DNA of 32,244 bases from an uncultured Mycoplasma sp. Its GTDB lineage: Bacteria > Bacillota_I > Bacilli_A > RF39 > UBA660. A model generated the notes under the pieces. It was not told the DNA's origin, ran no database searches, and worked only from the letters and a program-made list of their open reading frames with translations. Every line of letters begins with the position of its first letter. Position 1 is the first letter of the stretch. The stretch lies in NCBI GenBank assembly GCA_946554525.1, contig CAMNSE010000002.1:78001-110244 (forward strand). The letters are read 5' to 3'. This document shows positions 1 through 32,244 of the stretch, piece by piece. The translations under genes and the position numbers were made by a program.

Positions 1-112
1 TAAGTAAATTTCTTTTATAATTATTAATCATTAAAACTGACAACATCATTGTAATAAAAACTAGAAAAAACGAATAGACCATATAAATAGACGCAAAACC
101 TTTTTTATTCAT
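1..112 (-). CDS. Pilin-like / pseudopilin-like membrane protein, N-terminal fragment
   Basis: The first 37 residues of a protein that runs off the left edge. The sequence starts MNKKGFASIYMV and continues as one long hydrophobic segment (about residues 6-29) followed by basic residues. A short basic leader ending in Gly just before Phe and a hydrophobic helix is what type IV pilin-like proteins (for example minor ComG pseudopilins) look like at a prepilin-peptidase site. The usual Glu at position +5 of the mature protein is absent, so the assignment is tentative, and a plain single-pass membrane protein fits too. The start at 112 is preferred over an in-frame ATG at 124 because GGTGAT lies just upstream of it. 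The gene begins only 26 bases beyond the terminator of the peptide operon, and no promoter fits between them. Confidence 0.5.
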   Translation of the reverse strand, partial: MNKKGFASIYMVYSFFLVFITMMLSVLMINNYKRNLL

Positions 113-137
113 TATTATCACCATAATTAAGTATATC

Positions 138-169
138 AAAAAAGAGGGCTTTAGAAAACCCTCTTTTTT
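138..169 (-). terminator. Terminator of the peptide/exporter operon
   Basis: A perfect 11-bp inverted repeat (138-148 with 159-169, core AAGAGGG/CCCTCTT) encloses a 10-base loop and gives a U run on the minus transcript. The A/T flanks make it symmetrical, so it could act on both strands. The stop codon of the last precursor gene (168-170) lies inside the stem. Confidence 0.85.
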
Positions 170-329
170 ATATTTGACAATATTGCCCACTTAGAGCTCT
201 ACGTAAGGATGAACCAATCATTCTTCCAATATCTACTAAAGATCCAATCAATCTTACTACAGCATTAATAACTGAAGCATTCCAAGCTCCGCCTGTAATT
301 TCTACAAGCTTATAATTATCTAGTTTCAT
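168..329 (-). CDS. Double-glycine precursor peptide 3 (bacteriocin-like)
   Basis: A 53-residue ORF. The leader MKLDNYKLVEITGG (14 residues) carries Leu at -12, Leu at -7, Ile at -4 and Gly-Gly at -2/-1, the recognition pattern of C39 peptidases. The predicted mature peptide has 39 residues, starts AWNAS, and holds Arg at 12, 22, 29 and 30 against one Asp, giving a net positive charge. It has a GxxxG motif (GRMIG, mature 21-25), typical of helix-helix contacts in two-peptide class IIb bacteriocins, and a single Cys at mature 37. A strong ribosome site (GGGAGGG) lies over the end of the previous gene, 2 bases away. Third and last gene of the set. The exporter in the same operon supplies the matching peptidase. 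The killing or signalling role is inferred. Confidence 0.88.
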   Translation of the reverse strand: MKLDNYKLVEITGGAWNASVINAVVRLIGSLVDIGRMIGSSLRRALSGQYCQI

Positions 330-331
330 AA

Positions 332-475
332 TTAATCCCTCCCACACTTATATGGGTGAAAAAAGCCATACACCGCTGAAACAAATATTACTGCGCCAAT
401 CATAATAGCACCTAGAAGACTTGAGGCAATTCCACCATTTATTTTTTGTAATTCTTGATTTTTCAAATTTCTCAT
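332..475 (-). CDS. Double-glycine precursor peptide 2 (bacteriocin-like)
   Basis: A 47-residue ORF. The leader MRNLKNQELQKINGG fits the double-glycine consensus at every key position (Leu -12, Glu -8, Leu -7, Ile -4, Gly -2, Gly -1). The 32-residue predicted core starts IASSLLGAIM. It is a strongly hydrophobic helix rich in small residues, with SxxxG, AxxxG and SxxxG spacings (mature 3-7, 8-12, 18-22), followed by a polar tail with Lys, one Cys (mature 29) and Arg. Its ATG overlaps the stop of the gene before it by one base (TAATG) and has only a weak ribosome site, which suggests translational coupling. It resembles one partner of a two-component class II bacteriocin. No modification enzyme is encoded nearby, so an unmodified product is the simplest reading. 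Confidence 0.9.
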   Translation of the reverse strand: MRNLKNQELQKINGGIASSLLGAIMIGAVIFVSAVYGFFHPYKCGRD

Positions 476-609
476 TATCTTCTCACACTACCAATCATTA
501 CTTTAAATAAATATGACATAACATTAATAACGCAATTAGCTAACACACGCATAGCAAAGCTAATACCTCCTAAGCAATTTGTCAATTCTAACTGATTTAA
601 TTTTTCCAT
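475..609 (-). CDS. Double-glycine precursor peptide 1 (bacteriocin-like)
   Basis: A 44-residue ORF. The leader MEKLNQLELTNCLGG has Leu -12, Glu -8, Leu -7 and Gly-Gly, but carries Cys at -4 where a hydrophobic residue is usual. The 29-residue predicted core starts ISFAMRVLAN, ends in Arg-Arg, contains Arg and Lys but no acidic residue (about +4), and has a single Cys (mature 11). It could form an amphipathic membrane-active helix. A ribosome site (AAAGGAAGAG) precedes the ATG by a normal distance. It lies 14 bases after the accessory gene and overlaps the next precursor by one base, so all three precursors are probably made from one message. Confidence 0.88.
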   Translation of the reverse strand: MEKLNQLELTNCLGGISFAMRVLANCVINVMSYLFKVMIGSVRR

Positions 610-623
610 TCTTCTCTTCCTTT

Positions 624-1031
624 CTAAAATACTAAATTTTTTATTTTTTGAATAAATCTTTGTTTATTATAATAAAAAGTAACCGAAATTATTTGTCCAT
701 CACGATAAGTATCATCTATATAAAATATAAGCTCATGGTAACTAACATATTGTTCTTTATTTATTTTAATCGTAGATGAATCTAACTCTAAATTCACCTT
801 TTTATTACTGATATATATTTCGTCGTAATCAATATCCGTCGGCAAAATAGTCGTAAGTGTGCAACGATTATTACAGGAAATATACCCTTTTGATTGATAG
901 CTATCATAGACTTTAACATTAATAAACAAAATAACTATACTTAAAAATATTAAAAATAAGAATATTAATAAAATTGGTTTCTTTGGTTTTAGCATTAAAA
1001 ATGATTGTTTATTTTCTTGCAAATTCATCAT
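624..1031 (-). CDS. Short membrane-anchored exporter accessory (or immunity) protein
   Basis: 135 residues: a basic cytoplasmic start, one membrane helix (about 19-39), then about 95 residues predicted outside the membrane and rich in beta strand. The stretch just after the helix (SKGYIS) resembles the first strand after the anchor in HlyD-type bacteriocin accessory proteins, and the end (DGQIISVTFYY) resembles their last beta-barrel strands. The coiled-coil hairpin and lipoyl domains of a full accessory protein (over 400 residues) are missing. A CNNRC pair lies at 53-57. The start overlaps the exporter stop by 4 bases (ATGA), so the two are coupled. It sits where accessory or immunity genes usually lie. 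Neither role is proved, and no other immunity gene is visible. Confidence 0.65.
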   Translation of the reverse strand: MMNLQENKQSFLMLKPKKPILLIFLFLIFLSIVILFINVKVYDSYQSKGYISCNNRCTLTTILPTDIDYDEIYISNKKVNLELDSSTIKINKEQYVSYHELIFYIDDTYRDGQIISVTFYYNKQRFIQKIKNLVF

Positions 1032-3076
1032 GATGTTAAATCAATCACTTTCTCAAATTTATCTAAAACATCTTTATGAGTTACATAAATTATAGTTTTA
1101 TTTTTATAATATTGAAATAAATTATCTAGTATACTTTTTTCAATTTCTATATTCACTTCGCTTAATGCTTCATCTAATATAAGTATTTTAGCTTCTTTTA
1201 ATAATGCTCTTGCTAGAATAATTCGCTGCTTTTCACCACCACTTAAATTATTTAAAGAAGCATTAATCAGAGTATGATATCTATTTGGCCTTTTATTTAC
1301 GATTTCTTCTAATTTACATATTTTACAAACAATTTTAAATTTTTCATCAGGAATATTTCGAAAACATATAATATTTTCATAAATGCTACCAGTAAACAGT
1401 TTCTCATTTTGTCCAACATATAAAATATTGTTTCGAATTGAATTTAGTTTAAAATCTTTTTCGCTTGTCTCATGAAACACTATATTACCAGTGTAATTAT
1501 TAATATTACGATACAATATTTTACATAATGTAGATTTACCACAGCCACTAGGACCAAACAATAATACTTTTTCTCCAGCATTTATTTGAAAATTAACATT
1601 TTCTAAAATAAATGTGTAATGATTATAACTATAGCTTAAATTAGTAACTTTTATACTACCATCCCCTATATCATCTAATCCGATATCATCCTCCTCTTTT
1701 GATATCGATAAAAAATCACTTAATTTATAAAATGATGCTTTTAAATAATGATATTTTGGAACCAAGTTGATTAAATCTCTAATTGGATTAAAAAGATAAA
1801 TAATTAAACTTTGAAAAGTTACCAAACTAAGCACCTCTAAGTTTCCTTCATAAATTAAAACCATTCCATATGTTAATACTATAAAAAGACCAATTTCATA
1901 AATAAAATTCTTACTTGTCTCAACATTATTCATAAACTGATTAAGTTGAAAACTATTACGAAGCATTTTTATTAATTTACTTTCTAAAAAATATAAAAAT
2001 TTAGAAACTAAATTTAAGTTTTTAATACTATAATTCATATCAACATGTTCTACTAAAACTGTATTAAATTCTGTTGAATATTCAATACCTCTTTTAATTT
2101 TTTGATATAATATTTTGCTAAATATAAGCCCCATTATAAGATAAAGTAACACTATAAAACAAAGACATAAAAATAGCTTACTGCTAATTATAAATAAGAC
2201 CACTATCGCTCCTATTATCAAAATCGAATTCAAAATAAAATTCACAAATATCTCAGTTGCTAAATTTTTTATTTCGTTTAACTCTTCTACTCTTGAAACA
2301 ATTTCACCTGTAGTTCGATTTTGAATAAAATTTAAAGGGAGATGAAAGATATGTTCTAAAAATTCTGTAAATAATGTAACATCAATATTTTTATTTAGAA
2401 AATTAAGAGTATAATTTTTCAAATGTTCAAAAGAAATTTTAAGAATGTAGATAATTAAAAATATAATAACTATAAATTTAATAATTGAAATGTCTTTCCC
2501 CTTTTGAATACTTGATACACCAGCCTGAAAATAAAAACTAGAAACAATCGTAACAATCATAAGAAGTATATTAATAAAGCAAATACGAATAAAAAGTTTT
2601 CTGTTTTTTATAAATAAATTCCAGTATAAAGAAGATATTTTTGTATTTTTTGAATAATGAATAATTGTATTAATAGGTGATAATAATATAATAATATTAT
2701 CCCATATATCTAAAAATTCTTGCTTATTCATTTTTACTTTTCCACGTGCAGGGTCCATTAAACAAACATATTTATCAGCTATTTTATAAAGAACTGCAAA
2801 ATGTTGTAAGCCATTTTTTAAATTTAAATGTACTATTGCGGGCAAATAAATATCTTTATCATCAATTGATTGTGCTTTTACTCCCATGGCATCAAAGCCG
2901 TATGATTTAGCTGCTTCAATTAAATGATAAGCACTAGTTCCATTCATATTAGTAATTGTATCTTCCCTTATTTTTTCTAGTGGAACATAACCTTTATAAT
3001 ATTTCAAAATACATAAAAGAGAACATGCTCCACAGTCTTTTAGATCTTGTTGTTTTACTACTTCAATTTTAGGCAT
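1028..3076 (-). CDS. Bacteriocin-type ABC exporter with N-terminal C39 peptidase
   Basis: 682 residues in three parts. The C39 cysteine peptidase (about 1-135) shows QQDLKDCGAC with catalytic Cys15, His92 (LQHFAVLY) and Asp108 (DPARG); it removes double-glycine leaders during export. The transmembrane domain spans about 160-440. The nucleotide-binding domain is complete: Walker A GPSGCGKS (508-515), Q-loop Gln556, signature LSGGE (611-615), Walker B ILILDE (631-636) and H-loop His667. The length is that of the LagD/PedD/ComA/BlpA exporters (about 690-720). The ribosome site GGGAGG lies 8 bases before the ATG. It is the first gene of the operon and is followed by the accessory gene and three precursors that carry matching leaders. 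All catalytic residues are intact, so the exporter looks functional. Confidence 0.96.
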   Translation of the reverse strand: MPKIEVVKQQDLKDCGACSLLCILKYYKGYVPLEKIREDTITNMNGTSAYHLIEAAKSYGFDAMGVKAQSIDDKDIYLPAIVHLNLKNGLQHFAVLYKIADKYVCLMDPARGKVKMNKQEFLDIWDNIIILLSPINTIIHYSKNTKISSLYWNLFIKNRKLFIRICFINILLMIVTIVSSFYFQAGVSSIQKGKDISIIKFIVIIFLIIYILKISFEHLKNYTLNFLNKNIDVTLFTEFLEHIFHLPLNFIQNRTTGEIVSRVEELNEIKNLATEIFVNFILNSILIIGAIVVLFIISSKLFLCLCFIVLLYLIMGLIFSKILYQKIKRGIEYSTEFNTVLVEHVDMNYSIKNLNLVSKFLYFLESKLIKMLRNSFQLNQFMNNVETSKNFIYEIGLFIVLTYGMVLIYEGNLEVLSLVTFQSLIIYLFNPIRDLINLVPKYHYLKASFYKLSDFLSISKEEDDIGLDDIGDGSIKVTNLSYSYNHYTFILENVNFQINAGEKVLLFGPSGCGKSTLCKILYRNINNYTGNIVFHETSEKDFKLNSIRNNILYVGQNEKLFTGSIYENIICFRNIPDEKFKIVCKICKLEEIVNKRPNRYHTLINASLNNLSGGEKQRIILARALLKEAKILILDEALSEVNIEIEKSILDNLFQYYKNKTIIYVTHKDVLDKFEKVIDLTS

Positions 3077-3233
3077 AAATTTTTCCTCCCTTCACTACTA
3101 TTTATTACCAGAGAAGTGCCAATTTCCTTTTTTATTTTTAATTTTGGGCAGAAATTCGCAAATCGCATACACGATTCGACATTTTTTTAATTTTTTTTGT
3201 GTATACTATCCACTCAAGAAAAGGAGGAATTAT
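3077..3233. promoter_or_regulatory. Divergent promoter/operator region of the peptide locus
   Basis: 157 bases between the exporter (minus) and the regulator (plus). For the regulator, TATACT (3202-3207) is a good -10, preceded by TGTG; the -35 is poor (TCGACA, 3176-3181, spacer 20). Upstream lie repeated elements: ATTCG at 3154 and 3174 (20 bases apart, two helical turns), and an inverted pair AATCG (3161-3165) / CGATT (3172-3176). These are good candidates for the operator of the neighbouring two-HTH regulator. No convincing promoter for the exporter was seen; it could depend on activation. Confidence 0.6.
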
Positions 3234-3695
3234 ATGCAAAACGGATATATCATTGCTGAGGCTCGTGTCAAAAGAGGCATTACCCAAGAAGATATGGCTC
3301 ACCTTTTAGATATTAGTCTAAATACTTACAAAGGATATGAAGAGAATAAACAGCCTATTAAAATAGAGCAACTAAATGTTATTAGTAATCTTTTTGATAT
3401 GTCACTAGATTACTTATTAAACATTTCAAATTGTAAAACGATTTTAAAAAAAGAAAAAATAGCTGATGAAATAGATTATCGCTATTTAAAATTCAGTTTG
3501 AAATATCATCGTCGCATTAGAAGAATTAGGCAAAGAGAACTGGCGCAAGAGTTCAAAATGTCACCTACAACTATTTCTGCATACGAAAGATACGCAAATA
3601 ACGTTACGATTACATACTTAGTAAATTTTGCTAAAAAATTTCATATATCTATTGATTATATGTGTGGTAAAACCAGAAAAAAAGAGATACTCTAA
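3234..3695 (+). CDS. XRE-family regulator with two HTH domains
   Basis: 153 residues from the ATG at 3234, chosen because AAGGAGG lies 6 bases upstream; an in-frame ATG at 3144 would place the promoter inside the gene. Two Cro/C1-type helix-turn-helix domains follow each other. The first (about 4-60) has ITQEDMAHLLDISLNTYKGYE, read as ITQEDMAHLL then ISLNTYKGYE. The second (about 80-145) has QRELAQEF and MSPTTISAYE. Both end in a similar pattern (DMSLDYLLN, HISIDYMCG), as if from an internal duplication. There is no extra sensing domain. It is transcribed away from the peptide operon and is its likely repressor or activator, judged by position. The 3' end overlaps the convergent transporter gene by 4 bases. 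Confidence 0.88.
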   Translation: MQNGYIIAEARVKRGITQEDMAHLLDISLNTYKGYEENKQPIKIEQLNVISNLFDMSLDYLLNISNCKTILKKEKIADEIDYRYLKFSLKYHRRIRRIRQRELAQEFKMSPTTISAYERYANNVTITYLVNFAKKFHISIDYMCGKTRKKEIL

Positions 3696-3713
3696 TCTTC
3701 GAGTACCTCTTTT
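3680..3713. terminator. Shared bidirectional terminator of the regulator and the AI-2E-type gene
   Basis: A 13-bp stem (3680-3692 with 3701-3713) with one A/C mismatch encloses an 8-base loop. The minus transcript gets U7 and the plus transcript U4, so it should work best for the minus-strand gene. The stop codons of both convergent genes (3692-3694 and 3693-3695) lie in this hairpin. Confidence 0.75.
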
Positions 3714-4852
3714 ATAAATACTTCATCATCTTTAAATAAATTATATTTTTTTACAATAAATTTAAATATAACTTTTAAGAGTGCAATACAAGGAGTAGCT
3801 ACAATCATACCTAAAATACCAAAATAATAAGCAAACACAAGTAGTCCGATCATTATAGTAACAGGATGTAAATGTGTAGTTTTACTCATTACGACTGGCT
3901 GTAAAACATAATTTTCAATCAATTGAACTACAATACAAATAATTAAAACTATAATTCCTGTAATCGTTCCTTGACTAAAACCTACTATTACTGCTGCAGC
4001 ACCACCTATGTATGGTCCGATATATGGAATTAGATCTGTAAGACCGCAAAAAAGCCCAAATAATAATGGAGCATTAAGCCCGGCAATTGCAAAGCCGATT
4101 GTATCACAAATAAACACCATAAGAGCCACTAAAAGTGTTCCACTTATAGTCTTTCTTACTTCCCTACCAATATCAGTAATTAATACTTCAATTTCATATT
4201 TATTTTTATTAGGAACAAGTTTTAAAAAATGTGTAGTTATAGCATCAAAATCAAATAACATATAAAGGCCTACCACTAAACTTATTAAAACAGTTCCCAC
4301 TCCAGATATTAAAGAACCTAAAATGCTAATAATAAAATCTGGTAAATTATTTGTAAATCCAACTAAGAAATTTTCAACACTACTAAAAACATTATTTTTA
4401 AAACTTATTAGGTCAATTCCAGTAATTGAAATTTGTTCAATCATATTATCAGCAAAATGAGTTAATTTGTCTAAAATTGATGGTAAATTAGCGATTAAAT
4501 CATTAATTTGAGTATATAACGTCGGAATTAAAATTCTTAAAAATACATAAATAAAAACCAAAAAAACTGCATATATAATTAAGCTTCCTACCATTCTAGG
4601 AATTCCTTTATCATTTAACTTTTTAACAAGCGGATTAAATAGCCAAGCTATTATAAAACCTATAAAAAGTGGTGATAATACCTTAAGAAAAGTTAAAACT
4701 ACATTTAAAATATTTAAATTTTTAATAATAATTGTACCACATAAAATAATAGCAACAATCATAACAATATACAATAAATTCAATATTTTTTTAGTTAGAG
4801 TCACAACTTCATTTACTTCATTATTATCAATTTCCTTGTTTATTTTTTTCAT
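3692..4852 (-). CDS. AI-2E family membrane transporter/permease
   Basis: 386 residues, a multi-pass membrane protein of the AI-2E (PerM/TqsA/YtvI/YdbI) family. Two N-terminal helices (about 25-75) are followed by more helices, a cytoplasmic middle part, and the conserved segments DLIPYIGPYIGG and ENYVLQPVVMSK with HLHP. Members have been linked to autoinducer-2 export or to Na+/Li+-H+ antiport; the substrate cannot be told from sequence. The gene starts 1 base after the frr stop, so it is translated with frr. Its 3' end is convergent with the HTH regulator and shares a terminator with it. Confidence 0.9.
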   Translation of the reverse strand: MKKINKEIDNNEVNEVVTLTKKILNLLYIVMIVAIILCGTIIIKNLNILNVVLTFLKVLSPLFIGFIIAWLFNPLVKKLNDKGIPRMVGSLIIYAVFLVFIYVFLRILIPTLYTQINDLIANLPSILDKLTHFADNMIEQISITGIDLISFKNNVFSSVENFLVGFTNNLPDFIISILGSLISGVGTVLISLVVGLYMLFDFDAITTHFLKLVPNKNKYEIEVLITDIGREVRKTISGTLLVALMVFICDTIGFAIAGLNAPLLFGLFCGLTDLIPYIGPYIGGAAAVIVGFSQGTITGIIVLIICIVVQLIENYVLQPVVMSKTTHLHPVTIMIGLLVFAYYFGILGMIVATPCIALLKVIFKFIVKKYNLFKDDEVFIKEVLED

Positions 4853-4853
4853 T

Positions 4854-5384
4854 TTAAACCCTCATTAATTCTGTTTCTTTATCTTTAAAAATATCATCTA
4901 TCTTTTTATTATATGTTCCAACTAATTCCTGTATTTCTTCTAAATACATTTTTTCTTCATCTTCAGGATATTCTTCTTTTTTAATATCATTATTTGCATC
5001 TTGTCTAATGTTACGTAAAGCAACTCGGGCTTCTTCGCAGGTTGCTTTTGCTTGCTTAACATAATCCTTTCTTTTTTCTTCTGTAAGCTCTGGGACCGTC
5101 AAGATAATCATTTCTCCATTATTTACAGGCGTAATTCCAATATTAGCTTCATTAATTGCTCTTTCAATTTCTTTTAAAGCTGATCTATCAAAAGGCTTAA
5201 TCATTAAGCTACGTGCTTCTGGAACTGTAATATTTGCTAGAGATTGAATTGGAGTTAAAGCACCATAATAACTAGCCATAATTCCATTTAGCATTGCAGG
5301 ATTAGCCCTCCCTGCTCTAATGTTTAAAAGCTTAGTTTCTAAGCTTTCAATTGTTTTTTTCATTTTTTCTTCAGCATTATTCAT
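4854..5384 (-). CDS. frr: Ribosome recycling factor
   Basis: 176 residues (family usually about 185). With EF-G, the protein splits the post-termination ribosome. NIRAGRANPAML (about 21-32), the middle domain with NITVPEARSLMIKPFD, and the C-terminal VALRNIRQDANNDIKK helix are clear. In most Firmicutes frr follows pyrH after rpsB-tsf. Here pyrH is absent, and frr sits after three membrane-protein genes and before an AI-2E-type transporter. It lies 11 bases after the preceding gene with a GGAGGAATAAT-type ribosome site. Confidence 0.97.
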   Translation of the reverse strand: MNNAEEKMKKTIESLETKLLNIRAGRANPAMLNGIMASYYGALTPIQSLANITVPEARSLMIKPFDRSALKEIERAINEANIGITPVNNGEMIILTVPELTEEKRKDYVKQAKATCEEARVALRNIRQDANNDIKKEEYPEDEEKMYLEEIQELVGTYNKKIDDIFKDKETELMRV

Positions 5385-5395
5385 ATTATTCCTCC

Positions 5396-6184
5396 TTAAT
5401 TTAATATTATAACATCATTATAATCGACTTTACTTGATTTTACAATATAACTTATTACGAAATATCCGCTTTTATTAACATATAACGCATAATTATGAGA
5501 ATCATTTAAATTTTCAAGAGTTTCATCAACTAATATTGTATCATCTTCTTTAATCATTTTATTCAAGCCCTCTTCTACTTTATCTTTAATCTTAGATAAA
5601 GTAAAATCAAATTGCTTCATTAGTTCATCATTTGTTAATATGCTTCCGCTTTCTAAATCAATAACATAAGACGAACTATTTTCTAGCTTGCTACCAATAA
5701 AACAATCAAATAAATACTTATCAACTACTAAAGAAGCATATTTTTTACTAAAATATCTCGTATATTTAACATATTGAGCTTCATAGATGTCATCTTCTTG
5801 ATAAACAATTCTCTCTATTTCTGAAGCTGATAAATTTTGCTCACTAATTTTCTTAACTGTTTGTCTATAAGATGAGTTTTGTTCATTTAATGTTCTTTCT
5901 AATTTTAATACTTCTTCTACATCTATATTCATTTTTACATCTTGATATATAATTTTTTGCTTTTCACTTAAAATATCAATATTCTCAAAATAAATATACT
6001 CTTTATCTTTATCTAACTTTAAGCTTTCCTCTGGTTTATTTACCTCGCTTTGCGATTTATCTGGTTCTTTAGCTTCATCATGTTTTGTTAAACTTTTTGT
6101 TAAAATATAGCCTCCTATAATTAAAGCAAAAAGAAATATTAAAAAAACAATACCATAAATTTTTCCTTTTTTATTTTCACTCAT
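5396..6184 (-). CDS. Membrane-anchored extracytoplasmic protein, RsiV/DUF3298-like C-terminus (tentative)
   Basis: 262 residues: a short basic start, one helix (about 8-28), a charged Lys/Glu/Ser-rich linker, and a globular part outside the cell. The segment YFSKKYASLVVDKYLFD, followed by YVIDLESGSILTNDEL and a final strand pair, resembles DUF4163/DUF3298 (lysozyme-binding RsiV, PdaC). The match is by eye and modest. The start at 6184 is preferred over a GTG at 6193 because AGGAGTGAT lies at the right distance. It overlaps the upstream thioredoxin-like gene by 8 bases and is followed by frr. The role is unknown; surface sensing or cell-wall binding is a guess. Confidence 0.65.
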   Translation of the reverse strand: MSENKKGKIYGIVFLIFLFALIIGGYILTKSLTKHDEAKEPDKSQSEVNKPEESLKLDKDKEYIYFENIDILSEKQKIIYQDVKMNIDVEEVLKLERTLNEQNSSYRQTVKKISEQNLSASEIERIVYQEDDIYEAQYVKYTRYFSKKYASLVVDKYLFDCFIGSKLENSSSYVIDLESGSILTNDELMKQFDFTLSKIKDKVEEGLNKMIKEDDTILVDETLENLNDSHNYALYVNKSGYFVISYIVKSSKVDYNDVIILN

Positions 6185-6677
6185 TACTATCACTCCTAAT
6201 TATTTGCGTATATTCCAAAAATGATTTCAAATTTCTATAACTACCATCACCAGGGTATCCCATTACATATTTATGATTTTTAAATACCATTAAAATAGGC
6301 TCAAAGTAAGCATCATTTCCTAATTCATATTTATTTATAAAATTTGTATAGTCAAAATTTGATTTTATATCTTCATTTATTTCTAAATAATACACTTCTA
6401 AATTATAATCAGTTTTTAACTCTTTTAAATAAGTCGTTACTTTAGCAGTACTATTGCTACTTTCATTGCCAATTAATAAAATAACATCTTCATTATTATC
6501 TATAATATTTTCTAAATTGCGAGCTTCAACTATGTTCATATAACTATTGTCAAATATATATTTAATTTCTTCATTATTATGACTGTCATCTCTATCTTTT
6601 TTAATCCATTCATATCCAAAATAAAGTATTAAACCTAACCCTAACGTAATAAGAAAGGAACTAAGAAGCCGCTTCAT
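6177..6677 (-). CDS. Membrane-anchored thioredoxin-fold-like protein without cysteines (copy 2)
   Basis: 166 residues. One N-terminal helix (about 5-22) is followed by a domain with a thioredoxin-like order: strand VILLIG, a helix, strand LEVYYLEIN, a helix, then FEPILMVFKNHK with the proline expected before strand 4, and a last helix. The CxxC site falls in NESSNSTAK, and the whole protein has no Cys, so it cannot act as a dithiol oxidoreductase. It overlaps the upstream paralogue-like gene by 17 bases and has no clear ribosome site, which suggests coupled translation. The function is unknown; a structural or binding role outside the membrane is inferred. Confidence 0.75.
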   Translation of the reverse strand: MKRLLSSFLITLGLGLILYFGYEWIKKDRDDSHNNEEIKYIFDNSYMNIVEARNLENIIDNNEDVILLIGNESSNSTAKVTTYLKELKTDYNLEVYYLEINEDIKSNFDYTNFINKYELGNDAYFEPILMVFKNHKYVMGYPGDGSYRNLKSFLEYTQIIRSDSNE

Positions 6678-7254
6678 CTTTTAAATACTCTCCAAACATT
6701 GTTTTAAATATATTTTTCTTAAGACCTATTTGGTAACTATTCCAATATTCCTCAGGATTTAGAATTCCAGTTGTAATAGCTGTTTCATTATCATATGCTA
6801 TAATTGAACCGTTTTTTACTATTACCAGTGTTGGTGCATAAATATTTTGAACTCCACTGTCTAGGGTTGCTAAATAACTGCTTAATTTTAAAACAATACT
6901 TTGGTATGTTCCACTTTTGTTTTTTCTATCTTCATAAAAATCATAATATAAAATTTTTGTAATGCCTTCTTCTTTTGCTGTTTCATTTAAAATATTAGCA
7001 TAATATCCACTCCATTTATTTGTAGGATAGCCCATAAATATAATTGCACTTCCACTTTTAAGAGCAGTTAGTACTTCTTGCCCAGTTGTATAAGCAAAAA
7101 CATTATCACTGCTTACATTGGTATAATCATGATCAAATTTTTCATTATCAACTTCTATTTTATCACTAAAATCCCTAGTTCCAATAAAAATAAAACCCAG
7201 AATTATTATAATGAATAAAGACCATTCAATAAACTTCTTTGTATTCTTTTTCAT
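6661..7254 (-). CDS. Membrane-anchored thioredoxin-fold-like protein without cysteines (copy 1)
   Basis: About 197 residues from the ATG at 7254 (ATG at 7260 and GTG at 7263 are in frame and possible). One N-terminal helix is followed by a domain resembling bacteriocin-transport-accessory/thioredoxin proteins: strand AIIFMGY, then PTNKWSGYY where a CxxC would stand (both cysteines replaced), a helix, strand KILYYDFY, and APTLVIVKNG with the cis-proline position kept. No Cys occurs anywhere. It is the first gene of the unit leading to frr. A TGATATAAT extended -10 lies just upstream, which would give a very short 5' leader. Function unknown. Confidence 0.75.
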   Translation of the reverse strand: MKKNTKKFIEWSLFIIIILGFIFIGTRDFSDKIEVDNEKFDHDYTNVSSDNVFAYTTGQEVLTALKSGSAIIFMGYPTNKWSGYYANILNETAKEEGITKILYYDFYEDRKNKSGTYQSIVLKLSSYLATLDSGVQNIYAPTLVIVKNGSIIAYDNETAITTGILNPEEYWNSYQIGLKKNIFKTMFGEYLKDEAAS

Positions 7255-7271
7255 ACTCATCACTCATAATT

Positions 7272-7280
7272 ATTATATCA
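7272..7280 (-). promoter_or_regulatory. Extended -10 promoter of the thioredoxin-like/frr operon
   Basis: On the minus strand, TGATATAAT gives an extended -10 (TGN plus a perfect TATAAT at 7272-7277). The -35 is weak. The start of transcription would fall near 7265, only about 5-11 bases before the candidate start codons, so the leader would be very short. Confidence 0.6.
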
Positions 7281-7306
7281 TTTATTTCTTTTTAAATTAA
7301 GAAAAA

Positions 7307-7331
7307 ACACCTAACTATGTTAATTAGATGT
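7307..7331 (-). terminator. Second terminator after tsf
   Basis: An 8-bp stem (7307-7314 with 7324-7331, one G-U pair in the minus RNA) with a 9-base loop, followed by U6. It stands 15 bases past the first tsf terminator and makes a tandem pair. Confidence 0.6.
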
Positions 7332-7345
7332 CTAATAAAAATTAA

Positions 7346-7373
7346 AAAAGGAAGCTTTTATTAGTTTCCTTTT
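7346..7373 (-). terminator. First terminator after tsf
   Basis: An 11-bp stem (7346-7356 with 7363-7373, one G-U pair) closes a 6-base loop and is followed by a U-rich tail. The tsf stop codon (7361-7363) lies in the loop and stem. Confidence 0.82.
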
Positions 7374-8242
7374 ACTTGATTCATAACTTCTTCAGCAAAG
7401 TTTTCACTTCTTTTTTCCATTCCTTCGCCTACTTCAAAACGAATCATATTAATAATTTCACCATTATTATTCTTAACGTAATCACCAACGCTTATATCGC
7501 CATCTTTGATAAATGCTTGTTCAGCTAAACATACTTCTTTATAATATTTCTTTATACGGCCTTCAACCATTTTTTCAGCAATATCCGCAGGTTTACCTTC
7601 AGACATAGCAAGTTCTTTTTGAACAGCTTTTTCTCTTTCAATAACTTCTTCTGGAACATCTGATGCAAATACATAGCTTGGTTTCATAGCTGCACTTTGC
7701 ATTGCAACATCTTTTGCTATTTCTTCATTTGCGCCTTTAATTACTGTTAAAACAGCAATTTTTCCGCCCATATGTAAGTAACTGCCAAATACTTCATCAT
7801 CTGATTTTTCAATAACTTCAATTCTTCTTAATGACAATTTCTCCCCGATATTTGCCGTTTTAGCTACAATTAAATCATGAACAGTACCAACTTCTCCAAC
7901 ACTTAAAGCTAAAGCATCTTCTAAAGTAGATACGCTACTATTTAATATAGCATTTCCAATTTCATCAATCATACTTGTGAAAGCTTCGTTTTTACTAACA
8001 AAATCTGTTTCACTATTTACTTCTAAAATAACAGCACGATTATCTTTTGTATAAATATTTGCTAAGCCTTCAGCAGCAATACGAGATTCTTTTTTAGCAC
8101 TCTTTGCAATGCCTTTTTCTCTAAGCCAATCAATACTAGCTTCAATTTCTCCATTGCATTCAGCTAACGCTTTTTTACAATCCATCATACCAGCTCCGGT
8201 TTTTTCACGAAGCTCTTTTACCATACTTGCAGTAATCTCCAT
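7361..8242 (-). CDS. tsf: Elongation factor Ts
   Basis: 293 residues, the normal length. The protein exchanges GDP for GTP on EF-Tu. The N-terminal UBA-like part has VKELREKTGAGMMDCKKAL (about 8-26), and the EF-Tu-contacting segment VNSETDFVSKNEAF follows at about 75-88. The ribosome site AAGGAG lies before the ATG. It stands 15 bases after rpsB, the conserved pair, and is closed by two tandem terminators. The gene that usually follows, pyrH, is not here. Confidence 0.98.
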   Translation of the reverse strand: MEITASMVKELREKTGAGMMDCKKALAECNGEIEASIDWLREKGIAKSAKKESRIAAEGLANIYTKDNRAVILEVNSETDFVSKNEAFTSMIDEIGNAILNSSVSTLEDALALSVGEVGTVHDLIVAKTANIGEKLSLRRIEVIEKSDDEVFGSYLHMGGKIAVLTVIKGANEEIAKDVAMQSAAMKPSYVFASDVPEEVIEREKAVQKELAMSEGKPADIAEKMVEGRIKKYYKEVCLAEQAFIKDGDISVGDYVKNNNGEIINMIRFEVGEGMEKRSENFAEEVMNQVKGN

Positions 8243-8257
8243 TTTTATTTCTCCTTC

Positions 8258-9265
8258 TTATTTATTTAAAACTTTAATTAATTCATCTTTTTTCATTGTA
8301 GAATATCCCTTAATTCCAGCTTCTTTCGCAGCTATCTTAAGTTCAGCTAAAGTCATATTACTATAATCAATTTTAGCTTCAACAACTTTTTCTTCTACTT
8401 CTTTTTTTAATTCTTCTTTTACTTCTTTTTTATCTTCCTTTTTAGGAGTCTCTTTTTTTTCTTTTTTTATTTCCCTTTTAGGGGCTTCTTCGTCATATTT
8501 TTGTACTGGAGCTTCTTTAATTACTTCTTCCATTTTTACTTCTTTTTTCTTATCTTCTTCAGTAACAAAATCAATCATTTCTAAATTACGAGCTTCACAA
8601 ATAGCATTGTTTAGTACCCCTAAAATTACTTTAACACTTCTTACTGCATCATCATTTCCTGGAATTACAAAATCAACATCATCCGGATCACAGTTAGTAT
8701 CAACAATACCAAATACTGGAATTCTAAGCTTTCTTGCTTCTCTTATAGCATTAATTTCCTTCTTAGGATCAACAATAATTAATGCATTTGGAAGCTTGTC
8801 CATAGCACGAATACCAGATAAAATTTTATTTAATTTTTCGTATTCTTTTTTAAGTCCAATGACTTCTTTCTTAGGAAGTAAATCAAATTTACCTTCTTTT
8901 TCCATATTTTCAATTTCTTCAAGTCTTCTTACTCTTCTTCTAATAGTTCTAAAATTAGTTAAAGTTCCACCTAACCATCTTTCAGTTACATAGTAAGAAT
9001 TACTTCTTAAAGCTTCTTCACGAGATGCTTCGCTAGCTTGTTTTTTTGTTCCAACAAATAGGAAAGTTCCTCCATTATCAGCGATAGCCTTTACCTCAGC
9101 ATAAGCTTCCTCAATTTTTGTCATGGTTTTTTCAAGATCGATAATATAAATATCCTCTCTTGTACCAAAAATATACTCTTTCATTTTAGGATTCCATCTT
9201 TTAGTTTGATGTCCAAAATGAACTCCTGCTTCTAATAAACAACTCATAGAAACAACTGTGGCCAT
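8258..9265 (-). CDS. rpsB: Ribosomal protein S2 with a long C-terminal extension
   Basis: 335 residues against about 230-260 for most S2. Residues 1 to about 225 are a normal S2 ([53 protein letters not shown]). Then comes a Lys/Glu-rich linker of about 70 residues, and a compact end (about 299-335) with [19 protein letters not shown] and KKDELIKVL, which looks like a Rho_N or SAP-type helix-extended-helix nucleic-acid-binding motif. The ATG at 9265 is preferred over an upstream GTG at 9274 because AGGTG lies at good spacing and it gives the usual S2 start. It is followed by tsf. The tail's function is unknown; RNA or DNA contact is inferred. Confidence 0.97.
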
Positions 9266-9383
9266 AAATAACACCTGTCCTTTCGTTTTTACCTCTTAAC
9301 ATCTTCAAGCATTTATCTTCCACCACTCTTCATGGCACTAGGAAGAAAACTAAATGTTAATGTGTATTTGCAATTTATTTGCC
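9266..9383 (-). promoter_or_regulatory. rpsB 5' leader with a hairpin (possible autoregulation site)
   Basis: About 118 bases between the predicted transcript start and the rpsB ATG. A hairpin at 9317-9345 pairs a 5-bp outer stem (CTTCC with GGAAG) and a 4-bp inner stem, with a 4-base bulge on one side and a 7-base loop. S2 represses its own message in some bacteria, so a regulatory role is plausible but not shown here. Confidence 0.4.
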
Positions 9384-9389
9384 AAAAAT

Positions 9390-9418
9390 ATTTTACTATA
9401 TATTATATAAAATTACAA
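9390..9418 (-). promoter_or_regulatory. Promoter of rpsB-tsf
   Basis: On the minus strand, TTGTAA (9413-9418), a spacer of exactly 17 and TAAAAT (9390-9395). It sits in the 282-base gap between mraY and rpsB, the only long untranslated stretch in the window. The rest of that gap (9419-9524) shows no gene. Confidence 0.6.
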
Positions 9419-9524
9419 GCAAAAATTTCTTCATTTTACTTATTTTTTAGTTCATTCTTCATCTTTTAATAATATATGAATATTAATAAACACTCAAATT
9501 TTTTTAAAACTATATAGCAAATTA

Positions 9525-9549
9525 AAAATGTAGAAACTTTCTACATTTT
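9525..9549 (-). terminator. Terminator of mraY
   Basis: A perfect 10-bp stem (9525-9534 with 9540-9549) with a 5-base loop and a U5-AA-U3 tail on the minus transcript. The mraY stop codon (9548-9550) overlaps the stem. Confidence 0.75.
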
Positions 9550-10540
9550 ATAGCCATACACCATAAGTAATTGCTGCCATCGCAAGAATTAGGCCTGCAA
9601 CCCAAAAATATCTTACAATATCTTGCTCATGCATTCCAACTACTTCAAAATGATGATGAAGTGGTGCTCTTTTGAAAACTCGACGATGGAATTTACGAAT
9701 AGCAATAATTTGTATTAAACTACTAAGAGTTTCAATTACAAAAACTCCACCAATTAAGGCAAGCGATAATTCATGTCGCGTTATAATTGCAATAGTTGCC
9801 AGAGTTGCTCCTAAGGATAAAGATCCTAAATCTCCCATAAATACTTTAGCAGGATGAGCATTAAAAACCAAGAAGCCAAGTAAAGCACCAGCTAAAATAA
9901 AACAGAATATTGCAATTTCTTGATAACCAACAAGCCATCCTGTATTCCAAGAAATAATTCCAAAGGCAAAAAAAGATATAGCACTAAGTCCTCCTGCAAG
10001 TCCATCTAACCCATCTGTAATATTAACTGCATTGCTAGAGCCAACAAGTAAAAATAGAATAAACAAGCCAAAAGTCCACCCTAGAGGCAAATGAATTCCT
10101 AAACTAGTGATTACTAAATCCGATTTGCCACCATTACTCATAAAAATATAAAAGAAAACTAAAGCAATCAGCATTTGAATTAGCATTTTTTGCATAATAG
10201 TTAGTCCCGTATTATTTTTTCTTTTTATCTTTAAATAATCATCTAAACATCCTAATGCAGCATAAGATAAAAATACAAATATAACGATAATTAAACTATG
10301 ACTAATTTTAATACTGCCATTAATATATAATAAAATTAGTGAAACAATAGTGGGAATAATAAAAATTAAACCTCCCATTGTTGGGGTACCTTGTTTCTTA
10401 ATATGATTATCGCCTATTAAATCACAAACGTATTGTCCTATATGAAATTTTTTTAATATTGGTATGACAATTAATCCAGTTACAATAGCAAGTACAAACC
10501 CTAGTAATATAGCCATTGCAGTTTTAGCAAGAATTAACAT
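9548..10540 (-). CDS. mraY: Phospho-N-acetylmuramoyl-pentapeptide transferase
   Basis: 330 residues, about ten membrane helices. It joins UDP-MurNAc-pentapeptide to undecaprenyl phosphate, making lipid I for peptidoglycan at the inner face of the membrane. Conserved segments are PTMGGLIF near the start, the aspartate-rich CLDDYLK, NITDGLDGLAGG, VFMGDLGSLSLG and the APLHHHFE histidines. The ribosome site AGAGGTGG precedes the ATG. It lies 86 bases after a PASTA penicillin-binding protein, as in the dcw cluster, but murD, ftsW and murG do not follow: a terminator comes at once. A TATAAT at 10564-10569 could be a -10 for a separate promoter, though its -35 is poor. Confidence 0.97.
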   Translation of the reverse strand: MLILAKTAMAILLGFVLAIVTGLIVIPILKKFHIGQYVCDLIGDNHIKKQGTPTMGGLIFIIPTIVSLILLYINGSIKISHSLIIVIFVFLSYAALGCLDDYLKIKRKNNTGLTIMQKMLIQMLIALVFFYIFMSNGGKSDLVITSLGIHLPLGWTFGLFILFLLVGSSNAVNITDGLDGLAGGLSAISFFAFGIISWNTGWLVGYQEIAIFCFILAGALLGFLVFNAHPAKVFMGDLGSLSLGATLATIAIITRHELSLALIGGVFVIETLSSLIQIIAIRKFHRRVFKRAPLHHHFEVVGMHEQDIVRYFWVAGLILAMAAITYGVWL

Positions 10541-10626
10541 GAGTCCACCTCTTTCTTTTTATTATTATACTACGAAATATTATTTTTTTCCTTATTTACT
10601 CTATAATTTTACATTTAAATTTACGA

Positions 10627-12531
10627 TTATCCTAGAAGAAGTTTAACACTTCCACCTTCTAAAACATAATAGTCACTTTTAGGGGATTGATATAAAACAT
10701 TTTCTCCAACACCAGAATACTCAATCTTAAATCCTTTTAAAGCCTTAGCAGCATCATCTTTATTCATACCTACAACATTAGGCATAATAACATATTTTTT
10801 ATCTAGCCATGTATATTCTCTAGGCATTCCTTCTTTACTAGCATCAATGTCTAAAATATTTATAGCACTAGATAAAACACTTTTGGCTATGGGCGCTGAA
10901 ACGACTCCACCATACTGAGTAACTCCTTTAGGATTATCAATTGCTACATATACAATAACCTCAGGATCATTAGCAGGTAAAAAGCCCATAAAAGATAATA
11001 TGTAGTTTCCATCTAAATAATGACCATCCTTAACCTTTTGGGCAGTTCCCGTTTTTCCTCCAACTCGGTAATTTTCAATGTAAGCATTTTTACCTGAACC
11101 GTTAGCAACAACACTTTCAAGAGCATATCTTACTAAACTACTTGTTTCTTCACTAATTACTTTTCTAACTAGTTTAGGTTCTTGTTTTTTGATTAAACTA
11201 CCGGTTTCACTTTCTAAAAAACTTCCTACTATAAAAGGTGTATATAACGACCCACCATTTATAGCCGCAGATACAGCTCTAATTTGCTGTAGTGGAGTAA
11301 CACTAATCCCTTGGCCAAAACTGGTCGTTGCAAGTTCTACAGGTCCCATTTTATTTATATCAAATAAAATACCACTTGATTCACCATTTAAATCAATTCC
11401 TGTCTTTTTTCCAAAGCCATAGGCATTTATATATTTCATTAATGTTTCTGTTCCCAATGTCTGTCCAATTCGTACAAATCCAGGGTTACAAGAATTTTCA
11501 ACTACTTCAAGCATCGTTTGAGTTCCATGACCGCCATGTTTCCAACAATGAATTGTAGCACCGTCTACCTGTATTGCCCCAGAATCAGTAAAATGATCCT
11601 CAAATAAATTAATAGTTTTTTCTTCTAAAGCAGAAGAAAGTGTAATAATTTTAAAAGTACTTCCTGGTTCATAAGTCATCCAAATAGGCAAATTTCGGTT
11701 AATTACTTCCGTACTATATTTTTGATATTCATTGTTATTAAAATTAGGCCTACTTGCCATTGCTAAAATCTCACCAGTTTTCGGATTCATAGCCATAATT
11801 AAGCCCTGCTCAGGATTATACTTTGAAAAAGCATTATCGAGTTCATTTTCTACAGCCATTTGAAGTTCCATATCAATGGTAAGCTGTAAGGTAATTCCAC
11901 TAGTTGGTGCTTCATAAATTTCTGTAAGCTCTAATTTATTTCCTTTGCCATCAGAAAAATATTTAATAGCTCCATCAGCTCCAGTTAAATATTCGTCATA
12001 ATAAAGTTCAATTCCTGATAACCCTTGATTATCAATTCCAACATAGCCTAAAACATGTGATAAAACCGTTTCATAAGGATAATATCTTTTACTTTCTTTT
12101 AACAAATAAACTCCATCGTATCCTAATTCATTTATTTTTTCTGCTATTTCATAACTTAGTCTTCTCCCCTCTGGATGCACTCTTTCAATAGAAGTTGATT
12201 TTGTAACATGAGCAATCATATCTTTATAATCAGAATTCAAAATATCTGATAAATCTTTAGCAACTTTTTGTGGTTCTTTAATTTGTCCTGGCACCACTAC
12301 TAAAGATACTGTAGTAATATTACTTGCAAGCTCTTTACCATTTCTATCAATAATTAAGCCTCTGTCTGCTTTAATAGGTAGCTCTCTACTCCATAAACTC
12401 TCAGCTAAACGATTTAGTTTTTGATAAGAAAATACTTGAATATAAAATACTTTAATAATGATTGCTATTAAAATAATAATACAAATTAAAAAAATAAACC
12501 TTATACGATCATGTACTTTAGAAAAAAACAT
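10627..12531 (-). CDS. Class B penicillin-binding protein with one PASTA domain (FtsI/PBP2x/SpoVD type)
   Basis: 634 residues from the ATG at 12531 (AGGTG at good spacing; a GTG at 12540 is in frame). A short cytoplasmic start and one membrane helix (about 9-31) lead to the dimerization domain, then the transpeptidase with SxxK Ser291-Thr-Phe-Lys294 (EPGSTFKI), SxN Ser347-Cys-Asn349, and KTG 493-495 (GGKTGTAQ). One PASTA domain closes the protein (about 575-634, MPNVVGMNKDDAAKAL). It cross-links septal peptidoglycan. Followed by mraY as in dcw clusters, but mraZ, rsmH and ftsL are missing upstream. SpoVD and FtsI are hard to tell apart by sequence alone. Confidence 0.93.
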   Translation of the reverse strand: MFFSKVHDRIRFIFLICIIILIAIIIKVFYIQVFSYQKLNRLAESLWSRELPIKADRGLIIDRNGKELASNITTVSLVVVPGQIKEPQKVAKDLSDILNSDYKDMIAHVTKSTSIERVHPEGRRLSYEIAEKINELGYDGVYLLKESKRYYPYETVLSHVLGYVGIDNQGLSGIELYYDEYLTGADGAIKYFSDGKGNKLELTEIYEAPTSGITLQLTIDMELQMAVENELDNAFSKYNPEQGLIMAMNPKTGEILAMASRPNFNNNEYQKYSTEVINRNLPIWMTYEPGSTFKIITLSSALEEKTINLFEDHFTDSGAIQVDGATIHCWKHGGHGTQTMLEVVENSCNPGFVRIGQTLGTETLMKYINAYGFGKKTGIDLNGESSGILFDINKMGPVELATTSFGQGISVTPLQQIRAVSAAINGGSLYTPFIVGSFLESETGSLIKKQEPKLVRKVISEETSSLVRYALESVVANGSGKNAYIENYRVGGKTGTAQKVKDGHYLDGNYILSFMGFLPANDPEVIVYVAIDNPKGVTQYGGVVSAPIAKSVLSSAINILDIDASKEGMPREYTWLDKKYVIMPNVVGMNKDDAAKALKGFKIEYSGVGENVLYQSPKSDYYVLEGGSVKLLLG

Positions 12532-12566
12532 ATTCTTCACCTAAAAAAATATATGAAACATAAAAA

Positions 12567-12587
12567 AAGTTAGAATTAAACTAACTT
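12567..12587 (-). terminator. Terminator of the ezrA - SEC-C unit
   Basis: A 7-bp stem (12567-12573 with 12581-12587) with a 7-base loop and U7 on the minus transcript. It lies 10 bases after the stop of the SEC-C gene and only 36 bases before the penicillin-binding protein start. Confidence 0.75.
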
Positions 12588-12597
12588 ATAAACCTAT

Positions 12598-13614
12598 TTA
12601 ATTATTTAACTTTTGAAATTTCTTTTTACAGCAATGCTTAAATTTTTTCCCTGATCCACAAATACAAAGATCATTTTTATTTGGTAAGATAATATTCTTT
12701 TCATATTGTTCTAAGGAATTACCATTATATATCCATACCGGAAAATATTTAATTATTTCTAAAGTATTTTCATATAATTCCATTACATTTCCACATATTT
12801 TTTTTAAAACATCTAAATCGTTTAATCCAAATCCACAATAAATAATTAAATCATCTAAAAAGGTTTCAATATACGGTGTTACTAAATGGAGTTCTAAAAA
12901 GTGTAAATATTTAAATAACGTTTCATTAAACAAATTTATTTTATATTTCCCTACACTAATTATTTCTTCTAAAGTATATATATAATGCTTAATAGGCAGC
13001 GTTCTTAATTCTAAAACATCTTTATAGCACTTATTTTCTAATGATATTAAATATTCACGTTCTTTATATTTAACTATACTTATTTTTTCATTCAATCTGA
13101 GATTATTTTTAATGTAATTCTTAAGGCCATTCTTATTTTCATATACATAGCACCTTTCAAGTAAAGGAAGCAAATCTTCTAAAGCTATAACATTATATAT
13201 TCTGCTAATTCCAAGCAACACACTCACTTTTATATCTTTAATAGAATACTCTTTAAAGTCAAATAGATTAATTGCCATTTTAATATAATTAACTAAATCA
13301 CTAGGTATATAATATTTTTCTTCCTTTAATACTAAAAAGTTTTTCATTAAATTATTTAGAACTGTAAAATCTACATAACTATACGATTCATTTAAATCGT
13401 CAATCAAAAGTTTCTTTAATAATTCAACCTCTTCAACGCTACAAAAACTAAGTATTACCTCTGGATTTTCTTTATAAATTGCTAAAACTTTATTATATAT
13501 TTCTTCTCTTGTAATTGAGGTATATTTTACAATTCTATTTTTACTAATCCTTTTTAAAAAATTATATATATCTTCTTTTTTACTATGTAAAAAGAATTCT
13601 TTAAGCGTCATCAT
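12598..13614 (-). CDS. Helical protein with a C-terminal SEC-C zinc motif
   Basis: 338 residues. The last part is a clear SEC-C motif, CICGSGKKFKHCC (317-329), a zinc-binding element shared with the SecA tail and with many otherwise unrelated proteins. The rest (1-310) is Leu/Ile/Lys-rich and predicted helical, without signal peptide or membrane helix, and was not recognised. The ATG overlaps the ezrA stop (ATGA), so it is translated together with ezrA. This suggests a link to division, but it could equally bind ribosome or Sec components. A terminator follows directly. Confidence 0.8.
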   Translation of the reverse strand: MMTLKEFFLHSKKEDIYNFLKRISKNRIVKYTSITREEIYNKVLAIYKENPEVILSFCSVEEVELLKKLLIDDLNESYSYVDFTVLNNLMKNFLVLKEEKYYIPSDLVNYIKMAINLFDFKEYSIKDIKVSVLLGISRIYNVIALEDLLPLLERCYVYENKNGLKNYIKNNLRLNEKISIVKYKEREYLISLENKCYKDVLELRTLPIKHYIYTLEEIISVGKYKINLFNETLFKYLHFLELHLVTPYIETFLDDLIIYCGFGLNDLDVLKKICGNVMELYENTLEIIKYFPVWIYNGNSLEQYEKNIILPNKNDLCICGSGKKFKHCCKKKFQKLNN

Positions 13615-15326
13615 TTATATTCCTCAATTAAACGTTCATAAATTCCTGGCTCAATAATATTAATTGTACTAATAGCATTCTCTAAGCTTAATTTAAAATT
13701 TCCTTTAAAAAATGCTTGTTCTGCTTTCATTAAGCCAATTTCAACATCTTTATGAGAAGCTCTATATCTATTTCCATAAACAATAGCAGTTTCTGCCATT
13801 TTAGCTGTTTTCATTGTTTCTTTTGTAGTATTAAACACTTTAAGTGTTAAATCTCTTGCAGTATCAACTCTAGTATTTAGTATTTTAATATTAATTGGTC
13901 TCTTATCTAACTCTTCCATCATATCATTAAGAGCACTGCTAGCTTCAGATAATTCAACATAAAACTCTTTTGGAGTAACAGGTAATTTATAGCTACGCAT
14001 ATATTCTTTTGATTGTTTTAATATCTTTTTAATTTCATCTAATTGATCTCTTGCTCGTTTTTCATCTTCTTTTAAACTACTAATGCTTCTTAAAGTTTGA
14101 TCTAATTTTTCTTCGGTTTTAGATAATTTACTGTTTACTAATTCTAATTCTTTAGCAAGTCTTGAAAATGCAAAAGTATGATTACGATGCATTTCAATAA
14201 CTCGATTATAGTCATCTTTAATAGCCTTTATTTCATCATTAATATCTTCAAGTATTTTAATATCTTCATCTACTAAATCATAACTATACTTTAGATCATC
14301 TGTCTTTTTGTTTAATTCACCACTAATTTTCTCAAGTTTTGTTGCACTGATTAGAACACTTCTTTGTAAATCTTCAAAAATCCTTTTAGATAGTTTTTCT
14401 TTATCAAAATTATGATATAAAGAATCAAAATAATCTAAAATAGTTTTTAGCTCAAATACACTATCTTCTAAGTTCAAAACATTAAGCCTTCCAAAAACAT
14501 CAGTAATTTTTTTGTCTGATTCCGTAATATTATATTCGATATTTAGGTAATCTAAATTAAAACCTTCTTTTTCCATTTTATTTTTGATTTTTTTAATATC
14601 TTCTATTTTACTTGGAATTAGCTTTTCTCCCATCACAATAATAGATGGAGCTTCTTCGATAACTATTTTTAAATTACCTATAGTATCATCAATTGCTTTT
14701 ACTATTTTACCTACTTCTGTATATTCATTTTTATCCATTGCAATTTCAAATGCACTAAATAGCTTATCGACATTTTCAAACTGCAATTCGATAGGACTAG
14801 ATACTATTTTATAATCATCTTTATTAGCATTATATTTTGCAAGTATTGCTCGATATTCACTTTTTAATTTTGTGATTGTTTCTCTATTTTTCTCTTCGCT
14901 TAAAGTAATCTCTTTAATTTCATCTAATAAAAAATTAGATTTAGTTTTGACATACGCAATTTGTAATTCAAGAGTAGCAATTTTTAATTTTAAAGTTTTA
15001 TAATCTTTATCTTCAAATAATCCTTCAATTTCAATTAGTGCATCAGTAATTTTAGGGACTTCCATATCCTTAATTTCTTTTAGTCTACTACACCAATTAT
15101 CATATTTTTTTTGCATAGCATCATTATTTATCAATGCACCAACTTTATTTAGTTCTGATAAAATAGAAGCTCCTACAATTAAATTTTTATCTCTTTCTAA
15201 GCTCGCAATTTGATCTTTATATTTATTCTTTTCTCTTTTATTAATCCAGTTTAAAACACCTACTATTGTTGCTATAGTAAATAAATAATATAATATTCCA
15301 ATTAATATAAAAGTTGTTCTAGACAT
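13611..15326 (-). CDS. ezrA: Septation ring formation regulator EzrA
   Basis: 571 residues (Bacillus EzrA is about 562). One N-terminal membrane helix (about 5-27) puts the short start outside and the long rest in the cytoplasm, made of spectrin-like helical repeats with coiled-coil character all through. EzrA limits FtsZ ring formation and takes part in septum assembly. The assignment rests on topology, length and segments such as YEVVSSPIELQFENV-like KIVSSPIELQFENV; recognisable but divergent. A promoter with an extended -10 lies upstream, and the SEC-C gene is coupled behind it. Confidence 0.85.
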   Translation of the reverse strand: MSRTTFILIGILYYLFTIATIVGVLNWINKREKNKYKDQIASLERDKNLIVGASILSELNKVGALINNDAMQKKYDNWCSRLKEIKDMEVPKITDALIEIEGLFEDKDYKTLKLKIATLELQIAYVKTKSNFLLDEIKEITLSEEKNRETITKLKSEYRAILAKYNANKDDYKIVSSPIELQFENVDKLFSAFEIAMDKNEYTEVGKIVKAIDDTIGNLKIVIEEAPSIIVMGEKLIPSKIEDIKKIKNKMEKEGFNLDYLNIEYNITESDKKITDVFGRLNVLNLEDSVFELKTILDYFDSLYHNFDKEKLSKRIFEDLQRSVLISATKLEKISGELNKKTDDLKYSYDLVDEDIKILEDINDEIKAIKDDYNRVIEMHRNHTFAFSRLAKELELVNSKLSKTEEKLDQTLRSISSLKEDEKRARDQLDEIKKILKQSKEYMRSYKLPVTPKEFYVELSEASSALNDMMEELDKRPINIKILNTRVDTARDLTLKVFNTTKETMKTAKMAETAIVYGNRYRASHKDVEIGLMKAEQAFFKGNFKLSLENAISTINIIEPGIYERLIEEYK

Positions 15327-15348
15327 AGCACCACTTCCCTATGATTAT

Positions 15349-15378
15349 ATTCTATCACATTGTAGTATTATTTGTCGA
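15349..15378 (-). promoter_or_regulatory. Promoter of ezrA
   Basis: On the minus strand, TCGACA (15373-15378), spacer 18, and TAGAAT (15349-15354) with an upstream TGA that makes it an extended -10. It lies 23 bases before the ezrA ATG. Confidence 0.6.
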
Positions 15379-15439
15379 GATATGATAGTAAATTTTTAGA
15401 AAAAAATAAAAGCTATTATAGTATTTAAAAAAAGCAAGC

Positions 15440-16408
15440 TTAGCGCTCACTTTCTTCTAACATAGTAGTTATAAATAACCCATATCCAGTTGTTACATTA
15501 TCAGTTATAACATGCGTTACAGCTCCGATAATTTTATTGTTTTGAACAATTGGCGATCCACTCATTCCTTGTACAATTCCTCCAGTCTTTTCAAGCAGTT
15601 TTTCATCAATTATTTCGAAAGCAATATTTTTAATTTCGCTAGATTCATTAATTTTTGTAATATTAATATCAAAAATTTCAATTTCTTCATTGCTTAGCAC
15701 AGTATATATTTGAGCATTTCCCACTCTTGCCTCAGATTTATCCGCAACTTCTATTATTTTATTATTATCATAATCTGATTTATAATTTCCATATATTCCA
15801 TATTTTGTGTTTTTTTCTATATCTCCATAACTAGTATTATAATAGAATTTAGCATTCTTACTTCCAGGAGAACCATCTACACTTTTATCAATAGATGTTA
15901 CACTATTTTTAAAAATCATACCCGTTTTTACTTCAACAATTTTAGAAGTATTAGATTCTATAATCTCGTGCCCTAGAGCTCCATATTTACCAGTTTCTGG
16001 ATCAATAAAGGTAAGTGTTCCTATCCCTGTTATACTATCTTTAACATATAGCCCAGTTTTGTAAACACCATTTTGTAAACTAAGATTTAAAATTACTTCT
16101 TTTTCTTTATTTCCCCTTAAAATGGTAAGTTCAACTTTGTTATCATCATATATGTTTTTTTCAATAGCACGCGTTAATTCATCAATACTAGAAACATCTG
16201 TTGTTCCAATTTTTTTAATAATATCTCCCTCTTTAAGAGAATTACTAGGATATTTCCCATCTACTTTATAAAAGCCAATAATCATAACTCCAGTAGATTT
16301 TATATCAATTCCAATAGTATTTCCACCAAGTATAACTGAAGAAGAATAAGCTAAAACATTAATTGGAATAAACAATAAAGCACAAAATAAAATTGCTACT
16401 TTTTTCAT
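15440..16408 (-). CDS. SpoIVB-like serine peptidase (S55) with PDZ domain
   Basis: 322 residues (B. subtilis SpoIVB is about 426). A signal peptide or N-terminal anchor (1-20), a PDZ-like domain (about 30-110) with SLKEGDIIKKIG, then the S55 domain with KYGALGHEI (His147) and GGIVQGMSGSPI (276-287, Ser in GMSGSP). SpoIVB starts the sigma-K checkpoint in spore formers by cutting SpoIVFA. No other sporulation gene is in view, so the substrate here is open; short SpoIVB-like proteins may serve other signalling in this lineage. The ribosome site is AAAGGGTGA. It stands alone between the proS terminator and ezrA. Confidence 0.9.
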   Translation of the reverse strand: MKKVAILFCALLFIPINVLAYSSSVILGGNTIGIDIKSTGVMIIGFYKVDGKYPSNSLKEGDIIKKIGTTDVSSIDELTRAIEKNIYDDNKVELTILRGNKEKEVILNLSLQNGVYKTGLYVKDSITGIGTLTFIDPETGKYGALGHEIIESNTSKIVEVKTGMIFKNSVTSIDKSVDGSPGSKNAKFYYNTSYGDIEKNTKYGIYGNYKSDYDNNKIIEVADKSEARVGNAQIYTVLSNEEIEIFDINITKINESSEIKNIAFEIIDEKLLEKTGGIVQGMSGSPIVQNNKIIGAVTHVITDNVTTGYGLFITTMLEESER

Positions 16409-16489
16409 TTTACTTCACCCTTTAATAGTATGGAATTTTTCCTAGCATTTAAATTAACAATAACTGGTTAATGGTAATTTTTGACAAAA

Positions 16490-16511
16490 AAATAAGTCAA
16501 ATGACTTATTT
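16490..16511 (-). terminator. Terminator of the nusB-xseA-xseB-proS unit
   Basis: A 9-bp stem (16490-16498 with 16503-16511) and a 4-base loop, followed by a U run. The proS stop codon (16510-16512) overlaps the stem. Confidence 0.72.
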
Positions 16512-17925
16512 AATATTGACGTCCAAAATATAAACGATTTTTAGCTGGATTTCCACAGCAAACACAATTTCCACTTATTTCTTCATCTTCAATTAAACAG
16601 CGACTTTTCATATTAAAATCATCTTTAATTTTATTTTCACAATCTACATTTCCACACCAATTAGCTTTAATAAAACCAGGCTTTGTAGTTGCAATATTTG
16701 TAAATTCATCATAATCTTTTGCTTCATAAATCATAGAATTTCTTCTTTTTAAAGCTCTATCATATAAATTATTTTGGATATCATTAAATAATTTATCTAA
16801 ATGGCTCACAACATCGTTTACAGAATATTTTATTTTTTCTAAAGTATCACGACGAACTACTGTTACTTCATTTGTCTCTAAATCACGACGACCAATTTCA
16901 ATACGAACTGGGTATCCTTTTACTTCAGCCTCAGCAAATTTAAATCCTGGAGATTTATTAGTATTATCTATTTTATAAGAAATTCCGGCATTTTTAAGTG
17001 AATCACATATCTCATTTGTTTTAGATGTTACTTCATCATCATCTCCAATAGGAATCACAATAACTTTAGTTGGAGCAATATTTGGAGGAAGTACTAATCC
17101 TCTGTCATCTCCATGTACCATAATAATTGAGCCAATCATACGTGTAGTAACACCCCAACTAGTTTGGAATGGAGTAACAAGTTTATTTTCTTGATTTAAA
17201 TATGTAATACCAAATGCTTTTGCAAATCCATCGCCAAAATAATGGCTTGTTCCATTTTGAAGCGCTACCCCATCATACATCATTGCTTCTAAAGAATAAG
17301 ATGCTACTGCTCCCGCAAACTTTTCTTTTTCAGTTTTTTTACCAACAATTACTGGTATAGCTAAATAATTTCTTTGAAAATCTTCATATACATGAAGCAT
17401 TTTTAAAGTTTCCTCTATTGCTTCTTCTGCTGTTGCGTGCATCGTATGGCCTTCTTGCCATAAAATCTCACGACTTCTAAGAAATGGTCTAGTAGTTTTT
17501 TCCCATCTAAGAATAGTGCACCACTGATTATATAATTTAGGTAAGTCACGGTAAGATTTAATAATTTTTTTATAGTAATCGCAAAATAAGACTTCACTCG
17601 TTGGTCTAATGCATAATCTTTCATCCAACTTTTCTTTCCCACCATGAGTTACCCATGCTACTTCTGGAGCAAATCCTTCTACATGATCTTTTTCAATATT
17701 AAGTAGTGATTCTGGTATAAGCATAGGCATTTGAACATTTTCATGCCCAGTTTCTTTAAACATTTTATCAAGTACACTTTGCATACTTTCCCATATTGCA
17801 TATCCATATGGGCAAATAATCATACTGCCCTTTAAACTAGAATAATCTACCAAATTTGCCTTTGTAACAACATCTGTATACCATTTAGCAAAATCTACGT
17901 CACGACTTGTTATTTCTTTATTCAT
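16510..17925 (-). CDS. proS: Prolyl-tRNA synthetase, archaeal/eukaryotic type
   Basis: 471 residues from the ATG at 17925, chosen because GGTGAT lies 5 bases upstream; TTG at 17943 is in frame. Class II synthetase motifs are present: motif 2 in WCTILRWEKTTRPFLRSREILWQEGH (read as RWEKTTRPFLRSREILWQEG) and motif 3 in WGVTTRMIGSIIMVHGDDRGLVLPP. The anticodon domain has APTKVIVIPIG, and the C-terminal extension has four cysteines (WCGN..C, CVCCG) and a final Tyr, as in the archaeal-type enzyme. The large editing insertion of the bacterial type is absent. It overlaps xseB by 8 bases and ends an operon that starts at nusB. No T-box precedes it. Confidence 0.97.
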   Translation of the reverse strand: MNKEITSRDVDFAKWYTDVVTKANLVDYSSLKGSMIICPYGYAIWESMQSVLDKMFKETGHENVQMPMLIPESLLNIEKDHVEGFAPEVAWVTHGGKEKLDERLCIRPTSEVLFCDYYKKIIKSYRDLPKLYNQWCTILRWEKTTRPFLRSREILWQEGHTMHATAEEAIEETLKMLHVYEDFQRNYLAIPVIVGKKTEKEKFAGAVASYSLEAMMYDGVALQNGTSHYFGDGFAKAFGITYLNQENKLVTPFQTSWGVTTRMIGSIIMVHGDDRGLVLPPNIAPTKVIVIPIGDDDEVTSKTNEICDSLKNAGISYKIDNTNKSPGFKFAEAEVKGYPVRIEIGRRDLETNEVTVVRRDTLEKIKYSVNDVVSHLDKLFNDIQNNLYDRALKRRNSMIYEAKDYDEFTNIATTKPGFIKANWCGNVDCENKIKDDFNMKSRCLIEDEEISGNCVCCGNPAKNRLYFGRQY

Positions 17926-18142
17926 CTTTATCACCAATTTCAAAATCTATTAATTCTTTATTTTCAGTTAAGATTTTATTAACTTTGCCTGTTGCGTTTT
18001 TTAATTTTTCATTACAATATTTTGCAAGCTTCATAGCTTCTGTATACTTATCTATTGCCGCGTCTAATTCAACATTTCCACTTTCTAATTCATGTACTAT
18101 TACTTCTAATTCTTTTAAAGCGCTTTCAAATGATTTTTCCAT
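17918..18142 (-). CDS. xseB: Exodeoxyribonuclease VII small subunit
   Basis: 74 residues, the usual size. SFESALKELEVIVHELESG and LDAAIDKYTEAMKLAKYC mark the two-helix hairpin that binds XseA. GGAGGA precedes the ATG. It lies 1 base after a small unknown gene and overlaps proS by 8 bases. It is separated from xseA by two extra ORFs, which is unusual because the two subunit genes normally touch. Confidence 0.95.
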   Translation of the reverse strand: MEKSFESALKELEVIVHELESGNVELDAAIDKYTEAMKLAKYCNEKLKNATGKVNKILTENKELIDFEIGDKDE

Positions 18143-18143
18143 T

Positions 18144-18395
18144 TTATCTTCCTCCTTTTTCTATTTGCTCTTTACCAGCTAATAAATTACTTAAATAAAT
18201 TTTTCTAAATATTTCACTAAATAAACATAACCTAATTTTTGCAATTTCGGCTTTTACTCCGCTTATCTCACCTATTATTTCATAATATTCAACAGATCCT
18301 CTTGGAACATTTTTGATTTCGTTTTTTAATGAAATATAACTCTCTTTATATTTATTATATCTATCCTTTAAAAATACTTTTACTTCTTTATTCAT
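18144..18395 (-). CDS. Small helical protein of unknown function
   Basis: 83 residues, rich in Lys, Glu and Ile, predicted as two or three helices, without signal peptide or membrane helix. No family was recognised. Its start overlaps the upstream coiled-coil membrane gene by 8 bases, and it is followed by xseB after 1 base, so it is tightly built into the operon. AGGA lies about 8 bases before the ATG. The conserved-looking spacing makes it a real gene in my view. A link to exonuclease VII or to the membrane protein upstream is only suggested by position. Confidence 0.72.
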   Translation of the reverse strand: MNKEVKVFLKDRYNKYKESYISLKNEIKNVPRGSVEYYEIIGEISGVKAEIAKIRLCLFSEIFRKIYLSNLLAGKEQIEKGGR

Positions 18396-19101
18396 GAATA
18401 TTTTCCTGCTTTTTTCTCCCTAAGGCCTGAGTAATTTCACTACTTGCTTCAAATTCTTGATTAAGAGCTTCTTTGACTGATAAACTATTAAGAGCTTGGT
18501 TTCTTTGATTTATTAGAAAATTTAAAAATTCTTTTGCTTCTTTTATTTCCTTTGATAATTGATCTATTTCCAATCCTGCAGCCTTTTTTTCAGCTTCATA
18601 TTCTGCAACTTTAATTTTTAATTGCTCTAACTCGCTTGTTAACTCTTCATGTTCTTTTTTTAATTCATCTAAATTATATCTTTTTTGTTCAATTTTTAGT
18701 AATACAGCACTTAACAGCGGAATTGAAATAAAGAATGCAGATCCACTACTTATACTTAATGCTAAATTACTAACTATATTAAATCCAGAATGAAATGTTA
18801 TACAAAAATTAACATAAGATACAAGTAAAGCCAAAAATAATGATACTATTATAGGAATTTTAAGTTCTTTTGGAGATTTAAAGTATTCTTTAAAAGACTC
18901 TAAAAATGGATGCTTAATTCCTAAATTTTTAGTATGTTCCTCATTTCCTTTTATAGCTCCTTCAACCTGAGCTTGCCTTAAAAATTCCTTTGGATTTAAA
19001 AAATATCTATCATGATATCGAACACACTTTTTTTCATGATCACTTTCTAATCTTTTTATTAATTCTTCTTGTTTTATAATTAATTCTAAATACTTATCCA
19101 T
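18388..19101 (-). CDS. Coiled-coil membrane protein of unknown function
   Basis: 237 residues from the ATG at 19101, which has a near-perfect AAGGAGG 6-7 bases upstream (an in-frame start at 19134 has none). Order: an N-terminal helical stretch (1-35), a linker, two membrane helices (about 82-103 and 110-136), then a long charged coiled coil (about 143-220, DELKKEHEELTSELEQL). With two helices, both ends should lie on the same side, probably the cytoplasm. No family recognised. It overlaps the xseA stop by 8 bases and is followed by the 83-residue gene. Its place between the exonuclease VII subunits is odd. Confidence 0.78.
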   Translation of the reverse strand: MDKYLELIIKQEELIKRLESDHEKKCVRYHDRYFLNPKEFLRQAQVEGAIKGNEEHTKNLGIKHPFLESFKEYFKSPKELKIPIIVSLFLALLVSYVNFCITFHSGFNIVSNLALSISSGSAFFISIPLLSAVLLKIEQKRYNLDELKKEHEELTSELEQLKIKVAEYEAEKKAAGLEIDQLSKEIKEAKEFLNFLINQRNQALNSLSVKEALNQEFEASSEITQALGRKKQENIHE

Positions 19102-20434
19102 TTTTTGCCTCCTTAATAATTGCAGTTGCTTCACCTTTATAAAATCTAATATTTATTCTATCATTATGCTTTAACTCACTAGTTTCTTTTATTACATTGC
19201 CATCTTTTGTAACAAGAGAATAACCTTTTTCTAAAATCCCTAAAGGATTTACTAACTTTAAAGTATTAACTAATATTTTGTAATTATGATCATGTTTCAT
19301 AATAATGTTTTTAATACTTTGATATAAATTTTTTTCATCAAATACTAATTTTTCTTTTTTTATTTCAAATAATCCTAGCGGGTTTTTTAAAATATAAGAA
19401 TTTTTAATATTACTTAATTTTAAAGAATTATTTTCTATTTGTTTATTAATGTAACTATTTACTATATCAATCATATTATCTAATTTTTGTTCCTTTATTT
19501 CATACATGGATAATGGGTTTCTTAGTATTCTTGACGTAGCAATATGTTCTAGTCTTATTTTACTTTGACTAAGCATATTTCCAATACACTCATTTAGTCT
19601 TATTTCATAAGTATGAATTATATTATTTATTTCTGAAATTGTTGGCACAGCCATTTCTGCTGCTCCAGTTGGAGTTGGTGCCCTTAAGTCTGCAACAAAA
19701 TCAGCAATCGTAAAATCTATTTCGTGTCCTACAGCGCTAATAATTGGCACCCTAGCATCAAATATAGCACGAGCAACAATCTCTTCATTAAATGCCCATA
19801 AATCTTCAATAGATCCACCACCACGACCAACAATTAAAACATCCAGTTCATATTTCTCACTATCTGCCTCTTTAATTTGACGTACAATATCAAAAGCTGC
19901 ATCGCGCCCTTGAACTAAAGCCGGGAAAAGTATTACTTCTGCAATTGGAAATCTCCTTTTAATAGTCGAAATAATATCTCGTATAGCTGCACCAGTAGGT
20001 GCTGTAATAACACCTATTTTATTAGGAATTTTAGGAATACTTTTCTTATTACTGTCACTAAATAGACCTTCTTTTGCAAGTTTTTGTTTTAACTTTTCAA
20101 ATTCAATATATAAATTTCCAAGTCCATCAGGTTCCATTTTATCAACATAAATTTGATAAGTTCCTTGGGCCGGATAGCAAGAGATGCGTCCTTCTACTAA
20201 AACGTTCATACCGTCTTCTGGCATAAATGCAAGATTCATAGCACTTGAATAAAACATAACCGCACTAATTCTTGATGTATCATCTTTTAAAGTAAAATAA
20301 AGGTGTCCTCTTGTATGATTTTTGAAATTAGATATTTCACCTTTTAGATAAACTTTCCTAAGAAATAGATTATCATCAAAGATTGTTTTAATATAATTAT
20401 TTAAATCACTAATTTTCATATATTTATCATTCAT
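19094..20434 (-). CDS. xseA: Exodeoxyribonuclease VII large subunit
   Basis: 446 residues (family about 400-460). An N-terminal OB-fold (about 1-100, ISNFKNHTRGHLYFTLKD) is followed by the nuclease domain with KIGVITAPTGAAIRDI, RRFP, IVGRGGGSIEDLWAFNEE and GHEIDFTIADFVAD, and then a helical arm. It degrades single-stranded DNA from both ends together with XseB. The start at 20434 is chosen over 20449 because GAGGTG lies 7 bases upstream of it. It follows nusB by 99 bases; folD, often between them, is absent. Confidence 0.97.
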   Translation of the reverse strand: MNDKYMKISDLNNYIKTIFDDNLFLRKVYLKGEISNFKNHTRGHLYFTLKDDTSRISAVMFYSSAMNLAFMPEDGMNVLVEGRISCYPAQGTYQIYVDKMEPDGLGNLYIEFEKLKQKLAKEGLFSDSNKKSIPKIPNKIGVITAPTGAAIRDIISTIKRRFPIAEVILFPALVQGRDAAFDIVRQIKEADSEKYELDVLIVGRGGGSIEDLWAFNEEIVARAIFDARVPIISAVGHEIDFTIADFVADLRAPTPTGAAEMAVPTISEINNIIHTYEIRLNECIGNMLSQSKIRLEHIATSRILRNPLSMYEIKEQKLDNMIDIVNSYINKQIENNSLKLSNIKNSYILKNPLGLFEIKKEKLVFDEKNLYQSIKNIIMKHDHNYKILVNTLKLVNPLGILEKGYSLVTKDGNVIKETSELKHNDRINIRFYKGEATAIIKEAKNG

Positions 20435-20533
20435 CTTTGAACACCTCATTTCTGGTTTAATTTATCATCTACTTTTTGATATAAAACTAGTTTTCTCAAA
20501 TTTTTTTAACTTGATCACTAATTCCTATCATAA

Positions 20534-20929
20534 TTATTCTTTTATCACTTTATCTAAAACTGCGTTAATCATTTTTTTAATCTGTTCATCACTATATTTT
20601 TTGGCAAGTTCAATAGCTTCATTAATAACTACAACACTCGGGGTATCAGTATATTTAAGTTCATATAGAGCAAGCCTTAAAATCGCTGCGCCTGTTTTAT
20701 CAATTCGATTAATTTCCCAATCGATCATTTTGCTATTAGCAATGTTATCTAATTCATCTTTATAAGTAATTACTCCATATACAATGTCTTTTACAAAATC
20801 ATTTTCTACTTCCATATTATCTTTCATAATATTATCAATATTACAATCTAATTTATTGCTTTTCATCAAATCGTATTGATATAAAATAATCATGATTTTT
20901 TCTCTTAATTCACTTCTAGTTAATGCCAT
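20534..20929 (-). CDS. nusB: Transcription antitermination factor NusB
   Basis: 131 residues from the ATG at 20929 (AGGTGAT upstream; a GTG at 20938 is in frame). NusB with NusE (S10) binds boxA RNA and supports rRNA antitermination. Segments LTRSELREKIMIILYQYD at the start and KTGAAILRLALYELKY...TPSVVVINEAIELAKKYSD are typical, except that the usual Phe in VNGVLD is replaced (INAVLDKVI). First gene of the operon to proS, with a strong promoter and a leader of only about 11 bases. Confidence 0.95.
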   Translation of the reverse strand: MALTRSELREKIMIILYQYDLMKSNKLDCNIDNIMKDNMEVENDFVKDIVYGVITYKDELDNIANSKMIDWEINRIDKTGAAILRLALYELKYTDTPSVVVINEAIELAKKYSDEQIKKMINAVLDKVIKE

Positions 20930-20946
20930 CTCAATCACCTATTTTT

Positions 20947-20975
20947 ATTATATAATAAAAACAATTAAAATTCAA
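20947..20975 (-). promoter_or_regulatory. Promoter of the nusB operon
   Basis: On the minus strand, TTGAAT (20970-20975), spacer of exactly 17, and a perfect TATAAT (20947-20952). The start of transcription would be near 20940, just before the ribosome site. Confidence 0.78.
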
Positions 20976-20996
20976 TCAAATACAGGAAATTCAATT

Positions 20997-21026
20997 AAAA
21001 AAGATTAGATAATTCCAATCTTTTTT
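20997..21026 (-). terminator. Terminator of mutS
   Basis: A perfect 10-bp stem (20997-21006 with 21017-21026), a 10-base loop and a U6 tail. The mutS stop codon (21025-21027) overlaps the stem. Confidence 0.85.
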
Positions 21027-23562
21027 ATTCCAGTTCTTTTAGCTCAAATAATGTAGCCATAGCTTCCATAGGAGTCATATGAAGAGGATCTAAATCTTTT
21101 AACTTTTCTCTTAATAAATCTTTCTTTTCTTCTTGACTTTCAAAACTCATACTAAGTTGAACACTATCATTTTTTACTAATTTCTTTTCATTATTTTCAT
21201 AACTACTTAGTATTACTTCAGCACGATTTAATAATTCTTCTGGCATTTTAGCAAGTCTAGCAACATGAATACCATAAGATTTATCAGCCGGACCATTCAT
21301 TACTTTATGCAAAAACGTAATTGTATTTCCCTCTTCTTTTGCAGCAACATGAACATTTTTAATATTTGTATAATCGTGATCTAAACTAGTTAGTTCATGA
21401 TAATGGGTACTAAATAATGTTTTACATTTAATATTTTTTGCAACATATTCTAATATTGCTTGTGCTAGGCTCATCCCATCAAATGTGGCAGTTCCACGAC
21501 CTAATTCATCAAATAAAATTAAGCTATTTTTTGTAGCATTCGTTAAGGCATTACAGGCTTCTTTCATTTCAACCATAAATGTAGATTCACCGCTTACTAA
21601 ATCATCACTGGCTCCAATCCTCGTAAATATTTTATCAATAATTGGCAAATTAGCACTTTTTGCTGGTACAAACGATCCAATTTGAGCCATAATAATTATT
21701 ATAGCAAGTTCCCTCATATATGTCGATTTACCACTCATATTTGGACCAGTAATAAGTAGAACATCAGTTGTATTATCCATTTTTATATCATTTGGTACAT
21801 ACGCATTTTTACTTACAATTTCTACAACTGGGTGTCTTCCATCAACAATTTCTATCACATTCTCTTCATTAAGCTTAGGCTTTACTAAATTATATTCTTC
21901 ACTACAAACAGACAAGGAAGATAAAGCATCAAGGTCACTAATATCTTCAGCCGTTTTTTTAAGAGCTATAATTTCTTTTTTTATAATATCTCTAATTTCA
22001 CAAAACAAATTATACTCTAATTCAAATATTTTTTCTTCGGCATTTAAAATCATGGATTCTTTTTCTTTTAATTCTGGAGAGATAAATCTTTCACAATTTG
22101 TCAGAGTTTGTCTACGTTCCCAGCCAAAATCCTCTTGAACATTTCCTGCTTGTCCTTTCGAAACTTCAATATAATATCCAAATACACGGTTAAAACCTAC
22201 TTTTAAATTTTTAATACCAGTAGATTCTTTAATTTTTGATTCAAATTCAGAAATAAAGTCTTTGCCGCCACTTCTAATACTCTTTAATTCATCTAATTCT
22301 TTATTATATCCCTCTTTAATTAAATATCCTTCTTTGATACTAAGCGGTGGATTTTCATAGATTGCACGTTCTAATAGATCATAAATATCATGATGAGTAT
22401 TAATATCTATATTAAATCCTAAAGATTTTACGATTTCTTTTATTCTAGGTAAAACTTTTAAAGAAGTTTTTATTTGTAATAAATCTCTAGCATTTAAATT
22501 ACCACATATTACTTTAGCACATAAGCGTTCAATATCATAAATTTCATATAATAAATTTCTTAATTCGTCTTTTAAAATAAATTCATTGTTTAGTATTTCA
22601 ATTTTTTGATAACGTTTTTCAATATCTACCCTATTTCGTAAAGGATTCATAATCCATGATTTTATTTTACGTGATCCCATCGCTGTTTTCGATTTATCTA
22701 ACATCCACAATAAAGAATAAGTTCTTTCTTTTAATCGTAATGTTTCAACTAATTCTAAATTTCTAATGGTATGAATATCCATTTCTAAATAATCTTTTTT
22801 ATTAACAATTTCAACCTTACTAATATGATGTAAATCTTTTAATTCACGCACTGCCAAGTAATAAAGTAAATGTTTTATTCCTTCTTTAACATTAGGATCG
22901 CTAACGCTATTAATAAGGTCCTCATATCCTTCACTCAAATATTCTTTTGAAATAGACACTTCAATTCCATAAGTAGTTTTTAATGTGCTTATAAGTTCTG
23001 CATCACTATTACTATTAAGTATCACTTCACTTAAATTTAAGTGCAAAATTTCATTCATTAATTTTTCTTTATTGTGTGTAATACTTAAGCTTTTTAATTC
23101 TCCTGTAGAAATATCAGCATAAGTTAAAAGATATAAATACTCAAAATCAAGAACACTAGCAATATAGTTATTATCATGTTCATTTAAGCTTTCTAAGTTT
23201 ACAATACTTCCTTTAGAAATAACTTCTATAACTCCTCTTTTTACCATTCCCTTAGCATCTTTAGGATTATCTAGTTGTTCACAAATAGCAACTTTATATC
23301 CTTTTTCTACTAATTTTTCAATATAAGGTCTTACGCTATGAAAAGGAACTCCGCACATTGGAACACGTTCACTTAAACCAGCATTCTTTCCTGTAAGTGT
23401 TAATTCTAATTCCCGTGAAGCAATAAGTCCATCTTCAAAAAATAATTCATAAAAATCACCAATTCGATAAAACAATAGTTCATCTTGATAACTATCTTTT
23501 ATTTCCATATATTGCTTCATCATTGGACTTAATTCATTTCTGTTAACTTCATTTCTTTTCAT
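21025..23562 (-). CDS. mutS: DNA mismatch repair protein MutS
   Basis: 845 residues, the usual length for MutS1. The mismatch-binding domain starts with PMMKQYMEIKDSYQDELLFYRIGDFYELF (key part YRIGDFYELF with the Phe/Glu reading-head pair), then connector, lever and clamp, and the ATPase with Walker A GPNMSGKST, Walker B ILFDELGRGTATFDG and STHYHEL. A C-terminal helix-turn-helix completes it. It recognises mismatches and calls MutL; mutL does not follow. It has its own promoter and terminator, so it is a single-gene unit. Confidence 0.98.
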   Translation of the reverse strand: MKRNEVNRNELSPMMKQYMEIKDSYQDELLFYRIGDFYELFFEDGLIASRELELTLTGKNAGLSERVPMCGVPFHSVRPYIEKLVEKGYKVAICEQLDNPKDAKGMVKRGVIEVISKGSIVNLESLNEHDNNYIASVLDFEYLYLLTYADISTGELKSLSITHNKEKLMNEILHLNLSEVILNSNSDAELISTLKTTYGIEVSISKEYLSEGYEDLINSVSDPNVKEGIKHLLYYLAVRELKDLHHISKVEIVNKKDYLEMDIHTIRNLELVETLRLKERTYSLLWMLDKSKTAMGSRKIKSWIMNPLRNRVDIEKRYQKIEILNNEFILKDELRNLLYEIYDIERLCAKVICGNLNARDLLQIKTSLKVLPRIKEIVKSLGFNIDINTHHDIYDLLERAIYENPPLSIKEGYLIKEGYNKELDELKSIRSGGKDFISEFESKIKESTGIKNLKVGFNRVFGYYIEVSKGQAGNVQEDFGWERRQTLTNCERFISPELKEKESMILNAEEKIFELEYNLFCEIRDIIKKEIIALKKTAEDISDLDALSSLSVCSEEYNLVKPKLNEENVIEIVDGRHPVVEIVSKNAYVPNDIKMDNTTDVLLITGPNMSGKSTYMRELAIIIIMAQIGSFVPAKSANLPIIDKIFTRIGASDDLVSGESTFMVEMKEACNALTNATKNSLILFDELGRGTATFDGMSLAQAILEYVAKNIKCKTLFSTHYHELTSLDHDYTNIKNVHVAAKEEGNTITFLHKVMNGPADKSYGIHVARLAKMPEELLNRAEVILSSYENNEKKLVKNDSVQLSMSFESQEEKKDLLREKLKDLDPLHMTPMEAMATLFELKELE

Positions 23563-23580
23563 ATTACTACACCAATTGTT

Positions 23581-23609
23581 ATTATAGCATCATTTCCTTA
23601 ATTTTCCAA
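23581..23609 (-). promoter_or_regulatory. Promoter of mutS
   Basis: On the minus strand, TTGGAA (23604-23609), spacer of exactly 17, and TATAAT (23581-23586) preceded by TGC, an extended -10. It lies 18 bases upstream of the mutS ATG. Confidence 0.78.
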
Positions 23610-23658
23610 TTAAATAATCAATTTTTTTATTTTTAAAAATAATAATTTATAATAAAAA

Positions 23659-23677
23659 AACGACATTTTAAGTCGTT
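23659..23677 (-). terminator. Terminator of the fmt-rpe operon
   Basis: A 6-bp stem AACGAC/GTCGTT (23659-23664 with 23672-23677), a 7-base loop, and U7 on the minus transcript. The rpe stop codon (23676-23678) overlaps the stem. Confidence 0.78.
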
Positions 23678-24308
23678 ACTTTTTTAATAGTTCAATTTGA
23701 TGTTCAAAATCTTTTGATTTACAAATGAATGATCCACTTACAGCAATATCCAAGGAAGAGACTGTCTTAATTGTATCAGGGTTTATTCCTCCGTCCATTT
23801 CTATTTTGAAATTCAAATGGTTTTCTTCTCTTATTTTTATTAGTTCGCTTAAACGTTGAACTGATAAGGGAATAAACTCTTGTCCACCCTCTCCCGGTTC
23901 TACACTCATTATTAAAACCAAATCAATCATAGATAAATATGGCATTAATTCCATTAAATTAGTATTTGGTTTAATAGCAAGACCTACTTTAATATTATTA
24001 CACTTTATTAATTCAATAGTTTTTACAATATTTTTTGTAGCCTCTATATGAAATGTAATATACTCTGGATTTATTGTTTTTAAATCATCAATATATATTT
24101 CCGGATCAAATACCATTAGATGTATATCTAATGGTAATTCATGATTTTTTAGTAATTTTAAAACCTCTTCAATCGTAAAATTTTTATTAGGAACAAATCC
24201 CCCATCCATTAAATCTACGTGAATATAATCAGCAGAAGTACTTTCTATTAACTTAATTGTTTTTTCTTTACTGTAAAAACTAGATAAATAAGATACTGAA
24301 ATTTTCAT
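23676..24308 (-). CDS. rpe: Ribulose-phosphate 3-epimerase
   Basis: 210 residues, a TIM barrel that interconverts ribulose 5-phosphate and xylulose 5-phosphate. The metal and acid-base residues are present: His30 and Asp32 (YIHVDLMDGGF), His63 (DIHLMV) and Asp172 (EMDGGIN). The phosphate loop reads MSVEPGEGGQEF, where MSVNPGFGGQ is more common, and the usual DGHF is DGGF, so it is a slightly divergent member. Last gene of the fmt to rpe operon, 9 bases after rsgA, the order seen in many Firmicutes. A 10-bp perfect hairpin lies inside the gene (24111-24136). Confidence 0.93.
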   Translation of the reverse strand: MKISVSYLSSFYSKEKTIKLIESTSADYIHVDLMDGGFVPNKNFTIEEVLKLLKNHELPLDIHLMVFDPEIYIDDLKTINPEYITFHIEATKNIVKTIELIKCNNIKVGLAIKPNTNLMELMPYLSMIDLVLIMSVEPGEGGQEFIPLSVQRLSELIKIREENHLNFKIEMDGGINPDTIKTVSSLDIAVSGSFICKSKDFEHQIELLKK

Positions 24309-24317
24309 TTTTCACCT

Positions 24318-25142
24318 CTACTTTATAAAACTAATGTAATTTTGATATCTCGATGCTAAAATTCGCCCTTTTTTTACAGCTTCTTTAACATTACAATTGT
24401 GTTCTTTTATATGCATACAGTCTTTAAATTCACATGGATAGTTAGCAAATTCTAAAAAAGCATCTCGAATCTCATTATTCGAATAATTGCTTAAATCTAA
24501 TGATGAAAATCCAGGAGTATCTACAAAATAAATATGTTTTACTTCATGAATTTCGGTATGCCTTGTAGTATGTTTTCCACGTCCTAAAGCATCACTAATT
24601 TCTCCAACTTTTAACGCTAAATTTTTATCAAGTTTATTTAATAAGCTTGATTTTCCAGCACCAGTTTGACCAGTTAAAACGACAGTTTTGCCTTTTAAAT
24701 ATTTTACTAGTTTCTTCATTTTAGTATTATAAAAAACTTTAATATTTAATTTTTCATAATATTTTTCTATATATTTTACTTCATTTATTTCTTCTTTACT
24801 TGCTAAATCTAACTTTGTAAAACAAATAACTGGCTCAATATTAGATAATAAAATGCTTACAATCTCTTTATCTAATAAATTGAGCGACAAATCAGGTTTT
24901 TTTAAGCTAACTACAATAATAGCAATATCAACATTACTAACACTAGGTCTTTCAAGTTTGTTTTTTCTTTCTTCAATATTTAAAATATAGCAGTTTCCCT
25001 GATCAAACGTTACTACGTCTCCAACTAGAGGAATTATTTTTTCATTACGAAATTTACCTCGAGCTTTGCAATCGTATAAATTATGATTAGCGATAACAGT
25101 ATATGTATCGCTAATATTTTTTATAATGCGCCCTTTTAACAT
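24318..25142 (-). CDS. rsgA: Ribosome small-subunit-dependent GTPase A
   Basis: 274 residues. Order typical of the circularly permuted GTPase: OB-fold (about 1-65), G4 FTKLD (108-112), G1 GQTGAGKSS (158-166), then the switch region and G3 DTPGFSS, and a zinc site with cysteines and His (CEFKDCMHIKEHNC). It acts late in 30S subunit assembly. The ATG overlaps the kinase stop by 7 bases; GGAGG is only 3 bases from the ATG, so start efficiency may rely on coupling. It follows prkC and precedes rpe, a conserved order. Confidence 0.97.
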   Translation of the reverse strand: MLKGRIIKNISDTYTVIANHNLYDCKARGKFRNEKIIPLVGDVVTFDQGNCYILNIEERKNKLERPSVSNVDIAIIVVSLKKPDLSLNLLDKEIVSILLSNIEPVICFTKLDLASKEEINEVKYIEKYYEKLNIKVFYNTKMKKLVKYLKGKTVVLTGQTGAGKSSLLNKLDKNLALKVGEISDALGRGKHTTRHTEIHEVKHIYFVDTPGFSSLDLSNYSNNEIRDAFLEFANYPCEFKDCMHIKEHNCNVKEAVKKGRILASRYQNYISFIK

Positions 25143-26878
25143 AATCCTCCACAGTTTTCATCATCACCATTTGATGGTGCTTGAGCTATTTTTATTGTAA
25201 ATGTTTGGCCTTCAACAATTTGATATCCTTTTGGCTTTGATTGCCCGATTATTTCTCCTTCTTCATGTTCATCAGTTTCTACATAATCAAAATACACATC
25301 CAAGCCATGTTCCTTAGCAAAATCCTCTATTTTAGTTATTGTATATGATCCATCTGTAAAATCAGGATATTTACTTATAATGTCGGGAACATATAAAGTA
25401 ATTTGTTCACCAGCCGATAATTTTTCTCCAGCTTTGATAGATTGATCAATAATCTTGCCCTCTTCATAATTTTTTGCATCGCTTTCATCAACTTTTTTTG
25501 TTTCATATAAAACTTTAATTCCCAATGCTTGTAATCTTCCTTTAATTTCATCAAAACTTTTACCGGAATAATCTTCGATTTCAATTTTAGTATCTCCTAA
25601 AGAAACATATATTTTTACTTCCGCACCTTTTTTGCGTTTTGATCCACTCGCCGGATTAGTCTTAATAACTTTTCCTTCGTCAATTTCTGAAGAAGGAAGT
25701 TCTTCTTGAGTATCAGATACTTCAAATCCTTCAGCTTGTAATTTTTCGACAGCTTCGCTAACTGTTAAACCTGTAACAGGAGGTACAGTTATCTTTTTAG
25801 TATTTGTTAAAATTGGAATAAATACTACTAATGCTGTAATACATACTACTAGTCCTACAAATATAAACGCAAGTATAATTAATAATTTATTTTGTTTTTT
25901 CAAATCATCACCTGTAATTTTCTTTGCAATTACTTCTTCTTCCTTTTTAACTTCTCCCTCGTTTTTCTTAGAATTTTTAACCATTTTCATAATTTTTGTA
26001 TCATCATTATCATCTTCTTGAAATTTATAAGAAATAAGAGGCTCTAAACTTCTAGCATCATCTAAACATGTTTTCAAATCCTCATACATACTTCTAGCAT
26101 CAGGATACCGATTTTTTGGATTTTTTGCTGTTGATTTTTTAATAATATTTATAATACTATTCGGAATGTTTGGACATTTTTCTTTAATATCTGGTAATGG
26201 TTCTTTTAAATGCTTTAAGGCAATTTCTACTGCATTATCCCCTTTAAATGGTAACTCACCAGTAAGTAGTTCATACATAACAATTCCCATAGAATAAATA
26301 TCGCTTTGAAGAGTAGAACCTTGACCACTTGCTTGTTCTGGAGGCAAGTAATGCACACTTCCCATAACTGAATTAGTTTGAGTAAGCTGGGTTGCATTCA
26401 TAGCCATTGCAATACCAAAATCGGTAATTTTTACTAAACCGTTTTCTAATATCATTATATTTTGAGGTTTAATATCTCGATGAATAATATAAGAATCATG
26501 AGCAACACTCATTCCATCTGTTATTTGAAGCATTATATCAACTGCTTCACTAAGTGTTAATTTGCCACGTTTTTTAATTAATTCTTTTAAGTGCTTTCCT
26601 TCTATATATTCCATAACAATGTAGTATTCACCATTATCTTCACCTACATCATAAACTTCTACGATATTTGGATGATTAAGACTACTTGCGGCTAAAGCTT
26701 CTCTTTGAAAACGCCTAACAAATTTCTCATCATTAGATAAATCTCCACGTAAAATCTTTACTGCTACATTTCGGTCTAAAATAGTATCATACGCCAGATA
26801 CACATTAGCCATACCACCTTCGCCAATAGATTTAATGATTTGATATCTATCACTAATCTTTTGCCCTTTCATTATCAC
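25136..26878 (-). CDS. prkC: PASTA-domain Ser/Thr protein kinase (PrkC/StkP type)
   Basis: 580 residues from GTG at 26878 (AGGAGA 9 bases upstream; ATG at 26872 is the alternative). The kinase domain (about 8-275) has GEGGMANVY, Lys41, HRDIKPQN (133-140) and DFG (153-155). An acidic/basic juxtamembrane stretch with Thr residues leads to one membrane helix (332-357) and three extracellular PASTA repeats (about 361-427, 428-500, 501-570). The first begins ITVPPVTGLTVSEAVEKL. PASTA domains bind peptidoglycan fragments, and the kinase signals cell-wall state. The tail ends with an unusual NCGGLC. The phosphatase gene lies directly upstream. Confidence 0.96.
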   Translation of the reverse strand: MIMKGQKISDRYQIIKSIGEGGMANVYLAYDTILDRNVAVKILRGDLSNDEKFVRRFQREALAASSLNHPNIVEVYDVGEDNGEYYIVMEYIEGKHLKELIKKRGKLTLSEAVDIMLQITDGMSVAHDSYIIHRDIKPQNIMILENGLVKITDFGIAMAMNATQLTQTNSVMGSVHYLPPEQASGQGSTLQSDIYSMGIVMYELLTGELPFKGDNAVEIALKHLKEPLPDIKEKCPNIPNSIINIIKKSTAKNPKNRYPDARSMYEDLKTCLDDARSLEPLISYKFQEDDNDDTKIMKMVKNSKKNEGEVKKEEEVIAKKITGDDLKKQNKLLIILAFIFVGLVVCITALVVFIPILTNTKKITVPPVTGLTVSEAVEKLQAEGFEVSDTQEELPSSEIDEGKVIKTNPASGSKRKKGAEVKIYVSLGDTKIEIEDYSGKSFDEIKGRLQALGIKVLYETKKVDESDAKNYEEGKIIDQSIKAGEKLSAGEQITLYVPDIISKYPDFTDGSYTITKIEDFAKEHGLDVYFDYVETDEHEEGEIIGQSKPKGYQIVEGQTFTIKIAQAPSNGDDENCGGLC

Positions 26879-26881
26879 AGC

Positions 26882-27625
26882 CTAGTCTCTCCTTTCATCC
26901 ATTTCTAGATAAGCAACAGAAATATTATCTGTTCCTCCTCTTGCATTACATTTTCTAATTAATTTACTAATTTTCTCTTCAATATCTAATTCTTTTTCAT
27001 TTAAAACTTTTTCAATTTGTTCAAAACTTAACATATTAGTTAGTCCATCACTGCAAAGTAATACTCCATCAATGGTCATATCGACATCAAAAATATCTAA
27101 TTCACAAGTAGTTGCTGCGCCTAGCGCTTTCATTAATACATTTTTCTTTGGATGAAATTTAGCTTCTTCTTCTGTTAAATTTCCAGCCTGAACAAGAAGA
27201 TTTACTAAAGTATGATCTTTCGTTACTTTATGAAGCACGCCTTTTTTAAAAACAAACCCTGAAGAGTCACCAATATTGCCAAAAATCAAATATTCATGAG
27301 TTAAAAGTGCAACTACAATAGTAGTCCCCATTCCAGTAGAATCAGGATTTGCCTCTGCATATTCTAATATATTTTTATTTATTTCACTAATGCTATCATT
27401 TAACCAATTGACTGCATCTAATTTTGAACCAATATTAGATATTTTATTAAATCTAGAGCCAAGAGATGCAATAGCCATCGAAGATGCTACTTCTCCTTTT
27501 CTGTGTCCTCCCATACCATCACAAACGATCATTAAGTATTCGTTACTAGCATTTTTTAATATTGTGACTGAATCTTCATTATGGGTTCTAACACGTCCCG
27601 TATCTGTTAAATAAAATGATTTCAT
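26882..27625 (-). CDS. prpC: PP2C-type protein phosphatase (partner of PrkC)
   Basis: 247 residues, the full bacterial PP2C domain. Metal-binding motifs follow in order: TDTGRVRTHNEDS, VCDGMGGHRKGEVAS, GNIGDSSGFVF, LLCSDGLTNML and GGTDNISV. It removes phosphate from targets of the kinase encoded just behind it. The ATG overlaps the rlmN stop by 4 bases (ATGA), and the kinase starts 3 bases after its stop, so the pair is made together. Confidence 0.96.
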   Translation of the reverse strand: MKSFYLTDTGRVRTHNEDSVTILKNASNEYLMIVCDGMGGHRKGEVASSMAIASLGSRFNKISNIGSKLDAVNWLNDSISEINKNILEYAEANPDSTGMGTTIVVALLTHEYLIFGNIGDSSGFVFKKGVLHKVTKDHTLVNLLVQAGNLTEEEAKFHPKKNVLMKALGAATTCELDIFDVDMTIDGVLLCSDGLTNMLSFEQIEKVLNEKELDIEEKISKLIRKCNARGGTDNISVAYLEMDERRD

Positions 27626-28641
27626 TTATTCACTTTCCCTCTTAATTGACCGCATGCTGCATCTATTCTACCACCGAATTCTTTTCTGATTGTACAATTA
27701 ATTCCGTTTTTTTTAAGTGAATCATAGAATGCCATAATTCTATTTTTACTGCTTCTTTTAAATTCAATATCATTAGTTTCATTATAAGGAATTAAATTTA
27801 CATAGATGTTCATGCCTTTAAAAATTTCAGCTAGAGTATTCGCACACTCTATACTATCATTTACATTATTAAGCATAACATATTCAATCGTTACTCGTCT
27901 ACCAGTAACCTGTAAATAATCTTTAATTGCTTTAACTAGTACGTCAATATTATACACTTTGTTTACAGGCATTAACGTATTTCGTATTTCATCAGTTGGA
28001 GCATGAAAAGAGACAGCAAGATTAATTTGAATAGGTAACTTTGATAATTCATAAATTTTAGGAACCAAACCACAAGTAGAAATAGTAATATGTCTAGCCC
28101 CAATCTTTATTCCTTTATCATCATTAATAATTTTAACAAACTCTACTATTTCATCATAGTTATCTAGTGGTTCTCCAATACCCATTACGACTACACTATT
28201 AAGTTTTAAACCTAAATCACTCTCAATAACAAGGATTTGTTCTACAATTTCATAAGATGCTAAATTACGCACTTTTTTTTGACGTCCTGATGCACAAAAT
28301 TTACAAGCCATATTACATCCTACTTCACTAGAAACACAAATAGAAGTTCCATAATCATGCATCATAACTACAGCCTCAATATATTCACCATCAAGTAGTT
28401 TAAATAAATACTTATGTGTTAAATCTGATGATTGCTTTCGTTCTATTGTAATAAATTCAAAAGAAAAAGTACTTTTTATTTTTTCTCTCGTTTCTTTTTT
28501 AAAATTACTCCAATTATCAACATCATATTCTCTTTTTTCATATAACCATTCGTAAGCTTGAGTTGCTTTAAATTTTTTTTCGCCAATAGACAAAAAATAC
28601 TCTTCTAAATCATGTCTCGTTAATCCAAATATATTTCTCAT
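27622..28641 (-). CDS. rlmN: Dual-specificity 23S rRNA/tRNA A2 methyltransferase RlmN
   Basis: 339 residues, radical SAM. The iron-sulfur cysteines are Cys109, Cys113 and Cys116 (CNMACKFC), and the methyl-carrying catalytic Cys is Cys330 (DAACGQLRG). GIGEPLDN and the SFHAPTDEIRNTLMPVN segment fit the family. It methylates A2503 of 23S rRNA and A37 of some tRNAs. AGGAGTGA precedes the ATG, and both ends overlap neighbours by 4 bases. The usual upstream gene rsmB (sun) is replaced by an unknown membrane protein. Confidence 0.97.
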   Translation of the reverse strand: MRNIFGLTRHDLEEYFLSIGEKKFKATQAYEWLYEKREYDVDNWSNFKKETREKIKSTFSFEFITIERKQSSDLTHKYLFKLLDGEYIEAVVMMHDYGTSICVSSEVGCNMACKFCASGRQKKVRNLASYEIVEQILVIESDLGLKLNSVVVMGIGEPLDNYDEIVEFVKIINDDKGIKIGARHITISTCGLVPKIYELSKLPIQINLAVSFHAPTDEIRNTLMPVNKVYNIDVLVKAIKDYLQVTGRRVTIEYVMLNNVNDSIECANTLAEIFKGMNIYVNLIPYNETNDIEFKRSSKNRIMAFYDSLKKNGINCTIRKEFGGRIDAACGQLRGKVNK

Positions 28642-29303
28642 GATTCACTCCTAAAATAAGAATATTTAAAAGTATAAGAAACATCATTACCCTCTATTTT
28701 AATCTCTTCTATTAAATTATCATCACTTACAATACCTTTTTTTAAATTTATAGTATAAATAATATTATTATCATTAGATTCCATAATAGCACAAGCTTCC
28801 CCACAATTATCATTTCGAATAAAATTTAGGCTTTTTAGGTTTTTAATTAAATTATCTTGGATCAAATATTCTTCATTTAAAGACTCATATAAATTTAAAA
28901 TAGGAATATTCTCATTAGAAGTTTTTTGATAAATTCCAGTATCATCAATATAATATTTAATAATTCCATCACTAGTTTCTTTATATCCCTCATTTATTTT
29001 TGAAGTTTTAGTCCCTTGAAAAGATATTACTTCTTCAGCTTTTTTTATCTCAATATCATACTGATATTCATCATGTGATAAAGTATCTAATAACTTATTT
29101 ATATATACATTATCTATTACTTCTTTTTTTTCACTTACTGGATTATTATTAGAAGTTTTAGAAGAGAAAAATGAGGCAATAATAAGAAATGCAAAAAGAA
29201 CAAAAAAGAAAATTCCCCATCTGATAAGTTTTAATATCGCTTTTCCTTTTTCTGTTTTTTTAAGTTCATTAATTTTCTTTTTTAAACTACTTTCTTTCTT
29301 CAT
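28638..29303 (-). CDS. Single-pass membrane protein of unknown function
   Basis: 221 residues: a strongly basic cytoplasmic start (1-27), one membrane helix (about 29-47, FFFVLFAFLIIASFF), then about 170 residues outside, rich in beta strand and Asn/Lys/Glu. Two cysteines in the outside part (NDNCGEACAIME) may form a disulfide or bind a ligand. No family recognised. The ATG shares one base with the fmt stop (TAATG), and the gene overlaps rlmN by 4 bases, so it is part of the operon. It takes the place where rsmB stands in many Firmicutes. Confidence 0.75.
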   Translation of the reverse strand: MKKESSLKKKINELKKTEKGKAILKLIRWGIFFFVLFAFLIIASFFSSKTSNNNPVSEKKEVIDNVYINKLLDTLSHDEYQYDIEIKKAEEVISFQGTKTSKINEGYKETSDGIIKYYIDDTGIYQKTSNENIPILNLYESLNEEYLIQDNLIKNLKSLNFIRNDNCGEACAIMESNDNNIIYTINLKKGIVSDDNLIEEIKIEGNDVSYTFKYSYFRSES

Positions 29304-30229
29304 TAACTTACACGCTTTCCAATCAATTCATCTTTTTTTACACCATTTAAATAATCTTTCACACTCATCTCTTTTTTTCCAAATGGCTTTATCTTTGTTA
29401 TGTAATATATTTTATCTACACAACTTATACCTATAGCATCTTTTTTTATGTTTTTAATTTCACCGGCATTAGAATTACTATCTTCTCCTATATATCCTTC
29501 TAACACTTTTATTTCTTCGTTATCTAAATAAAAATTAGCTAACGGATGCGAATATAACGCTCTAACTAAATTATGAATATTAATAGCTTTTTTATTAAAA
29601 TCTATATGTTCCATTTCTCTTTTAATTATAGGAGCATATGTAGCTTTATTATTATCCTGAGCCTCTCTTTTATTTGTTTTATTAAGTATACTAGGTAAAG
29701 TATCTCTTAAAAGATTACTTCCAAGAATACTTAACTTATCATGTAAAGTCTCTGTTGTATCATCATCTTCAATTTTAATACTTAAAGATGAAATCATATC
29801 TCCAGTGTCCATTCCTTCATCCATGTACATAATAGTTATACCAGTTTCTTTATCTCCATTCATAATTGCATGATGTATAGGAGCCCCTCCTCGGTATTTT
29901 GGTAAAAGTGATGCATGAACATTTATACATCCTAAAGATGGAATATTTAAAACTCCAAGTGGTACAATTTGACCATATGCACAAGTAACAATTAAATCAG
30001 GATTATATGTCTTTAATATTTCATAATCATTTTTAATTCTATCAGGTTGAAAAACTGGTATATTATGTTTTAAGGCTTCTTCTTTTACTGGCGGATAGGT
30101 TAATACTTTTTTTCTACCAACTAATTTATCAGGTTGAGTAACAACTAATACTACTTCTGTTGCTTCTATTAATGTTTTAAGTATTGGAACAGCAAAATCT
30201 GGAGTCCCCATAAATATTGTCTTAATCAT
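29303..30229 (-). CDS. fmt: Methionyl-tRNA formyltransferase
   Basis: 308 residues from the ATG at 30229 (GGTGAT upstream; TTG at 30241 is in frame). It formylates initiator Met-tRNA. The Rossmann part starts IKTIFMGTPDFAVPIL, and the catalytic residues Asn103, His105 (INVHASLLPKYRGGAP) and Asp141 (EGMDTGDM) are all present. A C-terminal OB-like domain follows. First gene of the fmt to rpe unit; def and priA, often upstream, are absent. Confidence 0.97.
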   Translation of the reverse strand: MIKTIFMGTPDFAVPILKTLIEATEVVLVVTQPDKLVGRKKVLTYPPVKEEALKHNIPVFQPDRIKNDYEILKTYNPDLIVTCAYGQIVPLGVLNIPSLGCINVHASLLPKYRGGAPIHHAIMNGDKETGITIMYMDEGMDTGDMISSLSIKIEDDDTTETLHDKLSILGSNLLRDTLPSILNKTNKREAQDNNKATYAPIIKREMEHIDFNKKAINIHNLVRALYSHPLANFYLDNEEIKVLEGYIGEDSNSNAGEIKNIKKDAIGISCVDKIYYITKIKPFGKKEMSVKDYLNGVKKDELIGKRVS

Positions 30230-30259
30230 CGTAATCACCAATTATATTTTACCATATTA

Positions 30260-30281
30260 AAAGAAGTATTTCTACTTCTTT
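30260..30281 (-). terminator. Terminator of the sigma-like gene
   Basis: A 9-bp stem (30260-30268 with 30273-30281) with a 4-base loop and a short U4 tail, so perhaps incomplete termination and some read-through into fmt. The stop codon (30272-30274) lies in the hairpin. Confidence 0.55.
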
Positions 30282-30928
30282 AAGCTAACTTTATCTTCTA
30301 AGTTTAAGTAATCTTTTAATTTAATCATTATATCTCTTTTAATCTTTTCGATTTCATGTCCAGTTAAGCCAAATTTTTTCTTTAACTCATCTAGCGTTTT
30401 ATAAGAATAGCCATAAACTCCAAAATAACTGCAAAAAATATATCTTGTTTGTTCATCTAAAGAACTTAAATAATTAAACATTTCATTTATAGCTTCAATC
30501 CTTAACATTTTTTCTTCTAAAGATTCATCAAACTCTTCTGGTGCATTGTCTTCTCTTTTAATAAATAATTCCATTTCAACTGGTGAAAGAGCTTGAGCTA
30601 TTTTCTGGGGTGAAGGATTTCGACTTATATTTTCTTTAAATATACCTAATTTTTCATCAATACCATTTGTGTGATCAATCATAAAGTCCCCACTTTGATA
30701 TTTTCGAATAGCTAAATATACTCTTCGTTCTATATAATAATCAAGTTTACTTTTTCTTAAACTATATCGATGCAAATATTCCATAACTGCGATCATTCCA
30801 ACTTGAATTAAGTCACTTTTTTCCTCTTCTTTAACACTAAGAGCATTAGCTATCTCACAAACTAAAGGATAATATCCTAAAGCTATACTATTTAATTCTT
30901 GAAAATCTTTTTCATCTACATTAGTCAT
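30272..30928 (-). CDS. Divergent sigma-70-family factor
   Basis: 218 residues from the ATG at 30928 (a TTG at 30949 is in frame). Region 2 is visible at about 15-55 (ALGYYPLVCEIANAL, DLIQVGMIAVMEYLHRYS), and region 4 near the end (SLDEQTRYIFCSYFGVYGYSYKTLDELKKKFGL then HEIEKIKRDIMIKL; key part YKTLDELKKKFGLTGHEIEK). A middle section of about 70 residues is acidic and unlike region 3. It is not the housekeeping sigma and not a plain ECF. The target promoters are unknown. It has its own consensus promoter and stands between DUF421 and fmt. A role in stress or development is only a guess. Confidence 0.78.
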   Translation of the reverse strand: MTNVDEKDFQELNSIALGYYPLVCEIANALSVKEEEKSDLIQVGMIAVMEYLHRYSLRKSKLDYYIERRVYLAIRKYQSGDFMIDHTNGIDEKLGIFKENISRNPSPQKIAQALSPVEMELFIKREDNAPEEFDESLEEKMLRIEAINEMFNYLSSLDEQTRYIFCSYFGVYGYSYKTLDELKKKFGLTGHEIEKIKRDIMIKLKDYLNLEDKVSLKK

Positions 30929-30953
30929 TTTCTCACAACCCACATTCAAAGTT

Positions 30954-30983
30954 ATTATATTATAAAGATATGTTCATTGTCAA
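30954..30983 (-). promoter_or_regulatory. Consensus promoter of the sigma-like gene
   Basis: On the minus strand, a perfect TTGACA (30978-30983), spacer 18, and a perfect TATAAT (30954-30959). The best promoter in the window. Its -35 box directly follows the stop codon of the DUF421 gene. Confidence 0.85.
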
Positions 30984-30984
30984 A

Positions 30985-31635
30985 TTAATGAATAGTTTCA
31001 CTCTTTTTCACTAAGTATATTTTATTTTTTTTGTAAAAAGCATAAAATACATCTTTTAATTTCAAATTCTTTGCCTCAAGTTCTCTTTCTAACCAAGCTT
31101 TAGTTTTATGGATATATTTTAAAGCCTTAGTTTGAATGCTTCCATCTACAATTAAAGGCATAGGATATGCACTTTTAAATTTAAATAAATTATATTTAAA
31201 AATTGATAATTTACCATTAGGCTCTAAGAATGCATATTCCACTTCTTCTATATTTCTAACTTCTTTTTGTCTTAAACTAATTAACAAATCATCCATACTA
31301 TATCTTTGCCGTACCATCTCATGGTAATTAATTTTACCATTTACAATAATTAAAGATGGTTTACCTCCAAAAATAGTTCTAAATGTTCTTGACTTAATTG
31401 ACACAAAAGCTAGTACAACCTCAAGTATTACTAAAAGAATAATTGGCACTATTGTTAAAAATATTGAATCTTCTATATTTTCAATACTAATCGCTACTAA
31501 CTCAGCAATTAGTATTGATACAATTAAATCTATTACCCCTAATTGTCCAATTTCTCTTTTGCCCATAATACGATAAGCAAGCGTAATAAAAAAATAAAAA
31601 AATAATGTACGATAAATAACACTAAACATTTCCAT
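30985..31635 (-). CDS. DUF421 / YetF-like membrane protein
   Basis: 216 residues. Three N-terminal membrane helices (within 1-80) with the family segment YRIMGKREIGQLGVIDLIVS (key MGKREIGQLG) lead to a cytoplasmic domain with FGGKPSLIIVNGKI, RYSMDDLLISLRQKEV and EPNGKLSIF. The family occurs in many Firmicutes; some members are tied to spore germination, but the molecular role is not settled. The ribosome site AGTAGGTGAT precedes the ATG and is mirrored in the divergent gene. Confidence 0.92.
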   Translation of the reverse strand: MEMFSVIYRTLFFYFFITLAYRIMGKREIGQLGVIDLIVSILIAELVAISIENIEDSIFLTIVPIILLVILEVVLAFVSIKSRTFRTIFGGKPSLIIVNGKINYHEMVRQRYSMDDLLISLRQKEVRNIEEVEYAFLEPNGKLSIFKYNLFKFKSAYPMPLIVDGSIQTKALKYIHKTKAWLERELEAKNLKLKDVFYAFYKKNKIYLVKKSETIH

Positions 31636-31711
31636 TATATAATCACCTACTTTTATTATGAATCATTCATATTTTTTTTAATCAATAAATATACTTTAGT
31701 AGGTGATTTTT
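31636..31711. promoter_or_regulatory. Divergent intergenic region with mirrored ribosome sites
   Basis: 76 bases between DUF421 (minus) and a four-helix membrane protein (plus). AATCACCTACT (31641-31651) and AGTAGGTGATT (31698-31708) are a perfect 11-bp inverted repeat that contains the ribosome site of each gene. For the plus gene, TTCATA (31666-31671), spacer 18, and TATACT (31690-31695) form a candidate promoter. A -10 for the minus gene is less clear. Confidence 0.55.
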
Positions 31712-32083
31712 ATGAACAATATATTAAATTATTTAAAATATTTTGGTCTTTTCTTTATTTTTATCTTTGTAATTGCAATTATTACTTCTATAATTAATTT
31801 ATTTGGAATTAGTAGCACACTTACAAATAAATTAGGTGTAATATTAACTGGCATAAGCTTTTTTATTATCGCAAGTATAGCTTCTAAAAATAATCAAGAC
31901 AAAGGTTATATCTTAGGCATGAAATTAGGCATTATCTTTATTATATTCTTAGTAATTATCAATTTAATATTCTTTAGAAGCAAGATATCAATTGATAGAT
32001 TCATCTATTATATTATTCTTCTTGCCAGTAGTATTCTAGGTGGTAGTTTTGGCAAAAACTTTAAACAAAAAAAATCAAAGTAG
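31712..32083 (+). CDS. Small four-helix membrane protein (TIGR04086/YrzE-like)
   Basis: 123 residues from the ATG at 31712 (AGGTGA upstream; a GTG at 31703 is in frame). Four membrane helices in two pairs (about 7-30, 38-58, 68-88, 97-115), with a glycine-rich last helix (SSILGGSFG) and a Lys-rich tail. Size, topology and the ILGMKLGI / LGGSFGK pattern match the TIGR04086 family of uncharacterised Firmicute membrane proteins. Function unknown. One of only two plus-strand genes in the window. Confidence 0.75.
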   Translation: MNNILNYLKYFGLFFIFIFVIAIITSIINLFGISSTLTNKLGVILTGISFFIIASIASKNNQDKGYILGMKLGIIFIIFLVIINLIFFRSKISIDRFIYYIILLASSILGGSFGKNFKQKKSK

Positions 32084-32102
32084 CTATATTACTTTGATTT
32101 TT
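32070..32102. terminator. Bidirectional terminator between convergent genes
   Basis: A stem of 14 bp with one G-T pair (32070-32083 with 32089-32102) and a 5-base loop, with U runs on both strands. The stop of the plus gene (32081-32083) lies in the stem, and the minus-strand gene at the right edge ends 2 bases beyond it, so both share it. Confidence 0.82.
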
Positions 32103-32104
32103 AT

Positions 32105-32244
32105 TTAATCTAATTCTACTGGGAAATCTCCTTCTCCACCGATGCTAGGTATTTCCTCTTTTTCTTCTAAAAGAGTATATGGGCGATTAATAGAACCATC
32201 ATTACCATTGTTGATAATTGATGTGTTAGATTTTAGATATAGAG
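32105..32244 (-). CDS. C-terminal fragment of an unidentified protein
   Basis: The last 45 residues of a gene that enters from the right edge. They are polar and acidic (NNGNDGSINRPYTLLEEKEE, then IPSIGGEGDFPVELD and stop), which looks like a flexible tail. The family cannot be told from this part. Codon use matches the neighbours. It ends at the bidirectional terminator shared with the plus-strand membrane gene. Confidence 0.65.
   Translation of the reverse strand, partial: LYLKSNTSIINNGNDGSINRPYTLLEEKEEIPSIGGEGDFPVELD

Follow-up and report, generated by a model that had tools for sequence, protein, structure and literature searches.

A conserved C39-exported peptide pair of class IIb-like make-up in uncultured bacteria of the RF39 lineage

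Bacteriocins are usually sporadic and diversifying, and the unmodified ones with double-glycine (GG) leaders have been regarded as accessory traits of patchy occurrence. Pheromones of the ComC/Blp type also use GG leaders and C39 exporters. The class IIb bacteriocins (lactococcin G, plantaricin EF/JK, lactobin A/cerein 7B) resemble the locus described here in having two adjacent GG-leader peptides with GxxxG motifs, one a hydrophobic and the other a cationic amphipathic helix, together with a C39 ABC exporter and an accessory membrane protein. Unlike those systems, the present one occurs once per genome in about 93% of its family under purifying selection, its two peptides, B and C, each carry a single co-varying C-terminal Cys, and in the genus studied an extra GG peptide, A, is present and no immunity gene was seen.

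Gallocin A of Streptococcus gallolyticus (GllA1/GllA2/GIP) is another two-peptide system with GG leaders; it is disulfide-dependent, and its immunity peptide GIP, modelled as a mimic of the gallocin peptides, resembles the toxin peptides (PMC10100652), as the C-like one-helix ORFs discussed below resemble peptide C. The gallocin disulfides, however, lie within each peptide, which has two Cys, whereas the bond predicted here lies between peptides, and no sequence relation between gallocin A and B or C was found. PCAT1 shares the peptidase-containing ABC exporter architecture but has a single substrate, CtA, with a different core, whereas a 135-aa accessory protein is encoded here; among solved structures only CtA resembled the leader region, and weakly (E 0.3-0.5). 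Roles other than killing are also described, as GG-motif secreted proteins act in biofilm formation and the C39 exporter HetC in cell differentiation (PMC4997328, PMC10986499). The GG-leader biofilm proteins of Synechococcus elongatus have such a non-killing role, but are cyanobacterial and likened by description only (PMC4997328).

Composition of the export operon

The locus lies in a window of 32,244 nucleotides, the whole stretch of DNA that was analysed, with the operon on the minus strand. The gene for the C39-peptidase ABC exporter (682 aa, 1028..3076) has a 4-nt overlap with that for the accessory membrane protein (135 aa, 624..1031), and is followed further by those for peptide A (44 aa, 475..609; leader MEKLNQLELTNCLGG, core ISFAMRVLANCVINVMSYLFKVMIGSVRR), peptide B (47 aa, 332..475; leader MRNLKNQELQKINGG, core IASSLLGAIMIGAVIFVSAVYGFFHPYKCGRD), which has 1 base in common with A, and, after a spacing of 2 nt, peptide C (53 aa from ATG, 168..329; leader MKLDNYKLVEITGG, core AWNASVINAVVRLIGSLVDIGRMIGSSLRRALSGQYCQI). 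An intrinsic terminator 3' of C (138..172, minus strand; AAAAGAGGG..CCCTCTTTTTT) coincides with a strong hairpin within 130-175 of that strand (z -5.4), and an Rfam search of the window gave no match. On the plus strand a divergent gene (3234..3695) encodes a putative regulator of 153 aa with two HTH_3 (Cro/C1-type) domains by Pfam. Alignment of the divergent intergenic region (3077..3233) from 32 loci of the genus revealed two conserved elements, TTCGACA at ~3175-3181 (read on the plus strand) upstream of the regulator and GGTAATAAATAnTAGTGAAGGGAGG preceding the exporter. Since this set of genes recurs in one order in nearly all genomes of the genus, a chance grouping of ORFs can be dismissed.

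An initial annotation of this DNA had listed three GG-leader peptides, an exporter and a divergent two-HTH gene, all of which were found where it had placed them, and its description of a complete GG-peptide export operon was upheld. The exporter comprises Peptidase_C39, ABC_membrane and ABC_tran domains, and a residue check agreed with the annotation that the catalytic triad (C15/H92/D108) and the ATPase motifs (P-loop GPSGCGKST at 508, LSGGE at 611 and the Walker B ILILDEA at 631) are intact, which, with its position adjacent to the peptides, is what is expected for C39 (PCAT) export. The accessory protein was modelled (pLDDT 80) as a single membrane helix (19-38) with an all-beta domain (42-122), and was recognised in 32/32 loci of the genus and 42 of 61 loci of other genera. 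Helix and beta domain would fit an adaptor of the HlyD/LcnD type, but this identity was not accepted as Foldseek gave no significant fold match for the model; the weak matches include the membrane-fusion proteins CusB, AcrA and BesA.

Distribution and inheritance

The exporter was present in one copy in 35 of the 36 genomes of the genus, and in 19/19 of those of high quality. Across the family it was found, again singly, in 173 of 193 sampled genomes and in 135 of 148 genera, and 7 of the other 20 genomes still encode C, which brings the total to 180/193 (about 93%). A profile of C matched 51/54 family genomes, while in 341 other genomes of the class there was no match past the leader and never a full C; a plasmid search with C also gave no match. 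The order of exporter, then B, then C was kept in 128 pairs, so that, as in class IIb, two different peptides are encoded adjacently and kept together. Pooled pN/pS was 0.14 for C, 0.16 for B, 0.21 for the exporter and 0.44 for A, and by this measure purifying selection on B and C is strong.

Exporter distances correlated with those of an rpsB+tsf tree (Mantel r 0.83, 0/2000 permutations) and the genus was monophyletic in both trees; exporter and marker trees were in conflict at some supported deep nodes. By sequence, the exporter, B and C have been inherited largely vertically, occur in single copy and are restricted to one order of gut Bacilli with reduced genomes, and the lineage that carries them seems consistent with GTDB order RF39 and family UBA660. 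A sporadic, horizontally moved bacteriocin island was ruled out by the single-copy synteny in the genus and the family-wide presence, and the proviso of the annotation, that the peptides might be conserved in no relative, was decisively dispelled. That there is a conserved exported B-C pair is almost certain. A literature search on RF39 with bacteriocin or C39 exporter, covering papers outside subscription, did not find the B-C system described.

Peptide features and paired cysteines

GG leaders were defined as ~14-15 aa with hydrophobic residues at -4, -7 and -12 and GG at -2/-1, to which A, B and C all conform, as had been claimed for the ORFs of 53, 47 and 44 codons, and in 35 C and 32 B sequences the leader columns were conserved. 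As the leader common to all three dominates HMMs of the whole peptides, A, B and C were told apart by core-only HMMs. A was also considered as a paralog of C, for which the core profile comparison was too weak (probability 23%).

The cores had been called mostly cationic; those in the window are positively charged, but unequally so (A +4, B +1, C +3), and mean core charge was +1.3 for B and +3.5 for C. Composition and hydrophobic moment describe B as a hydrophobic helix and C as a cationic amphipathic GxxxG helix. GxxxG was present in 88/88 C peptides and, in its strict form, in 60/88 B peptides, the B of the window having only a GxxxG-like SAVYG. The claim that the cores resemble class IIb and carry a GxxxG or GxxxG-like motif thus held, as did the statement that the core sequences were unrecognised, no described family having emerged from profile searches. 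TIGR03949 (NCBIfam; class IIb, lactobin A/cerein 7B) matched B at 24.9 bits against a curated cut-off of 21.5, which is a further likeness to class IIb, was slightly under its cut-off with C and did not match A. Class IIb families matched 30 of 32 B peptides at E<=0.1, but bacteriocin-family matches mostly cover mainly the leader, which is common to any GG peptide. The class IIb likeness would seem to lie in composition and motifs.

Among the 128 B-C pairs the single C-terminal Cys was found in both peptides of 115, in neither of 13 and in one only of 0; a few tails that automatic rules had miscalled (such as KCGRD, CGF or a GG inside the tail) were inspected one by one, and under the amended rule 0 pairs were discordant. 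The tail-Cys characters of B and C change on the same 5 branches, with at least 3 separate lineages of joint loss. Because the tail Cys of B and C covary a B-C disulfide is predicted, and since nearly every peptide has one Cys (one per core in 71/88 B and 73/88 C) the bond would be between the two; the two Cys per peptide of the gallocin type were not seen in the B and C cores (88 each). Such an inter-peptide disulfide is considered reasonably probable, and none of this type was found described for class IIb. Natural Cys-less B-C pairs exist (13/128).

Proposed action and alternative readings

We lean slightly towards reading the locus as a membrane-active system of class IIb-like kind, core to the order and probably with its two peptides covalently joined. 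From what is known of the family, the C39 domain of the exporter would cut B and C after GG and export both, and outside the cell the covarying C-terminal Cys would join them by a disulfide. By analogy with class IIb, the hydrophobic helix of B and the cationic amphipathic helix of C would then enter a membrane as a pair and permeabilise it. The most plausible target is the membrane of neighbouring cells, from which nutrients that auxotrophic producers cannot make might be released. The chances of a membrane-permeabilising, bacteriocin-like action, with killing as its presumed result, are judged to be even. A, the third and faster-evolving GG peptide, would have been added in this genus, perhaps tuning specificity.

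Outside the genus, C is followed at 24 loci by a small one-helix ORF (42-70 aa) that resembles the second half of C, and the encoded C-like protein may be an immunity protein in these many other genera; no such candidate was seen in the operon of the window or in its genus. CbnZ, the 42-aa one-helix immunity protein of carnobacteriocin XY (PMC8538875), is similarly very small, has one transmembrane segment and belongs to a two-peptide system, but is likened by description only; the C-like ORFs share the motif GxxxGTxxR with peptide C.

Vertical retention in nearly all members of the lineage, under purifying selection, is unusual for bacteriocins and so suggests another role; such peptides are normally sporadic, and being near-universal here they look part of basic life. 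A basic function is likewise implied because the B-C pair is single-copy, present in ~93% of the family, without a full counterpart in any other sampled member of the class, and under tighter constraint than the exporter. B and C may be exported for something other than killing, in a conserved social or structural role (biofilm, aggregation, the cells' own envelope, contact with host or neighbours) and with a superficial bacteriocin look, as order-wide retention at one copy per genome under purifying selection fits a core role better than a weapon, and this genus shows no immunity gene. GG-motif biofilm proteins and HetC are precedents (PMC4997328, PMC10986499). The class IIb make-up, with its adjacent pair, hydrophobic and cationic amphipathic helices and GxxxG, nevertheless argues against this reading, as does the C-like protein at the canonical immunity position in the 24 other loci, and we regard it as rather unlikely.

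The peptides might also be secreted pheromones that cells sense, the divergent two-HTH protein acting as local regulator, given that GG leaders and C39 exporters serve ComC/Blp-type pheromones too, that ComC-family matches were obtained, though weak and via the leader, and that the divergent gene and conserved promoter-like elements were found in 32/32 genus loci. The regulator was correctly annotated as a two-HTH protein, but it belongs to the genus and not to the whole system, since almost none of the other genera with B and C have it, and no ligand domain was seen in its 153 aa. No cognate histidine kinase or other receptor was found among the flanking genes in the window and relatives, nor, at the locus, a peptide-binding regulator of the Rgg/Rap type. 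That two or three peptides of membrane-active look are encoded together also speaks against pheromones, and conservation over about 140 genera is hard to reconcile with a species-specific code; this reading is improbable.

The annotation had further proposed a three-partner set, which as a bacteriocin would have A, B and C as obligate partners. A lies in the same overlapping operon with its GG leader intact, and the three-gene order, which the annotation had suggested looking for in relatives, recurs within the genus, where A is kept in 31/32 loci, but the rest of the family has B-C only, A having been found in this genus only, and at one genus locus (L019) A is missing and B and C are kept. 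A also evolves faster, with core identities of 24-61% in several pairs where B and C have 68-97%. Genus-only occurrence and weaker constraint rule out A as an equal partner; the three-partner set was not borne out, and an obligate trio is very improbable. On these genome comparisons the conserved unit is the exporter with B and C, with A as a genus-level extra. A decaying or non-functional remnant operon, to which a shortened B and unrecognised C at one locus (L078) and stops in two exporters (G213 and G301) might point, is scarcely credible as the operon is intact in nearly all genomes, the catalytic residues are intact and purifying selection on the exporter, B and C is strong.

For the favoured class IIb-like pair the matched Cys give a sharp prediction, a disulfide-linked heterodimer, with Cys-less pairs as natural controls. 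The organisms of this lineage have lost fatty-acid synthesis along with further core pathways. It is possible, if somewhat doubtful, that the covalent B-C complex represents a new two-peptide subclass and a vertical core trait of the whole order, serving a parasitic or scavenging life in which neighbours are permeabilised for nutrients, and not sporadic warfare. The B-C system would offer a direct molecular entry point to the question of how auxotrophic, uncultured bacteria of the gut get metabolites or handle their neighbours.

Organisation of the operon and its surroundings

In the source genome, a draft of 1.13 Mb and 94% completeness, the operon lies on the minus strand. It is transcribed from the gene of a 682-aa exporter through that of a 135-aa membrane protein to the ORFs of the peptides A (44 aa), B (47 aa) and C (53 aa), all three of which have a double-glycine (GG) leader, and a strong terminator on the same strand ends it after the small ORFs. 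The C39 residues Cys15/His92/Asp108 and the ATPase motifs of the exporter are intact, and the divergent gene encodes a protein of 153 aa that has two HTH_3 domains. The initial annotation, which described three GG-leader ORFs, an intact C39 exporter and a divergent two-HTH gene, was accurate in all of these.

Gene order was constant in the 30 loci of the genus first read: AI-2E permease, divergent two-HTH gene, exporter, a protein of 136 aa, then A, B and C (A was missing from L019 only), followed outside the operon by a prepilin-like ORF of 64-78 aa and then rpsU and yqeY. The prepilin-like ORF (KKGFASIYMVYSFF...) occupies the terminator-rpsU interval in nearly all genus loci; in the window it covers 1-112 on the minus strand and runs into L031 past the window's start. 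A 244-293-aa version was seen in the same area in five other genera (L040, L070, L079, L083 and L118). In many genera (e.g. L047, L059, L063 and L064) the peptide genes are directly followed by rpsU-yqeY, with rpsU in 32/61 non-genus loci, which suggests that this position is ancient. The divergent promoter region, at 3077-3233 of the window, is conserved across 32 genus loci and is a possible operator; TTCGACA upstream of the two-HTH gene is nearly invariant among them, the single variant being L018, and GGTAATAAATAnTAGTGAAGGGAGG precedes the exporter. Elsewhere, 6177-7263 of the window (minus strand) encodes two adjoining membrane-anchored proteins that by eye look thioredoxin-like, without a CxxC motif.

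Distribution, inheritance and constraint

A single exporter ortholog per genome (53-63% identity) was found in 35 of 36 genus genomes, including all 19 that are at least 90% complete; the lone genome without it is 80% complete. One ortholog each was present in 173/193 sampled family genomes and 135/148 genera, and in 129 of the 146 genomes sampled at order level, every one of which belonged to this family. As 7 of the 20 family genomes below the exporter threshold encode C, carriage of the system is put at ~180/193 (93%), and at 133/140 for high-quality genomes. Likely broken copies were also seen: B is shortened and C missing in L078, and exporters are split or carry internal stops at G213:C28:3057-5078 and G301:C2:127382-129407. 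Since B then C follow the exporter almost everywhere in other genera, 42 of 61 such loci have a recognisable 135-aa protein, and the two-HTH gene and the AI-2E neighbour are all but confined to the window's genus, the invariant core is exporter, B and C. A profile built from 35 C peptides matched 51/54 family genomes. Among 341 genomes from the rest of the class it found no full C; the matches in four mycoplasma-like genomes were confined to the leader. A plasmid search with C gave no match. Two mycoplasma-like loci (L219 4039-4431, minus strand; L220 1470-1862, plus strand) encode, adjoining the ribosomal gene rplU, a protein of 130 aa whose leader is of the GG type (MQKLKDNELKDIKGG...) and which is otherwise unrelated to C.

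Exporter and rpsB+tsf distances from 42 genomes were correlated (Mantel r 0.83; 0/2000 permutations as high) and both trees recovered the genus as monophyletic. At deep nodes, six well-supported marker splits contradict the exporter tree, so there may have been some exchange or an error in the trees. pN/pS pooled from 12 close pairs was 0.21 for the exporter and 0.16, 0.14 and 0.44 for the B, C and A cores; on these sequence comparisons constraint is tighter on B and C than on their own exporter, and looser on A.

Matched cysteines in B and C

B and C usually each carry a single cysteine, near the C terminus. With a calling rule revised twice after inspection of miscalled tails, 115 of 128 B-C pairs had both tail cysteines, 13 neither and none only one. 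Joint losses occurred in three places: a subclade of the window's genus, genus g66 (L174, L175 and the second pair of L060) and genus g28 (L187; L064 of the same genus retains both). The two characters change on an identical 5 of the 252 branches of the exporter tree, the chance of which is ~1e-10, or ~4e-7 counting the three events only. B peptides of g66 retain a cysteine at a different site (FCGLF). L060 (offsets 407-980 after the exporter) has two successive B-C pairs, the first with tail cysteines and the second without, and is a natural duplication. The simplest reading of this joint presence or absence is a predicted disulfide between B and C. Gallocin A is reported to be the first disulfide-containing class IIb bacteriocin; its disulfides are intramolecular (PMC10100652), in contrast to the inter-peptide bond predicted here.

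Class IIb-like features and possible role

The consensus of the C core is IS-x-x-L-x-NA-x-x-R...DLGRxxGSAIRRI...C and that of the B tail F-x-x-G-x-IDGY-x-RP-x-KC, YG-x-x-HP replacing DG-x-x-RP in the window's genus. Strict GxxxG occurs in 88/88 C cores and 60/88 B cores, with mean charges of +3.5 and +1.3 (88 each). Of the window's helices, that of B is hydrophobic (mean hydrophobicity over 18 residues 0.83) and that of C amphipathic (moment 0.63); together these features resemble those of class IIb peptides. The NCBIfam class IIb family TIGR03949 matches 30/32 B peptides at E<=0.1, mostly via the leader. In 24 loci of other genera (L102 among them) C is followed by a ~42-70-aa ORF without a GG leader, with one hydrophobic segment and a C-like second half containing GxxxGTxxR; no such ORF was detected in the window's genus. 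In position, size and mimicry it recalls the immunity proteins of carnobacteriocin XY (CbnZ, 42 aa with one membrane segment; PMC8538875) and gallocin A (GIP, modelled to resemble toxin peptides; PMC10100652), and is by analogy a possible immunity gene.

At the level of sequence the system is a class IIb-like bacteriocin candidate, short of a proven bacteriocin, and its mode of action would be most like that of class IIb, from which it differs in its order-core status, its cysteines and its peptide A. Cleavage at GG by C39 domains with export is established; B and C would be so cut and exported, joined by a disulfide and inserted jointly into a membrane. A weapon kept by a whole order is unusual, and the main rival to the candidate bacteriocin is a non-killing role of B-C, in biofilm or the cell's own envelope. 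As a bacteriocin, a permeabilising B-C pair might free metabolites from neighbours. The ketoacyl synthase PF00109 was not found in the window's genome and was found in 14/14 controls; this, a size of ~1.1 Mb and a gut Bacilli lineage fit order RF39, described as lacking the synthesis of fatty acids along with several pathways for amino acids and vitamins (PMC6784871). A metabolite-freeing pair would, hypothetically, suit cells that lack these pathways.
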